Positions 1 through 64,000 of a DNA stretch of 64,000 nt are shown piece after piece (within the stretch, counting starts at the first letter, position 1; each line of letters opens with the position of its first letter). The translations under genes were made by a program, and so were the position numbers. The notes beneath the pieces were generated by a model that saw only the letters and a list, made by a program, of their open reading frames with translations, did no database searches and had not been told where the DNA came from. This stretch comes from Verrucomicrobiales bacterium. Lineage in GTDB: Bacteria > Verrucomicrobiota > Verrucomicrobiia > Limisphaerales > UBA11358. The stretch lies in contig JAQTQB010000009.1 of assembly GCA_028712475.1 (NCBI GenBank), positions 62,001-126,000 on the forward strand, in the 5' to 3' direction.

Positions 1-2343
1 GGCAAGGCCCAGCTCGGCGATCTGATCTGGAAATGTTACAAGTTTGCCGGTCACGAAAAGACCGTGATCATGCTCGACAAGCTCAAGGAACTCGGCTTCC
101 GCGAAGCGACGAAGTCCGGCGTCTCCATCGGCATTGATGACATGATCATCCCGAAGGAACGCGACCAGGAAATCGAAGGCGCGCATAAGCAGATCCGCGA
201 AGTCGAGAAGCAGTATCGCAAAGGTGTCATCACGCCCGGCGAACGCTACAACAAGATCGTTGACGTCTGGACGCATTGCACCGACCAGATCTCCAGCGTC
301 ATGTTCAAGACCCTCGAACAGAACCAAGGGAAGAAGGAATACAACCCCGTCTTCTTGATGGTGGATTCCGGCGCCCGTGGTAACAAGCAGCAGGTTCGTC
401 AGCTCGCCGGTTTGCGCGGCCTCATGGCCAAGCCCAGCGGCGACATCATCGAGAAGCCCATTCTCGCGAACTTCCGCGAAGGTCTGTCCGTTCTGGAATA
501 CTTCATCTCGACGCACGGCGCCCGCAAGGGTCTGGCCGATACCGCGCTCAAGACCGCCGACTCCGGTTACATGACCCGCAAGCTTGTGGACGTGTCACAG
601 GATGTCATCATCCAGGAAGAAGATTGCGGCACGACCAACGGCATCTGGGTCTCCGCAGTTTACGAAGGTGAAGACGAAGTGGTCAAGCTGGCTGAACGTA
701 TCGTCGGCCGTTTCTCTTGTGACGACATGGTCAACCCGACCAACCCGAAGGAATTTCTCATTCGCGCGAACGAAGAAATTGACGAAGAGAAGGCGAAAAA
801 ATTGGAAGCCACGGCCATTGACCGGATGCGCATCCGCTCCGTGCTCACTTGCGAAAGCAAGCACGGCATCTGCATCCATTGCTATGGCCGCAGCCTCGCG
901 ACCGGTGCGCTCGTCAAACTTGGCGAAGCCACCGGCATCGTCGCTGCGCAGTCCATCGGCGAACCCGGCACGCAGCTCACGATGCGGACGTTCCACATCG
1001 GCGGCACGGCGGCGCAGGTGTTCAAGATTCCGCAGATCAAGTCCAAGCACGATGGCACGATTCGTTTCAACGAACTGCGCGTCGTTCAATTGGAAGACGG
1101 CAACAACATCGTCCTGAACAAAAACGGCACGATCTCCATTCACGACGAAACCGGGCGCGAACTTGAGACGCACACCATCGTCATCGGCGCGGTCATCTCC
1201 TTCAAGGACGGCTCGCAGATCAAGAAGGGCGACACGTTCGTCCAGTGGGATCCATACAACGTGCCGATTCTTTCTGAAAAGGCCGGCAAGGTGAAGTTCC
1301 ATGACATCATCGAAGGCGTGACGATGAAACAGGAAATGGACGAGACCACCAGCCAGGAAGCCATGGTCATCATTGACCACAAGGAAGATTTGCATCCGCA
1401 GATCATCATCAGCGACGACAAGGGTGAAGTCGTGGCCAACTATCCGATTCCTTCCGGCGCGCACATCGTGCTCCATGAAGGCGACAAAATCGTGGCCGGC
1501 ACCTTGATGGCGAAGACGCCCCGCAAAAGCGCGAAGACCAAGGACATCACCGGCGGTCTGCCGCGTGTGGCCGAATTGTTCGAAGCGCGCCGTCCGAAAG
1601 ATGCGGCGGAAATCTCCAAGATTGACGGCCTCGTGGACTTCGGTGCGAGCGTGCGCGGCAAGCGCTGCATTCTCATCAAGGACACGCAGACCGGCATGGA
1701 AGAGGAACACCTCATCCCGATCGGCCGTCACGTCATCGTCTTCAAGGGCGACATGGTCAAGAAAGGCCAGCAGCTCACCGAAGGCCCGATGGATCCGCAC
1801 GAGATTCTCGACGTCTGCGGACCGCAGGAATTGCAGGAGCATTTGGTCGGCGAAGTGCAGGAGGTTTACCGTTTGCAAGGCGTGACCATCAACGACAAGC
1901 ACATTGAGATCATCGTGCGCCAGATGTTGCGCAAGGTGCGCATCACCGAGGCGGGCGACACCCAGTTCCTATGGGGCGAACAAGTGGACAAGCTCGAATT
2001 CGAGGCCGAAAACGAGGCGGTTGAGAAAAAAGGCGGCAAGCCTGCCGAAGCCTCGCCCGTGCTGCTCGGCATCACCAAGGCGTCGCTTGAAACCGACAGC
2101 TTCTTGAGCGCCGCGTCCTTCCAGGACACGACGCGCGTGCTGACCGAGGCCGCGACCCGCTCCAAGATTGACAACCTGCGCGGCTTCAAGGAAAACGTGA
2201 TCATGGGCCACATCATTCCGGCGGGCAGCGGCTTTGATTACCACCGCAAGGTGCAGATCAAGGCGCTGGTGGACATCCCCGACGAACCCGAGCCGGAAGA
2301 GACGGTCGAAACGGTTGAACGCGAGAACCCGTTGCTCGCGTAA
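1..2343 (+). CDS. rpoC: DNA-directed RNA polymerase subunit beta' (C-terminal part; 5' end outside window)
   Basis: The reading frame is open from base 1, so the window holds about the last 780 residues of a protein usually near 1,400. It is the catalytic beta' subunit of RNA polymerase. The second zinc site is visible as a cysteine cluster (FSCDDMV, then [15 protein letters not shown]). The bridge-helix/trigger-loop segment [16 protein letters not shown] follows, and near the C-terminus come [36 protein letters not shown] and [15 protein letters not shown]. It is followed after 71 bases by rpsL, the usual rpoBC-rpsL order. No internal start should be used. Confidence 0.98.
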
Positions 2344-2364
2344 TCGAGAGAGAACAAATACTTG

Positions 2365-2392
2365 TTGCAACCATAAAATCATTTGCTAACAT
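2365..2392 (+). promoter_or_regulatory. Candidate promoter for rpsL-rpsG-fusA
   Basis: A -35-like TTGCAA (2365-2370) lies 16 bases before a -10-like TAACAT (2387-2392), in the gap between rpoC and rpsL. The same TTGCA plus 16-base geometry occurs before rpsJ and before rplB, which raises confidence. It is inferred only. Confidence 0.45.
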
Positions 2393-2414
2393 CCGCCTCC
2401 ATTTTTAAGACGCA

Positions 2415-2804
2415 ATGCCGACAATAAATCAACTGGTCCGCAAGGGCCGCACCAAAGTCAATTACAAGTCCAAGTCACCCGCCTTGCAGGGTTCGCCGTT
2501 CCGCCGTGGCGTCTGCATACAGGTCATGACGCGCACGCCCAAGAAGCCGAACTCGGCGATGCGCAAAGTGGCCAAGGTTCGCTTGACGAACGGCTACGAA
2601 GTCATCGCCTACATCCCGGACGAGGGGCATAATTTGCAGGAGCACAGCATCGTGCTCATCCGCGGTGGCAAGGTGAAGGATTTGCCCGGTGTGCGCTATC
2701 ACATCGTGCGCGGCACGCTCGACGCCGCCGGCGTGGAAAAGCGCCGCGTGAGCCGTTCCAAATACGGCGTGAAACGCCCCAAGAAGGCCGCCGCTGCCAA
2801 GTAA
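2415..2804 (+). CDS. rpsL: 30S ribosomal protein S12
   Basis: 129 residues, normal for S12, with the family start [12 protein letters not shown] and the decoding-centre segments [17 protein letters not shown] and [10 protein letters not shown]. It binds 16S rRNA at the decoding site and is the classic site of streptomycin resistance. The lysines at the usual positions (TPKKPNS; GVKRPKK at the tail) look wild type. The ATG has no Shine-Dalgarno. rpsG follows after 30 bases. Confidence 0.98.
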
Positions 2805-2834
2805 ACTTTTAACAACTTAACGATTTAATAATTC

Positions 2835-3308
2835 ATGTCCCGCAGACGTCAAGCAACCAGAAGGCCCGTTAACAAGGATGGGAAATTCCAGAGCACGCTC
2901 GTGGCGCGCCTGGTGAACACCATCATGCAGGGCGGCAAGAAAAGCACGGCGGAACGCATCGTGTATGGCGCGTTCGACAGCATCTCGGAAAAGAATCCGG
3001 CGAGCAACCCGATTGAAATTTTGCAGCGCGCGGTGGACAACGCCAAACCGCGCATCGAAACGAAAGCCCGCCGCGTCGGTGGCGCCACGTATCAGGTTCC
3101 GCTGGAAATTCCGTCGGACCGGCAGAACGCGCTGGCGCTCCGTTGGATCGTGGATTTCGCAGATGCCCGCAAAGGCACGCCGATGGGCGTCGCGCTCGCA
3201 GCGGAGATTTTGGAAGCCTATCAAGGGCAGGGGAACGCCATCCGGAAACGCGATGAGGTTCATAAGATGGCGCAGGCCAACAAGGCATTTGCACATTTCC
3301 GCTGGTAG
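2835..3308 (+). CDS. rpsG: 30S ribosomal protein S7
   Basis: 157 residues, the usual length. S7 nucleates assembly of the 30S head and contacts the E-site tRNA. The start MSRRRQATRRPVNKDGKF, the motif GGKKSTAERIVYGAFD and the end of the type EVHKMAQANKAFAHFRW are typical. Its stop is followed by an intrinsic terminator, so rpsL-rpsG form a unit separated from fusA. Confidence 0.98.
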   Translation: MSRRRQATRRPVNKDGKFQSTLVARLVNTIMQGGKKSTAERIVYGAFDSISEKNPASNPIEILQRAVDNAKPRIETKARRVGGATYQVPLEIPSDRQNALALRWIVDFADARKGTPMGVALAAEILEAYQGQGNAIRKRDEVHKMAQANKAFAHFRW

Positions 3309-3330
3309 AATATAGTTTGAATAATTTTTG

Positions 3331-3358
3331 CGCCCCAGCATGGTGCTGGGGCGTTTTT
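3331..3358 (+). terminator. Intrinsic terminator after rpsG
   Basis: A perfect 10-bp stem (CGCCCCAGCA / TGCTGGGGCG) with a short TGG-type loop is followed by TTTTT. It lies 22 bases after the rpsG stop and 30 before the fusA start, so fusA probably depends on readthrough or on its own promoter. Confidence 0.88.
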
Positions 3359-3387
3359 AGTCTGGTAAATCAACGAATTTAGAAATC

Positions 3388-5616
<2,229 letters not shown>

Positions 5617-5638
5617 AATCAAAATCCTTTCTGCAAGA

Positions 5639-5665
5639 GCCGGGACTGCAAAGTCCCGGCTTTTT
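5639..5665 (+). terminator. Intrinsic terminator after fusA
   Basis: A 9-bp stem GCCGGGACT / AGTCCCGGC with a GCAA tetraloop is followed by five T. It lies 22 bases after the fusA stop and is textbook in form. Confidence 0.92.
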
Positions 5666-5686
5666 GTTTTGCGAGAGGCGGCGGGC

Positions 5687-5860
5687 TGACACGAATTGCA
5701 CGAATTTACACAAATTGAATTGTCGCGCCGAAGTTAGGCCGAAGGCGGAAAGCCTGTAAGGCTGACAGATATGATCTTCCGGGCTTACAGCCCTTCCACC
5801 TTCGTTCCAACTTCGGCGCGACAAGTTGAATTCGCGTCAATTCGTGCAATTCGCGTCAAA
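5687..5860. repeat. Large imperfect palindrome (~75-base arms)
   Basis: The left arm (about 5687-5760) and the reverse complement of the right arm (about 5784-5860) align almost end to end with only scattered mismatches. The loop is about 23 bases. Each arm begins with the tgacacgaattgcacgaatt type of sequence and then has tcgcgccgaagtt. The outer part resembles the direct repeats at 13903 and 14170, so this is a compound of two repeat families. No open reading frame of interest lies in it. This is most of the 515-base gap between fusA and the next clear gene. Confidence 0.85.
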
Positions 5861-5901
5861 GTTTTTTTGAATTTGGTTCGCGTGGTTCATGTAGTTCGCG
5901 G

Positions 5902-6129
5902 TCAATTCAATTCTTTGCCGGTGGCGATTTGGCCGGGCTGCAAAAAGGTTTTGATGAGTTCGCCTTCGCCGCAGACGGTCAGGCCGGAAAATTTCTTGAA
6001 CCATTTGCCGTCCGGCACTTCGGGTTCGGCATACAGCCAGTCGGCCAAAAGTCCAAGCTGATCGGCGGAAATGTTGCGACGGCTGACAGGGGCTTGTATT
6101 GCGAACGGAAATCGGGTAGCTTGCCCCCG
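5902..6129 (-). pseudogene. Remnant of a small protein gene, 5' end lost
   Basis: The minus-strand frame runs open from a stop at 6130-6132 to a TGA at 5902-5904. It reads like a real protein (DQLGLLADWLYAEPEVPD, then KWFKKFSGLTVCGEGELIK) but has no ATG or GTG start; the only usable codon is TTG at 6048-6046. I do not recognise a named family. The frame stops immediately beside the start of the PIN-module antitoxin on the other strand (6132), so the module may have arrived by truncating this gene. It could instead be a short real gene with an odd start. Confidence 0.35.
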
Positions 6130-6131
6130 TT

Positions 6132-6320
6132 ATGCGACAGCCAGCAAGCAAGCAAAAGAAGTTCGATTATCCTGCGGAAACCGAGGGCAGCCGTCTGGCC
6201 GCCAAGGTCAGGAAACTAGCAGGCAAGCTCACGCCGGAGGAGGAGGCCGGGCATTTCCAGCGCGGTCTGGCAAAAATTTATGGCGGCCAGCCCAAAGAAA
6301 TCACTGGCGCTGGACACTAA
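6132..6320 (+). CDS. Putative antitoxin of a PIN-toxin module
   Basis: 62 residues, basic at the N-terminus (MRQPASKQKKFDYPAE) and then acidic-helical (KLTPEEEAGHFQRGLAKIYGG). Its 3' end overlaps the downstream PIN gene by 41 bases in another frame, the arrangement of toxin-antitoxin pairs. No DNA-binding fold is obvious by eye. The antitoxin role is inferred from size, order and overlap. Confidence 0.65.
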   Translation: MRQPASKQKKFDYPAETEGSRLAAKVRKLAGKLTPEEEAGHFQRGLAKIYGGQPKEITGAGH

Positions 6321-6777
6321 TCTGTTGCTCGACCTCGCCGGGAAGAAGGATTTTGCCCACGAGTTCAAAGATGAGTTTTCCAGCCGGGGCTATTCCCTGC
6401 TGGTGCCGCCGACGGTGATTGCCGAACTGGCATTTTTCTCCTCGCTGAAAGACGCGCCGCAGCACGAAATCGCCAATGTAGCCCTGGAAAAAATGAGCGC
6501 CTGGAAATGTCAGCCGTTCACTTTGTCGTCCACCCAACTGGCCATTGCCATCCGGTTCGCCGCGCGTTTGATGGAATCTTCACTCATTCCTGAAACCGAA
6601 CAGAACGACGGAAAAATTCTGGCGCAAACCTCATTGGCGAAGATTCCGTTGCTCGTCACTTCCGATAAACACTTGCTGGACGTGGACGAAGACGCGTTGT
6701 TGCTTGCCTTCAACGATGCTGATCTTATGTCCGTTCATCCGTCGCATCCGAGACGATTGTTGAAGGCCTTACGATAA
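6280..6777 (+). CDS. PIN-domain (VapC-like) ribonuclease toxin
   Basis: 165 residues. The PIN acidic residues are recognisable: D12 in LALDTNLLLDLA, E49 in PPTVIAEL, D110 in EQNDGKILAQ and D129 in LLVTSDKHLL. PIN toxins of this kind are Mg-dependent RNases that cut tRNA or rRNA and are held inactive by the antitoxin encoded just upstream. It sits between fusA and rpsJ, a place normally occupied by tuf or nothing. Whether it is active and what it cuts are unknown. Confidence 0.85.
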   Translation: MAASPKKSLALDTNLLLDLAGKKDFAHEFKDEFSSRGYSLLVPPTVIAELAFFSSLKDAPQHEIANVALEKMSAWKCQPFTLSSTQLAIAIRFAARLMESSLIPETEQNDGKILAQTSLAKIPLLVTSDKHLLDVDEDALLLAFNDADLMSVHPSHPRRLLKALR

Positions 6778-6867
6778 AGGTCAATGTTTCCGAACCGATT
6801 TAACCGAACAACCGTTGAGACGGGCTTTTGTTCTGCCAAGGTGAACCAAAATTCCTTCAAAAAATTA

Positions 6868-6895
6868 TTGCACCGGGGAGCGATATTGCTACACT
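6868..6895 (+). promoter_or_regulatory. Candidate promoter of the rpsJ operon
   Basis: TTGCAC (6868-6873), a 16-base spacer, then TACACT (6890-6895) within gctacact. It lies about 70 bases before rpsJ and after the PIN gene. It matches in spacing the candidates before rpsL and rplB. Confidence 0.5.
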
Positions 6896-6962
6896 TCGCG
6901 TCCGCTTTGAAAGATTGAAGCGGAAAATTTAACACAACCATAACTATACAATCGCTCTTTAT

Positions 6963-7271
6963 ATGGCTGCACAACGCATCAGAATCCGGCTCAAGGCCTA
7001 TGACCATCGCGTCATAGACCAGTCCGCTCGCGAAATCGCGGACACCGTCAAACGCACCGGCGCTCGCGTCGCCGGGCCCATCCCGCTGCCGACCCGTGTT
7101 GAACGTTTCACCGTTCAGCGCTCGCCGCACTCGGATAAAAAATCCCAGGAAACTTTTGAGCAGCGCACGCACAAGCGGCTCATTGACATCCTCGACCCGA
7201 CGGCCAAGACCGTGGACGAATTGAAGAAACTCAATCTGCCCGCCGGCGTGGACATCACCATCAAAATCTGA
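6963..7271 (+). CDS. rpsJ: 30S ribosomal protein S10
   Basis: 102 residues, standard. Contains [25 protein letters not shown] and [18 protein letters not shown]10 is a 30S head protein and also NusE in antitermination. It opens the S10 gene cluster, as usual. There is no Shine-Dalgarno before the ATG (ctctttatatg). Confidence 0.98.
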
Positions 7272-7284
7272 TTTAAGGAACACC

Positions 7285-8013
7285 ATGCCACTCGGACTTT
7301 TAGGAAAAAAACTCGGACACACGCGCGTCTATGACGCCAGCGGCAACGTCACCCCGGTGACCGTTGTGCTCTGCGGCCCCAACCGCGTGCTGCAGGTCAA
7401 AACGCAAGGCGGCAAGGACGGATACAATTCCGTCCAGCTCGGCTTTGACGACCAGAAGGAACAGCGCTTGACCAAGGCGTTGCTCGGCCACATCAAGAAA
7501 CAAAACGGCGCGGCGGTGAAACGCATCCGCGAATTCCGTGACTTTTCCAAGGACGTGAAGCCCGGCGACATCGTCGGACCGACGTTGTTTGCAGTGGGTG
7601 ATTTTATTGACGCCATCGGCACGACCAAAGGCCAGGGCTTTGAAGGTGTCATGAAACGCCATCATTTTGCCGGTGGTTGCGCCACGCACGGCGCCAAAGG
7701 CTGGAAGCGGCGCTCCGGCGCCATCGGCCAGCGTTTGTTCCCCGGCACGGTCATGCGCGGCATGAAGATGCCCGGTCACATGGGCCAGGTGACGCGCACC
7801 ACGCAGAACCTCGAAATCATCCAGGTTCGCGAGTCCGACAATCTGCTGCTCATCAAAGGCGCGATTCCCGGAGCGGAAGGCGATTACGTCGTCATCCGCG
7901 AATCCAAGAAACGCCCGAAGGGCTGGAAGCCGCCGGTCAGCATCTCCACGAAGAAAAAAGGTGGCGATAAAAAAGCCGAGGCCAAACCCGCCGCTGCCGA
8001 AGCCAAGAAATAA
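7285..8013 (+). CDS. rplC: 50S ribosomal protein L3
   Basis: 242 residues with a Lys/Ala-rich C-terminal tail (~25 residues) beyond the usual ~210. L3 is an early-assembly protein near the peptidyl transferase centre. Motifs: [30 protein letters not shown] and [11 protein letters not shown]. One of the few ribosomal genes here with a Shine-Dalgarno (aagga before the ATG). Confidence 0.98.
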
Positions 8014-8022
8014 TTACGCGCC

Positions 8023-8646
8023 ATGAAGCTTACAATTAAAGATATCCAAGGAAAAAATCAGGGCGAACTGGAAGTGAAGTTCGAAATGATTGAAAACGGA
8101 CGCGGCACCCAGGCCGTTCACGATACGGTCACCGCTTATCGCGCGGCCCAGCGCAGCGGCACCGCCTGCACCAAGACCGCCGGCGAAGTCCAGGGTTCCA
8201 ACAAGAAGCCGTGGAAGCAAAAAGGCACCGGACGTGCCCGCGCCGGTTCCGTTCGCTCGCCCTTGTGGGCGGGTGGTGGCGTGGTGTTCGGCCCCAAGCC
8301 CCGGGACTTCAGCAAGACCATCTCCAAGAAAACCAGGCAGCTCGCGTTGCGCAAGGCTTTGAGCGAACGCATCAAGCTGGGCGACGTGATCATCGTGGAC
8401 GATTTGAAGCTTGCTTCGCCCAAGACGAAGGAATTCACCGGCGTGATCTCCGCGCTGGACTTGAAAGGCACGACGCTCATCGTGGCGGCGGCTGACAAAA
8501 ACCTCACGCTCGCCTCGCGCAACATCGAGAACGTCACCATGACGACGGGCGATCTGCTGAACACCTACGACATTTTGCGGCCGGACAAGCTGCTCTTCAC
8601 CAGGAGCGCGTTTGAAAAAGTCGAAGCCCGTCTCTCCCAGGAATAA
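8023..8646 (+). CDS. rplD: 50S ribosomal protein L4
   Basis: 207 residues, standard. The loop region KKPWKQKGTGRARAGSVRSP is diagnostic. L4 lines the exit tunnel; in enterobacteria it represses the S10 operon, which is not shown here. It starts 9 bases after rplC. Confidence 0.98.
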   Translation: MKLTIKDIQGKNQGELEVKFEMIENGRGTQAVHDTVTAYRAAQRSGTACTKTAGEVQGSNKKPWKQKGTGRARAGSVRSPLWAGGGVVFGPKPRDFSKTISKKTRQLALRKALSERIKLGDVIIVDDLKLASPKTKEFTGVISALDLKGTTLIVAAADKNLTLASRNIENVTMTTGDLLNTYDILRPDKLLFTRSAFEKVEARLSQE

Positions 8647-8647
8647 C

Positions 8648-8929
8648 ATGAATCCTTTCGAAATCATCAAGACCGTCCGCCTCACGGAAAAAGGCACGCG
8701 CCAGGGCGAAAAGTTCAATCAATACACCATCGTGGCCGACCGCCTCGCGACCAAGCCGCAGATCCGGCAGGCCGTGCAGGAACTGTTCAAGGTCAAGGTC
8801 ACCAAGGTCAACACGCTCAATGTGCGGGGCAAGGCCCGCCGCAAACGCACCGCGCAGGCCGGCAAGGCGCCCGACTGGAAGAAAGCCATCGTCACGTTGA
8901 AAGACGGCGACAAGATCGTTTTGACCTAG
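8648..8929 (+). CDS. rplW: 50S ribosomal protein L23
   Basis: 93 residues from the ATG at 8648 (MNPFEIIKTVRLTEKGT), which follows the rplD stop by one base. An upstream in-frame ATG at 8612 lies inside rplD and would add 12 unlikely residues. L23 sits at the tunnel exit and docks SRP and trigger factor. The next expected gene, rplB, is not here: a terminator follows and rplB begins 5.5 kb further on. Confidence 0.97.
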   Translation: MNPFEIIKTVRLTEKGTRQGEKFNQYTIVADRLATKPQIRQAVQELFKVKVTKVNTLNVRGKARRKRTAQAGKAPDWKKAIVTLKDGDKIVLT

Positions 8930-8948
8930 TCGTTTCTGATCTCACCAG

Positions 8949-8980
8949 GCGCGAAGTGAATTTTCACTTCGCGCTTTTTT
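8949..8980 (+). terminator. Strong terminator after rplW
   Basis: A 12-bp stem GCGCGAAGTGAA / TTCACTTCGCGC is followed by six T, 20 bases after rplW. It ends the rpsJ-rplC-rplD-rplW transcript, which in most bacteria continues into rplB. Confidence 0.92.
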
Positions 8981-9163
8981 ATTGTAGCGTTCTGTAGTGT
9001 TCGGCCTGTGGCCGAAATGAATCGAGCCACAGGCTCGACGCTGCAAATTCAAATATTGAACTCGGACAGCCTTTGTCCCTGCGGCTCTGGCAAATTTGTC
9101 ATGTCACCCGCTGTTGTGAACAACTCCATGTGGCGCGGCGGCGGACGGCGGCTTAAATATGTG

Positions 9164-9302
9164 GTAGCAGCCGACGTGAGGAGGCTCATTATTTACGATT
9201 GGCGATATACGATTTACGCGGCACAAATGGATTCTGAACGCGCTTGTAAATCGTAAATCCAAAACCGTAAATCAGTCAGAGTCTCGTCACCTCGGCTCCT
9301 GC
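9164..9302. repeat. Palindromic element with a second palindrome nested in its loop
   Basis: The outer arms are gtagcagccgacgtgaggag (from 9164) and the imperfect complement ending cctcggctcctgc (to 9302). These arms match the in-gene element at 45275-45345. Inside the loop sits another inverted repeat (9190-9216 with 9246-9272, atttacgatt / aatcgtaaat type). The gap 8930-9311 otherwise holds the terminator and a small hairpin (gcctgtggc / gccacaggc, ~9005-9040). I see no gene in it. Confidence 0.75.
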
Positions 9303-9311
9303 GAAATAACG

Positions 9312-10652
9312 ATGAACCTGAACCGGATTTTGCATGTGGACGGCGACAGTTTTTTTGCGAGCTGCGAGATCGCGCTCGACAAAAAATTGGAGGGCCGTGC
9401 CGTGTGGGTCGGCGGCGGACGGCGCGGCGACGGCATCGTCATCGCGGCGAACCGGGTGGCGAAAAAGTTTGGCGTCAAGACCGGCATGGCGTGCTTCGAG
9501 GCTAAACGGCTTTGTCCGCGCGGCGTTTTGTGCCGGCCGCATTACGACGAATACCGCCGGCTCTCGGCGGAGATGTTTCATGTGCTGGAAGAATACTCGC
9601 CGATGCTGGTGCCGGTCTCGATTGATGAAGGCTTTCTCGATTTGACCACGATGGACCAGCATGTCTGGCGCGACACCACGCCGGAAAAATATGTGCGGGA
9701 GATCTGCGCGCGGATTTTGCGCGAAGTGAAGCTGCCCGTGTCCGCCGGCCTCGCGAATTCCTCGCGCCTTGCCAAGCTTGCCACGGACGCGATCAAGCCG
9801 GGCTTCCTGGAAATCAAACCCGGCGAGGAAAAGGAATTTCTGAAGGACCGTTCCGTGCGCGAACTTTCCGGCATCGGCAAAAACCGCCAGCGCTCGCTTG
9901 CCGCGCTGGGCGCGCTGACGTTTGGGCACGTCGCCAGACTGCCGTCGCCATTGCTCAAGCAGAAATTCGGCATCTGGGGCCAGCAGCTCTGGCTGTTCGC
10001 CAACGGCCAGTGGAACGAGCCGCTGCTGCTCGAGGTGAAAGACCGCACGACCATCTCCAGCAACACCACGCTGCCTTGCGACGAGCCGGATTACGACGCG
10101 GCGCTGACGTTCGCGTTGAGCGAGGCCACGCGGCTCACCGGCCAGTTGCGCCGCGAACAGTTGCAGGCGCGCGAACTCTCGCTGACCATCCGCTTCAACG
10201 ATTTCACCGAGGCCGGCGGCTCGCATCGTTTCCGCGAACCGCAATTTTTGAATTCCATTTTCAACACGGTGCTGGAAGGGATTTTCCGCGACTGCATGGG
10301 CGGGCAGGTCAAACCGGTGCGGCAGATCCGCCTCGCGTTCTGGAATCTGGCGCGGCTGGACACGCAGCCGACGTTGTGGGGCCGCACCGGCGCGGAACGC
10401 TGGGGCGCGCTCGACGACGCGGCGCATAAGTTGAATTCGCAGTTTGGAAATTCATCGGTGATGACCGGCGCGCAACTGGCGTTGCGGCAGATTGACGACG
10501 CGCATAAAAATCCCAAGGCCAAATGCCCGTTCGTGCCGCAGCGCGAGATGGTGAAAAAACTGTGGGGCACGGACGCCGATCCGCTGGCGCACAAAGGCGA
10601 CTGGGAAAAACGGCTGGGGAATGTCAGCAAGCAGATTCAATTCCGGCATTGA
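9312..10652 (+). CDS. Y-family DNA polymerase (DinB/UmuC-like)
   Basis: 446 residues. Translesion polymerases copy past damaged bases. Motif I is HVDGDSFFASCE, with the first metal Asp and Phe at the steric-gate position. Motif III is VSIDEGFLD, supplying the catalytic Asp-Glu. The helix-hairpin-helix-like part is VRELSGIGKNRQRSLAALG, and a little-finger region follows. It is not a standard DinB by eye (extra C-terminal ~50 residues), so I leave the symbol empty. It is the first gene of the segment separating rplW from rplB, and its ATG overlaps no neighbour. Confidence 0.9.
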   Translation: MNLNRILHVDGDSFFASCEIALDKKLEGRAVWVGGGRRGDGIVIAANRVAKKFGVKTGMACFEAKRLCPRGVLCRPHYDEYRRLSAEMFHVLEEYSPMLVPVSIDEGFLDLTTMDQHVWRDTTPEKYVREICARILREVKLPVSAGLANSSRLAKLATDAIKPGFLEIKPGEEKEFLKDRSVRELSGIGKNRQRSLAALGALTFGHVARLPSPLLKQKFGIWGQQLWLFANGQWNEPLLLEVKDRTTISSNTTLPCDEPDYDAALTFALSEATRLTGQLRREQLQARELSLTIRFNDFTEAGGSHRFREPQFLNSIFNTVLEGIFRDCMGGQVKPVRQIRLAFWNLARLDTQPTLWGRTGAERWGALDDAAHKLNSQFGNSSVMTGAQLALRQIDDAHKNPKAKCPFVPQREMVKKLWGTDADPLAHKGDWEKRLGNVSKQIQFRH

Positions 10653-10708
10653 AGTGGCGAAACAATTTTTATCTCCTAATTTTTCAAAACACTTGGCACA
10701 GTTGCAGC

Positions 10709-10858
10709 ATGGCAAACCGAAAGAAAGTTTCTCGTGAGCAAATGCGAAAACGCATAAACGCTTTTTGCGGCATTTTCAAACAGAAGGCTGGGGAAAAGTC
10801 CGTTGTGCAGGAACATCTCGAAGAGCGGCGTGCGGAGCGTGAAAAGGAAAATTGTTAA
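10709..10858 (+). CDS. Small basic protein before the DNA methyltransferase
   Basis: 49 residues, highly charged (starts MANRKKVSREQMRKR, ends EERRAEREKENC). The stop at 10856-10858 is followed after one base by the methyltransferase ATG, so the two are probably translated together. I do not recognise the family. It might be a controller or antitoxin-like partner, which is only a guess from size and position. Confidence 0.5.
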   Translation: MANRKKVSREQMRKRINAFCGIFKQKAGEKSVVQEHLEERRAEREKENC

Positions 10859-10859
10859 G

Positions 10860-11597
10860 ATGAAGTATTCGTTGTTAGGAAAACAGAAGGCCAAGAGCCA
10901 GCCGACTGCAAAGCAAAAAGCCAAGGGGACGCTGGGTTTTGGCGAAGAGGGAGTTCCATATCGTGCGAATGGGCATCACCCGCACCGTCAACTGCACTGC
11001 ATTGACCTGTTTGCAGGCTGTGGCGGGTTGTCGCTTGGATTGGAAGAAGCTAATTTCAAGCCGCTGCTATTTTCCGAAATTAATCCACAGGCGGCGGAGA
11101 CTTACATTGCCAACCGCGTTGGTATGGGAATCATTCCGGTGGGTGACGTTTACAACCTCACCGACTTGGATTTGAATCTCTTAAAAACAAATTGGCGTTA
11201 CAAGGACATTAAGGACATTGACCTCGTTTGCGGCGGACCGCCGTGCCAGGGCTATTCCGGCATCGGGCATCGGCGCACGTTCAAGCTGGATAAGCAGGAC
11301 ATCCCGTCGAACCATCTGTTTCAGGAAATGGTGCGGGTGATCCGTTGCGTGCGCCCGAAGATGTTCCTGTTTGAAAATGTTCGGGGCTTGCTCAATGCCC
11401 GCTGGACACCCGAAGGCCAGAGCGGTGAGATTTTCAAAGCCGTGCTGGATGAATTCAAATCGTTGACGGACCACCGCATCCGGTGGGATTTGGTTCACGC
11501 CAAAAATTACGGCGTGCCGCAAAACCGTCCGCGCATCATCATGGTCGGCATTCGTTACGACAAGGATTGCATTGCCAACAATCATTGGCAGAATTGA
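10860..11597 (+). CDS. C5-cytosine DNA methyltransferase, truncated at the C-terminus
   Basis: 245 residues. Motif I is CIDLFAGCGGLSLGLE, motif IV is VCGGPPCQGYSGIG with the catalytic Cys, motif VI is FLFENVRGL, and motif VIII is QNRPRIIMVGI. The frame stops soon after motif VIII, so the target-recognition region and motifs IX and X are missing; intact enzymes are ~320 residues or more. Mrr starts 6 bases later, so the missing part is not directly downstream. Probably inactive unless another polypeptide completes it. The start at 10860 is chosen over an upstream ATG at 10803 because that one lies inside the small gene before it. Confidence 0.88.
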   Translation: MKYSLLGKQKAKSQPTAKQKAKGTLGFGEEGVPYRANGHHPHRQLHCIDLFAGCGGLSLGLEEANFKPLLFSEINPQAAETYIANRVGMGIIPVGDVYNLTDLDLNLLKTNWRYKDIKDIDLVCGGPPCQGYSGIGHRRTFKLDKQDIPSNHLFQEMVRVIRCVRPKMFLFENVRGLLNARWTPEGQSGEIFKAVLDEFKSLTDHRIRWDLVHAKNYGVPQNRPRIIMVGIRYDKDCIANNHWQN

Positions 11598-11603
11598 AAT
11601 TAT

Positions 11604-12416
11604 ATGGCTAAAGTTCCCAATCGCTATGAACTGCAAGACCCGGTCTTAAAAGCTCTCAAACAACTGGGCGGTTCCGGCACGAACGAGGAAATCTACGAGA
11701 AGGTAATTGAAAATCTCAAACTGCCATCTGAAATAGTTGACCTTCCCCACGGAAAAGGAGCAGCCGGGAGAACGGCGCTCGATTATGAAATGGCTTGGGC
11801 TAGAACTTACCTTAAAAACGCTGGTAAGATTGATGCGCCGACGCGTGGCGTTTGGACTTTGTTGAAAGTTAGCGATGTTGTTTACTTGCCTCAAAAAGAG
11901 GATGCAAAGAAGCAGCACGATGAGCCAGTGCCAGATGAAGAAAGTTGGAAAGACAACCTACATCGCGTATTGACGCAGGTTCTCACGCCAAAAGGTTTCG
12001 AGCGGCTCATCCAGCGGATGCTTCGCGAGTCTGGTTTTGTTCAAGTCGAGGTAACGGGACAAAATGGTGACGGCGGAATTGATGGCCGAGGAATCGTCCG
12101 CTTGAATGGGTTCCTCACGTTCCACGTTTTCTTTCAATGCAAGCGATACGCCGGAGCTGTTGGCGTCGAAAAGATTCGTGACTTTCGTGGCGCGATGGAA
12201 GGCCGAGCAGATAAGGGATTATTTATCACTACCGGCTATTTCACCCGCGAAGCGGAAAAAGAGGCAACACGCGACGGGGCGAGGCCGATTGAGTTAGTTG
12301 ACGGCGAACATTTGGCCGAAAAACTTCGTGAGCTTCGTTTGGGCTTGAAGGTTGAAACCATCGAACGCGTTTCTGTGGACGAACCTTGGTTTAAGGCTAT
12401 TTCTGAAAGCGAATAG
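11604..12416 (+). CDS. Mrr-type restriction endonuclease
   Basis: 270 residues. The N-terminal ~90 residues resemble an Mrr winged-helix (RYELQDPVLKALKQLGGSG). The C-terminal nuclease domain (~115-250) has QNGDGGIDGRG and FFQCKRYAG, the D...QxK pattern of Mrr-like PD-(D/E)xK enzymes, then KIRDFRGAMEGRADKG. Mrr relatives cut modified DNA (type IV). It lies between the shortened methyltransferase and the MvaI-like gene. The DNA looks less G+C-rich than the ribosomal genes. Confidence 0.88.
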   Translation: MAKVPNRYELQDPVLKALKQLGGSGTNEEIYEKVIENLKLPSEIVDLPHGKGAAGRTALDYEMAWARTYLKNAGKIDAPTRGVWTLLKVSDVVYLPQKEDAKKQHDEPVPDEESWKDNLHRVLTQVLTPKGFERLIQRMLRESGFVQVEVTGQNGDGGIDGRGIVRLNGFLTFHVFFQCKRYAGAVGVEKIRDFRGAMEGRADKGLFITTGYFTREAEKEATRDGARPIELVDGEHLAEKLRELRLGLKVETIERVSVDEPWFKAISESE

Positions 12417-12418
12417 CC

Positions 12419-12685
12419 TTACTCGAACAAATAGATTTCATTTTCTGATTTCCACGGAGTTTGCGTGATCAAATAACCCAAACGATTGACGATGTGAAAG
12501 CCTGCGATGAGCCAAAGACCTTCGTCGCTATCCACGATTGTCCAAATTTGTTTGGGATTAGCGCTTCGCACGAACAATTCCTCTTCTCCATAAGTTTCAA
12601 ACCATGCACCTTCATAAGGGGCGGACTTGTCGAAATTGTTTTTCAGCAATTCATAGCGCTCTTCAAATTCATCAAGGTCTTTCAT
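12419..12685 (-). CDS. Hypothetical small protein
   Basis: 88 residues on the opposite strand, ending 3 bases after the Mrr stop. It contains KQIWTIVDSDEGLWLIAGFH and a following NRLGYLIT stretch. I do not know its function. The local base composition is low: 22 G+C in the 60 bases 12421-12480. The open frame on the other strand here looks like its shadow, so this is probably the real gene. It appears to have come in with Mrr. Confidence 0.6.
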   Translation of the reverse strand: MKDLDEFEERYELLKNNFDKSAPYEGAWFETYGEEELFVRSANPKQIWTIVDSDEGLWLIAGFHIVNRLGYLITQTPWKSENEIYLFE

Positions 12686-13426
12686 GTTCAGATTTTACCT
12701 CGGTATTTTGAAAATGTCCCTGGAGAAATCTGCACCGCCGCCGGTTCCATCGAAGCCGAATGCGAAGGCAGCACCTCGATTGGTCGGAGTATTGAATCAG
12801 CTGTCGGCATCAAAATTAACTCCAGCGGCAAACCCGACTACAAAGGCATTGAAATCAAGAGCGGGCGGAGTTCGGTTGTGCGTGGCAAAGAAACCAGGGC
12901 CACCTTGTTTGGTTGCGTGCCGGACTGGGACTTGAGCGCGCTCAAAAGCAGCCGTGCCATCTTGGAAAAGTTTGGCTACGAACGCGGCAGCGATTTCAAA
13001 CTGTATTGCAGCGTCTCCACGCAGCGGGCGAATTCACAGGGCTTGCAGTTCGAGGTTAAGGAGGCGGACAAATGGCTGCGTGAGTTCTGTGCGCGTGAGC
13101 CGGTTCAAGAAGTTTGCATCTGGCGGCTGGACCGGCTGCACGCAAAGTTGGCCGAGAAACACAATGAGACGTTTTGGGTCAAAGCCAAGTCCCTTCAGCG
13201 CGGCGGCAACGAATGGTTTCAGTTGGAATCCGTCACGCACACCACCCGGCCAAGCCTGCCACAATTTGACCGGCTGCTGACGGACGGCACGGTGACGATG
13301 GATCACCTTATCAAGCGCAAGGCCAATGGCCGCATCACAGAGAAAGGGCCGCTCTTCAAAATTCACCGTCCGCGAATCGGGGAGCTTTTCCTCGGCGAGC
13401 CACGCAATTATTCCTTGGTATCGTGA
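12461..13426 (+). CDS. MvaI/BcnI-family restriction endonuclease, start unclear (5' end probably lost)
   Basis: The protein-like part begins near 12710 and ends at 13426, about 236 residues, close to the size of MvaI and BcnI (~240). The family pattern GRSIESAVGIKINSSGKPD with YKGIEIKSGR gives the Asp and the ExK of the active site; TLFGCVPDW and FKIHRPRIGELFLG follow. The frame is open back to a TTG at 12461, but that stretch lies over the minus-strand gene and does not read like the family. No ATG/GTG/TTG occurs near 12710. It is therefore either a broken gene or one with a non-standard start. It overlaps the Vsr start by 4 bases. Confidence 0.7.
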   Translation: MRDQITQTIDDVKACDEPKTFVAIHDCPNLFGISASHEQFLFSISFKPCTFIRGGLVEIVFQQFIALFKFIKVFHVQILPRYFENVPGEICTAAGSIEAECEGSTSIGRSIESAVGIKINSSGKPDYKGIEIKSGRSSVVRGKETRATLFGCVPDWDLSALKSSRAILEKFGYERGSDFKLYCSVSTQRANSQGLQFEVKEADKWLREFCAREPVQEVCIWRLDRLHAKLAEKHNETFWVKAKSLQRGGNEWFQLESVTHTTRPSLPQFDRLLTDGTVTMDHLIKRKANGRITEKGPLFKIHRPRIGELFLGEPRNYSLVS

Positions 13427-13863
13427 GCAAGTTGTTTGCAGGACTGACGCGCAGCGAATTGATGTCGCGCATCCGCTCGCGCGGGAACAAGAAGACCGAA
13501 TTGGCGCTCATTCAAATTTTCCGGCAAAACAAAATCACCGGCTGGCGGCGGAATCAAAAAGTCTTCGGCAAGCCAGATTTTATTTTCAGGCAGGCGCGAC
13601 TCGCGCTTTTCGTGGACGGCTGTTTCTGGCACAGTTGTCCGAAGCACGGAACGAAGCCAAAAGGCAATCGCGCGTTCTGGAAAAACAAATTTGCCCGCAA
13701 CATCGCGCGCGACAAGCTCGTGACGCGGACCTTGCGGCGGTCAGGCTGGCGTGTGCTGCGCATCTGGGAACACGATTTGCATCGAGCCACCGCGCGGCGG
13801 GCCACCAAGAAGCCGCAGAATGAAACGCGTTTGATGCGGCGGATTCAGCGGGCGCTGAAATAA
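13423..13863 (+). CDS. vsr: Very short patch repair endonuclease (Vsr)
   Basis: 146 residues, GTG start overlapping the upstream stop (GTGA). Vsr nicks beside T:G mismatches produced by deamination of 5-methylcytosine. Typical blocks: SELMSRIRSRGNKKTELAL, GKPDFIF with the metal Asp, LFVDGCFWHSCPKHG and LRIWEHDL. Its presence fits a C5-methyltransferase system with MvaI-like specificity. Confidence 0.93.
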   Translation: MSKLFAGLTRSELMSRIRSRGNKKTELALIQIFRQNKITGWRRNQKVFGKPDFIFRQARLALFVDGCFWHSCPKHGTKPKGNRAFWKNKFARNIARDKLVTRTLRRSGWRVLRIWEHDLHRATARRATKKPQNETRLMRRIQRALK

Positions 13864-13902
13864 AGTTTACAACTGGTGTTTTCAAGAAGGCAAAGCGGTC
13901 TT

Positions 13903-13964
13903 ACGCGAATTGCGCGAATTAACGCGAATTGGAACTGGCGGCAATTGGCGGAATTAGCGTCAAA
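13903..13964 (+). repeat. Dispersed repeat, copy A
   Basis: A 62-base sequence of the form acgcgaattgcgcgaatt... ggcggaattagcgtcaaa. A near-identical copy lies at 14170-14231 in the same orientation. The first half resembles both ends of the palindrome at 5687. Confidence 0.85.
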
Positions 13965-13985
13965 GATTTTTGTGTTCTGATTCGG

Positions 13986-14075
13986 CACCTCACCCCGGGC
14001 CCATCTCATTCCCTCACCCGGCCTGCGGCCACCCTCTCCCATCCGATGGGCGAGGGACCTGGCGGAGAGGGGGGA
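13986..14075. repeat. CCCTCACCC-type palindromic repeat (degenerate)
   Basis: It has ccctcacccggcc, ccaccctctccc and the reverse cggagagggggg. This is a diverged relative of the paired elements at 31003 and 31692. No gene is seen in the rest of 13864-14461. Confidence 0.55.
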
Positions 14076-14169
14076 AGCGATTGTGCGGCCTCTATGTTCT
14101 CTTGCGGCAAATAAATCCGTGTCCATCTGCGTTCATCCGTGGCTAAGAAATTAGGGCAGACATTTTCTG

Positions 14170-14231
14170 ACACGAATTGCGCGAATTAACGCGGATTTGA
14201 ATTGGCGGCAATTGGCGGAATTAGCGTCAAA
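14170..14231 (+). repeat. Dispersed repeat, copy B
   Basis: Near-identical to copy A at 13903-13964 (for example gcgcgaattaacgcg and ggcggcaattggcggaatta in both). The two copies bracket the degenerate CCCTCACCC element. Confidence 0.85.
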
Positions 14232-14310
14232 CCTTTTTCCCGTTTGCCGTTGAATTCGCAGGATTTGCGGGCATTGGATGCAACCAACCAAAAATAAATA
14301 AAAAAAGTTA

Positions 14311-14338
14311 TTGCATCTTATTTCGCATTTGATAGATT
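14311..14338 (+). promoter_or_regulatory. Candidate promoter of the rplB operon
   Basis: TTGCAT (14311-14316), 16-base spacer, TAGATT (14333-14338), about 125 bases before rplB. It would explain how rplB onward is expressed after the operon was split. Confidence 0.5.
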
Positions 14339-14414
14339 CCGCGTCCCGTTACGCCTAAAAACGTGGCGGGCAGCAGGATTGCGAACCGATAACTGATCTC
14401 TCACGGAGACAGGA

Positions 14415-14489
14415 ATGATGGCTCGCCGACTACCAAGAGTTGCTGACTTGGATTTTTATTTATGCCAGTTAAATCTTTTAGACCGTTAA
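14415..14489 (+). CDS. Possible leader peptide overlapping rplB
   Basis: A 24-residue frame starts with two ATG codons (MMARRLPRVADLDF) behind a good Shine-Dalgarno (GGAG at 14405-14408, 6 bases spacing). It ends 28 bases inside rplB in another frame. rplB itself has no Shine-Dalgarno (tttttatttatg). It may couple translation of rplB; it may also be chance. Confidence 0.3.
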   Translation: MMARRLPRVADLDFYLCQLNLLDR

Positions 14490-15316
14490 CGCCGTCTCTG
14501 CGCTACGTCACGTTCGCAGATTTCAGCGATATTACGAAGACGAAGCCCGAGAAGTCGCTGGTCGTCATCCGGAAGAAATCCGGCGGACGCAACCACTACG
14601 GCCGGGTCACGGCGCGCGGCATCGGCGGCGGTCACAAGCAGAAGATCCGCCTCGTGGATTTCAAGCGCAACAAGCACGGCATCGAATCCACCGTCGCGGC
14701 GATCGAATATGATCCGATGCGCTCCGCGCGTCTGGCGCTGCTCGATTACACGGATGGCGAGAAGCGTTACATCATCGCCCCGGTCGGCATCGTGGTCGGT
14801 GCAAAAATTTCCAGCGGTCCTTCCGCTCCTCCTGAAATCGGAAACGCGCTTCCGCTCAAGGCGATTCCGGTCAGCACGGCGATTCACAACATCGAGATCA
14901 CTCCCGGTCGCGGTGGCCAGATGGTCCGCTCGGCAGGCGGTTCGGCGACGTTGATGTCGCGCGATGAAGGCTTCGCGCAGATCCGTCTGCCCTCCGGCGA
15001 AATCCGCCGCATCAATGAAAATTGTTATGCGACCATCGGCCAGGTCGGCAACACGGAACACGAAAACGTCATTCTCGGCAAGGCGGGACGCACCCGTCAT
15101 CGCGGTCATCGCGGCATCACGCGCGGTGTGGCGCGGAACCCGGTTGACCATCCGAACGGCGGCGGCCAGGGTAAATCCAAGGGCGGCGGCGGCTGGCAGC
15201 AGCTTGTGTCGCCATGGGGCTTTGTGGCCAAGGGCGGCAAGACGCGCGCGAAATATAAATCCTCCAACCGTTTCATCGTGGTTCAGAGAAACGGCCTGCC
15301 GATGAAGAATAAATAA
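14462..15316 (+). CDS. rplB: 50S ribosomal protein L2
   Basis: 284 residues, slightly over the usual 275. L2 is needed for subunit association and peptidyl transfer. Blocks: [35 protein letters not shown], then [20 protein letters not shown] with the conserved His of the L2 signature. It heads the second half of the split ribosomal cluster. Confidence 0.98.
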
Positions 15317-15321
15317 TTTTT

Positions 15322-15603
15322 ATGGGACGTTCGATTAAAAAGGGTCCGTTTATTGATTTCAGCCTGCTGGACAAAATCCAGAAGGCGAAGGCGGCCAACC
15401 AGAAGACGCCGATCAAGACCTGGTCGCGCCGCTCGACGATCACGCCGGATTTCATCGGCCTGACGTTCACGGTTCACAACGGCAAGATTTTTAACCCGGT
15501 GTTCGTCACCGAAAACATGGTGGGCCACAAGCTTGGCGAATTTTCGCTTACCCGCACGTTCAAGAAGCACGGCGCGCACACGGCCAAGGCGGAGGCCAAA
15601 TAG
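15322..15603 (+). CDS. rpsS: 30S ribosomal protein S19
   Basis: 93 residues with [29 protein letters not shown] and [16 protein letters not shown]. Part of the 30S head, bound to S13. The ATG is preceded only by a T-run (aatttttatg). It starts 5 bases after rplB. Confidence 0.98.
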
Positions 15604-15607
15604 TTTT

Positions 15608-15940
15608 ATGGAAGCTTTTGCAATTTTAAAAAACGTGCCGATGTCCGCGCAGAAAATGCGCGAGGTCACGCGGCAGGTCCAGGGGCTCGGCGCGCTCGAG
15701 GCGATGGCCGTGCTGCAGATCGTTCCGCGCAAGGGCGCGCGGCTCGTTTCCAAGGTGCTGCGTTCGGCGATCGCCAACGCGGAGAACAACAAGAATTTGA
15801 AGCCGGAGTCGTTGCGCGTGAAGGAGGCGGTTGCCGGAACCGCGACGACCCTCAAGCGTTTCACCCCGAAGGCGCGCGGTTCGGCCGGTCCGATCCTCAA
15901 GCGCCGCTGCCACATTAAAATCACGGTTTCGGACGAATAA
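15608..15940 (+). CDS. rplV: 50S ribosomal protein L22
   Basis: 110 residues from the ATG at 15608 ([19 protein letters not shown]). A longer frame from 15533 would lie inside rpsS and is not credible. The hairpin end [19 protein letters not shown] lines the exit tunnel. Starts 4 bases after rpsS. Confidence 0.96.
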
Positions 15941-15945
15941 TTGGT

Positions 15946-16626
15946 ATGGGACAAAAAGTTAATCCAATCGGTTTGCGCGTCGGGGTCAACAAGGACTGGC
16001 GCTCGAAGTGGTATGCCAACAAAAAAGAATTTGGCGCGCTTCTGACCGAAGACCGCAAGATCCGCGACTTCCTGCGCAAGAAGCTTGAAGGCGCGTCGGT
16101 GCCGAAGGTTTTGATCGAACGCGCGACCAGCCGTTGCCGCGTCACCATCATGACGGCGCGTCCGGGCGTGGTCATCGGCCGCAAAGGCTCGGAAATTGAC
16201 AAGCTCAAGGAAGATTTAAGCAAGATGACCGGCAAGGAAGTTTACGTGGACATCGTCGAGGTGAAGACGCCGGAACTCGACGCGCAGCTCGTCGCGGAAA
16301 ACATCGCGTTGCAGATGGAACGCCGGGTGTCCTTCCGCCGCGCGATGAAAAAAGCTTTGCAGACCGCCAAGGATTTCGGTGCGGAGGGGATCAAGATTCG
16401 CTGCGCGGGCCGTCTGGGCGGCGCAGAAATCGCCCGCACGGAAATGTATCACTGGGGCCGCGTGCCGTTGCACACGTTGCGCGCGAACATTGATTACGGC
16501 TTCGCGGAAGCGTTGACGATGTATGGCAAGCTCGGCGTGAAGTGCTGGATTTGCAAAGGCGAGAACAAGCCGACGAAGGCCGCCGCCGTCCAGGCGCCGG
16601 CTGAAAAAACCGTCCCGTTGAATTGA
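15946..16626 (+). CDS. rpsC: 30S ribosomal protein S3
   Basis: 226 residues. Start [22 protein letters not shown] domain with [19 protein letters not shown]-terminal domain with [20 protein letters not shown] and [15 protein letters not shown]. Forms the mRNA entry tunnel with S4 and S5. Starts 5 bases after rplV. Confidence 0.98.
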
Positions 16627-16650
16627 TTTAGAATTTTTAGATTTTTTGTT

Positions 16651-17073
16651 ATGGCAATGCAACCAGCAAGAGTGAAGTTCCGCAAGATGCACCGTGGCAG
16701 CCGCACGGGGCTGGCGACGCGCGGTCATACGGTGGCGTTTGGCGAATACGGATTGATGGCGCTGGAACGCTGCTGGATGGATGCCAAGCAGATCGAGGCG
16801 GCGCGCGTGGCGATCGCCCGCCACATGAAGCGGCATGGAAAAATGTGGATCCGTGTTTTCCCGCAGAAATCTTTCACGAAAAAGCCGCTGGAAACCCGGA
16901 TGGGCAAAGGCAAGGCGCCCGTCGAAGGCTGGGTGGCGGTCATCCGTCCGGCGAACGTGCTGTTCGAAGTGGACGGAGTGACGGAAGCGATCGCGCGTGA
17001 ATCCATGCGCCTGGCGGCCACGAAGCTGCCGATCAAAACAAAATTTGTGTCACGGCACAGTCACGCGAGCTAA
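16651..17073 (+). CDS. rplP: 50S ribosomal protein L16
   Basis: 140 residues: [51 protein letters not shown]. It positions tRNAs at the A site. The spacer to rpsC is T-rich (gattttttgttatg) without Shine-Dalgarno. Confidence 0.98.
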
Positions 17074-17079
17074 ACGGTT

Positions 17080-17277
17080 ATGAAATTTGCTGAATCCAAA
17101 GATATGACGCTGGTTGAGTTGGCGGCCAAGGGCCGCGACTTGCGCCACGAAATGTTCTCCCTGCGCCTGCAGCAGGCGAGCGCGCAACTTGAAAAGCCCG
17201 CCCGTTTGCGGACGTTGCGGAAAGACATCGCGCGGATTGAAACGCGCATCTCGCAACTGCGGAACAAAGCGGCTTAA
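17080..17277 (+). CDS. rpmC: 50S ribosomal protein L29
   Basis: 65 residues, a two-helix protein near the tunnel exit. It shows [20 protein letters not shown] and [16 protein letters not shown]. Six bases separate it from rplP. Confidence 0.96.
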
Positions 17278-17287
17278 ATTTTTTTGT

Positions 17288-17590
17288 ATGTCTGAAACTG
17301 TAAAACAACCGGAAGCAAAACGCGGCAACCGCAAGGAACGCGTGGGCGAAGTCGTCTCGAACAAGATGGCCAAGACCATCGTGGTCAAAGTGGAGCGCCG
17401 TTTTCCGCACGCGCAATATAAGAAGATCGTCACCGCCTACAAAAAACTTTACGCGCACGACGAAAAGAACGAGGCCAAGATCGGCGACCGCGTGCGCATC
17501 GAGGAAACGCGCCCCTTGTCCAAAACCAAATGCTGGCGGCTCGTCGAAGTCGTCGAGCGCGCGGTGCAGGAAACCTCGGTGGCGGCCTGA
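17288..17590 (+). CDS. rpsQ: 30S ribosomal protein S17
   Basis: 100 residues from the ATG at 17288 ([18 protein letters not shown]), after a T-run. A frame open from 17114 overlaps rpmC and is not used. Core [19 protein letters not shown] and the end [18 protein letters not shown] are typical. Confidence 0.96.
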
Positions 17591-17599
17591 TAAGATTTT

Positions 17600-17965
17600 A
17601 TGTTGCAAATTCGTTCCAGTTTGGATGTGGCGGATAACACGGGTGCCAAGATTGTTTGGAACATCGGTGTGTTGGGCCGCAACCAGCGTTATGCCGGCAT
17701 TGGCGACGTCATCAAGGTCCACGTCAAAGTAGCCGCGCCTGATGGCACGGTGAAAAAGGGCGAGGTTCACGACGCGGTCGTCGTCCGCACGCGGCAGATC
17801 ATTCCGCGCGCCGACGGTTCATATCTGCGCTTTGACCGCAACGCCTGCGTGATCATTGACAAGGAGATGAACCCGAAGGGCACGCGCATTTTCGGCCCGG
17901 TGGCGCGCGAGCTGCGCGACAAGAAGTTCATGAAGATCATCTCGCTCGCGCCGGAAGTCCTATAA
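17600..17965 (+). CDS. rplN: 50S ribosomal protein L14
   Basis: 121 residues; [38 protein letters not shown] and [20 protein letters not shown]. It forms an intersubunit bridge. Seven bases before rplX. Confidence 0.98.
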
Positions 17966-17972
17966 GGAATTT

Positions 17973-18251
17973 ATGAAGTTTCATGTGAAAAAAGGCGAAG
18001 AAGTGGTCGTGCTGGCCGGCAAATCAAAGGGCAAGCGCGGCAAGATCATCGCCGTCATGTCGGACAAGCAGCGCGTCATCATCGAGGGCGTGCAGATGAT
18101 CAAGCGGCACACGCCGAAGAGCCAGCAGCATCCGCAGGGTGCGATCGTCGAGCGCGAAGGCTCGGTTCACGTCTCGAACGTGATGGCGGCAACCAATTTT
18201 GATGCGCGCGCCACGAAGCGCGGCGCGGCCCCGGCGGCGGCGGCGAACTGA
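17973..18251 (+). CDS. rplX: 50S ribosomal protein L24
   Basis: 92 residues; KOW motif GEEVVVLAGKSKGKRGKIIA, then GVQMIKRHTPKSQQHPQGAI. An assembly initiator of the 50S. It has a Shine-Dalgarno (ataaggaatttatg), unlike most neighbours. Confidence 0.97.
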   Translation: MKFHVKKGEEVVVLAGKSKGKRGKIIAVMSDKQRVIIEGVQMIKRHTPKSQQHPQGAIVEREGSVHVSNVMAATNFDARATKRGAAPAAAAN

Positions 18252-18259
18252 AAAAATTT

Positions 18260-18279
18260 GTCACGGCCAAATCCGTGAC
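18260..18279 (+). repeat. Short hairpin before rplE
   Basis: GTCACGG / CCGTGAC with a 6-base loop. The same hairpin (one arm base shorter) lies before rplR at 20056-20073. It sits in the 36-base gap between rplX and rplE. Confidence 0.7.
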
Positions 18280-18287
18280 ACCAAAAA

Positions 18288-18830
18288 ATGAAATCCAGAC
18301 TTTACGAGAAATATAAAAAAGAAGTTGTGCCGGCCCTGAAGGAAAAGCACAACTACACGAACATCCACCAGATCCCGAAGATGGTGAAGATCGTCGTTAA
18401 CATGGGCGTGAGCGCCTCGCTGGAAAAGGGAGCGCTGGAAGACGCGGCCAAGGATTTGACCTCGATCACCGGTCGCAAACCGGCCATCAGCAAGTCGCGC
18501 CACAGCATCGCACAGTTCAAATTGCGCGAAGGCCAGAACATCGGCTGCCGCGTGACGTTGCGCCGGGATGAGATGTATGAATTTTTTGACCGGCTCGTCG
18601 CGACGGCGCTGCCGCGCATCCGCGATTTCCGCGGGTTGTCGCCGCGCAAGTTTGACGGCCGCGGCAATTACACGTTCGGCGTGAACGACCAGGCGATTTT
18701 CCCGGAGATTGAGCTGGAAAAAATCAAGCGGACGCAGGGCATGGACATCACGATTGTGACCGACGCGGGCGACAACGCCCACGCGCTGGATTTGTTGAAG
18801 CTGATGGGTTTTCCGTTCGCAGAGAAATAA
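18288..18830 (+). CDS. rplE: 50S ribosomal protein L5
   Basis: 180 residues: [55 protein letters not shown] and [19 protein letters not shown]. Binds 5S rRNA and contacts P-site tRNA. Confidence 0.98.
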
Positions 18831-18834
18831 TTTT

Positions 18835-19104
18835 ATGGCCAAGAAAGCATGGTTGGAACGCAATAAGAAGAAGCAGGAAACGGTGAAGAAATTCGCCGCG
18901 CTCCGTGCTGAATTGAAGGCGAAGAAGGACTACGTCGGCCTGACGAAGCTGCCGAAGAACGCCAGCCCGACGCGCGTGGTCAACCGTTGTTCGTTCAGCG
19001 GCCGCCGCCGCGGCTATCTGCGCAAGTTTGGCTGTTCGCGTCTGACGTTCCGTGAAGCGGCGTTGAACGGTTTGATTCCGGGAGTGGTGAAAGCGAGCTG
19101 GTAA
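18835..19104 (+). CDS. rpsN: 30S ribosomal protein S14 (zinc-independent form)
   Basis: 89 residues, the long form without the four-cysteine zinc site; only two Cys ([22 protein letters not shown]). Starts 4 bases after rplE. Confidence 0.96.
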
Positions 19105-19110
19105 TTTTTT

Positions 19111-19497
19111 ATGAGCGATCCGATTTCTGATATGTTGACCCGCATCCGCAATGCCGGACGGGCGTTGCTGCCGGCGATTGAACTGCCGCATTCGAGCATC
19201 AAAGAGAATGTGGCGAACGTTCTCAAGCAGCAGGGTTACGTCACCGAAGTGTCGGTGGACGGCAAGCCGCTGAAAAAGCTGAAAATCAAGCTGAAGTATG
19301 ACGGCAAGAAGAGCGTCATCGAAGGCCTGAAGCGCGTCAGCAAGCCGGGATTGCGCAAATATGTCGGCGCTACGGCAATTCCGCGCGTGCGCGGCGGCCT
19401 GGGCGTGGCGATCGTGTCCACCTCCGAGGGCGTGATGACGGACGTGCAGGCGCGCAAGAAAAACCTGGGCGGCGAACTGCTCTGTTACATCTGGTAA
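19111..19497 (+). CDS. rpsH: 30S ribosomal protein S8
   Basis: 128 residues: MSDPISDMLTRIRNAGRA, PRVRGGLGVAIVSTSEGVMT, ARKKNLGGELLCYIW. A primary 16S binder. In E. coli it represses the spc operon; not shown here. Confidence 0.98.
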   Translation: MSDPISDMLTRIRNAGRALLPAIELPHSSIKENVANVLKQQGYVTEVSVDGKPLKKLKIKLKYDGKKSVIEGLKRVSKPGLRKYVGATAIPRVRGGLGVAIVSTSEGVMTDVQARKKNLGGELLCYIW

Positions 19498-19509
19498 AAT
19501 TTTAAAGAT

Positions 19510-20046
19510 ATGTCGCGAATTGGAAAACAACCGATTGCCGTTCCGCCTAAAGTCAAGGTGGAGGTCAAAGGGCAGAAAGTTTCAGTCGAGGGGCCGAAAG
19601 GTAAGCTCAACTGGGAACTGCCGAAGCGCACGAGCCTCAAAGTTGAGGGTGGCAACATCGTCGTCAGCCGCGATGGCGACGACGCCCAGGCCAGGGCGTT
19701 GCATGGATTGAGCCGCGCGCTCGTCAACAACATGGTCAAGGGCGTGGCCGAAGGGTTTGTCAAGAAGCTGGAGATTCAAGGCGTCGGTTTCAAGGCCGCC
19801 GTCACGGGCAAGGTGGTCAATCTTTCGCTGGGATATTCGCACCCGCTGAATTACAACATCCCCGACCAGATCAAAGTGACGGTCGAGGAAAATACCAAGC
19901 TGACCATCGAAGGCCCGGACAAGATGATTGTCGGCAAGGTCGCTTCCGAGATCCGCGCCTTCTATCCGCCGGAACCTTACAAGGGCAAGGGCGTCCGTTA
20001 TGCCGGCGAACACGTCGAGCGCAAGGAAGGCAAGACCGTCCAGTAA
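19510..20046 (+). CDS. rplF: 50S ribosomal protein L6
   Basis: 178 residues: MSRIGKQPIAVPPKVKVEVK, LINNMV-like LVNNMVKGVAEGFVKKLEI, and the C-terminal signature GKVASEIRAFYPPEPYKGKG. Sits near the sarcin-ricin loop. Confidence 0.98.
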   Translation: MSRIGKQPIAVPPKVKVEVKGQKVSVEGPKGKLNWELPKRTSLKVEGGNIVVSRDGDDAQARALHGLSRALVNNMVKGVAEGFVKKLEIQGVGFKAAVTGKVVNLSLGYSHPLNYNIPDQIKVTVEENTKLTIEGPDKMIVGKVASEIRAFYPPEPYKGKGVRYAGEHVERKEGKTVQ

Positions 20047-20055
20047 AAATTTAGT

Positions 20056-20073
20056 TCACGGCCAGATCCGTGA
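20056..20073 (+). repeat. Short hairpin before rplR
   Basis: TCACGG / CCGTGA with loop CCAGAT, 10 bases before the rplR ATG. Nearly the same 20 bases as the hairpin before rplE (18260). Confidence 0.7.
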
Positions 20074-20082
20074 CGCACCAAA

Positions 20083-20442
20083 ATGAGAACCGAAAAAAAA
20101 CAGAAATTGAAGCAGCTTCGCCGCTGGCGCATCCGCAAGAAAGTGGCCGGATCCAGTGTCCGCCCGCGCATGGCGGTCTGTTTCACGAACGAGAACATCC
20201 ACGTCCAGTTCATTGACGACGATGCCGGTGTGACGCTCGCGGCGGCTTCAACGGTCAGCAAGACGGTGCCGAAGGAAGTGGCGGCCAATGTGACCGGTGC
20301 CAAAACCATCGGTGCGCTCGCAGCCAGGCAGGCTTTGGACAAGGGCATCAAGGAAGTGGTGTTTGATCGTGGCGGGATGCGTTATCACGGCAAGGTCAAG
20401 GCGCTGGCGGAAGCCGCGCGCGAAGCGGGATTAAAATTTTAA
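20083..20442 (+). CDS. rplR: 50S ribosomal protein L18
   Basis: 119 residues: [57 protein letters not shown]. Binds 5S rRNA with L5. Confidence 0.98.
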
Positions 20443-20456
20443 CCTGAATAAATACT

Positions 20457-21071
20457 GTGGCTGAAATCAATAAATCGGGTGGGGACGGACAGCGCGGCCA
20501 GCAAAATCGCGGCCGTCGCAAACCTCCGGGCGATCGTCCGAATTCATTTGGCGGTGGCGGCGAAGATCTGGTCGAGAAGGTTGTGTTCATCAACCGTTCC
20601 GCCAAGGTCGTCAAGGGCGGACGCCGTTTCAGTTTCGGCGCGCTGGTTGTCGTCGGAGACAAAAAAGGCCGCGTCGGTGTCGGGCTGGGCAAGGCGGCTG
20701 AAGTCGCGGACGCGATCCGTCGCGGCGGCGAACTCGCCCGCGCGCAGATGGTTTTCGTCGCCCTCAAGGATACGACCATTCCGCATGAAGCTTATTGTGC
20801 CTATGGCGGCGCGAAAGTTTTGCTGCGTCCCGCTTCTCCGGGAACCGGGATCATTGCGGGCAAAAAAGTCCGCGCGGTGCTGGAGTCCGTAGGCGTCAAG
20901 GATGTTTTGACCAAATCACTCGGTTCGAAAAACGCGGCCAACGTCGTGAAGGCGACGCTCAAAGGTTTGTTGAGCATGCGTCTCCGCGAAACGATTTACA
21001 AGAGCCGCGGTCTGGAAATTAGAAAAGTGGAAGCGCCCAAGGCTCCTGAAGCGATTCCCGCAACGGCCTGA
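20457..21071 (+). CDS. rpsE: 30S ribosomal protein S5
   Basis: 204 residues, GTG start at 20457. It has a glycine/arginine-rich N-terminal ~35 residues ([19 protein letters not shown]) before the S5 core ([35 protein letters not shown]). Next comes rplO with no rpmD (L30) between. Confidence 0.97.
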
Positions 21072-21082
21072 TTTTATTTTTT

Positions 21083-21550
21083 ATGCGACTGCACAATCTT
21101 AAACCCCGTCCCGGCTCGAAACATCGCACCAAGCGGCTCGGCCAGGGCGAATCCAGCGGCCACGGAAAAACTTCCGGTCGCGGTGGCAAGGGCCAGACGG
21201 CCCGTTCCGGCAGCTCCATCCGCATCGGCTTTGAAGGCGGCCAGATGCCGCTCATCCGCCGCATGCCCAAGCGCGGTTTCAACAACGCGCGGTTCACGAC
21301 GAAATACAATGGCGTGAACGTGGCCGACCTGAACAAGTTTGACGACGGTGCGCGCGTGGACGAGCTGGCGATGAGTTCGGTTGGACTGTCCAACGGCGCT
21401 TCCGACGGCATCAAGATTCTCGGCAACGGCGAATTGTCCAAAAAGCTCACGGTGATCGCGAGCGCGTTCAGCGCATCGGCCAAAGCGAAGATCGAAGCCA
21501 AAGGCGGAACCTGTGAAGTGGTCAGCCGTAAACCTGCTGTGAAGGCCTGA
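21083..21550 (+). CDS. rplO: 50S ribosomal protein L15
   Basis: 155 residues: MRLHNLKPRPGSKHRTKRLG, GHGKTSGRGGKGQTARSG, GQMPLIRRMPKRGFNN. It begins 11 bases after rpsE, so rpmD is absent from this site. Confidence 0.98.
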   Translation: MRLHNLKPRPGSKHRTKRLGQGESSGHGKTSGRGGKGQTARSGSSIRIGFEGGQMPLIRRMPKRGFNNARFTTKYNGVNVADLNKFDDGARVDELAMSSVGLSNGASDGIKILGNGELSKKLTVIASAFSASAKAKIEAKGGTCEVVSRKPAVKA

Positions 21551-21564
21551 CGCTGGACTAATTC

Positions 21565-22944
21565 ATGTTCCGCTCCATCTTCAACACGTTCGGCAACTGC
21601 GTCAAAATTCCGGAGCTTAAATCCCGGATTATTTTCACGCTCGGCGTGCTGGCGGTTTGCCGCCTGATTGCATGGATCCGTATTCCGGGCCTGGACGGCA
21701 ATGCGCTTCATGCCTACTTCGCCAGCCATTCCCAAAGCGGCGGCGGCATGTTGGGGATGTATAACACCTTTGCCGGCGGGGCGCTGGAACATTGTGCCAT
21801 CGGAACGCTCGGCATCATGCCGTATATCAGCGCGACGATCATCATCCAGTTGCTCACGGCGGTCTGGCCGAAATTGAGCAAGCTGGCGCGTGAAGAAGGC
21901 GGCCGCGCAAAAATCATCCAGTATGGCCGCTATCTGACGGTGTTTTTGTGTCTGGCACAGGGATTATTTTTCGCCATCGGCTGGGAAAATCCTGAAAAAT
22001 TGTTTCCGGGCATCGGCCGTCCGCTCATTTATGATCTCGATCACATCTGGTGGTATCGCATCCAGACGGTGCTGATCATGACCACGGCCACGATGCTGCT
22101 CATGTGGCTGGGCGAACAGATCACCGAGCGCGGCATTGGCAACGGCATTTCGCTGATCATCACCATCGGCATCGTTGCGCGTCTGCCGCTGGCGGTGACG
22201 GGCTTGCAAGATATGTTCAGCGGTCAGAACCACGCAAATTTGGGAATACTTCTGGTCATGGTGCTGCTGCTGGTCAGCGTGGTGGCTGGTGTCATCGCAG
22301 TGACGCAGGCGCAGCGGAAAATTCCCGTGCAATACGCGCAACGCGCCGTCGGCCGCAAAATGTATGCGGGCGGAACGTCGTTCATGCCGCTCAAGGTGAA
22401 CTACGCAGGCGTGATGCCCATTATTTTTGCCCAGTCCATCCTGATGTTTCCGCAGCCGATTTTTTTGCATCTGGGAAACTTTGTAGGCCAGCCGTTCCTG
22501 AAAAATCTGTTCCTCGGCGTAGCGCAGGCGCTCAACCCCGGCTCGGTTCCTTATCTGGCGTTTTATGCGGCGATGATATTGTTCTTCTCCTATTTCTGGG
22601 TGGCGACGCAGTTCAATGAATTGCAGATCGCGGACGATTTGAAGAAGAACGGCGGCTACATTCCCGGCGTTCGCCCAGGGCAGGGGACAAGCGACTACCT
22701 GCACAAGGCGATGAGCCGGATCACGCTGGCTGGCGCGATTTTCCTGACGGTGATCGCGACGATTCCGATCATCCTGTCGAAGGAAATGAACATTCCGCAG
22801 AACGTGTCGCAATTTTTCGGCGGCACGAGCGTGCTGATCGCGGTTGGTGTCCTGTTGGACACGATGCGCCAGATTGAATCGCACCTGTTGATGCGTCACT
22901 ACGACGGCTTCCTGAAAAAAGGCCGGGTTCGCGGACGCCTCTAA
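21565..22944 (+). CDS. secY: Protein translocase subunit SecY
   Basis: 459 residues with about ten hydrophobic helices. SecY forms the inner-membrane channel of the Sec pathway. Recognised blocks include GALEHCAIGTLGIMPYISAT, ITERGIGNGISLIITIGIV and the cytosolic PGVRPGQGTSDYLHKAMSRI loop that meets SecA and the ribosome. It is in its usual place after rplO. Confidence 0.98.
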   Translation: MFRSIFNTFGNCVKIPELKSRIIFTLGVLAVCRLIAWIRIPGLDGNALHAYFASHSQSGGGMLGMYNTFAGGALEHCAIGTLGIMPYISATIIIQLLTAVWPKLSKLAREEGGRAKIIQYGRYLTVFLCLAQGLFFAIGWENPEKLFPGIGRPLIYDLDHIWWYRIQTVLIMTTATMLLMWLGEQITERGIGNGISLIITIGIVARLPLAVTGLQDMFSGQNHANLGILLVMVLLLVSVVAGVIAVTQAQRKIPVQYAQRAVGRKMYAGGTSFMPLKVNYAGVMPIIFAQSILMFPQPIFLHLGNFVGQPFLKNLFLGVAQALNPGSVPYLAFYAAMILFFSYFWVATQFNELQIADDLKKNGGYIPGVRPGQGTSDYLHKAMSRITLAGAIFLTVIATIPIILSKEMNIPQNVSQFFGGTSVLIAVGVLLDTMRQIESHLLMRHYDGFLKKGRVRGRL

Positions 22945-22955
22945 CGTTCGCGTTT

Positions 22956-23732
22956 GTGGGCAAAATCATTCTCAAGAGCGGGGCGGATTTGGAAGCGATG
23001 CGATCGGCATGCGCGGTGGCGGGCAAAGTGTTGGACGACATCATCGCGTTCATCAAGCCGGGTGTGACCACCAACCAGGTGGACGGGTTTGCGGCGGAAC
23101 GGATAAAATTTTACGGCGGCAAAAGCGCCTTTTTGGGTTATCGCAAGTATCCGTGCCACACTTGCATCTCGGTGAACGAAGAAGTCGTTCACGGGCTGGC
23201 GAACGAGCGCGAACTCCGGTTCGGCGACATTGTCAGCGTGGATGTGGGCGTCCGCTACAACGGCTTTATCGGCGACAATGCCCGGACGGTGGCGGTGGGC
23301 GGTTGCGGCGTGCTGGCGCAGCGGTTGTTGGATGTGACGGAGCAGTCGTTGCATCTGGGCATCGCGGCGGCGGTTTCGGGAAATCGCGTGACGGATATTT
23401 CGCGCGCGATCCAAGATTACGTCGAAGGCAACGGGTTCAGCGTGGTGCGGGAATTTGTCGGGCACGGCGTCGGCCGGACGATGCACGAAGAGCCGCAGAT
23501 ACCGAATTTCGTTGATCGGAAGATGGATCACAAGTTGCGGCCGGGCATGACGATAGCGATCGAGCCGATGGTCAACGCGGGTTCGCCCGACGTAAAAATC
23601 TTGAAAGACGGCTGGACAGTAGTGACGCGGGATGGTTCACTATCAGCCCATTTTGAGCATACGGTTTTGGTCACCGGGGGTGAACCGGAGATTTTGACAT
23701 GGCTGACGCCTTCCAAGTTGAAGGTCGCGTGA
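22956..23732 (+). CDS. map: Methionine aminopeptidase, type I
   Basis: 258 residues, probable GTG start at 22956. Removes the initiator Met. Metal ligands: the two Asp in VSVDVGVRYNGFIGDNAR, His in EFVGHGVGRTMHEEPQ, and the Glu residues of IAIEPMVN and FEHTVLV. The last 34 bases overlap infA in another frame, so the two are likely coupled. Confidence 0.97.
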   Translation: MGKIILKSGADLEAMRSACAVAGKVLDDIIAFIKPGVTTNQVDGFAAERIKFYGGKSAFLGYRKYPCHTCISVNEEVVHGLANERELRFGDIVSVDVGVRYNGFIGDNARTVAVGGCGVLAQRLLDVTEQSLHLGIAAAVSGNRVTDISRAIQDYVEGNGFSVVREFVGHGVGRTMHEEPQIPNFVDRKMDHKLRPGMTIAIEPMVNAGSPDVKILKDGWTVVTRDGSLSAHFEHTVLVTGGEPEILTWLTPSKLKVA

Positions 23733-23914
23733 TTGAAGGGCTGCCGAACGGCACCTGGCGCGCGGAACTGGCCAACGGCCACCGGCTGACGGCGTTCGTC
23801 ACGGGCCGGGCGAAGAAAGATTTTACCGGGTTGAAAGCCGGCGACAAAGTGAAATTGCAATTGACGCCCTACGATTTGTCCGTTGGGCGGATTTTAGTGG
23901 AAACAAAAATTTAA
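23699..23914 (+). CDS. infA: Translation initiation factor IF-1
   Basis: 71 residues with the S1/OB fold pattern ([38 protein letters not shown]). The Met of MADAFQ lies within map. IF-1 occupies the A site during initiation. The DLSVGRI end replaces the common DLTKGRI. Confidence 0.94.
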
Positions 23915-23915
23915 G

Positions 23916-24029
23916 ATGAAAGTCAGAGCATCAGTAAAAAAATTGTGCGAGCATTGCAAGATCGTGAAACGCAAGGGCGTCATTCGCGTCATCTGCTCGA
24001 ATAAACGTCACAAACAACGTCAGGGTTAA
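23916..24029 (+). CDS. rpmJ: 50S ribosomal protein L36
   Basis: 37 residues, [20 protein letters not shown] and ending NKRHKQRQG. The zinc ligands C11, C14, C27 and H32 are all kept ([12 protein letters not shown]). It starts one base after the infA stop. Confidence 0.95.
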
Positions 24030-24038
24030 TTTAATTTT

Positions 24039-24434
24039 ATGGCACGCATCATCGGAGTGGAAGTTCCGCCCAACAAGCGCATCGACATCGCGCTGCGCTA
24101 CATCTATGGCATCGGCCCCGTCAACGCCAAGGAAGTCCTCGAGCGCGCGAACATTGATCCCGCCATCCGCGCGAAGGATCTGACCGAGCAGCAGCTTTCC
24201 CAGATCGTTCACGCGATCCAGGAAGGCAAATACGTCATCGAAGGCGATCTGCGCCGCGAACTCGGCATGAATCTCAAACGGCTGCAAGGCATCAAATGCT
24301 ATCGCGGCGTCCGTCACATGCGCAGCCTGCCGGTGCGCGGTCAACGCACCCAGACCAACGCCCGCACCCGCAAGGGGCCGCGTAAGACGGTCGGTGTGCA
24401 ACGTAACGCGAACGCAAAAGCCGGCATCCACTAA
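24039..24434 (+). CDS. rpsM: 30S ribosomal protein S13
   Basis: 131 residues: [55 protein letters not shown]. In the 30S head, bridging to the 50S. ATG after a T-run, no Shine-Dalgarno. Confidence 0.98.
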
Positions 24435-24448
24435 GAATTTGAATTGTT

Positions 24449-24991
24449 ATGGCCGAAGAAATTAAAAAGAAATCTGCTCCCAAAAAAGAAGCGAAGCCCG
24501 CAGCTGATGCTGCGGACAAAGCCGCGCCTCTCGCCGCCGCCGCGATTGCGGAAACTCCCGCGACCGCCGCTGCGCCGACCGCCGCTGAACTTTTGGGCGA
24601 GGACGCCAATGCCAAGAAGATTGTCAAGGCCAAGCACGCGAAGAATGTGGTCACGGGCATCGCGAACATTCTGGCCACGTTCAACAACACGCAGGTCGCC
24701 ATCACCGACATGCAGGGAAATCTCATCGGCTGGTCCAGCGCCGGCCGCGTCGGTTTCAAAGGCTCGCGCAAAAGCACCGCTTACGCCGCGCAGCAAGTCG
24801 CGCAGGATGCCGCCCGCCAGGCGATGGCGCACGGCATGAAGGAAGTTGAAATCCGTGTCAAAGGTCCTGGCTCGGGTCGTGAATCCGCCATCCGCGCGCT
24901 TCAGGCAATCGGTCTGGAAATCAGCACGATCAAGGACGTGACGCCGATTCCGCACAACGGCTGCCGCCCGCGCAAGAAACGCCGCGTGTAA
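24449..24991 (+). CDS. rpsK: 30S ribosomal protein S11 with long N-terminal extension
   Basis: 180 residues against ~129 in most bacteria. The first ~55 residues are Ala/Lys/Pro-rich ([18 protein letters not shown]) with no recognised fold; the S11 core begins near [20 protein letters not shown] and ends [14 protein letters not shown]. The ATG at 24449 is 14 bases after rpsM; a later start within the core has no ATG. Confidence 0.97.
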
Positions 24992-25027
24992 TTCCATCAA
25001 CTCTCAACTTTTAACTCTCAACTAATC

Positions 25028-25636
25028 ATGGCTCGTTATACAGGTCCCCGCGTCCGCATCAGCCGCCGTTTCGGAATTCCGATTTTTGGCCCGACGAAAT
25101 ATCTTGAACGCCGCAACTATGGTCCCGGCGTCCACGGCCCCAAGTCGCGTCGCAAGACGACCGACTACGGTCTCGGTTTGATCGAGAAGCAGAAGTTCCG
25201 TTATTACTACGGTTTGATGGAGAAGCAGTTTCGCGGTGTTTACGAAAAGGCTTTGAAACGTCGTGGCATCACAGGCGAACAGATGCTCCAGATTCTGGAG
25301 ACGCGTCTGGATAACGTCGTTTTCCACCTCGGTTTTGCCAACACCCGTGCCGCCGCCCGCCAGATGGTCTGCCACGGCCACATCACGGTAAAGGGCCGCA
25401 AGGTCAACATCCCGTCGTATGCCCTCAAGGTGAACGACGTGATCGAAGTCAAGAACCACGCGGTGTCGCGCCAACTGGCGACGAAAAATTTGGAAGTCGC
25501 CACGAGCCGCGCGGTGCCGGACTGGTTGTCATTGAGCAAGGAAGAGTTCAAGGGCACGGTCATGCGCATCCCGACCCGCGACGAAATCCAGCCGATCGCC
25601 AACGAACAGGCCGTCGTCGAATTTTATTCCCGCTAA
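25028..25636 (+). CDS. rpsD: 30S ribosomal protein S4
   Basis: 202 residues. S4 begins 30S assembly. YTGPRVRISRRFGIPIFGP, then the S4 RNA-binding domain LQILETRLDNVVFHLGFANT and RQMVCHGHITVKGRKVNI. The 36 bases before it are CT/CA-rich repeats (caactctcaacttttaactc). Confidence 0.98.
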   Translation: MARYTGPRVRISRRFGIPIFGPTKYLERRNYGPGVHGPKSRRKTTDYGLGLIEKQKFRYYYGLMEKQFRGVYEKALKRRGITGEQMLQILETRLDNVVFHLGFANTRAAARQMVCHGHITVKGRKVNIPSYALKVNDVIEVKNHAVSRQLATKNLEVATSRAVPDWLSLSKEEFKGTVMRIPTRDEIQPIANEQAVVEFYSR

Positions 25637-25742
25637 ACTTAAACCCGTTCCGCCGGTGCGGGACAAAAAACAATTATACGGATGCTTTCGGCTGCGGGAA
25701 TAACCGTCGAAGGCATCAGATTAAAATTGTTAAAAGGAAAAT
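25637..25742 (+). promoter_or_regulatory. Possible leader hairpins before rpoA
   Basis: The 106-base gap holds a stem of gatgctttcg with cgaaggcatc (about 25680-25717) and a weaker stem upstream. Then an A-rich stretch with aaaggaaaat, a good Shine-Dalgarno, leads to rpoA. It could be a control element of rpoA; no known class is recognised. Confidence 0.3.
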
Positions 25743-26759
25743 ATGCCAGTAAGACTCGGACGTTTTGAAATGCCGAAGCGGTTGCAGAAGGATGAAGCCT
25801 CGGCCACGGAAACCTACGCGAAATTTGTCGCCGACCCGTTTGAAACCGGTTACGGCCACACCATCGGCAATTCGCTCCGCCGCGTGCTGCTTTCCTCGCT
25901 CGAAGGCGCGGCCATCACCTCGTTGAAGGTGGACGGCGCGATGCACGAGTTCGCCACGATTGACGGTGTCGTTGAAGACATGACCGACATCGTTTTGAAC
26001 CTGAAGAAGGTCAAGTTCAAGGCGCACACCCGCGACGAACAGACGCTTTTGATCTCGGTCAACAAGGAAGGTGAAGTGACCGCCGCCGACATCCAGACCA
26101 ACCAGAACATTGAACTGATCAACCCCGACCAGATCATCTGCACGCTCGATAAAAAGAAAAAGTTCGAGATGGAGCTGACCGTGAAAGTCGGCCGTGGTTT
26201 TTGTCCGAGCGACGAAAACAAAAAGTCCGGCCAGGCCATCGGCGTGGTGGCCATTGATTCATTGTTTTCTCCGGTCAGCCGTGTGCGTTATGCCGTTGAA
26301 GCCGCCCGCGTCGGCAACCGCACCGACTACGACCGTCTGGTTCTCGAAGTCTGGACCGATGGACGCCTCACGCCTGATGACGCCCTCACGCAGTCCTCGG
26401 CGATCCTGGCGAAACACCTCGAAGTGTTTGTGGGTTACGACAAGAACGCCGTTGAATTTGAAGAAGCCGCCGACAAGCAGGACGAGGAACAGTCCAAGAA
26501 GAAAAAGCTGCTGGCCATGAGCGTGAACGAAATCGAATTGAGCGTCCGCGCCGCGAACTGCCTGAACAACGCGAACATCACCACCGTCGGCCAGTTGGCG
26601 ATGAAGAGCGAACAGGAGATGCTCAAGTATCGTAACTTCGGCAAAAAGTCGTTGAACGAAATCAAAGACAAACTGACGGCGCTCGGCCTCGCCCTCGGCA
26701 TGAGCTTTGAACCGGGCTTGATTGACAACACGCCGAAAGAAGAACCGAAAGCCGAGTAA
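25743..26759 (+). CDS. rpoA: DNA-directed RNA polymerase subunit alpha
   Basis: 338 residues. N-terminal dimerisation domain with ADPFETGYGHTIGNSLRRVL and SSLEGAAITSLKVDG, a linker rich in Asp/Glu/Lys, and the C-terminal domain IELSVRAANCLNNANITTVG that contacts DNA and activators. It has a Shine-Dalgarno (aaaggaaaatatg). Confidence 0.98.
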   Translation: MPVRLGRFEMPKRLQKDEASATETYAKFVADPFETGYGHTIGNSLRRVLLSSLEGAAITSLKVDGAMHEFATIDGVVEDMTDIVLNLKKVKFKAHTRDEQTLLISVNKEGEVTAADIQTNQNIELINPDQIICTLDKKKKFEMELTVKVGRGFCPSDENKKSGQAIGVVAIDSLFSPVSRVRYAVEAARVGNRTDYDRLVLEVWTDGRLTPDDALTQSSAILAKHLEVFVGYDKNAVEFEEAADKQDEEQSKKKKLLAMSVNEIELSVRAANCLNNANITTVGQLAMKSEQEMLKYRNFGKKSLNEIKDKLTALGLALGMSFEPGLIDNTPKEEPKAE

Positions 26760-26768
26760 GGAAAGTTT

Positions 26769-27191
26769 ATGCGTCATCTTAAAAAAACGGCCAAACTGGG
26801 CCGCACGTCCGAGCATCGCAACGCGATGCTGGCGAACATGGTTTGCAGTCTCATCATTCACAAGCGTGTGACGACGACCCTGGCGAAAGCCAAGGCTGCC
26901 CGTCCCGTCGCTGAAAAGCTGGTCACGCTCGGCAAGAGCGGCACCATTCACGACCGCCGCCTTGCGGTGGCGCGTTTGCACCAGGAAGAAGCGGCAAAAA
27001 TCCTGTTCAAGGACATCGCGCCCGCCTTCAAGGATCGCAAGGGCGGCTACACCCGCATCATCAAGATGAACCAGCGCAACGGCGATGCCGCCCAGCGCGC
27101 CATATTGGAGTGGGTTGATTTTGTGGCCGAAGCTCCGGCGGCAGTGGAAGCTGCACCCGCAGCCGAGACCAAGCCTGAAGAGAAAAAGTAA
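26769..27191 (+). CDS. rplQ: 50S ribosomal protein L17
   Basis: 140 residues: MRHLKKTAKLGRTSEHRNAM, ANMVCSLIIHKRVTTTLAKA, GGYTRIIKMNQRNGDAAQRA. Last gene of the ribosomal cluster. Good Shine-Dalgarno (aaggaaagtttatg). A perfect terminator follows. Confidence 0.98.
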   Translation: MRHLKKTAKLGRTSEHRNAMLANMVCSLIIHKRVTTTLAKAKAARPVAEKLVTLGKSGTIHDRRLAVARLHQEEAAKILFKDIAPAFKDRKGGYTRIIKMNQRNGDAAQRAILEWVDFVAEAPAAVEAAPAAETKPEEKK

Positions 27192-27207
27192 TTTTGTTTC
27201 AAACACA

Positions 27208-27239
27208 AAGCCCGCTCAATTGAGCGGGCTTTTTATTTT
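27208..27239. terminator. Bidirectional terminator after rplQ
   Basis: A perfect 12-bp palindrome (aagcccgctcaa / ttgagcgggctt, 27208-27231) followed by a T-rich tail. It serves rplQ on the plus strand and also lies just beyond the minus-strand stop at 27239. Confidence 0.9.
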
Positions 27240-27505
27240 CAGTGCAGACAGAAGATCAAAAATAAAATGACCAGAATCAGGGCGGTGAGCCACCAAAGCC
27301 AGTGGATGCCGCGTGGCCGGGCCAAGCTGGGATTGAACTCCTCCTTCACAAATTCATCGTAATTAAAATTTTCATCCGGCAGGCCGAGACTGCTGGCGTA
27401 GGCCGTTTCCGACCAGCCCGTTTTTTCATCGGAACCACATTCGGGGCAGACCTTCGCTGTGGGTGGCAAGATGGCGCCGCAGTTTGGGCAGATTTCAGGA
27501 GGCAT
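27239..27505 (-). CDS. Small zinc-ribbon membrane protein
   Basis: 88 residues. The N-terminus has two CxxC pairs (ICPNCGAILPP, VCPECGSDEKTG), then about 40 polar residues, then one C-terminal helix (WLWWLTALILVILFLIFCLH). Probably a zinc-ribbon domain facing the cytoplasm on a membrane anchor. Function unknown. Confidence 0.85.
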   Translation of the reverse strand: MPPEICPNCGAILPPTAKVCPECGSDEKTGWSETAYASSLGLPDENFNYDEFVKEEFNPSLARPRGIHWLWWLTALILVILFLIFCLH

Positions 27506-27522
27506 TTTGAGGAAGGTTGAAA

Positions 27523-27594
27523 GATGAATTATGAAGGATGAAAACAGAACCGGGCGTTTTATTTCGTTTCATCATTCTTCATTCACCCTTCATC
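27523..27594. repeat. Imperfect inverted repeat of gatgaa/ttcatc type
   Basis: The left arm (27523-27543) and right arm (27567-27594) pair with gaps. It fills the 97-base gap between two minus-strand genes, so it could act in the transcript. Confidence 0.5.
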
Positions 27595-27602
27595 ATTTGT
27601 TC

Positions 27603-28193
27603 TCACCCGCCGACGCCGGCATATTCCTCGTCGGTCTTCAATTCGAGCCCCATCAAAATATAATCGTGCGTGATCGCCTGCATGTCCTTGACGTAATTTT
27701 CCAGGGATAAAAGCTGGCTGAAGCCGAGCATCGCGAACATGTGCACCGCCGCCTTCTGCTCGCCGATGAATTCCGCCTCGACCTTTTCCAGCCCCTCGCC
27801 GCGCGCGAGCTCAAGGATTTCAGCGATCAGCGCTCGCGCCAGGCCGCGTCCGCGAAATTCCGGGTGGACCAGCACGCTCACGCGGCCGATGTGCCGTTTC
27901 CAGCCGCCCAGCTGCTGGTGCAGCGTCGCATCGCCCACAATCTTTCCGCCGATGAGCGCGACCAGCGGCAGGTTGCGCCCGTAATCAATGTTCTGGCACC
28001 AGTCGCGGATGACCTTGATATCCGTCACGCGATGCTTGATGAACATCCGTTCTGGTTCAGGGATGCCGAGGAACAGTTGGTGAAAATCCTTTTCGTCGGT
28101 CTTCTGCAGCGGACGCAGCGTGGCCTTCTTGCCGTCCTTGAGCACGACGGTTTTCGGAAACTTCTGGAGTTCGAGTTCAATGCTATATGACAT
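27603..28193 (-). CDS. GNAT family N-acetyltransferase
   Basis: 196 residues. The acetyl-CoA motif A is VLVHPEFRGRGLARALIAEI (R/QxxGxG/A type), with VALIGGKIVGDATLHQ before and HMFAMLGFSQLLSLEN after. Substrate unknown. Confidence 0.85.
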   Translation of the reverse strand: MSYSIELELQKFPKTVVLKDGKKATLRPLQKTDEKDFHQLFLGIPEPERMFIKHRVTDIKVIRDWCQNIDYGRNLPLVALIGGKIVGDATLHQQLGGWKRHIGRVSVLVHPEFRGRGLARALIAEILELARGEGLEKVEAEFIGEQKAAVHMFAMLGFSQLLSLENYVKDMQAITHDYILMGLELKTDEEYAGVGG

Positions 28194-28251
28194 GCGATTC
28201 CTTTCTTGAAAGGACTCTGCGCGAAATACTGCGCCGCTGCAAATGGAATTT

Positions 28252-28578
28252 TTATTGGGAATTCGCCGCCAGCCAGTCGAGGTAACGCCTGTTCCCCGCG
28301 CTCAACGGCAGAACCAGAAACTCCGGCGTGCCGTAGGGATGCCTGGCGAGAATCAATTTTTCCAGCGCGGCCAGCCTGGACTTCGACGTTTTCAGGATCA
28401 GCAGCACCTCCGCGCCTGATTCAAGCTTTCCCTGCCACCAGTAATGCGATTCGATTTTGGGAACCAGATTTGCACACGCGATGAGCTTTGCCTTCAACGC
28501 CGCCTTGGCCAGAGCCCGCGCCGTCTTCAGGTTCGGCGCAGTGACGAGGACGATGGCGAATTTGGCGGCGGGTTTCAT
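28252..28578 (-). CDS. cutA: Divalent cation tolerance protein CutA
   Basis: 108 residues. FAIVLVTAPNLKTARALAKA, LIACANLVPKIESHYWWQGK and EVLLILKTSKSRLAALEKLI are the CutA1 pattern, and HPYGTPEFLVLPLSAGN fits its end. CutA1 forms trimers and is linked to copper tolerance in E. coli, but its real role is unclear. Confidence 0.93.
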   Translation of the reverse strand: MKPAAKFAIVLVTAPNLKTARALAKAALKAKLIACANLVPKIESHYWWQGKLESGAEVLLILKTSKSRLAALEKLILARHPYGTPEFLVLPLSAGNRRYLDWLAANSQ

Positions 28579-28589
28579 TGTTTAAGATT

Positions 28590-28613
28590 GTAGCAGCCGA
28601 TGTGAATCGGCTC
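28590..28613 (+). repeat. Half copy of the gtagcagccga palindromic family
   Basis: gtagcagccgatgtgaatcg followed by gctc, with a small internal stem (gccgat / atcggc). Matches the left arm of elements at 9164 and 45275. It sits between cutA and the glycosyltransferase. Confidence 0.6.
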
Positions 28614-28708
28614 AAACTGCTTTCGCTGAAATGAACAATCTCACGTTGCATGATGTCTGCCAACAATTCCGTGCGCTCCGCCGCCCGCTTTGCTAGCGTC
28701 TGCGCACT

Positions 28709-29827
28709 ATGCGAGTCTTGATTGCGACGGTCACCTGCGGCGCGGGACATCTGGCGGCGGGCGCGGCGATGGAGGAAGCCTGGCGCGCGGCGCATCCCGA
28801 TGATGTCATCGAGAAGCTCGACCTGATGAAATTGTTTTCCCCGCTGCACCGGAAGATTTATTCCGACGGCTACGTCAAGCTCGTCGAGCGCGCGCCGGAG
28901 TTGTGGGGCATGGTCTTCGCCAAATCGGATAATCCAAAACTTCTGCAACGGCTGAAAACCATCCAGCGCAAATTTCCGAGCGGCTCCAAGCAGCGCTTTG
29001 CCCGCCATGTCAAACAGTTCAAGCCGGACGTGGTGCTTTGCACGCACTATCTCCCGCTCGAAACGCTCACGCCCATGCGCGAGAAAGCGGATAGCGCGCG
29101 TCCGTTCGTGGTCTGCATCGTGACGGATTTCGAGGCGCACGCATTGTGGATGGAATCGTGCGTGGACCTCTATTGCGTCGCGGCCGAGGAAACCAAGGCG
29201 CGGCTCATCGCACGCGGGGTGGCGGCGGAAAACGTCGTGGTCACGGGCATTCCCATCGCGGCGAAATTTTCCTCCAAGCCGGATGCGAAAGCTGTCCGCA
29301 AACAATACGGCCTGCGCGATGACCTGCCCGTGCTGCTGGTGTTGAGCGGTGGATTCGGCATGGGGCCGGTGGCGGAAATCCTGGCCGAACTTGACAAGGC
29401 GACGGGACAATTTCAGACGCTTGTCGTCACCGGACGCAACGAAGAATTGCGCCGCAAGCTGGCCACGCAGGATCACAGGCACCCCACGCACGTCCTCGGT
29501 TTTTCGACGAACATGCACGAGCTCATGGCCGTGGCCGACCTCATCATCACCAAACCCGGCGGCCTCACGACGTCCGAGGCGCTGGCGCTGGGCAAGCCGC
29601 TGTTCATCTTGAATCCCATTCCCGGCCAGGAAGCGGCCAACAGCGATTTTCTCCTCGAACACGGCGCGGCGGCCAAGGCCAACCGGGTCGAGGATCTGCC
29701 CTATCGCGTCGAACAACTGCTCGGCTCCAAGAAATTGGGCGAGATGGGAAAGGTGGCGAAATCTCTGGGCCGGGCCAACGCGGCGCAAACTATCTGCCGG
29801 GAAGTGCTGGCGCGCGCGGCGTTTTGA
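28709..29827 (+). CDS. Glycolipid glycosyltransferase (MGDG synthase/UgtP-like, GT28)
   Basis: 372 residues. The N-terminus MRVLIATVTCGAGHLAAGAA has the G-A-G-H lipid-acceptor loop of MGDG synthase-type enzymes. The C-terminal nucleotide-sugar site is ITKPGGLTTSEALALGKP with NPIPGQEAANSDFLLEHGAA. Such enzymes add galactose or glucose to diacylglycerol at the membrane; the sugar cannot be told here. Confidence 0.88.
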   Translation: MRVLIATVTCGAGHLAAGAAMEEAWRAAHPDDVIEKLDLMKLFSPLHRKIYSDGYVKLVERAPELWGMVFAKSDNPKLLQRLKTIQRKFPSGSKQRFARHVKQFKPDVVLCTHYLPLETLTPMREKADSARPFVVCIVTDFEAHALWMESCVDLYCVAAEETKARLIARGVAAENVVVTGIPIAAKFSSKPDAKAVRKQYGLRDDLPVLLVLSGGFGMGPVAEILAELDKATGQFQTLVVTGRNEELRRKLATQDHRHPTHVLGFSTNMHELMAVADLIITKPGGLTTSEALALGKPLFILNPIPGQEAANSDFLLEHGAAAKANRVEDLPYRVEQLLGSKKLGEMGKVAKSLGRANAAQTICREVLARAAF

Positions 29828-29893
29828 TTTCAATCAAGGCGGGAATAGTCGTGCAAGGTGCTGTGCAATCTTTCCTGATGTTAGTTTACTTGT

Positions 29894-30115
29894 TCATAAT
29901 CCGACCAGCCATCGAACAAGAACAATGATAGCAACAATTTCCGCTGCCATGATTAGCAGGGTTTCTAAAACTCCAGCCACGACAAGCAGTGGACGCCGCA
30001 CTCTGCATGCCTCACGGACCGATGCTCGATAGCGAGCTGAAAACAGCCAGCGCCAGCCGCGGATGAAGGCCGAATCCGCCGTGCATATCTCTCCAATAAT
30101 TTCAACTGGATTCAT
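29894..30115 (-). CDS. Hypothetical small membrane protein
   Basis: 73 residues: a basic N-terminal half (RGWRWLFSARYRASVREACR) and a long hydrophobic C-terminal helix (about LLVVAGVLETLLIMAAEI onward). No family recognised. No clear Shine-Dalgarno, so it may not be real. Confidence 0.4.
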   Translation of the reverse strand: MNPVEIIGEICTADSAFIRGWRWLFSARYRASVREACRVRRPLLVVAGVLETLLIMAAEIVAIIVLVRWLVGL

Positions 30116-30296
30116 AGTCTGCTAACTAAAGTAAACAAGGGACGGTTTGTGATGCAGCATTTCCTTGGTGGTAGTTTCCGCTCTGTTTATAGAAAAAGAA
30201 TTTGTCCTAGAATTGTCCATAGAAATTTGCTTGTGACCAATTTGGGTTTCGTGATCCGGCAAAAACTACTAATGTTATCATTTAGGTTCAGTGATT

Positions 30297-30434
30297 GAAT
30301 CCGTTTTATTTCACGCCTAATTTCTGTTTAAGTCAAGACATGAACGCCGCATTGCCGCCGCTCACCGCCGGGCCTTCGCCAAAACAAAGCGGCTTCGGCC
30401 ACGCAAGCAGCACGCTTTATCTCGTGGCCACGCC
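30297..30434 (+). repeat. Partial copy of the rsmI promoter/start region (copy 1)
   Basis: It repeats the DNA just before and at the start of rsmI (31869 on): gaatccgttttatttc, then atgaacgccgcattgccgcc and agcacgctttatctcgtggc. A ~38-base GC-rich insert interrupts it. The frame does not continue as RsmI. It precedes hicBA; no other gene is seen in 30116-30470. Confidence 0.8.
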
Positions 30435-30470
30435 CTTGCGCTGGCAAATGAATTCAGCGATAGTTGCGCC

Positions 30471-30689
30471 ATGAGAAAAAACGGCAAGCAGGAGTTCAGC
30501 GTGGTCGTCGAGCGCGACGCGGAAGGTTACTATGTTGCCAGCGTTCCGGCCTTGCCGGGCTGTCACACGCAAGCCCGCTCACTGGACAAGCTCATGGTGC
30601 GCATCCGGGAAGCCATCGAGCTGTGTCTCGAAGTTGAACAAGCCTCAACGACTACGGAATTCATCGGCGTGCAACGCGTCGCTGTCTGA
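30471..30689 (+). CDS. hicB: HicB-family antitoxin
   Basis: 72 residues with the partial RNase H-like fold of HicB (EFSVVVERDAEGYYVASVPA, LPGCHTQARSLDKLMVRIRE). It would bind and silence HicA and repress the operon. hicA starts 3 bases after its stop. Confidence 0.93.
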   Translation: MRKNGKQEFSVVVERDAEGYYVASVPALPGCHTQARSLDKLMVRIREAIELCLEVEQASTTTEFIGVQRVAV

Positions 30690-30691
30690 TT

Positions 30692-30916
30692 ATGCCGCGC
30701 CTGCCCCGACTTCGCGGACGTGAAGTGCTGGCGGCTTTGCGCCACGCGGGCTTCGTGGTTTTGCGCGTCAAAGGCAGTCATCATTTTCTCCAGCATCCTG
30801 ACGGACGCAGAACGGTTGTCCCTATTCATTCCGGTGAAACCATCGGACCGGGCCTGCTCAATAAAATTCTCAAAGATGTCGAAGTTGAAATTGAAGAATT
30901 TCAAAACTGGTTGTGA
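30692..30916 (+). CDS. hicA: HicA-family mRNA interferase toxin
   Basis: 74 residues: LRGREVLAALRHAGFVVLRV and the key KGSHHFLQHPDGRRTVVPIH with the catalytic His of the GSH motif, then GETIGPGLLNKILKD. A double-stranded-RNA-binding-like RNase that cuts mRNA. The antitoxin comes first here. Confidence 0.94.
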   Translation: MPRLPRLRGREVLAALRHAGFVVLRVKGSHHFLQHPDGRRTVVPIHSGETIGPGLLNKILKDVEVEIEEFQNWL

Positions 30917-30936
30917 ATTCACCCGCCACAGAAAAT

Positions 30937-30984
30937 CCTCTGCCGCCACTCACCGCCAGCACGCTTTACCTCGTGGCCACGCCT
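30937..30984 (+). repeat. Partial copy of the rsmI start region (copy 2)
   Basis: cctctgccgccactcaccgc, then cagcacgctttacctcgtgg and ccacgcc, the same stretch as in rsmI 31921-31965, right after hicA. Confidence 0.78.
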
Positions 30985-31002
30985 GGATTTCGTTCGTGAA
31001 CT

Positions 31003-31160
31003 TTCCCCTCACCCTAACCCTCTCCCTTTGGGAGAGGGGACAGCCAGCGGTATTCACAGTTTGCTCGGCCAACCGCCCGGCCAATCCCGTGCTCGAATAA
31101 TCCAGGCATCGGCGAACGATTCTCCCTCTCCCAAGGGAGAGGGCCGGGGTGAGGGGGAAC
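31003..31160. repeat. CCCTCACCC-type palindromic element, copy 1
   Basis: About 158 bases. The ends are inverted (ttcccctcaccctaaccctc; gggccggggtgagggggaac) and each end has its own gggag hairpin. The second copy is at 31692-31850 in the same orientation, on the other side of the DUF559 gene. Confidence 0.85.
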
Positions 31161-31172
31161 ACAGCAATCATT

Positions 31173-31619
31173 TCACAATGCCCCGTCCTTCGGTCGTTCA
31201 GTCTGCGCCATGGTTCGGCAATAATCCGGCAAAGGATGCGGCGCGCGTTCCTGCAATGTCCGCCATATCACATCGCGAATGATTTGTTTCTCACGCCGCA
31301 GTCGCGCGTTCCAAAATCGCAGCACTTTAATCCCGTGCTGTTCCAGATAGACGTCACGTTCCTTGTCTTTATCCGAATGTTCGGGCCTGCCGTGCTGGGA
31401 GCCGTCCAGCTCGATATTGAGATGCGCTTCAAGACAGAAGAAATCCAGGATGTGCGGCCCGAACGGATGTTGTCGCCGGAATTTGTAGCTGGAGAAGTGA
31501 CGGTCACGCACCCACCGCCAGAGCAGTTGTTCCGCCCAGGTGTCATGCTTCCGCAAGGTGCGGGCAATCCGGGTCGCGCGTCCGGTCTTGGCGGGATTGA
31601 TTGGCGCGCCAGAATTCAT
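31173..31619 (-). CDS. DUF559 / Vsr-fold endonuclease-like protein
   Basis: 148 residues. KHDTWAEQLLWRWVRDRHFS, YKFRRQHPFGPHILDFFCLE, LNIELDGSQHGRPEHSDKDK and LEQHGIKVLRFWNARL make the DUF559 pattern with the acidic and ExDGxxH active-site-like residues. The protein family is related to Vsr. Flanked on both sides by CCCTCACCC elements. Confidence 0.9.
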   Translation of the reverse strand: MNSGAPINPAKTGRATRIARTLRKHDTWAEQLLWRWVRDRHFSSYKFRRQHPFGPHILDFFCLEAHLNIELDGSQHGRPEHSDKDKERDVYLEQHGIKVLRFWNARLRREKQIIRDVIWRTLQERAPHPLPDYCRTMAQTERPKDGAL

Positions 31620-31691
31620 GGTTTTGACGGTAATGAAACAGATGTGATTTGTCGTGGGTAAATTTACATTTGCGTGCTTTTCATCGTCGCC

Positions 31692-31850
31692 TTTCCCCTC
31701 ACCCTAACCCTCTCCCTTGAGGAGAGGGGACAGCTTCATTTGGGCACAGGTTATTTTAACGGCTCATTGGCGAATTCAGCGCTGCGTTTCTTCAAGTAGC
31801 GGAAACAATTCTCCCTCTCCCCTGGGGAGAGGGCCGGGGTGAGGGGGAAC
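31692..31850. repeat. CCCTCACCC-type palindromic element, copy 2
   Basis: About 159 bases; the same ends as copy 1 but a different middle. It lies just before rsmI; no gene in 31620-31910. Confidence 0.85.
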
Positions 31851-31910
31851 ATGATAATCAAATCATCGAATCCATTTTCATTCGCCGGGTAATTCTGTTT
31901 TATTAACGGC

Positions 31911-32609
31911 ATGGACGCCGCCCTGCCGCCGCTCACTGCCAGCACGCTTTATCTCGTCGCCACGCCGATTGGCAACCTCGAGGACATCACGCTCCGCGCG
32001 CTGCGCGTGCTGCGCGAGTGCGACGTGGTCGCCGCCGAGGACACGCGGCATTCCGGACAATTGCTGAAACATTTCGGCATCAGCAAACCGCTCTTGAGCT
32101 ATTTCCAGTTCAACGAGGCCAAGCGCAGCGAGGAAATCATCGAGCGTCTCCGGCGCGGCGAGAAAGTCGCGCTGGTCACGGACGCCGGCAGTCCCGGCAT
32201 CAGCGATCCCGGCGAACGCGTGGTGAAGGCGGCCATCGACGCTGGTTTCCGCGTGGAAGCGGTGGCCGGCCCGTGCGCGCTCATTGCCGGACTCACGGCG
32301 AGCGGATTGCCGACGGATGAATTTCACTTCGTCGGTTTCCTGCCGCACAAATCCGGCCAGCGGCGGAACAAATTGGAATCGCTTAAATCCGTTGGCGGCA
32401 CTTTGGTGTTCTACGAGTCGCCCTATCGCATCGAGAAGCTGCTGGGCGAACTGAATGAAGTTTATCCCGACCGCGACGTGGTGCTGGCGCGTGAATTGAC
32501 AAAAAAGTTCGAGGAATTCCTGCGCGGCAAACCGGCGGCGCTGCTGGAGATCGCACAGAAGCGCAGCTTGAAAGGCGAGTTTGTGGTCATGGTTGCGCCA
32601 TTGGTGTAG
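31911..32609 (+). CDS. rsmI: 16S rRNA (cytidine-1402-2'-O)-methyltransferase
   Basis: 232 residues. STLYLVATPIGNLEDITLRA, EDTRHSGQLLKHFGI, ALVTDAGSPGISDPGERVV and the GFLPHKSGQRRNKLESL stretch are RsmI hallmarks. It modifies C1402 of 16S rRNA using S-adenosylmethionine. The DNA before it carries two extra partial copies of its own start. Confidence 0.96.
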   Translation: MDAALPPLTASTLYLVATPIGNLEDITLRALRVLRECDVVAAEDTRHSGQLLKHFGISKPLLSYFQFNEAKRSEEIIERLRRGEKVALVTDAGSPGISDPGERVVKAAIDAGFRVEAVAGPCALIAGLTASGLPTDEFHFVGFLPHKSGQRRNKLESLKSVGGTLVFYESPYRIEKLLGELNEVYPDRDVVLARELTKKFEEFLRGKPAALLEIAQKRSLKGEFVVMVAPLV

Positions 32610-32656
32610 GTCGAAATCAGTTTGAACTTTTTTCCCGGCGCAGGCAGACTGCGCGC

Positions 32657-34975
32657 ATGAAATCCACCGCCATTGCCTTCGGTTTGTTTTTTTGTCTGGC
32701 CGCATCCGCCGCCGATTCCCCTGCCATTTATCACGACGGCTGGATTGACCTGGATAAAAACGGGAAGAAGGACATTTACGAAGACCCGTCGCGCCCGGTC
32801 GCCAAACGCGTGGATGATTTGCTGAAGCGGATGACGTTCGACGAAAAAGCCGGGCAGCTCTGGGAGCAGCAAATGGAAAAGGATTCGGATGTCAAATACG
32901 CCGACAAATTGAAGCGCGGCGAGGTAAGTTCGTTCCTCGACGGTTCCGTCCTCATCGAAACGCCAGTGATGCGGAACAAAATCCAGCGCATCGCCGTGGA
33001 GCAAAGCCGCCTCGGCATCCCCTTGATTTTTGCCAACGATGTGATCCACGGCTTCCGCACCATCTTCCCGATTCCGCTGGCGCAGGCCTGCGCGTGGGAG
33101 CCGGAGCTTTTTGAAAAGACACAGACAATTGCCGCGCGCGAAGCGGCGGCAGCGGGCATTGACTGGGCGTTTTCGCCGATGGTGGATCTGGCGCGTGACG
33201 CGCGCTGGGGGCGCATCGCCGAGGGCTTTGGCGAAGATCCGTGGCTCGGCGCGCTCGACTCGGCGGCCAGCGTGCGCGGATTTCAAGGCGCGAACGTCGC
33301 CGACACAAACCGCGTCGTGGCGTGCCTGAAACATTACGTCGGCTACGGCGCGGCGGAAGGCGGGCGCGATTACAACACGACGGAAATATCCGAATATACG
33401 TTGCGCAATTTTTATCTGCCGCAGTTCAAGGCCGGCGTGGACGCGGGCGCCTGGACGGTGATGAGCGCCTTCAACGAACTTTCCGGGATGCCCGCCAGCG
33501 GCAACCATCACACGCTCACCGAGATTTTGCGCGGCGAATGGAAATTTCCAGGGTTCGTCGTCAGCGACTGGACTTCCGTAAGCGAGTTGATTGCGCATGG
33601 CGTCGCGGCAGACGACGCTGAAGCCGCCCGGCTCGCCCTGACGGCAGGCGTGGACATGGAAATGGTGTCGCGGACTTACCTCAACACTTTGGCGCGGCAG
33701 GTCAAGGCTGGAAAAATTTCCGAATCAGCCGTGGACGAGGCGGTGCGCCGCGTGCTGACGGTGAAATTTGAAAAAGGTTTGTTTGACCAGCCATTCACGG
33801 ACGAGTCGCGTTGCCAGACGGCGTTTCTTCGACCGGACGCGCTGGCGCTGGCACGCGCGGCGGCGGCGGAATCGTGTGTGCTGTTGAAGAATGGAAATGG
33901 AGCCTTGCCGGTTTCGCGGTCAGTCAAAAAAATCGCGCTCATCGGCCCGCTGGCGGACGATCCGGGCGAAATGATCGGTTGCTGGGTGTCGCGCGGACAC
34001 GCGGAAGACGCGGTGTCGCTCGCAGCCGGCATTCGCGCAAAGCTCGCGCCGGACGCGGAACTCACGGTCGTGCGCGGCTGCGATTTGACCGGCACGGCAA
34101 AAATCCAGAAACGCCTTGACGGAACAACCGTGGCTGCCACGGACGATGAGAAAACAAGAGCTGATGACATTGCCAAGGCCGTGGCCGCCGCGAACGCCGC
34201 CGAGGTGGTGATGCTCGCGCTCGGCGAGCCAGCCGGTTGGAGCGGCGAAAATTCGAGCCGCAGCGACCTCGGACTTCCGGGACGGCAGCAGGAGCTTTTC
34301 AACGCCGTGGCCGCGACAGGCAAGCCGGTGATTGTGGTCTTGTTCAACGGCCGTCCGCTGGCGTTGCCGGTCGTCCAGGAAAAAGCGGCGGCGATTTTGG
34401 AGGCGTGGTTTCCCGGCGTGCAAGGCGGCCATGGCGTGGCGGACGTGTTGTTTGGCGAGGTTGATCCGGGCGGTCGTTTGACCACAACCTTTCCTCGCAA
34501 CGTCGGCCAGGTGCCAATTTATTACAATCATTACAACACCGGCCGCCCCGGCCTCGGCAAATACCTGGATGGGCCAAGCACCCCGTTGTATCCGTTCGGC
34601 TTCGGGCTGGCCTACACGACTTTTGAATACGGAAAAGTCCAGTTGAGCGCGCCGGAAATGAAACTTGGCGGAACCATTACCGCAAGCGTAAAAATTAAAA
34701 ACACCGGCACACGCGCCGGGACCGAAGTGGCGCAACTTTACCTCCGCGATGTCGCGGCGTCCGCCGGGCCGCGCCCGGTGCGCGAGCTGAAAGGCTTTCA
34801 GAAAATTCTTTTGCAGCCGGGCGAGTCGCGCGACGTGACGTTCACCATTTCCGAAAAGGATCTGGGTTACTACGACGCCAAAGGAAACTGGCTGGTTGAG
34901 CCGGGGAAATTTCAACTTTGGATTTCCAAGGATTCCGCGTCTGGCGATACGGCCAAGTTTGAACTGGCTAAGTAA
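32657..34975 (+). CDS. Glycoside hydrolase family 3 (beta-glucosidase, BglX-like)
   Basis: 772 residues with a signal peptide ending near AASAADS. Preceded by an EF-hand-like stretch DLDKNGKKDIYEDP. The N-terminal GH3 domain has LARDARWGRIAEGFGEDPWL and the nucleophile Asp in FVVSDWTSV. The C-terminal GH3 domain and a fibronectin III-like domain (~residues 660-765) follow. It probably acts in the periplasm on beta-glucosides or xylosides. Confidence 0.93.
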   Translation: MKSTAIAFGLFFCLAASAADSPAIYHDGWIDLDKNGKKDIYEDPSRPVAKRVDDLLKRMTFDEKAGQLWEQQMEKDSDVKYADKLKRGEVSSFLDGSVLIETPVMRNKIQRIAVEQSRLGIPLIFANDVIHGFRTIFPIPLAQACAWEPELFEKTQTIAAREAAAAGIDWAFSPMVDLARDARWGRIAEGFGEDPWLGALDSAASVRGFQGANVADTNRVVACLKHYVGYGAAEGGRDYNTTEISEYTLRNFYLPQFKAGVDAGAWTVMSAFNELSGMPASGNHHTLTEILRGEWKFPGFVVSDWTSVSELIAHGVAADDAEAARLALTAGVDMEMVSRTYLNTLARQVKAGKISESAVDEAVRRVLTVKFEKGLFDQPFTDESRCQTAFLRPDALALARAAAAESCVLLKNGNGALPVSRSVKKIALIGPLADDPGEMIGCWVSRGHAEDAVSLAAGIRAKLAPDAELTVVRGCDLTGTAKIQKRLDGTTVAATDDEKTRADDIAKAVAAANAAEVVMLALGEPAGWSGENSSRSDLGLPGRQQELFNAVAATGKPVIVVLFNGRPLALPVVQEKAAAILEAWFPGVQGGHGVADVLFGEVDPGGRLTTTFPRNVGQVPIYYNHYNTGRPGLGKYLDGPSTPLYPFGFGLAYTTFEYGKVQLSAPEMKLGGTITASVKIKNTGTRAGTEVAQLYLRDVAASAGPRPVRELKGFQKILLQPGESRDVTFTISEKDLGYYDAKGNWLVEPGKFQLWISKDSASGDTAKFELAK

Positions 34976-34980
34976 GGTAA

Positions 34981-35022
34981 GGACGCCGCGCTGCGGCGTC
35001 CGGTCGGTGCAGCGCGCCGACC
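34981..35022. repeat. Tandem hairpin (REP-like) between bglX-like and glcD-like genes
   Basis: Perfect GGACGCCGC / GCGGCGTCC (34981-35001) directly followed by GGTCGG / CCGACC (35002-35022). No T-run, so not a typical terminator; it may still end both convergent transcripts. Confidence 0.7.
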
Positions 35023-35028
35023 CTGTCA

Positions 35029-36405
35029 TCAAACAAACTTTCCCGGATTCAAAATCCCCTTTGGATCAAGCGCGTGCTTCACGACGCGATGCAGTTCGTG
35101 CGCCTCTTTTGAAACCGCCAGCGGCCACCAGCGTTTTTTGGCGAGGCCGATTCCGTGTTCGCCGCTGATCGCGCCGCCCCACGCGATGACTTGCGCAAAA
35201 AGTTCATCGAGCGCGGCTTCGGCGCGCTCCTTTGCGCCGGGTCGGGCGTAATCCACCATGACGTTCGTGTGGATGTTGCCGTCGCCGGCGTGGCCGAAAC
35301 ACGCGATGGGCAGCTTATGTTTCTTCTGCAACTGCGCCGCGAACCTGAACAAATCTTCCAGCCGTCCGCGCGGCACGACGATATCTTCGTTGAGTTTGGT
35401 CAGGCCGGTGTCGCGCAGGGCAAAGGAAAATTCGCGGCGGATCTGCCAGACGGCTTCGCACTGCTTGTTGCCCAAACCGCGCTGGACGAAGAGTGGTCTC
35501 TGGCGGCGGATGATTTTCTCCAGATCTGCCAGTTCGGTGCGGACGGAATTTTTCTGGCCATCCAGTTCAACAATCAAATGCGCCTTGCAGCCGCGCAGGC
35601 TTTCGCTCTTGGTGCGTTTGTAGGCGGCGGCAAGGGTGAATTGATCCGCGAGTTCCGCCGCGCACGGCAGAAACCCGGCGGCGAAAATAGATTGCAGCGC
35701 GCGCACGGCGGCGCTCATGGAACTGAATCCGACGGCGAGATTTGCGCGGAACGGCGGCAGCGGCAGCAGTTTCAACGTGGTTTCAGTGACAACGCCGAGC
35801 AGCCCTTCGGAGCCGACGAACAGCCGGTGCAGGTCAAATCCGGTTTTGTTTTTGTGCGTGCGGCTGCCGAGCCGGACAATGGTGCCATTGGCCAAAACCA
35901 CTTCGAGTCCGAGGACGTAATCGCGGGTGACGCCGTATTTCAAACAGCGCGGGCCGCCGGCGTTGGTGGCGATGTTGCCGCCGATGGTGTTGTGCGCGCG
36001 GCTGGCCGGATCGGGCGGGTAAAATAATCCGAGGAGTTCGACAGCTTCCTGAAAGTTCTGCGTGTTGACGGCGGGCTGGAGGACGGCGACGAAATCGGCG
36101 GCGTTGATTTCCAGGATGCGGTTCATGCGTTCGAGTGAAAGCACGATGCCTCCGCGCACCGGCACGCAGCCGCCGACGTAGCCGTAGCCGCCGCCGCGCG
36201 CGGTCACGGGAATCTTGTTTTGATTCGCGAACCGGAGAATCGCGGAAACGGACCGGGTGGAGCGGGGCAGGGCGACGGCGTCGGGCTGATGCGTGGCGAA
36301 CCATTTGTCGCCGGCGTAATCCGCCAGCTTGCGCGGATCGAGGATGATCTCGCCCGGCAGGTTTTCTTTCAGTCGTATTAACCGCCCTAAGTTTTTTGAA
36401 GACAT
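35029..36405 (-). CDS. FAD-binding oxidase, GlcD/D-lactate dehydrogenase type
   Basis: 458 residues. FAD-binding PCMH domain: PVTARGGGYGYVGGCVPVRG and HNTIGGNIATNAGGPRCLKY; C-terminal oxidase domain with AHL-like CFGHAGDGNIHTNVMVDY and GAISGEHGIGLAKKRW. Oxidises a 2-hydroxy acid such as glycolate or D-lactate. The substrate cannot be fixed. No partner glcE/glcF is next to it. Confidence 0.9.
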   Translation of the reverse strand: MSSKNLGRLIRLKENLPGEIILDPRKLADYAGDKWFATHQPDAVALPRSTRSVSAILRFANQNKIPVTARGGGYGYVGGCVPVRGGIVLSLERMNRILEINAADFVAVLQPAVNTQNFQEAVELLGLFYPPDPASRAHNTIGGNIATNAGGPRCLKYGVTRDYVLGLEVVLANGTIVRLGSRTHKNKTGFDLHRLFVGSEGLLGVVTETTLKLLPLPPFRANLAVGFSSMSAAVRALQSIFAAGFLPCAAELADQFTLAAAYKRTKSESLRGCKAHLIVELDGQKNSVRTELADLEKIIRRQRPLFVQRGLGNKQCEAVWQIRREFSFALRDTGLTKLNEDIVVPRGRLEDLFRFAAQLQKKHKLPIACFGHAGDGNIHTNVMVDYARPGAKERAEAALDELFAQVIAWGGAISGEHGIGLAKKRWWPLAVSKEAHELHRVVKHALDPKGILNPGKFV

Positions 36406-36523
36406 TTTTAAAAATTGTTAAATCGCAATGCCAAGGCAGTCCACCAAAACCAGGCAAGACCAGACTTTTCGCCTGATGTTTTGGTATTTACGCCCTGCAT
36501 CGAAAATTGCCAAGTCTTTTCGG

Positions 36524-36560
36524 AAAAGAAAAAGGCGCGAGCGGCTTTCGCCACTCGCGC
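36524..36560 (-). terminator. Intrinsic terminator after rpsT
   Basis: Read on the minus strand: GCGCGAG-T-GGC, GAAA loop, GCC-G-CTCGCGC and a run of T (36533 downwards). It lies 21 bases after the rpsT stop. Confidence 0.85.
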
Positions 36561-36580
36561 TGGCCGGAGGCCGCCTAAAT

Positions 36581-36844
36581 TTACTTCGCGACTTTCAACG
36601 CCGCCGCGAGCCGGGATTTTTTGCGGTTGACGGTGGGGCGGGGCAGCACGCCGGACTTGACGGCCTTGTCGAGGGTGGAGTGGACGCCGGGCAGCGCCTT
36701 GGCGGCCTCGTCTTTTTTACCGGCGGTGATGAGGGCGCGGTAATCTTTGACCACGCCGCGCAGGTTGGACAGGATGCTGCGGTTGTGCTGTTGTTTGCGT
36801 TCGTTGCCGCGCATGCGGCGTTCGGCTGACTTGGTGTTCGGCAT
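36581..36844 (-). CDS. rpsT: 30S ribosomal protein S20
   Basis: 87 residues, basic: MPNTKSAERRMRGNERKQQH, VVKDYRALITAGKKDEAAKA and PRPTVNRKKSRLAAALK. Normal length; single-gene unit with its own terminator. Confidence 0.96.
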   Translation of the reverse strand: MPNTKSAERRMRGNERKQQHNRSILSNLRGVVKDYRALITAGKKDEAAKALPGVHSTLDKAVKSGVLPRPTVNRKKSRLAAALKVAK

Positions 36845-37072
36845 AAATTAAATTCGTAAAAGGGCGGCGAATCTAGCCAAACGCCCGCAAATGTCAATGG
36901 TGAAAGCGGTCGGGCGGATGTTTAGTTCCCGAAATGACCCGGGTCACGGGGCTGGCGGCGGGCGATGAATGAAACCCGGTTTCATCTGCGCTTTACTTTC
37001 AAGGCGTTTAATAGTTTTTTATGGCTGTAATGTTTTCGTTGATTCAACTTCAAATCGTGCGCCCACAACCGT

Positions 37073-40000
37073 GTGAATAAGCGGCTGCAAATTCTGCACC
37101 TGGAGGACGAGCCGGACTTTGCCGAGCTGGTCTGCACGCTGCTCGACCAGGATAATCTTGAGGCTGACGTGAAGCGTGTCAGCGACCGGCTGGCCTTCAT
37201 GCAAGCTTTGGATGGGGGGAGCTTTGACCTCATTATTTCGGATTACCATCTGCCGTCGTTCACCGGGCTGGAGGCGTTGGGAATTGCGAAGAAGAAATGT
37301 CCGCGCACGCCGTTCATCCTCGTGTCCGGAACGATTGGGGAGCAGGCGGCGATTGAAAGTTTGAAGGCCGGAGCGACGGATTACGTGCTCAAGCAGCATC
37401 CGGATCGTCTGCCTTCGGCGGTCAGGCGCGCCGTGCAGGAGGCCGGAGAGCGCGCCAAATTGCACGGGGCGGAAACGGAATTGATCCGGCGCGAAAAATA
37501 TTTCCGCGCGCTTACGGAAAATGCGCTGGATGTCCTGTCCATTTTGAATCGCGAAGGCGTGTTCACCTACAAAAGCCCCTCGGTCAAAAAAGTGCTTGGC
37601 TACGAACCGCAGGAGCTGGTCGGAACAAATATTTTCACCCACATTCACCCCGAAGATTTGAGCCGCGCGCAGGAGGCGTTTCAAACCGGGCTGGCCGAAC
37701 CGGGGCGCGCGGTCACGCTGCAATTTCGTTATGCGCACAAGGACGGTTCGTGGCGGTATCTGGAAGCCATCGGACAAAACCGCCTGGACGACCCGGATGT
37801 CAACGGCATCGTGGTCAACTCGCGCGACGTGTCCGACCGCTGGCAGGCGGAGGAAGATTTGCGCGACAGCGAGAAGCAATACCGCCTGCTGTTCCACGGC
37901 AACCCGAACCCGATGTGGGTTTTCGATCTGGAATCCCTCAAATTTTTGGAGGTCAATGAAGCGGCCATCCGGCAATACGGCTATTCGCGCGAGGAATTTC
38001 TGGGGATGACCATCACGGATCTCCGGGCGCCGGAAAAAAACGACCAGCATAAAAAAGACGTGGTGGAGGCCACGGAACGCGGCGTCATCTGGCGGCACCG
38101 GCGCAAGGACGGCGGTTTTCTGGACGCGGAAGTCGTCTGGAGTCCGATGGCTTTCCGCAACCGCTTTGCCGCGCTGACGATGGCGACGGATGTGACGGAG
38201 CGCCGCCGGGCGGAGCACCGCAACACGATTTTTTCCAAGTTGAGCCAGCGTTTGAGTTCGGCCACCACGGTGGCGGAGACGGCGATGATCATCTGCGAGG
38301 CGGCGGACGGCCTGTTCAAGTGGAGCGATTTCGCGCTGGATTTATATTTTGCGGAGACCGACGAGGTTTTTTCGCTGCTCAACATCACCACGGTTGGAGG
38401 CCGGCGCGTGGAAATCCCGCCTTCGTTCCAGCCCAAAACCGCCAATGCCCTCATCCGGCGGGTGGTGAATCGCGGGGCGGAACTGCTTTCCTCGGATGAC
38501 TCCAAGGATCATTCCGCCGCGACGATGCTCGCGCCCATCCTCAAGGGGACAAACGTCATCGGCGTGTTGCTGATCCAAAACTCTACGCCGGGCGCCTTCA
38601 CCGTGCGCGATCTGGAGATGCTCCAGACCCTGGCCAGCCAGTCCGGCGGCGCGCTCGAACGTGTCCGCGCCGAGGATCAACTGCGCCAGACCCAGGAGCG
38701 TTTTCATGATCTGTTTGACAACTCGCCGGACGCCATTTTCGTGGAGAAGCCGGATGGCACGGTGCTGGACGTGAATCTCGCCGCCTGTGTGCTGCACGGC
38801 ATGACGCGTGAACAGATGATCGGTAAAAATTCGCTGGAAGACCTGCTGCCGCCCGCCAGCCGCGAAGCCGCCCGGCGCGACTTTCAAAAGTTGACGGAAG
38901 GAAAGCTGACCTGGACTGAAGGCGAAAGCCTGACGGCCGATGGCCGCGTCATTCCAGTGGAGGTGCGCGCCAGCCGGATTGAATACGATGACCAGCCCGC
39001 GCTGCTGCTGCACGTCCGCGACATCACCCAGCGCCGCTCGGCGGAGACCGCCCTGCAAAGTTCCGAAATGCTGTTCCGGTCCGTCTGGGAAAATTCCGTG
39101 GACGGCATGAGATTGACCGATGAAAACGGCGTCATCATCGCGGTCAACGACGCCTTCTGCAAACTGTTCGGCATGGAGGCATCGTTGATGGAAGGACAGC
39201 CGTTCACCGTTGTTTATGCCGAATTGGAAAACCGGCCGGAAATGATTTCCAGCCATCGCGATCAATTTCTTACCCGCACCACTGATCAGAAAAGTGAACG
39301 GCAATACGTCTTGCACAACGGCCAGACGGTAACGATGGAGATCACACATTCGTTTGTGGAGGTTCACGGGCGGACGCTTCTCATGTTGAGTTTGTTCCGC
39401 GATGTCACGCTGCAACGCCGGCTGGAGGAGCAGTTGCGCCAGTCGCAGAAGATGGAGGCCATCGGCCAGCTTGCCGGCGGCATCGCGCATGATTTCAACA
39501 ACATCCTCACCGTCATCCACGGCCACGCCTCGTTGCTGGAGATGTCCGACTTGAATAAGAACGGCGCGCGTTCCGCACAGCAGATTCTCCAGGCTGCCGA
39601 GCGGGCCGCCGCGCTCACCCGGCAGTTGCTCGCCTTCAGCCGCCGCCAGCTCATCCAGCCCAAACGGCTGGACATGAACCTCACCGTCGGCAACATGACC
39701 GAAATGCTCGGACGGCTTTTGGGCGAAGACGTGGAGCTGCAATTGAATTATTCCCCGTCCCCCGCCACCGTTGAAGCCGACTCCGGCATGATGGAGCAGG
39801 TGTTGTTGAACCTCGCCGTCAACGCCCGCGATGCCATGCCGCGCGGCGGCCATCTTGCCATCCGCATTGCCGTTGTTGACATTGATCAAGCCCACGTCCA
39901 GCGCCATCCCGAGGCGCGCACCGGGCGTTTCGTCTGCGTGAGCAAATCGGACACCGGCTGCGGCATTCCGCCGGAAAACATCCCGCGCATCTTCGAGCCG

Positions 40001-40579
40001 TTTTTCACCACAAAGGAAATCGGCAAGGGCACCGGTCTCGGCCTTGCCACGGTTTACGGCATCGTCAAACAGCACCAGGGCTGGATCGAAGTCGAAAGCA
40101 CCCTTGGCAAAGGCACCACCTTTCGCGTTTATCTTCCTTTCCTCGGGTCAACCCCGGTGGATGCGGAAAAACCCACCACCCAGATCACCATTCGCGGCGG
40201 TTCCGAAACCATCTTGCTGGTCGAGGACGAACCCCCCGTGCGCGAACTCGTCGCCAGCGTCCTCCAAAAATACGGTTACAAAATCCTGCAGGCCGGCAGC
40301 GGCCACGAAGCCGTCGGTGTCTGGCATAAGCACAAGGACAAAATCAACCTGCTGCTGACCGACCTCGTCATGCCCGGCAACATGAACGGCCATGAGCTCG
40401 CGGAAAAACTTCAGGCCGGCCAGCCCGCCTTGAAAGTTATTTTCACCAGCGGCTACAGCGCGGACATCGTCGGAAAAAATTTCAAACTGGATGCGAGCTT
40501 GAATTTTCTCCAAAAACCCTACCATCCCAACACTCTGGCCCAGACGGTGCGCCGCTGCCTGGACGGAAAGGGAAATTGA
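37073..40579 (+). CDS. Hybrid sensor histidine kinase with receiver at both ends
   Basis: 1,168 residues, GTG start at 37073, no signal or membrane helix, so cytoplasmic. Order by eye: receiver (~5-125, D57 in LIISDYHLP), PAS (~140-255, [20 protein letters not shown]), PAS (~265-380), GAF (~395-530), PAS (~540-660), PAS (~665-790), HisKA with [18 protein letters not shown], HATPase with [20 protein letters not shown], and a C-terminal receiver ([30 protein letters not shown]). No response regulator gene lies next to it. Ligand unknown. Confidence 0.93.
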
Positions 40580-40625
40580 ATCTTCCAACTTTTCTTCGCC
40601 CGCCCGCTCCGCTTAAACTCCGCCC

Positions 40626-41309
40626 ATGATTATCGCGCCATCGCTGCTCGCTGCCAACCACGCCTGCTTCGGCAAGGAGGCCGTTCGGGCGACCAAGGCC
40701 GGCGCCGACTGGCTGCACCTCGACATCATGGACGGCCATTTTGTCCCCAACATTTCCTTCGGCCCGCAAGTTGTGAAGGCAATCCGCCCGCTGACGAAAA
40801 TATTTTTTGACGTCCACCTCATGTGTTCCAAGCCGCAGATACTGCTCGAACCATTTGCCCAGGCCGGTGCGGATGAGATCATCATCCACGTCGAACTCGG
40901 CGAACAGGTTCCGTCGCTCATCTGGAAAATCAAATCCCTCGGCAAAAAAGTCGGCCTTGCCGTCAATCCGCCCACGCCCATCTCGCTCGTCCAGCCGCAT
41001 CTCGACAAAATTGACCTGCTGCTCGTGATGACCGTCAACCCGGGTTTCGGCGGGCAATCTTTCATCCACGAATGCCTCCCGAAAATCCAGCAGGCCGAGG
41101 CGTGGCGGCGCGAAAAACAACTGCGCTATCGCATCGAAGTGGACGGCGGCATCAACAACCAGACCGCCGCCGAATGTGCCCGTGCCGGGGCGGACACCTT
41201 TGTCGCCGGAACAAGCCTGTTCGGCCAGCGCAGCCTGAAAGTGGCCATCAATAAAATGCGGAAAATCATCAACGCCCACGATCCGGCGCTGGCGGATTTG
41301 AAAGCTTGA
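40626..41309 (+). CDS. rpe: Ribulose-phosphate 3-epimerase
   Basis: 227 residues. MIIAPSLLAANHACF, LHLDIMDGHFVPNISFGP, FDVHLMCSKPQ, MTVNPGFGGQSFI and the phosphate-binding EVDGGINNQTAAECARAGAD. Pentose phosphate pathway, D-ribulose 5-phosphate to D-xylulose 5-phosphate. Confidence 0.96.
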   Translation: MIIAPSLLAANHACFGKEAVRATKAGADWLHLDIMDGHFVPNISFGPQVVKAIRPLTKIFFDVHLMCSKPQILLEPFAQAGADEIIIHVELGEQVPSLIWKIKSLGKKVGLAVNPPTPISLVQPHLDKIDLLLVMTVNPGFGGQSFIHECLPKIQQAEAWRREKQLRYRIEVDGGINNQTAAECARAGADTFVAGTSLFGQRSLKVAINKMRKIINAHDPALADLKA

Positions 41310-41310
41310 A

Positions 41311-41763
41311 ATGAATTTGCCCGGCAAAAACAAATCTATGAACAACTGGTTTTGGTATGCCGTTGGCGCGGCCATTTTGTATGGCGCGCACCAGATTTTC
41401 ACCAAGCTCGCCGCCGACCGGATCAGCGACGGCCTCGGCGGATTCGTCGTCGAAGGCTCGGCTGCGCTGACGATTTTGATTTACCTTGCGTGGCTGAAAT
41501 TTGGCGGCCACTGGAATCAAACTTCAAGTTCGCCGGGCGTTTTTTATTCCGTGCTGACGGGCATCTGCGTCGGTGTCGGCACGATTTTCTTTTTCCTGCT
41601 GTTTCAGAAAGGCGGCCCGCTTTCCGCCGTCCCGATGATTCTTGCCAGCGGCGCGGCGTTAATGGCTTTGGCCGGGATTTTCTTTTTCAAGGAAGCCCCC
41701 TCAACTCCACGTCTTTTTGGGATCGCATTTGCAATCGTCGGATTGTTTCTGCTCCGAAAATAA
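41311..41763 (+). CDS. Single-domain EamA-type membrane transporter
   Basis: 150 residues, about five hydrophobic segments; start may be the inner ATG at 41338 (MNNWFWYAVGAAILYGAHQI). One EamA repeat rather than two, so it probably pairs as a dimer. Ends in PSTPRLFGIAFAIVGLFLL. Substrate unknown. It begins one base after rpe. Confidence 0.82.
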   Translation: MNLPGKNKSMNNWFWYAVGAAILYGAHQIFTKLAADRISDGLGGFVVEGSAALTILIYLAWLKFGGHWNQTSSSPGVFYSVLTGICVGVGTIFFFLLFQKGGPLSAVPMILASGAALMALAGIFFFKEAPSTPRLFGIAFAIVGLFLLRK

Positions 41764-41766
41764 CTT

Positions 41767-43275
<1,509 letters not shown>

Positions 43276-43412
43276 TCCGGCCATGTTCAATTCCAGCATC
43301 CTCAATCTGCGCCTGTTCTCGCTGCTCGATCGGATCCGCTGAAGGCTTCGCCAGCAAAATATGGGCATGTTTTGGTAAAGAATGGTTAGTCGGAAGACTC
43401 TGTTTCGCAGAA

Positions 43413-43438
43413 TTTATTGCCTGACCATAGGCAATAAA
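43413..43438 (+). promoter_or_regulatory. Perfect palindrome at the ccoI start codon
   Basis: TTTATTGCC (43413-43421), 8-base spacer, GGCAATAAA (43430-43438). The last A is the first base of the ATG. It could be a repressor operator or a hairpin hiding the start. The 162-base gap before it holds nothing else clear; no FNR-type box is seen. Confidence 0.55.
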
Positions 43439-46026
43439 TGTCGCAACCATCGCCAGAACTGCTGCAAACACCCTCGGATACACGCCGCTCATCCAGCGGT
43501 TGTTTCCATTGCGGTGAAGCGTGCGCGGACGATTCGTTTTCGCTGGAGGGCAAATCATTCTGCTGCTTTGGTTGTCAGACGGTTTTCAGTCTTCTGCACG
43601 AAAATGGGCTGGAGCAGTTTTACGAACTGAACTCCCGGCCCGGCATCCGCATCCGCAGCCCGGTTGCGGCGGCAAAGTGGGCGTTTTTGGACGACCCGGT
43701 GGTGCAGGAAAAACTCTTTGATTACGCGGACAAGACGCAGGTGAAGGTTACGCTGCACCTGCCCGCGATCCATTGCGTCGCCTGTGTCTGGCTGCTCGAA
43801 AATCTTTTCAAACTGCATCCCGGCGTCGGCCGCTCGCTTGTCAATTTTTCCCGCCGGGAAGCCGCCATCACGTTCGCGCCGGACAAGATCAAATTCAGCG
43901 AACTCGCCGCGCTGCTCGCCTCCATCGGCTACGAACCGGAACTCACTTTCGGCGCGCTGGAAAAAGCGAAGGCATCGCCGCTGGCAAAAAAATCGTGGCT
44001 GCAAATCGGCGTCGCCGGGTTTGCGTTCGGCAACATCATGCTGATGTCGCTGCCGTTTTATTTCGGCCTGGACAGCTTCAGCGGGCCGTGGTTTAGGAAC
44101 GTCGCCGGCTGGCTCGGCCTCGCATTCGCGCTGCCGGTCGTGACTTTCAGCGCGTCGGATTTCTGGCGCGCGGCGTGGTTCAGCATCCGTCAGCGCGTGC
44201 TGACGATGGAGGTTCCCATCACGCTTGGCCTCGGGGCGATCTACGCGGCGAGTATTTTTGAGGTGCTTTCCCATCGCGGCCCCGGCTACTGCGATTCGCT
44301 GACCGGCCTGATTTTCTTCCTGCTCTGCGGCCGGTTGTTTCAAAAGAAAACCTATGACCGGCTCATGTTTAACCGTGATTACAAAGGCTTTTTTCCGCTT
44401 TCGGTCGTCCGCAAAACGGCGGACGGTGAAGAAAGTGTCGCCATCTCGCGGTTAGCGACTGGAGACAAGATCATTCTCCGCAACGGCGAGTTGTTACCGG
44501 CGGATGCGAAGTTGATTTCCGGCGAGGCGTTCATTGATTACAGCTTCGTGACCGGCGAATCAGAGACCGTCGCTTGCGCCGCCGGCTCGCATCTTTACGC
44601 CGGTGGGCGGCAAGTCGGAGGCGTCATCGAAGTTGAAACCGTCAAGCCGGTTACACAAAGTTATCTCGCGACGCTCTGGAACAACGAGGCGTTCCGCAAG
44701 TCGCGGGACAACGACCTTGACTCGCTGACGAACCGCTACAGCAAACGGTTCACGAAACTGGTCGTCGGTGTGGCGCTGGCGTCGGCGGTGTTCTGGATTT
44801 TCCGGGACGCAACCAAAGCTCTCAAGGCATTCACCTCGGTTCTGATTGTCGCGTGTCCGTGTGCGCTTGCGCTGGCGGCGCCGCTCACGCACGGCACGGC
44901 GCAGCGGATTCTGGCGCGGCTGAAATTTTTTTTGAAAAACGCGCTGGTCATCGAGCGCATGGCCGAGGTGGACACGATTGTTTTGGACAAGACGGGAACT
45001 CTGACGACGGCGGATGCAGGCGGGGTGGAGTTTCAAAGCGCGGAATGCGGAGTGCGGAGTGCGGAATTGTCCATCGAAGAAAGGGGCTGGATCGCCTCGA
45101 TCGCACGGCATTCGACGCATCCGAATTCCACCCGCATCACCAGATCGCTCCCGCTGGCGGCGCTGCCGGTGGCCAATTTTAGGGAGACGCCCGGCTGCGG
45201 CATTGAGGGCGAGATTGGCGGACGCAAAATCCAGCTCGGCTCGCAGGCGTGGATGGAAAAATGTGGTGTAATTTGTAGCAGCCGAGGTGACGAGGCTAAA
45301 ATTTCAGGTGGAGAAAAGTCAGAGACTCCTCACGTCGGCTCCTACGTTTATGCGGCGATTGACGGCGTTTTGCGCGGGTCGTTCATGCTGGAGAATTCAT
45401 TGCGGCCGGAAGTGGGGAAATTGATCGCCCAGCTTGGTGGCCGGTTTGGACTGGCGTTGTTAAGCGGCGACAACGAACGCGAGGCGGCGCGGTTCAAAAA
45501 TATTTTTGGCGGGCGCGCGATTTTGAAATTCAACCAAAGCCCGGCGGACAAATTGAATTTCATCCACGAACTCCAGCAGCGCGGACGCAAAGTGATGATG
45601 GTCGGCGACGGCTTGAACGACGCGGGCGCGTTGAAGCAGGCGTCGGTGGGCGTGGCGGTCGTGGAGCAGATCGGAGTTTTCTCGCCGGCGAGCGACGTGA
45701 TTCTTGATGCGGCGGAACTGCCGCAACTGGAGCGGGTGTTGCAGTTTTCGCGGCGTGCGGCATGGATCGTCCGCACCGGCTTCGTCATTTCTGCCGCTTA
45801 CAACGTGGTTGGCGTAAGCATTGCGGCGGCGGGGCTGCTGTCGCCGATTGTCTGCGCGATTTTGATGCCGGTGAGTTCAATCACAGTGGTGGCATTTAGC
45901 TGCGGCGCGACGGCGTGGATGGGCCGGAAGTTGCAAGTTAAAGAGCGGCAGGTTGCAAGTTCCGTCTGCGAAAGCCTTCAACCCTCAACTTTCAGCCTTC
46001 AACCCTTTGCGAAGGAGTCCACATGA
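43438..46026 (+). CDS. ccoI: Copper-transporting P-type ATPase for cbb3 oxidase
   Basis: 862 residues. N-terminal metal region CFHCGEACADDSFSLEGKSF with FCCFGCQTVF, then a heavy-metal domain IHCVACVWLLENL. Eight-helix layout with the CPC motif VACPCALALAAPL, phosphorylation site DKTGTLT and hinge GDGLNDAGALKQ. It probably delivers copper for oxidase assembly. Foreign-looking stretches lie after DKTGTLT (SAECGVRSAELS), at ~613-636 (CSSRGDEAKISGGEKSE), and at the C-terminus (LQVKERQVASS onward). Stop overlaps ccoS by 4 bases. Confidence 0.93.
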   Translation: MSQPSPELLQTPSDTRRSSSGCFHCGEACADDSFSLEGKSFCCFGCQTVFSLLHENGLEQFYELNSRPGIRIRSPVAAAKWAFLDDPVVQEKLFDYADKTQVKVTLHLPAIHCVACVWLLENLFKLHPGVGRSLVNFSRREAAITFAPDKIKFSELAALLASIGYEPELTFGALEKAKASPLAKKSWLQIGVAGFAFGNIMLMSLPFYFGLDSFSGPWFRNVAGWLGLAFALPVVTFSASDFWRAAWFSIRQRVLTMEVPITLGLGAIYAASIFEVLSHRGPGYCDSLTGLIFFLLCGRLFQKKTYDRLMFNRDYKGFFPLSVVRKTADGEESVAISRLATGDKIILRNGELLPADAKLISGEAFIDYSFVTGESETVACAAGSHLYAGGRQVGGVIEVETVKPVTQSYLATLWNNEAFRKSRDNDLDSLTNRYSKRFTKLVVGVALASAVFWIFRDATKALKAFTSVLIVACPCALALAAPLTHGTAQRILARLKFFLKNALVIERMAEVDTIVLDKTGTLTTADAGGVEFQSAECGVRSAELSIEERGWIASIARHSTHPNSTRITRSLPLAALPVANFRETPGCGIEGEIGGRKIQLGSQAWMEKCGVICSSRGDEAKISGGEKSETPHVGSYVYAAIDGVLRGSFMLENSLRPEVGKLIAQLGGRFGLALLSGDNEREAARFKNIFGGRAILKFNQSPADKLNFIHELQQRGRKVMMVGDGLNDAGALKQASVGVAVVEQIGVFSPASDVILDAAELPQLERVLQFSRRAAWIVRTGFVISAAYNVVGVSIAAAGLLSPIVCAILMPVSSITVVAFSCGATAWMGRKLQVKERQVASSVCESLQPSTFSLQPFAKEST
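45039..45068 (+). repeat. In-frame gcggagt repeat scar in ccoI
   Basis: gcggaatgcggagtgcggag then tgcggaattg: a 7-9-base unit (gcggagt) iterated. It encodes SAECGVRSAE between the phosphorylation site and the nucleotide domain. Confidence 0.65.
45275..45345. repeat. 71-base palindromic element in frame inside ccoI
   Basis: The left arm gtagcagccgaggtgacgag (45275 on) pairs with the right arm ending gtcggctcctac (to 45345), 19 of 23 positions by hand. It matches the outer arms at 9164-9302, so it is a mobile family, not a gene feature. Confidence 0.85.
45930..46006 (+). repeat. Repeat-derived C-terminal tail of ccoI
   Basis: gttgcaagtt occurs twice (45930, 45952) and is followed by cttcaaccctcaactttcag-like repeats. 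The resulting tail (LQVKERQVASS...) does not resemble the ATPase family. Confidence 0.5.
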
Positions 46027-46199
46027 GCGTCATCATCATTTTAATTCTTGCGAGCCTCACGGTGGCCTTGCTGTTTTTGACCGGCTTTATCTGGGCGGTT
46101 CGCAACGGGCAATACGAGGACACGTTGACGCCTTCCATGCGCGTTCTGGCTGATGAAACGACAGAAAAAATTTGTGAAACCAAATCAAAACTGAAATGA
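46023..46199 (+). CDS. ccoS: cbb3 oxidase maturation protein CcoS
   Basis: 58 residues. One N-terminal membrane helix (MSVIIILILASLTVALLFLT) and a GFIWAVRNGQYED segment typical of CcoS. Needed for cofactor insertion into cbb3 oxidase. Both ends overlap neighbours by ATGA. Confidence 0.9.
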   Translation: MSVIIILILASLTVALLFLTGFIWAVRNGQYEDTLTPSMRVLADETTEKICETKSKLK

Positions 46200-48337
46200 A
46201 CACGAACGTAGAAACATTCAAATATGACAATCGGATTGTGCGGGCTTTCAGCATCGCCACCGTCGTCTGGGGCATCGTCGGCATGTTGGTCGGATTGCTG
46301 GCCGCCGTGCAATTGTTTTTCCCGGACGCGAACCTGAACTTCCAGTTCATCACGTTTGGGCGCATCCGCCCGCTGCACACGAACGCGGTGATCTTCGCCT
46401 TCGTCGGCAACGGGATGTTCATGGGCATCTACTACTCTTTGCAGCGGCTGTGCAAGGCGCGGATGTTCAGCGATTTTTTGAGCTGGTTCAACTTCTGGGG
46501 CTGGCAGCTCATCATCGTGAGCGCGGCGTTGACCTTGCCGCTCGGCTACACGACGAGCAAGGAATATGCGGAGCTGGAATGGCCGATTGACATCGCGATC
46601 GCGGTGGTTTGGGTGGCATTCAGCATCAATTTGTTCGGCACGATCGTGAAGCGCCGCGAGAAGCATATGTATGTGGCGATCTGGTTTTTCATCGCCACGG
46701 CCATCACCATCGCCGTCCTGCACATTGTCAATTCCATGGAGATGCCGTGGAGCGCGCTGAAAAGTTATTCCATGTATGCCGGCGTGCAGGACGCGCTGGT
46801 GCAATGGTGGTATGGCCACAACGCCGTCGCGTTTTTCCTGACCACGCCGTATCTCGGTTTGATGTATTATTTTCTGCCGAAAGCGGCGAACCGCCCAATC
46901 TTCAGCTACCGGCTTTCGATCATTCATTTCTGGGCGCTTGTGTTTCTCTACATCTGGGCCGGGCCTCATCATCTGCTTTACTCCGCGTTGCCGGACTGGG
47001 CGCAATCACTTGGCATGGTGTTTTCGCTGATGCTGATCGCGCCGAGCTGGGGCGGCATGTTGAACGGCCTGCTCACCCTGCGCGGCGCGTGGGACAAGGT
47101 GCGTCAGGATCCAGTGCTGAAATTCATGGTCGTCGCCGTCACGGCCTATGGCATGAGCACGCTGGAAGGGCCGCTGCTCTCAATCAAGACGGTGAACTCG
47201 CTGTCGCACTACACCGATTGGACGGTCGCTCACGTTCATGTTGGGGCGATGGGCTGGAATGGCTTCCTGACGTTCTCGATGCTCTATTATCTTTTCCCTC
47301 GTCTCTACCGGACGAATTTGTGGTCCACCAAGCTCGCCAATTATCATTTCTGGATCGGGCTGCTGGGCATGATGTTTTACGCCATCCCGATTTATGTCGC
47401 TGGTGTCACGGAAGGGCTGATGTGGAAGCAATTCACCAAGGACGGTTTCCTGCAATACCCGAACTTCCTGGAAACCATTGTGCAGGTCGTGCCGATGTTC
47501 AAGCTCCGTGCGATTGGCGGCACGCTCTACATCGTGGGCACGTTCCTCATGGTCTATAACCTTTATAAGACGGCGAAGGCTGGGAAGTTTGAACCGGACA
47601 CCGAAGCGCAGGCCGCGCCGTTGGAAAAAGCTGCGGTGGCGCACGGAAAACCCGGCTGGCATCGCGTGCTCGAAGGCAAGCCGCTGTTCTTCACTGTGCT
47701 CGCCACGGTCTCGATTCTCGTCGGCGGGCTGGTGGAGATCATCCCGATGTTTCTCATCCAGCAAAACGTCCCGACCATTTCCAGCGTGAAGCCTTACACG
47801 CCGCTGGAAGTTTTAGGTCGCGACATCTACATCCGCGAGGGCTGCCTCGGCTGTCATTCGCAGATGATCCGCCCGTTCCGTTCCGAGACCGAGCGCTACG
47901 GCGAATATTCCAAGGCGGGTGAATTCGTCTATGATCATCCGTTCCTCTGGGGTTCCGAACGCAAAGGCCCCGACCTCGCGCGCGAGGGCGGCAAATATCC
48001 CGATGCCTGGCATTTCAACCACATGGACGATCCGCGTTCCACTTCGCCCGGCTCCATCATGCCGCGCTACTCGTGGTTGCTGACGCAGAAAATGGAGACC
48101 GACACGCTGCCGTCGCGGCTGAATGCGCTTCGCAAAATCGGTGTGCCGTATCCAGCCGGTTTTGAGAATGGTCCCGCGCAAAAAGACTTGCAAGCGCAGG
48201 CCGAAAAAGTCGTTGCGAATCTGAAGATGGGTGCGGTCAAGGCCGAATCGGACCGGGAAATCATCGCGCTCATCGCGTATATGCAACGGCTCGGCACCGA
48301 CATCAAATCCGCGCCGGTCACCACGGCGGCCAAATAG
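46196..48337 (+). CDS. ccoNO: Fused cbb3-type cytochrome c oxidase subunits I and II (CcoN-CcoO)
   Basis: 713 residues. The first ~480 residues are CcoN: many helices with conserved His (HTNAVIFAFVGNGMF, WWYGHNAVAFFLTTPYLG, VHVGAMGWNGFLTFSM). After a linker (~480-500) comes a CcoO part: a helix, then the haem c site EGCLGCHSQMIRPFRSETER. The Met ligand region is probably GSIMPRYSWLL. Two normally separate subunits are one chain, as known in Bacteroidetes. Catalyses oxygen reduction to water with proton pumping. Confidence 0.95.
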   Translation: MNTNVETFKYDNRIVRAFSIATVVWGIVGMLVGLLAAVQLFFPDANLNFQFITFGRIRPLHTNAVIFAFVGNGMFMGIYYSLQRLCKARMFSDFLSWFNFWGWQLIIVSAALTLPLGYTTSKEYAELEWPIDIAIAVVWVAFSINLFGTIVKRREKHMYVAIWFFIATAITIAVLHIVNSMEMPWSALKSYSMYAGVQDALVQWWYGHNAVAFFLTTPYLGLMYYFLPKAANRPIFSYRLSIIHFWALVFLYIWAGPHHLLYSALPDWAQSLGMVFSLMLIAPSWGGMLNGLLTLRGAWDKVRQDPVLKFMVVAVTAYGMSTLEGPLLSIKTVNSLSHYTDWTVAHVHVGAMGWNGFLTFSMLYYLFPRLYRTNLWSTKLANYHFWIGLLGMMFYAIPIYVAGVTEGLMWKQFTKDGFLQYPNFLETIVQVVPMFKLRAIGGTLYIVGTFLMVYNLYKTAKAGKFEPDTEAQAAPLEKAAVAHGKPGWHRVLEGKPLFFTVLATVSILVGGLVEIIPMFLIQQNVPTISSVKPYTPLEVLGRDIYIREGCLGCHSQMIRPFRSETERYGEYSKAGEFVYDHPFLWGSERKGPDLAREGGKYPDAWHFNHMDDPRSTSPGSIMPRYSWLLTQKMETDTLPSRLNALRKIGVPYPAGFENGPAQKDLQAQAEKVVANLKMGAVKAESDREIIALIAYMQRLGTDIKSAPVTTAAK

Positions 48338-48349
48338 AACGGAGGAAAT

Positions 48350-48562
48350 ATGATTTTTAATATTGTTCGTTCAATTCTGCGGGAAGCCGAAAATATCAAT
48401 GGCTACGGCCTGTTTTCCTTCATCCTGTTCTTCGGCTTCTTCATCGGGGTGCTCATCTGGGCCTTCCTGTTGAAGAAGAATTATCTGACCAAGATGAGCG
48501 ATCTGCCGCTGGACAGCGGCGAAAAAACTTCAACCGACAAAACTCAATCCGAAAAATTATGA
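48350..48562 (+). CDS. ccoQ: cbb3 oxidase small subunit CcoQ-like
   Basis: 70 residues, one helix (FSFILFFGFFIGVLIWAFLL). Position between CcoNO and CcoP fits CcoQ, which stabilises CcoP. Clear Shine-Dalgarno (ggaggaaatatg). Overlaps ccoP by ATGA. Confidence 0.8.
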   Translation: MIFNIVRSILREAENINGYGLFSFILFFGFFIGVLIWAFLLKKNYLTKMSDLPLDSGEKTSTDKTQSEKL

Positions 48563-49152
48563 GCAACGATCCCAAAGAACCTTTGCTGCTCGACCACGAA
48601 TACGACGGCATCCGCGAACTCGACAATAATCTCCCGCGCTGGTGGGTGTGGCTGTTTTACATCACCATCATCTATTCGGCGGGCTATCTGGTCTATTACC
48701 ACGTCACCGGCAGCGGTGATTTGCAAGCCGCCGAATACACCAAGGAGATGAAATCTGGCGAACAAATCAAAAACGCTGCCATGGGCAAGTTTGAGGTCAG
48801 CATGGCTGCGCTTCAGCCCGCGACCAATGCCGCCGTGCTGGAAGATGGCCGCCAGACCTACACCAAATACTGCGCACCGTGCCATCGTGTGGACGGCGGC
48901 GGGCTGGTCGGGCCGAACCTCACGGATGATTACTGGATCCACGGCAGCAACTACGCCGACAGCGTGAAGATCATCTGGGACGGCGTGCCCGCCAAAGGCA
49001 TGATCACCTGGAAAACTGTTTTGAAACCGGAGCAGATTCAGAATGTGGCCAGCTACATTTATACGCTGCGCGGCGCAAAACTGCTGACGCCCGGCAAGCT
49101 GCCGGAAAACCAGCTTCCGGCCAAGCCCGCCGGTCCGAGCGCGTTTGAATGA
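48559..49152 (+). CDS. ccoP: cbb3 oxidase subunit III (CcoP), single-haem form
   Basis: 197 residues. N-terminal helix (WWVWLFYITIIYSAGYLVYY), then one haem c site YCAPCHRVDGGGLVGPNL. Classical CcoP has two CxxCH sites and is ~300 residues; the second domain is missing here. It passes electrons from soluble cytochromes to CcoNO. Confidence 0.92.
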   Translation: MSNDPKEPLLLDHEYDGIRELDNNLPRWWVWLFYITIIYSAGYLVYYHVTGSGDLQAAEYTKEMKSGEQIKNAAMGKFEVSMAALQPATNAAVLEDGRQTYTKYCAPCHRVDGGGLVGPNLTDDYWIHGSNYADSVKIIWDGVPAKGMITWKTVLKPEQIQNVASYIYTLRGAKLLTPGKLPENQLPAKPAGPSAFE

Positions 49153-49203
49153 CGATTAAACCCTCGGCGCGCTGTTCGCAGTGCGTCGGGGAAAATTTCT
49201 CCA

Positions 49204-50652
49204 GTGAACAAAACTCCGCCCAAAGAAAAATCCGAATCCTCCGTCAAGGATGTGGACTGGTCGGATTTCCGCGACCACATCGCCACGGCTGAACGCGACG
49301 GTCGTCGCAAATGGATTTATCCGCGCAAGGTGAGCGGACGCTTTTTCCGCTGGCGCACCTGGTTCAGCTGGCTGCTGCTGGCCATCATGTTCGCCGGGCC
49401 GTTCATCACCATCAATGGCAATCCGCTCCTGCTGATGAACATCGTCGAGCGCAAGTTCGTCGTGCTTGGCCAGATTTTCTGGCCGCAGGACATGATCATC
49501 TTCGCCATCGCCGCGCTCGTTGGCCTCACGAGCATCGTCATCTTCACCGCCGCGTTCGGGCGCGTCTGGTGCGGCTGGGCGTGTCCGCAGACGGTGATGA
49601 TGGAGATGGTCTTCCGCAAAATCGAATACCTCATCGAAGGCGACGCGCACCAGCAGCGCGCCTTGAACAAAGCGCCGTGGGACGCCGGGAAAATCCTGAA
49701 GAAAATTCTCAAGCACGCAGTTTTTTACGCGCTCTCGTTTCTTGTCGGCAACGTGCTGTTGAGCTATATCATCGGCTGGCAGGCGCTTTGCCAGATCATC
49801 ACCGATCTACCGGCCCATCACTTGACCGGCCTGTCATTCATGATCGGGTTCTCGCTTTTGTTTTACGGCATCTTTGCGCGTTTTCGCGAACAGGCCTGCA
49901 CGTTCATCTGCCCTTATGGCCGCTTTCAGTCCGTGCTGCTTGACGAAAATTCCATCGTCGTCGCCTATGATCACAAGCGCGGAGAAAAGCGCGGGCCGCT
50001 CAAGCACCAGCAGAAATTTGGCGAACGCCGCTTTGAAGGCTTCGGTGATTGCGTGGCCTGCAATCAATGCGTCGCCGTCTGTCCGACCGGCATTGACATC
50101 CGCGACGGCACGCAGATGGAATGCGTCCATTGCACCGCCTGCATGGATGCCTGCGACAATGTGATGACCAAGGTCGGCAGTCCGCTCGGCCTCATCCGCT
50201 ACGCCTCCCTCAATGGCATCGAACGCGGCGAGCGTCTGCGTGTCACGCCGCGGCTCATCGGCTATTGCGTGGTGCTCATTGCGCTGGTGTCCCTTTTGGC
50301 GGGGATGATTTTCACCCGTGCCGATGTCGAGGTCACCGTGCTGCGCGCCCCCGGTTCCATGTTTCAAAAAATGGACGACGGCCATTTCAGCAATCTCTAC
50401 ACGGTGCGCATCATCAACAAAACCTCGCGTGAACTGCCGGTTGAATTGAAGCTGGAATCTCCCGCCGGCTCGCTGCAAGTCATGGGTGACAGGCTTGTCG
50501 TGCCGCCGCAAAAACTTTTGGAAAACTCCCTGCTCGTTGAGATTGATCCCGCCGCCATGAGATCCGGCACCACGCCGGTTGTCGTGGGCGTCTATGCTGG
50601 CGGGAAAAAATTGCAGACTCTCAAGACGGCCTTCATCGGGCCACGAAATTAA
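49204..50652 (+). CDS. ccoG: Cytochrome c oxidase accessory protein CcoG (RdxA/FixG)
   Basis: 482 residues, GTG start. Five or so helices, then 2x[4Fe-4S] ferredoxin sites ACNQCVAVCPTGIDIRDG and CVHCTACMDACDNVM, and a C-terminal Ig-like domain. Also CGWACPQTVMMEMVFRKIEY. It reduces Cu(II) for oxidase assembly. It lies 51 bases after ccoP. Confidence 0.95.
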   Translation: MNKTPPKEKSESSVKDVDWSDFRDHIATAERDGRRKWIYPRKVSGRFFRWRTWFSWLLLAIMFAGPFITINGNPLLLMNIVERKFVVLGQIFWPQDMIIFAIAALVGLTSIVIFTAAFGRVWCGWACPQTVMMEMVFRKIEYLIEGDAHQQRALNKAPWDAGKILKKILKHAVFYALSFLVGNVLLSYIIGWQALCQIITDLPAHHLTGLSFMIGFSLLFYGIFARFREQACTFICPYGRFQSVLLDENSIVVAYDHKRGEKRGPLKHQQKFGERRFEGFGDCVACNQCVAVCPTGIDIRDGTQMECVHCTACMDACDNVMTKVGSPLGLIRYASLNGIERGERLRVTPRLIGYCVVLIALVSLLAGMIFTRADVEVTVLRAPGSMFQKMDDGHFSNLYTVRIINKTSRELPVELKLESPAGSLQVMGDRLVVPPQKLLENSLLVEIDPAAMRSGTTPVVVGVYAGGKKLQTLKTAFIGPRN

Positions 50653-50656
50653 TCTT

Positions 50657-51115
50657 ATGAAAACCAAATTCAATCCCTGGCCGCTCGGCATTGTCTCCGC
50701 GTTCGTGCTGTTTTTCATCGGCATGGCCAGCGTCGTAGTCATCGCCTCGACGCATCGGGAGCATCTGGTGAACGGAAATTACTACGAGCAGGAGTTGAAA
50801 TTTCAGGGCCAGATTGATGCCGCCGCCCGCGCCAAAAAATCCGGGGCGACCCTTGTTTACGATGCCGCCGGCGGCAAAGTCGTCATTGCGCTGCCCGCCG
50901 CGCAGCTTTCAGAAAAATTTTCCGGGACGGTGGAGTTTTACCGCCCGTCCGCGCCGGAACTGGATCGTGAATCTCTGCTGGAGCCGAAGGCCGATGGCAC
51001 GCAGGACGTCAATGTTTCCAAGCTTGCCGCAGGTCTCTGGCAGGTGCGCGTCAAATGGAACACCGGCGGGGAAGATTATTTCCTCGAACAGAAAATCACC
51101 GTCGCCGGAAAATAA
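50657..51115 (+). CDS. ccoH: FixH/CcoH-family protein
   Basis: 152 residues from the ATG at 50657, with an N-terminal helix (GIVSAFVLFFIGMASVVVIA) followed by a soluble domain with YEQELKFQGQIDAAARAK, as in FixH. Part of cbb3 maturation. Longer frame from 50579 would overlap ccoG. Confidence 0.9.
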   Translation: MKTKFNPWPLGIVSAFVLFFIGMASVVVIASTHREHLVNGNYYEQELKFQGQIDAAARAKKSGATLVYDAAGGKVVIALPAAQLSEKFSGTVEFYRPSAPELDRESLLEPKADGTQDVNVSKLAAGLWQVRVKWNTGGEDYFLEQKITVAGK

Positions 51116-51116
51116 A

Positions 51117-51803
51117 ATGGACTACGGCATCGCCATCGCGCTCGGATTGCTCGGCAGCCTGCACTGCGCCGCCATGTGCGGGCCGTTGATGCTCGCGTTG
51201 CCGGTTCCGCCCGGCGGGCCGGCGCGGTTTGTTGTCGGCCGCGTCACTTATCAGCTTGGCCGCATCGCCACTTACTGTGTGCTTGGCATCGTCGCCGGAC
51301 TCGTTGGGAAATCCATTTTCCTCGCCGGATTTCAGCGGTGGTTGTCCATCGCGCTCGGCGTGGTGGTGCTGGCCGGATTTTTGATTTCCAAACGCGTCGC
51401 GCTGTCCGCACCCGTCGTCCGCCTGGTGGCAAAGCTCAAGCTTGCCATGTCCGCACAATTAAAGCAGCGCAGCTTCCGTTCGCTGGCGTTGCTGGGAATG
51501 CTGAACGGCCTGCTCCCGTGCGGGCTGGTTTATGTGGCGATGGCCGGAGCCGTTTCGCGCGGCACAATCCGCGATGGGATTTTTTACATGGCCTTGTTCG
51601 GCCTTGGCACGCTGCCGATGATGCTGGCTGTGAGCCTGTCCAGACAACTGTTTCCGCCCGCGCTGCGCCTGAAACTGAACGGGGCGATTCCATTTGGCGT
51701 TTGCCTGCTGGCAATCCTGCTGATCCTGCGCGGGATGTCGTTGGGGATTCCCTACGTCAGCCCGGATCTGGTCTTGGGCGCGGCGGGTTGTTGTGCGCAT
51801 TAA
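51117..51803 (+). CDS. TauE/SafE-like (DsbD_2/UreH-type) membrane protein of the cbb3 operon
   Basis: 228 residues, six helices. LGSLHCAAMCGPLMLAL and MLNGLLPCGLVYVAMAGA are the conserved paired cysteine regions of this family, which often closes cco operons. It may move copper or electrons for assembly; not proved. One base after ccoH. Confidence 0.85.
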   Translation: MDYGIAIALGLLGSLHCAAMCGPLMLALPVPPGGPARFVVGRVTYQLGRIATYCVLGIVAGLVGKSIFLAGFQRWLSIALGVVVLAGFLISKRVALSAPVVRLVAKLKLAMSAQLKQRSFRSLALLGMLNGLLPCGLVYVAMAGAVSRGTIRDGIFYMALFGLGTLPMMLAVSLSRQLFPPALRLKLNGAIPFGVCLLAILLILRGMSLGIPYVSPDLVLGAAGCCAH

Positions 51804-51884
51804 ATTCTCCATGGGCGAACAAAATCAGATGATTTTGCGTCTTGCCAATTTGCTGCTTCATCGGTTGAATATCCGACCGCGAAT

Positions 51885-51960
<76 letters not shown>

Positions 51961-52028
51961 CTTAGAAATGATTAAGAAGCTGTCGTCCCTGCCGCGATTT
52001 TGAAATTTCCGGCAACAATTGACTTCAA

Positions 52029-54380
52029 GTGGCCAAGCCAGTATACAGAAAGCCGGTAATGGGGAATTTCTTAAACCATCGAGGTCACAACTGGGGACGC
52101 TACTTTGCTGGCATTTGTGCCAGCTTTCTTATTTGCAGCAGCTCAATGGTGGCAGTGGCAGGCTTGGCCAAACTGGACGCAGGGCAATCCGCATTCCAGC
52201 GGGGATCGTTCAGCGAAGCCGCGGCATTCTGGCAACAGGCGGCGAATACGTTTCAAAAACAAGGAAACACCAACGCCCAGATTGAGGCGCTGGTAAATCT
52301 CTCTGCCTCCTATCAGGCGCTTGGACAGCATCCGAACGCCGTCCAAACTTTGTCCGAAGCAGTTGACATTGCCAACAGTGGCGGCAACCGTTTTTGTGTG
52401 ACTCTGGCCGAGGGCAAGCTCGGCGCCGCATTGGTGATGATTCTCCAGCCGGAAAGAGCCGAACCACTTTTGCGTGAGAGTTTGGCGATGGCGCGAGCGG
52501 ATAAAAACCACCAGCTCACAGCGACAATTTTAAATGATCTCGGTGATTTGCTTGTCACGCAAAAGAAACCTGACGAGGCCTTGGCAGCCTTTGAGGAAAG
52601 CAGTGACTTGGCCCGTCAATCGGGCGACTTGTTATTGACGGCCCAGTCGCTCTGCAACGCCGCAACAACCGCCGCCAGCGCGGGCATGGATAAAAAAGCA
52701 GAGCAATTGAACGGTGAGGCGCTGAAGGAAATTGAACGTCTCCAAGCCTCGCATCAAAAAGCTTTTTTGTTGGTGACGGCCGCGCAAACCGACCGGCAGG
52801 TCAAGCCTGTGGATCAAGAGGACGGGAACCGTTTGCTCATGCGCGCCCAACAATCGTATCAACGCGCTTGCGAAGTGGCCGGGGCGATCGGTGACCAACG
52901 CATCGAGACTTATGCGCTGGGCTACATGGGTGGACTCTACGAGCAGGACAAGCAGTTTGACCAGGCATTGTCGCTCACCAGACGCGCCGCGTTTGTGGCG
53001 CAGCAGGCGGGCATGCCGGAAGCGCTGTATCGCTGGGAATGGCAGGCCGGCCGCATGCTGAAGGCGCAGGGACAACCGGAACCGGCCATTGCTTCCTATC
53101 GCCTTGCCGTCCAAACATTACAGCCAATACGCCACGATGTTTCGCTTGGTTATGGCAACGCGACGGCGCAGGCATCTTTTCGCCAGTCCCTGGGGCCGCT
53201 GTTTTATGAGATGGCCGACTTGCTTTTGCTTCAGGCGGACAGCGAGAAGAATCCGGACAGAGAGCAGCAACTGTTGCGCGAAGCTCGTGATATCGTGGAG
53301 CAATTGAAGTCGGTCGAGCTGGAGGATTATTTGCAGGACAGTTGCGTCAACGTCATGCGGGCGAAAAGCAAATCGGTTGAAAACCTCGACCCGCACGCCG
53401 CCGTGTTTTACCTGATTCCGCTCGCCACACGCACGGAGGTGTTGGTGAGCCTGACCTCCGGCATCCACCGCTTCACCGCCGATGTCGGGGCCGAAGCGTT
53501 GACGGCCGAAGTCCGGGAATTTCGGCATCAACTTGAGACCCGGACATCGAATGAATATTTGGTCGAAGCCCGGCAGCTTTACGACTGGCTCATCCGTCCG
53601 GCTCATGAACTGTTGACCGGAAACCATATTGACACATTGGTGTTCGTGCCCGACGGCGCACTCCAGACCATTCCGTTCGCCGCACTTCAGGACGGGAAGA
53701 GTTTTCTGATTGAGGAGTTCGCGGTCGCGGTGTCACCGGCTCTTTCGCTGATGGAACCGCACCCGATACAACGTGAGAATGTGCGCCTGCTGCTGGGGGG
53801 GCTCTCCGACTCCGTGCAGGGATTTCCGTCGCTGAATTTCGTGCCGGCGGAGTTGCAGAATATCGAGCCGGTTTATCCGAGCGAAGCCATGTTGAACGGC
53901 TCGTTCGTGATGCCGGCTCTCCGGGAGAAACTTACGCAAGAGCAGTTCACCATCGTCCATATTGCCTCGCATGGGCAATTCAACAGCGATGCCCACAAAA
54001 CGTTCGTGCTTACCTATGACGGCAAACTGACATTGAACAGTCTGGAGGCGCTGATCCGGCCGAGCCAGTATCGGGGCAAGCCGGTCGAACTACTGGTTCT
54101 TAGCGCCTGTCAGACGGCGTCGGGTGATGATCGCGCCGCTTTGGGACTGGCCGGCGTTGCGGTCAAGGCCGGGGCACGCAGCGCGCTGGCCTCGTTGTGG
54201 AGCGTCAACGATCAATCCACTTCGGCCCTGATTTCCGGGTTCTATCACCAACTCCGGGATTCGCCCTCAATCTCGAAGGCGCAAGCGCTGCAAGCCGCCC
54301 AGATCCAGATGCTGGGCGACCGGCGCTACCGGCATCCGTGTTATTGGGCGCCTTACCTCATCATCGGAAACTGGCTCTGA
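52029..54380 (+). CDS. TPR-repeat CHAT-domain protein (caspase-like)
   Basis: 783 residues, GTG start. A hydrophobic stretch (~26-47, YFAGICASFLICSSSMVAVA) could be a signal anchor. TPR-like helices (~50-420) with SASYQALGQHPNAVQTLSEA and LNDLGDLLVTQKKPDEALAA. CHAT domain (~500-783): catalytic His H648 in HIASHGQF and Cys C694 in LSACQTASG. The domain fold is that of separase/caspase-type proteases. No substrate is encoded next to it that I can name. The cyclase follows after 3 bases. Confidence 0.92.
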   Translation: MAKPVYRKPVMGNFLNHRGHNWGRYFAGICASFLICSSSMVAVAGLAKLDAGQSAFQRGSFSEAAAFWQQAANTFQKQGNTNAQIEALVNLSASYQALGQHPNAVQTLSEAVDIANSGGNRFCVTLAEGKLGAALVMILQPERAEPLLRESLAMARADKNHQLTATILNDLGDLLVTQKKPDEALAAFEESSDLARQSGDLLLTAQSLCNAATTAASAGMDKKAEQLNGEALKEIERLQASHQKAFLLVTAAQTDRQVKPVDQEDGNRLLMRAQQSYQRACEVAGAIGDQRIETYALGYMGGLYEQDKQFDQALSLTRRAAFVAQQAGMPEALYRWEWQAGRMLKAQGQPEPAIASYRLAVQTLQPIRHDVSLGYGNATAQASFRQSLGPLFYEMADLLLLQADSEKNPDREQQLLREARDIVEQLKSVELEDYLQDSCVNVMRAKSKSVENLDPHAAVFYLIPLATRTEVLVSLTSGIHRFTADVGAEALTAEVREFRHQLETRTSNEYLVEARQLYDWLIRPAHELLTGNHIDTLVFVPDGALQTIPFAALQDGKSFLIEEFAVAVSPALSLMEPHPIQRENVRLLLGGLSDSVQGFPSLNFVPAELQNIEPVYPSEAMLNGSFVMPALREKLTQEQFTIVHIASHGQFNSDAHKTFVLTYDGKLTLNSLEALIRPSQYRGKPVELLVLSACQTASGDDRAALGLAGVAVKAGARSALASLWSVNDQSTSALISGFYHQLRDSPSISKAQALQAAQIQMLGDRRYRHPCYWAPYLIIGNWL

Positions 54381-54383
54381 AGC

Positions 54384-56297
54384 ATGAAGTGGAAGCTGTC
54401 ACCGCACGCCGTCAGCTTGCTGATCTCCTTCGGGGTGTTTCTAGCCGCGCTGTTTGCCCAGCGGCTCGGGCTGATGCAGTTTCTGGAATTTCGCGCTTAC
54501 GATTTCTTCATCCGGCGACAGCCTGCGCTCGCCACTGGTGATCCGATTGTGCTGGTGGAAATGACAGAGGACGACATTCAAAGTCCGACGCTGGATTATC
54601 CACTGACCGACGAGAAATTCGCACAGCTGCTGGAAATTCTGGAAGCCGATCAGCCAGCCGTGATCGGGCTGGACATCTGGCGCGACATTCCCGTGCCCAA
54701 GAGCGGCGAACACCTGAAGGAATTCAACGACGCGTTGCTGGCGCACACGAACATCATCGGCATTTACACTCTCGGCGGAATCGCGCCGCCCGCAGTCTTG
54801 ATGCCGTATCCGGACCGGCTGGGGTTCAATGATAATTTTCCGGTGGACTATCAGGTGGAAAAAACGACACCCAAGGTGCGCCGCTCCATGATCTTCAGCC
54901 AGGCGGAATCTGGCCAGCGTCTGGACGCGCTGCCGTTCCGCGTCGCCTGCGTTTACCTCGAACAAAGAGGCATCAAGCCTCAATTTGACGCCGCCAATCC
55001 GGACACGTTTCTGCTCGGCAATGCGCAAGTGCGCGTGTTGCAGCCGAACGATGGCCCTTATGTGAACGCGGACACGGCGGGCATGCAGATTTTGCTGAAC
55101 TTCAAACACCCGGACAATTTCATCCGCTTTTCCGTCAGCGACGCATTGGCAGGGCGCATTCCTAAAAACAGCCTGCGCGACAAAATCGTGCTCGTCGGGA
55201 TGAACGCGCCCAGCGTGTCTGACGAACGGGTCACGCCGATCCACTACAGCCATCGGGGAATCGAACTGCAATCTCTCACGATCCTGCAACTGCTGCGCAT
55301 GGCCAAGGATGGCGAAAAGTCCATGAGGTTCCGGCCGGAGTGGCAGGAGAGTGCATGGATGCTGGGCTGGTGCCTGCTGGGTGGCGCCATTGCCTATTGG
55401 ATCCGTTCTCCGTGGCGGTTCATCGCTTTGATCGCTTTGGGTCTCCTCACGCTGGCGGTCATCACGTGGCAGTCGTTCGGGGCCGGATGTTGGACCCCGT
55501 TGGTGTCGCCCATGGCCGCCTTTCTGCCGGCGGCAATGCTGGTGACGTCTTACATTTCTTATCAGGAGCATCGCAACCGCGGCCAATTGATGAAGTTGTT
55601 TTCCAACCAGGTCTCGCCTGACATCGCGGAAGAACTCTGGAATCAGCGTGAAGCTTTTCTAGCCGGCAACCGGCCGCTCTCTCAAAAACTGACCGCGACG
55701 GTTTTGTTCACCGACCTCAAGGGTTTTTCCTCGACGTCAGAAGGACTGGAGCCCGCCGCCTTAATGGACTGGCTGAACGAATACATGGAAGTGATGGCCG
55801 GCGCGGTGATGAAGCATGGAGGCGTCGTCGAAAAATATATCGGCGACTCGATCATGGCGGTCTTCGGCGTGCCAATCCCACGCGCGTCGCAGGAACAAAT
55901 TGCCAATGACGCACAAAACGCCATCCGTTGTTCCCTCGCCATGCGGGAAGAGATGGAAAAGTTGAATGAATTGTGGAAGCAGCGTGGCCTGCCCGCCTGC
56001 AGCACGCGCATCGGCATCCACACGGGATCGCTGGTCGCTGGCAGCCTCGGCAGCCTCGACCGTCAGGAATACACGGTCATCGGCGATTCCGTGAACACCG
56101 CCTCGCGGTTGGAAAGTTTCGGCAAAGACTCGGACGATCCGCACCTGCGTGACGATAAATGCCGGATTCTGATCAGCGAAGCGACGCGGGTGTTTTTGGG
56201 CGAGCAGTTCCAATTGCATCAGGTTGGAACGATGAGCTTGAAAGGCAAAAGCGAGAAGGTTATGATTTTTGCTGTTCTGGGGGAAAACAAAAACTAA
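54384..56297 (+). CDS. CHASE2-domain adenylate/guanylate cyclase
   Basis: 637 residues. One N-terminal helix (~9-28), an outside CHASE2 sensor (~45-315, for example QPAVIGLDIWRDIPVPKSGE), three helices (~322-395) and a class III cyclase domain (~440-620). Metal Asp D444 in FTDLKGFSST and D488 in YIGDSIMAVFG; the adenine/ribose site YTVIGDSVNTASRLE is intact. Makes cAMP or cGMP on an outside signal. Confidence 0.93.
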   Translation: MKWKLSPHAVSLLISFGVFLAALFAQRLGLMQFLEFRAYDFFIRRQPALATGDPIVLVEMTEDDIQSPTLDYPLTDEKFAQLLEILEADQPAVIGLDIWRDIPVPKSGEHLKEFNDALLAHTNIIGIYTLGGIAPPAVLMPYPDRLGFNDNFPVDYQVEKTTPKVRRSMIFSQAESGQRLDALPFRVACVYLEQRGIKPQFDAANPDTFLLGNAQVRVLQPNDGPYVNADTAGMQILLNFKHPDNFIRFSVSDALAGRIPKNSLRDKIVLVGMNAPSVSDERVTPIHYSHRGIELQSLTILQLLRMAKDGEKSMRFRPEWQESAWMLGWCLLGGAIAYWIRSPWRFIALIALGLLTLAVITWQSFGAGCWTPLVSPMAAFLPAAMLVTSYISYQEHRNRGQLMKLFSNQVSPDIAEELWNQREAFLAGNRPLSQKLTATVLFTDLKGFSSTSEGLEPAALMDWLNEYMEVMAGAVMKHGGVVEKYIGDSIMAVFGVPIPRASQEQIANDAQNAIRCSLAMREEMEKLNELWKQRGLPACSTRIGIHTGSLVAGSLGSLDRQEYTVIGDSVNTASRLESFGKDSDDPHLRDDKCRILISEATRVFLGEQFQLHQVGTMSLKGKSEKVMIFAVLGENKN

Positions 56298-56311
56298 ATA
56301 GAAAGGTTGAT

Positions 56312-57043
56312 ATGCGCGATTCCATAATTCGATTTTACAAATTTTTAACCGTGGCCAGTTTGCTGTTCCCTGGCGAAATCCGCGCGGCGGACACGGCGGT
56401 GCCGGCCACCAAGCCGACGGCTCCCCAGATGGTGATTTACAAGCCCGCCAAGGGCAGCGCTCCGGCGGCTCGCGTGACGGGCGGCTCGCGCGGCAATGGC
56501 GACGCGACGATCACTCTGGATGTGCTGGCGCCCGACGATACCGGCCTGACGACTCAAGAACAGCCATCGCTATTCTGGTATCAGTCCAAGCCCGCGAAAG
56601 CCCGGTTCGAACTGACGTTGATCGAACAGGACAAAACGAAGCCGGTTCTTCGGGTTGATGTTGAACGCGCCTCCAATGCGGGCATTCAACGCCTGCGGCT
56701 GGCCGATCACGGGGTGAAGCTCGCGCCCGGAGTTGAGTATCAGTGGGTGATAGCCCTCGTGACCGACCCCGACAACCGTTCCAGCGATCTGGTGGCCAGC
56801 GGCTTCATCAAGCGCATAGAGCCATCCCCGGAACTGAAATTGAAGATAGCCGGCGCGACACCCGAGACCCTGCCAGCCATCTACGCCGGAGCCGGAATCT
56901 GGCACGACGCGTTGGGCAGTTTGACGGACTTGATTGATTCGCAGCCGGACAACCAAGCTTTGCGCACGGAACGGGCTGATTTGCTGCGTCAAGTGGGTCT
57001 GAAAGCCGCTGCCGCTGCCGAAGGCGCACCGGCGAAGAATTGA
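56312..57043 (+). CDS. DUF928 domain protein, secreted
   Basis: 243 residues from the ATG at 56312, signal peptide likely ending near GEIRAADT. Central stretch PSLFWYQSKPAKARFELTLI with later LAPGVEYQWVIALV fits DUF928, a family best known from cyanobacteria. Function unknown. Its stop touches the convergent tpsB stop with no gap. Confidence 0.8.
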   Translation: MRDSIIRFYKFLTVASLLFPGEIRAADTAVPATKPTAPQMVIYKPAKGSAPAARVTGGSRGNGDATITLDVLAPDDTGLTTQEQPSLFWYQSKPAKARFELTLIEQDKTKPVLRVDVERASNAGIQRLRLADHGVKLAPGVEYQWVIALVTDPDNRSSDLVASGFIKRIEPSPELKLKIAGATPETLPAIYAGAGIWHDALGSLTDLIDSQPDNQALRTERADLLRQVGLKAAAAAEGAPAKN

Positions 57044-58678
57044 TCAAAACGCGGAAATGTTTACTTGGAAGGTTATCCCCTGGTCCTGCAGATTGTTGTC
57101 GGGCAAATCCACATCTCGAAGCCGATAGCCCCAGTAAAGTTGCGCATCGATGTATTTATTCAGAGTGACCAACAGGCCAATGCCTGTGCTGTAAATGGTC
57201 GTTGGACTTGGTGAGCCGCCGACGTTCCACGCGCCGCCATAATCAAAAAATGGCGCCAACTGGACGATTCCCTTGCCGGACTTATCGTAGAGCACGGGCA
57301 AGCGAAACTCGATTGAAGACGCCAGCCCGCTGTCGCGCACGAGTTGATTTTCCAGGTAACCGCGCACCGTATCCGAGCCGCCGATGCTGATTTGTTCCAG
57401 CGCGAGCAAGCTGTCGTGAGTCCATTGCCCGCTGGCGCGCAGAATGAGCTGGTTCTGGGTGTTGAACAGCCGCTGGACATACTGCGCCTGACCCAGCCAG
57501 GCGAAAAATTTTCCGTTCGGATCGCCGGACACGCCATTGTCAGTAGCTCCCAAAACATCCAGACCGAAATTAAAGGTGGAGCGCAGCGCGAACACATGAT
57601 TCTGGCCGCGATCAACGAACTCCTGGGAAAACCCCAAAACCGAAACGGTCATCCAGCCGTTTTCGGCACCGGGCGAGACGTTGAACGGCTCACCAAGGAG
57701 CGTGGAGTAGTTCTGACTCCGGTCAAAGGCGACGGCCAGGGCGAACTCGCGGTTCGGTGTCTGGAACAAGGGCTGGCGCAGCACGACGCCAAAGTCAGTG
57801 GTTTCGCTGCTGATGTTCAGCGAGGTGAACGGATTTTCGATGATGCTGCTGTTATTCCGGCTGGCGTGAACGCCGAAGGTCGTGTTGAAACGGTTCACCG
57901 GCACTGCGTAGTCGCCACTGACATTGTCCCAGCCGGAGAATCCCCAGCCACCATTCACGCCGTCGTTTGCGATGCCGTATGTCAGATTGAGCGGGTCGCT
58001 GTGGCCGGTGAGATTCAAGTCCGCCACCTGCATGGAAATTTCCTCCGCACCGACGCTCGGCGGCCGGTGGTTGTCGATTTGCAACCCCGCACGAAACGGT
58101 TGCTGATCCACCACGCGCAAATCCAATATGCTCTGGCCTGGAGCCGTCCCCGGCATCAGTTCGGCATTGACCTGCTTGACATTTGGGTTTTGCCGTAGCA
58201 TCTGGAGGCCGTCCTGCAATTCACCCATGTTCAGCGGCGGCCCGCTCCAACGCTGCAACCGGTTCGTGATGTAGGAATTTCGCAGCCAGTTGTTTTCATG
58301 CAGGTCAATTCCCGACAGGACGCCCTCAATGATGCGCATGGTCACGACCCCCTCCGCTGGATCCTGATCTGGAATGATTGCGCCCGAGTTGATATAGCCG
58401 TGGTTGATATAATACACCGTGACCGCACGGCGCGCATCCTCCAGTTCCGCATTCGAGATGGCGCGATTCGTGAAGGGTGCGATGACCCTGGCAAGTTCGG
58501 CTTGCGAGAAAATCTTGTTGCCGACAAATCGAAATTCATGCACGAACAACCGGGCGGGCATCGTCAGCTTTGCCGGCGGCGGCGGGAGAATTTGCGCGCT
58601 GACCGGACTGGCGGAGAAGTTCAGCGTCAGCAAGGCCAGAACGGCAAGGTTGGGGAGGAAGTGATTATTTTTTATCAT
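57044..58678 (-). CDS. Two-partner secretion outer-membrane transporter (TpsB/ShlB family)
   Basis: 544 residues from the ATG at 58678 (Shine-Dalgarno AGGAG inside tpsA); a frame from 58750 is open but less likely. Signal peptide (FLPNLAVLALLTLNFSASPV), POTRA region (FVHEFRFVGNKIFSQAELAR), then a beta barrel with GLQIDNHRPPSVGAEEISMQ. Ends in Phe (ISAF), as outer-membrane barrels do. Exports the TpsA protein encoded upstream. Confidence 0.93.
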   Translation of the reverse strand: MIKNNHFLPNLAVLALLTLNFSASPVSAQILPPPPAKLTMPARLFVHEFRFVGNKIFSQAELARVIAPFTNRAISNAELEDARRAVTVYYINHGYINSGAIIPDQDPAEGVVTMRIIEGVLSGIDLHENNWLRNSYITNRLQRWSGPPLNMGELQDGLQMLRQNPNVKQVNAELMPGTAPGQSILDLRVVDQQPFRAGLQIDNHRPPSVGAEEISMQVADLNLTGHSDPLNLTYGIANDGVNGGWGFSGWDNVSGDYAVPVNRFNTTFGVHASRNNSSIIENPFTSLNISSETTDFGVVLRQPLFQTPNREFALAVAFDRSQNYSTLLGEPFNVSPGAENGWMTVSVLGFSQEFVDRGQNHVFALRSTFNFGLDVLGATDNGVSGDPNGKFFAWLGQAQYVQRLFNTQNQLILRASGQWTHDSLLALEQISIGGSDTVRGYLENQLVRDSGLASSIEFRLPVLYDKSGKGIVQLAPFFDYGGAWNVGGSPSPTTIYSTGIGLLVTLNKYIDAQLYWGYRLRDVDLPDNNLQDQGITFQVNISAF

Positions 58679-61058
58679 TCGCTCCTGCCGGCACAGAGCT
58701 CGGCACAAATCCGCCCGGCGCAACCGGCAATCCGCCGCTGCCGAGGACAATGAAACTGCTGATGTTGCCGCTCAATCGCACCCCGCAATCAGGCTGCAGT
58801 AGCGTTTCCGCGTCCAGCAGATTGCCGGGCAGTGCGACCAGGCTGGCGCTCAAGTCCACGTTGGGCGCGGTGACAGTTACAGTGCCGGGCAAGCCGAATG
58901 GCGCGGTCGCATCAATGATGCTCTGTGATTGGAAAAAGTAATCGGATTGAATGGTGATGTTGCCACCGTTGCCGAAACTGGATTTGGAAATGAGTGAGCT
59001 GTCGTTCAAGATCAGGAACGAAGGATCAATCGTGATATTGCCGCCGTTCCCGAAGCCGCTGCCCGTCGAGTCCGCCTGGCCGGTCAGTATGCTGTGAAGA
59101 AGATAGACAAGTCTGGAGGCAGCCACTTCAATGTTACCACCGTCCAACCCGGCTTGCGCGGTGATCTGACTGTTCTCCAGCTTGATATTGGATCCGGCGA
59201 TAACGCTGATGTCGCCGCCGCTGCTGCCCGGTGCAGACGTGCTGACCGCGCTGTTATTCATGAGCATGATGTCCTGGTCAGCACGAAGCGAAATCTTGCC
59301 CGCCTGGCCGGCATCCAAGCCTTCAGCCCGGATCGTCGAACCATTGGCGAGCGTCAGATTTCCCGCTGTGACTTCAATGTTGCCGCCGGAGCCCAGACCA
59401 TAGCTGGTGGTGAAGATTGAACCCATGTGCTCCAGTTCAAGCGAGCCGGCGTTGATTTGAATGTTGCCGCCGGGCGCGGGTGAATCGGAACTGGTAGTTA
59501 CGGCCTGGATGCCGGTCAGAAAATCCTGTCCATCAGCCAAAGCTGTTTGCCCGTTGATATTCATCGAATCGGCCGTGATTTGAACATCGCCACCGTTCCC
59601 CGAGCCGAACGTGCCTGCGGTTATGATCGAGCCGCTGAAAAGATTGATTGATTGGGCATTGATGTTGACGAGACCCGCCCGGCCCGAGCCAAACGAGGCC
59701 GCGAGGATCGTGGCGCCATTTTGCATTTCGAGCGTGCCGGTGTTGATGAAAATGTCGCCCGCATTTCCGCCGCCTTCGATCTGCTGGGAGTTGGCAGAAA
59801 TCTGCGTGGGCGTGGTCAGCAGCGCGTCCAGCAGAATCGAAGTAGCCGAGATGTTGATCCGACCGGCATTTCCTGCGCCGAATGTGGCCGAGGAAATCTG
59901 CGCGCTGTTGACCAGTTCGAGGCTGCCTGTCTGGATCACTATGTCGCCGCCCTTGCCGGTGCCGCCGCCTAGGAACAAATCGCCCGTAGCCGTCGAAATC
60001 TCGGTTAACGGATTAAAATTATCGTCAATCAAACCTCCGCCATCCAGCCGGATGGACTGGGCGTTGATGACTATGTTTCCGCCTGCGCCAAGACCGGCGG
60101 TTGAGAGGCTCTTGATCTGGCCGCCGTTGATCAGGGTCAAATCATTGGCCACGGCGACGTCTATTCCTCTGCCATCGGTGGAACCGGTGGTGTTGGCCTG
60201 GATGACTGAATTATCCACCGCAAGTTGACCGCTGCGGATGACGATGCGTCCGCCGCCATCACCGCTGGCATCCAGTTGCGCGAGGTTCTGCAAATTGATC
60301 TGGCCTTGCTGTGGAAACGCCGCGTTGAACTCCGCGACGCTTGACGCCGTCGGATCCACCGGGACTTCTCCAGCAGACAGGACGCTCACAACATTGATTT
60401 GCCCCTGCGGCGCCTGCACCGATCCGCCGTCAATGGTAATGTCACCACCAACGAGCGAGAGTGTTTGACCGTCCTGCACAGAGAGCGTGGATTGCTGCAC
60501 GGCGATGCTGCCGGAATTGCCCCCCAGAAAACCGAAGGCACTGACCGGTGCGGTGCTTAAACCAGAATCGTCGGCGTCCAGCGACGCCACGAAGCGGGCA
60601 CCATCGGCCAGTTTAAGGTAGTTGGCCGTGCTGGCTGCGAACGAGCCGCTAACATCCACTGCGGCGTTGGGGCCGAAGATGACTCCGTTTGGGTTGATGA
60701 AGAAAAAGTTGGCCCCTGCAATGCCGGAGCGAATGGTTCCATTGATGGACGAGGCGCTGCCGCCCGTCACCCGGCTCATGATGTTTTGGATGTTTGCAGG
60801 GCCGGTAAAGGTGGCGACATCTCCGGACACCAAGTTGAACTGTGAGAAGCTTTGGAAAAGGTTGTTCCCGCGCGTCAGGCCCATTCCGGCTGTGATGGTA
60901 TAATTCGGCCCTGACAAAGCCCCGCTGGTGCCAAACTTTCCGTCCAGAACGACTTGGGCCGGGCTGGATTTTTGGCCGGCTGACAACAGGATGGCCACCA
61001 TCCCGCCGGCAAGCAGGTGCGGCTCACGAAACCACCAACAGAGTTTTTTGGGGCTCAT
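58665..61058 (-). CDS. TpsA exoprotein (filamentous haemagglutinin N-terminal type)
   Basis: 797 residues from the ATG at 61058. Signal region ending near SSPAQVVLD. TPS domain with the NPNG motif in FFFINPNGVIFGPNAAV, then a right-handed beta-helix body of many G-N-I-x-I repeats (for example GNIVINAQSIRLDGGGLIDD). Exported by TpsB, whose gene overlaps its 3' end by 14 bases. Function could be adhesion or surface layer; not stated by sequence. Confidence 0.93.
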   Translation of the reverse strand: MSPKKLCWWFREPHLLAGGMVAILLSAGQKSSPAQVVLDGKFGTSGALSGPNYTITAGMGLTRGNNLFQSFSQFNLVSGDVATFTGPANIQNIMSRVTGGSASSINGTIRSGIAGANFFFINPNGVIFGPNAAVDVSGSFAASTANYLKLADGARFVASLDADDSGLSTAPVSAFGFLGGNSGSIAVQQSTLSVQDGQTLSLVGGDITIDGGSVQAPQGQINVVSVLSAGEVPVDPTASSVAEFNAAFPQQGQINLQNLAQLDASGDGGGRIVIRSGQLAVDNSVIQANTTGSTDGRGIDVAVANDLTLINGGQIKSLSTAGLGAGGNIVINAQSIRLDGGGLIDDNFNPLTEISTATGDLFLGGGTGKGGDIVIQTGSLELVNSAQISSATFGAGNAGRINISATSILLDALLTTPTQISANSQQIEGGGNAGDIFINTGTLEMQNGATILAASFGSGRAGLVNINAQSINLFSGSIITAGTFGSGNGGDVQITADSMNINGQTALADGQDFLTGIQAVTTSSDSPAPGGNIQINAGSLELEHMGSIFTTSYGLGSGGNIEVTAGNLTLANGSTIRAEGLDAGQAGKISLRADQDIMLMNNSAVSTSAPGSSGGDISVIAGSNIKLENSQITAQAGLDGGNIEVAASRLVYLLHSILTGQADSTGSGFGNGGNITIDPSFLILNDSSLISKSSFGNGGNITIQSDYFFQSQSIIDATAPFGLPGTVTVTAPNVDLSASLVALPGNLLDAETLLQPDCGVRLSGNISSFIVLGSGGLPVAPGGFVPSSVPAGANDKK

Positions 61059-61110
61059 TCGGCAAATGCCGTGTATTCTACAGTCTTCCAATTGTCAGCA
61101 CTGCGGCAGT

Positions 61111-62811
61111 TCACTTCAATTTTATGAATGCATACTGTGATGTCCCGTCGGGTAGGATTACAATGACCTTGTATGTGCCCTTGGTCCATCCCGTCGAATC
61201 CCAGTTGTAATGCCAGTCGTTTTGATAAACTGCATTTGCGTCAACAAGGTTGGCTCCAGCTACACAATTGTTGGAATAGGCCTGGATTATTACAACCGGC
61301 GGCTGTCCGCTCGTAATGGGTGTCGAGTCGCACATGAGGTCGAACTTGATGGGAATCTTGCTCCCTAGATTGATGGTCCGCAGCGGTGCGGAGCAGGTAC
61401 CGCCGGTGCCATTGATGGGCGAATAGAATCCTGAAAGGGTCAGGCTGGCCACGGTAACGTTTTGGGTGGCCGTGGTGGTGTTGCCGTTGCCGTCGTTGAA
61501 CGTCCAAGTCACAACGGTCGTCCCTGCGGTGGTAATCGGGAACGAGGTTGTTGTGGTTCCAGCTACCGTGCCCGCACAGTTATCCGTGGTTGTGGGCGTC
61601 GGTGGCGTGGCGGATGAACCGCAATAGCTATAAGTCAGATTCGTCAGGACCGGCTTCACGGGCGGGGTCACGTCCCGCACGTTGACGGTCTGGTTGGCGG
61701 TGCTGCCGTTGCCGTTGCCGTCGTCGAACCGCCAATGCACGGTGAAAGATCCTTGCATGTCATAGTTGGTGGGATCGGTTGTAACGCCTGTTACCAAATT
61801 GGATGTCCCGCTGCAGATATCAATGGTGGTTGGTGCTGGCACTTGAACCGAGCATTCGCCGGTTAAAACGGGCAGTGTGGGAACCACGGGCGGTGTGAGA
61901 TCCATGACGGTCACCGTGAACGTGCAGTTGGTTGAATTGCCGAACTGATCCTTGATGGTGACCACCACTGGTGTGACTCCGACGGGGAATGACGTATTGG
62001 CCGGCGGGCTATAATCGACCTGGATGTCCCCGCAACCGGCATACATCACCGGTTGATAAACCACCGGTTGCCCGCAGGTGACCACGATATTCGCCGGACA
62101 CTCTATCTCGAGGGGCAGGCTTTTGGCCTCGCCGTCATTCACGAAATAGAGATTCGTGATCGAGGTTTCTACAGTGAATGGAATCACCAGGGCATTGCAA
62201 TTGGAAGAATTTAGATCAAAAGGCCCCACCATCAAAACAAACCACTTCAACGAACTGTTCTCGTTCGTTTCCAGATCATCCGCGCTTTCGGGCGGTGTGG
62301 GGCTGGTGTATTCGTATCCGCGCAACAAAATAGCCGTGCCGGCTGTGGCCTTGGTGTTCACCACCAAAATGCCGGATTTACCATCAGGTGCGATGGTGGC
62401 TGAAGAGTCCATTTCCAAAGCTGCACAATCTGCCGGATTAACTTTGACCAGTTTATCCAAGGCAGCGTTGTCCGTCTTATCTCCATTGCTTCCCAGCGTG
62501 CTGGCCTTCCAAACGTAGCCCGAGCCACCTTTGATCCGGGCAACCGTGGCGGAGGACGAACCCTTGGGCAGCGGGGCGCCAGCGAAATACGTTGCCGTAT
62601 TGGTCATGGCCGCGCTGGGACTCGTCATGTTGGGTGTTTTGACAATGTTGGAATTGAGGGTTGATGAAGTGACATTGACGGACGCCCAGCCATATCCAGT
62701 GCCGTTCATTGCACCGGCCCAACCGGCCTTTGCCGTCTGACTGTGGTAAATGACCGCTCCAATGAGTATTGCGCACCCAACCTTGATGAACTGACCAATC
62801 ATTTTTTGCAT
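61111..62811 (-). CDS. Secreted HYR/PxKF-domain protein
   Basis: 566 residues, strong Shine-Dalgarno (aaggag 9 bases before the ATG). Signal peptide to about SQTAKAG. HYR-like domains begin near LEIECPANIVVTCGQPVVYQ and continue through TFTVTVMDLTPPVVP; the C-terminal PxKF-type domain has LSGFYSPINGTGGTCSAPLR and GSKIPIKFDLMCDS. Probably extracellular. It sits upstream of tpsA on the same strand with 52 bases between. Confidence 0.88.
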   Translation of the reverse strand: MQKMIGQFIKVGCAILIGAVIYHSQTAKAGWAGAMNGTGYGWASVNVTSSTLNSNIVKTPNMTSPSAAMTNTATYFAGAPLPKGSSSATVARIKGGSGYVWKASTLGSNGDKTDNAALDKLVKVNPADCAALEMDSSATIAPDGKSGILVVNTKATAGTAILLRGYEYTSPTPPESADDLETNENSSLKWFVLMVGPFDLNSSNCNALVIPFTVETSITNLYFVNDGEAKSLPLEIECPANIVVTCGQPVVYQPVMYAGCGDIQVDYSPPANTSFPVGVTPVVVTIKDQFGNSTNCTFTVTVMDLTPPVVPTLPVLTGECSVQVPAPTTIDICSGTSNLVTGVTTDPTNYDMQGSFTVHWRFDDGNGNGSTANQTVNVRDVTPPVKPVLTNLTYSYCGSSATPPTPTTTDNCAGTVAGTTTTSFPITTAGTTVVTWTFNDGNGNTTTATQNVTVASLTLSGFYSPINGTGGTCSAPLRTINLGSKIPIKFDLMCDSTPITSGQPPVVIIQAYSNNCVAGANLVDANAVYQNDWHYNWDSTGWTKGTYKVIVILPDGTSQYAFIKLK

Positions 62812-63320
62812 ACCTTGATTCTCCTTTAGACCGACTATAATAGTTTTTACAAGTTATCCGACTGTGGCCGCCCCTCCCCGCTCCCGCTTGAACAAAAGCT
62901 GAAAAGACATTGAGAAAAGCTTGATATCAAATTTACTCAAGCCAGGTCAATTTAAATTTATGAAAACTATAATTTTTATTAAGTTCAGAAATCTGTCAGT
63001 TGAATCCAATGGTCGTATCTCTTTTCCAGGACTTTCAGTTCAGGTTCGTTGTTCGTGGTGTATGGTCCTAGCTAGCGTGCTCACACTTTGGTAGTCCACA
63101 AAACCGAGCCGAGGCCAGCCGCCGGGCCAGTTTGCTTCATTCTTCCCATTGCCACACTTTGCACACGCTGCGCAATTTGCGTCAAAGCAGCCGGACTTTT
63201 TCCAAAAAGGCCGCGCTTCGAGTTGGGAATTCCCAGTAAAATCACCGCGATTTCCGGCTGATTCAACAGCGGGCCTTATCCGGCAAACAAACTGCTTTCA
63301 CACCGGATACATTGTTTTGG
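62812..63320. other. Intergenic region without recognised gene
   Basis: 509 bases, A+T-rich in its first third. It holds the Shine-Dalgarno and probable promoter of the HYR protein on the minus strand (a tattatag-like -10 near 62840). Short frames exist but none reads as protein. No repeat of the families above is seen. Confidence 0.6.
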
Positions 63321-64000
63321 ATGACATCTAATTCGCAGAAACGAATTCCTCCGGCATGGATTGGCTTCGTGCTCGCGGGCGGTGTGGTCTTGTCGCTGGT
63401 TCTGTTCTTCATGATTCGCGGGGGGGAGATGCGTGACTTGCAAACGAAGGCGGGCAATCTGGCCCACGAAAAAGTCGAGAAACTTCATGTGGACATGTTG
63501 CGCTCGATGGAGGTGTTGAATTCAGTTTCGTCGCTTTATGCCGCCCAGGGAAAAATTGAACGTGAACAGTTCCATGAATTTGTGCGGCAGGCCCTGCTCC
63601 GGCAGCCGGAAATCCAGGCGCTCTCCTGGAATCCGCGCGTGTCTGATGCCGGTCGGATGCGCTTTGAAACGATGGCGACGAACGGTTGCCCCGGCTATGA
63701 ATTGAGGGAATTGACAGATGCGGGTGAATTTGTTCCTGCCGCAAAGCGCAGCGAATATGTGCCGGTTCTTTTTATCGAACCGATTGACGGCAACGCCTCC
63801 GCGCTGGGTTACGATCTGGATTCCAATGCACGCCGTCTCGCCTCCATCGAGAAAGCCCGGGACACTGGTCTGCCAGTGGCCACGGCTCCAATCCGGCTGG
63901 CCCAGGAGCATGGTGACAAAAAGGGGTTTCTGGTTTTGCTGCCGGTTTATCAAGGAGAATCCACGCCCGTCAGCGTGGCTGAACGACGCGAACGGCTGGT
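63321..64000 (+). CDS. CHASE-domain sensor protein (3' end outside window)
   Basis: About 226 residues from the ATG at 63321 to the window edge. N-terminal helix (AWIGFVLAGGVVLSLVLFFM), then a CHASE extracellular domain: LSWNPRVSDAGRMRFETMA, the EYVPVLFIEPIDGNASALGY stretch and KARDTGLPVATAPIRLAQE. The output domain (kinase or cyclase) lies beyond the window. Confidence 0.9.
   Translation, partial: MTSNSQKRIPPAWIGFVLAGGVVLSLVLFFMIRGGEMRDLQTKAGNLAHEKVEKLHVDMLRSMEVLNSVSSLYAAQGKIEREQFHEFVRQALLRQPEIQALSWNPRVSDAGRMRFETMATNGCPGYELRELTDAGEFVPAAKRSEYVPVLFIEPIDGNASALGYDLDSNARRLASIEKARDTGLPVATAPIRLAQEHGDKKGFLVLLPVYQGESTPVSVAERRERL

Follow-up and report, generated by a model that had tools for sequence, protein, structure and literature searches.

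A conserved gene module associates a CHAT protease-like protein, a CHASE2-cyclase and DUF928 with two-partner secretion

We found that a Verrucomicrobiales bacterium carries, in one locus, genes for a TPR-CHAT protein, a CHASE2-cyclase, a DUF928 protein and a two-partner secretion (TPS) pair, and that these families lie together in genomes of distant phyla. The locus was analyzed within a stretch of 64,000 nucleotides, hereafter the window (contig JAQTQB010000009.1, positions 62,001 to 126,000). Our best reading of the whole, to which we assign a probability of about 0.45, is a module of the cell envelope: an exported CHAT protein would handle a TpsA with a conserved C-terminal tail, and DUF928 would couple the envelope to CHASE2. 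If true, surface proteins would here be regulated by a system of a new kind, separase-like CHAT proteins would have a place beyond the cytoplasm, and two-partner secretion would gain a dedicated processing enzyme, a substrate tag and a sensor. Our search of the open literature found no description of such a module, and no report of CHAT with two-partner secretion, filamentous hemagglutinin or CHASE2.

Open reading frames, Pfam and ARAGORN delineate six genes in two convergent operons behind a tRNA-Phe gene (51885-51960, plus strand; ARAGORN), which serves as a boundary marker and is probably outside the module. The plus-strand operon encodes the TPR-CHAT protein (52029-54380; Pfam CHAT, PF12770, 3.7e-58, with TPR repeats), a CHASE2-class III nucleotide cyclase (54384-56297; CHASE2 5.6e-45, Guanylate_cyc 5.4e-26) and the DUF928 protein (56312-57043; PF06051, 1.3e-38), separated by gaps of only 3 and 14 bases. 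Its 3' end abuts that of the minus-strand operon at 57043/57044. There, the order is an HYR/PxKF secreted protein (61111-62811), TpsA (58665-61058; TPS, PF05860, 1.7e-41; NCBIfam adhes_NPXG, TIGR01901, 4.3e-19, above cut-off) and TpsB (57044-58678; ShlB, PF03865, 3.2e-30; POTRA_2, PF08479, 9.1e-20), the last two genes overlapping. All five core proteins exceed their Pfam cut-offs and their diagnostic residues are intact, which agrees with the preliminary description of this locus. The HYR/PxKF protein passes only modestly (HYR 4.1e-08, HYR_4C; the NCBIfam PxKF domain falls slightly under its cut-off). It has homologues in two loci of relatives (L026 and L028), in L026 directly upstream of TpsA, and appears from these comparisons to be an optional member among relatives of the window clade. 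As a common neighbor, HYR is confined to this close clade; elsewhere, the other common neighbors are general kinases, transporters and ABC genes.

The 3.4 Mb genome carries a single CHAT gene, a single DUF928 gene, two TPS genes and two CHASE2 genes, with one of each in the locus. That its sole CHAT and sole DUF928 share one locus is beyond chance. On the tRNA side, synteny of a cytochrome oxidase cluster with congeners extends to about 51803 and is then lost; tRNA-Phe is absent after this break in 27 congeners and sits at other places in their genomes. We considered a recent island inserted at tRNA-Phe and rejected it: insertion there finds no support, since no repeat of the tRNA 3' end was found near the locus and the base composition is ordinary.

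We then assessed how consistently these families are linked. DUF928 is rare, being present in 5 of 388 genomes of the phylum and 3 of the 59 nearest relatives (the window genome is counted in both), and congeners lack it. Scanning a single genome for each species, we obtained 42 DUF928 loci, distributed over Verrucomicrobiota, Acidobacteriota, Nitrospirota, Pseudomonadota, Desulfobacterales, Myxococcota and Cyanobacteria. Using profiles built from the window proteins, and counting in a few partial matches, we found partners near DUF928 in 25 of 28 non-cyanobacterial loci (at least two kinds in 20) and in 12 of 20 cyanobacterial loci; some DUF928 loci hold just one half of the module. Across 16 non-cyanobacterial genomes, 17 of 80 CHAT genes had a TPS gene no more than 10 kb away (1.25 expected) and 15 had CHASE2 nearby (0.94 expected), nearly all of the latter adjacent, and TPS lay near CHASE2 in 7 of 36 (0.58 expected), an excess that is partly built in because these genomes were picked for DUF928. 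Eight CHAT-TPS pairs lie off the DUF928 loci for which the genomes were picked, three of them in a Desulfobacterales genome and the others in two gammaproteobacterial genomes (one and four). The survey of 388 phylum genomes is free of the DUF928 selection bias. It detected CHAT in 40 genomes, TPS in 58 and both in 16 (Fisher 3e-5), and all five DUF928 genomes hold CHAT and TPS (P 6e-8). Seven CHAT genes had TPS within 10 kb, against 0.27 expected, as read from the lists of gene positions.

The preliminary description had these families associating in cyanobacteria and had suggested a survey of neighbors, in which the lack of any statistical link would speak against it. The association is borne out and extends, far above chance, to distant phyla; a link was found, as both the placement counts and the phylum survey exceed expectation. 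We also observed several TPS-CHAT pairs, and no DUF928, in the stretches examined from Thiotrichaceae of the Gammaproteobacteria (L131, L132 and L137), whose genomes seem to have multiplied the pair.

Between families, the distance matrices show correlations of 0.67-0.85, as a common species history would also produce. In the trees, Myxococcota are sister to Burkholderiaceae for both DUF928 and CHASE2, and Nitrospirota are sister to Acidobacteriota for CHAT and, less firmly, for CHASE2. These joint sister pairs point to transfer of the module as a unit between phyla. The suggestion that the group is a transferred functional unit fits in general, given the linkage, the agreeing matrices and the joint cross-phylum sister pairs. 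It does not extend to a recent entry into this genome: although congeners lack DUF928, the window copy clusters with other copies from Verrucomicrobia subdivision 3 and no tRNA-end repeat is present.

TPS and CHAT are also found fused in a single reading frame. Such proteins occur in three cyanobacteria (L046, L048 and L067), including the isolate Elainella saxicola (L046, 1377 aa), and a TPS-TPR-CHAT fusion of 1591 aa occurs in a Desulfobacterales bacterium (L128). In L046 and L048, a Pro/Thr-rich linker stands ahead of CHAT. Since the TPS domain exports such proteins via the periplasm outward, CHAT would lie outside the cytoplasm at least in the fusions. Among unfused proteins, signal-peptide-like N-termini were called in 18 of 23 CHAT relatives and in 65 of 269 control frames by a simple home-made score with a 24% background. 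The window CHAT, which has no TPS domain, carries its own signal-peptide-like N-terminus. We consider it highly probable that the CHAT protein works outside the cytoplasm.

The likely start of the CHAT gene is 52059 (MGNFLN...), and the numbering of the preliminary description holds for His648 (codon 53970-53972) and Cys694 (codon 54108-54110), a dyad retained in essentially all relatives. The best solved matches of its AlphaFold model (pLDDT 89) are the Craspase TPR-CHAT protein (Z ~30) and separase (Z 20-25); comparison with 7y84 gave Z 31.6 over 476 aligned residues (rmsd 7.9). The window protein thus has the TPR array, CHAT domain and His/Cys dyad of Craspase Csx29 and separase, but differs from Csx29 in that it looks exported and has no CRISPR partner in its locus. 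As TPR-CHAT proteins and class III cyclases are both known in defense systems, an anti-phage or cell-suicide system with Craspase-like or Pycsar-like logic might be imagined, and PADLOC does return matches to PycC, TPR and BovA. These are weak and reflect generic domains, the NCBIfam Csx29 model, whose cut-off is 300, gives 15.9 bits, and CHAT, DUF928 and TpsA all appear exported. We rejected defense as a leading reading and give it almost no credence.

The model also matches DdvA, named a transmembrane anti-sigma factor in the PDB. This match and the long TPR array would suit a non-proteolytic periplasmic scaffold that holds TpsA or TpsB and signals via CHASE2, with His and Cys serving the fold or binding. 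Retention of both residues in essentially every relative would be unusual for a scaffold, which makes this explanation improbable.

We turned to the secreted partner. TpsA has an N-terminal TPS domain, and the adjacent TpsB combines POTRA with a ShlB/FhaC barrel. By gene content, this is a two-partner secretion (type Vb) locus, for which TpsB-dependent export is predicted. The TpsA body is repetitive and probably beta-helical. The ends of module TpsA proteins share the consensus LPxxFLDAxxxLxxxCxxRxxxxxSSFxVxGRGGLPxxP, in which one Cys and one Leu are invariant. In the window, alignment places this tail at 58668-58853 (minus strand), with the invariant Cys at 58785-58787 and GSGGLP from 58742. 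It matches the tail profile at 84.6 bits (1.6e-23) and is the sole match in the genome despite the two TPS genes; the second TpsA has neither the tail nor an adjoining CHAT. Within TPS proteins of the 388 phylum genomes, the tail was found only in the window genome, G184, G379 and G366, all of which carry DUF928 and CHAT, and more than 50 other TPS genomes are tail-free (Fisher 1.2e-5 with DUF928, 0.004 with CHAT). All 23 module genomes searched have the tail. In the Desulfobacterales fusion, a diverged version follows the beta-helix and precedes the TPR-CHAT portion. Many cyanobacteria have more CHAT genes than tailed TpsA, or have the two in separate places.

This distribution is as expected if the tail were the recognition element of CHAT. 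The tail could also be the hallmark of one TpsA subfamily inherited alongside CHAT, for which the same distribution is expected, or it could cap the beta-helix. In our preferred reading, TpsB would export TpsA to the cell surface, and the exported TPR-CHAT protein, a putative separase-like cysteine peptidase, would act on the TpsA tail outside the cytoplasm by trimming, release or anchoring. A functional link between CHAT and TpsA is very probable, and the TPS-CHAT fusions and the module-specific tail support the earlier proposal that the secreted beta-helix protein is a target or partner of CHAT. Cleavage of TpsA by CHAT has about an even chance; that the tail is the site of CHAT action is more tentative, falling somewhat short of this.

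Two alternatives interpret the pairing of CHAT and TpsA differently. CHAT could be cargo, a protease displayed on the surface with the TpsA filament that cuts foreign or matrix proteins, the fusions being its one-chain form and the separate genes its two-chain form. The position of CHAT C-terminal to a TPS-secreted stalk, with a Pro/Thr-rich linker as for a displayed enzyme, would fit this view. It leaves the TpsA tail and the sensor genes unexplained, and the window CHAT, which lacks a TPS domain and instead starts with a signal peptide of its own, would need another route across the outer membrane. We consider the cargo explanation unlikely, while keeping it in view. Alternatively, a CHAT-CHASE2-DUF928 signaling unit and a TPS secretion unit could be independent and brought together by shared transfer, with no direct biochemistry between them. 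The operons are indeed convergent, single halves do occur, and L140 and L141 (genomes G379 and G104) hold CHAT-CHASE2 pairs with no TPS or DUF928 in the stretches examined, both being present elsewhere in these genomes. The fusions in two phyla, the CHAT-TPS pairs away from the DUF928 loci and the restriction of the tail to module genomes argue against independence, which we regard as quite improbable.

The envelope reading has partial parallels in known systems. PorU, the sortase of type IX secretion, is a clan CD cysteine peptidase that acts on the conserved C-terminal signal of secreted proteins. CHAT would resemble it in pairing a cysteine peptidase with a C-terminal signal; the secretion system and the family differ, and the parallel is one of analogy only. 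In Pseudomonas, LapG is a periplasmic cysteine protease and LapA the large surface adhesin that it controls. The LapD/LapG/LapA system likewise joins a transmembrane nucleotide-signal protein to surface-adhesin control (PMC3032553), but its proteins are unrelated and its c-di-GMP control runs inside-out, whereas CHASE2 suggests an outside-in signal. Bordetella FhaB/FhaC shares the TpsB barrel and TPS-domain cargo, and periplasmic proteases deal with the C-terminal region of this cargo (PMC8263021). There, processing involves CtpA, DegP and SphB1; here, we find a linked, dedicated separase-like CHAT, a short Cys-containing tail and a CHASE2 sensor.

The DUF928 protein matches its Pfam family at 133 bits against a gathering cut-off of 26 and begins with a signal-peptide-like segment. 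Its fold is predicted with confidence (pLDDT 92) as an Ig/Fn3-like sandwich followed by TPR-like helices. The best solved match of the model is the C-terminal domain of MtxA (4z29; Z 10.5, 157 residues aligned, rmsd 4.5; Foldseek E 3.2e-5), ahead of the next at Z 6.7. By sequence, DUF928 matched no solved structure, and the profile search missed 4z29 at E values up to 10; the modeled likeness is therefore one of fold only. MtxA of Magnetospirillum also shares with DUF928 a signal peptide and a CHASE2-cyclase gene neighbor. It differs in having an additional N-terminal region, and its corner is of the histidine type, against the L-x-P-G-x-x-Y type in DUF928. A CHASE2-adenylate cyclase gene follows mtxA, and a role in periplasmic signaling has been proposed for MtxA, although mtxA deletion gave no phenotype (PMC4439547). 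A 2017 paper placed CHASE2 and DUF928 genes in one small Nostoc cluster (PMC5587647). Because two independently found lines agree, we place the DUF928/MtxA fold beside CHASE2, and we lean slightly toward DUF928 as a partner of CHASE2. In the periplasm, DUF928 would serve as an Ig/TPR adaptor with the fold of MtxA, binding the CHASE2 receptor and reporting on the condition of the envelope or TpsA/CHAT, and the cyclase would raise cAMP inside the cell. If true, this would be the first functional setting for DUF928, barely mentioned in the open literature, and also one for MtxA, a structurally solved orphan. In Nostoc and Fortiea, we also observed tandem DUF928 triplets (L050, L051, L052 and L055) in stretches without CHAT, CHASE2 or TPS.

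The CHASE2-cyclase combines a CHASE2 sensor, hydrophobic transmembrane segments and a class III catalytic domain, an architecture predicted to form an extracytoplasmic sensor with a cytosolic cyclase. The metal aspartates are intact (FTDLKGF from 442 and the GD of EKYIGD from 483), and VNTASRLE of class III cyclases is present. Its residues resemble the Lys/Thr type, which we take to mark adenylate-type class III cyclases, and the product may be cAMP rather than cGMP. In Sinorhizobium, the CHASE2 cyclases CyaD1, CyaD2 and CyaK sense a protein through the outer-membrane barrel NsrA, so that a CHASE2-cyclase signal there requires an outer-membrane barrel; NsrA is not described in that work as a TPS transporter, and CHAT and DUF928 are not mentioned in the passages covered (PMC13001267).

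CHASE2 is kept across loci while its cytosolic output varies, being a cyclase in the window, a histidine kinase in L019 and L057, and GGDEF in L067. Since this domain is exchangeable, the constant part is the outside sensor, not cAMP. A general scheme is conceivable, if rather unlikely, in which CHAT is a protease or transpeptidase with all tailed TpsA (Cys-x-x-Arg ... SSFxxxGRGGLP) as substrates, acting in cis within a fusion and otherwise in trans, while DUF928/CHASE2 read the outcome to exchangeable cytosolic outputs. In four cyanobacterial loci (L133, L134, L135 and L136), we also observed CHASE2 proteins beside DUF928 whose N-terminus carries a CHAT-like domain facing the cytosol. This domain retains His and Cys (GHS ... 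NSCDG) and may possibly be a protease output of the sensor.
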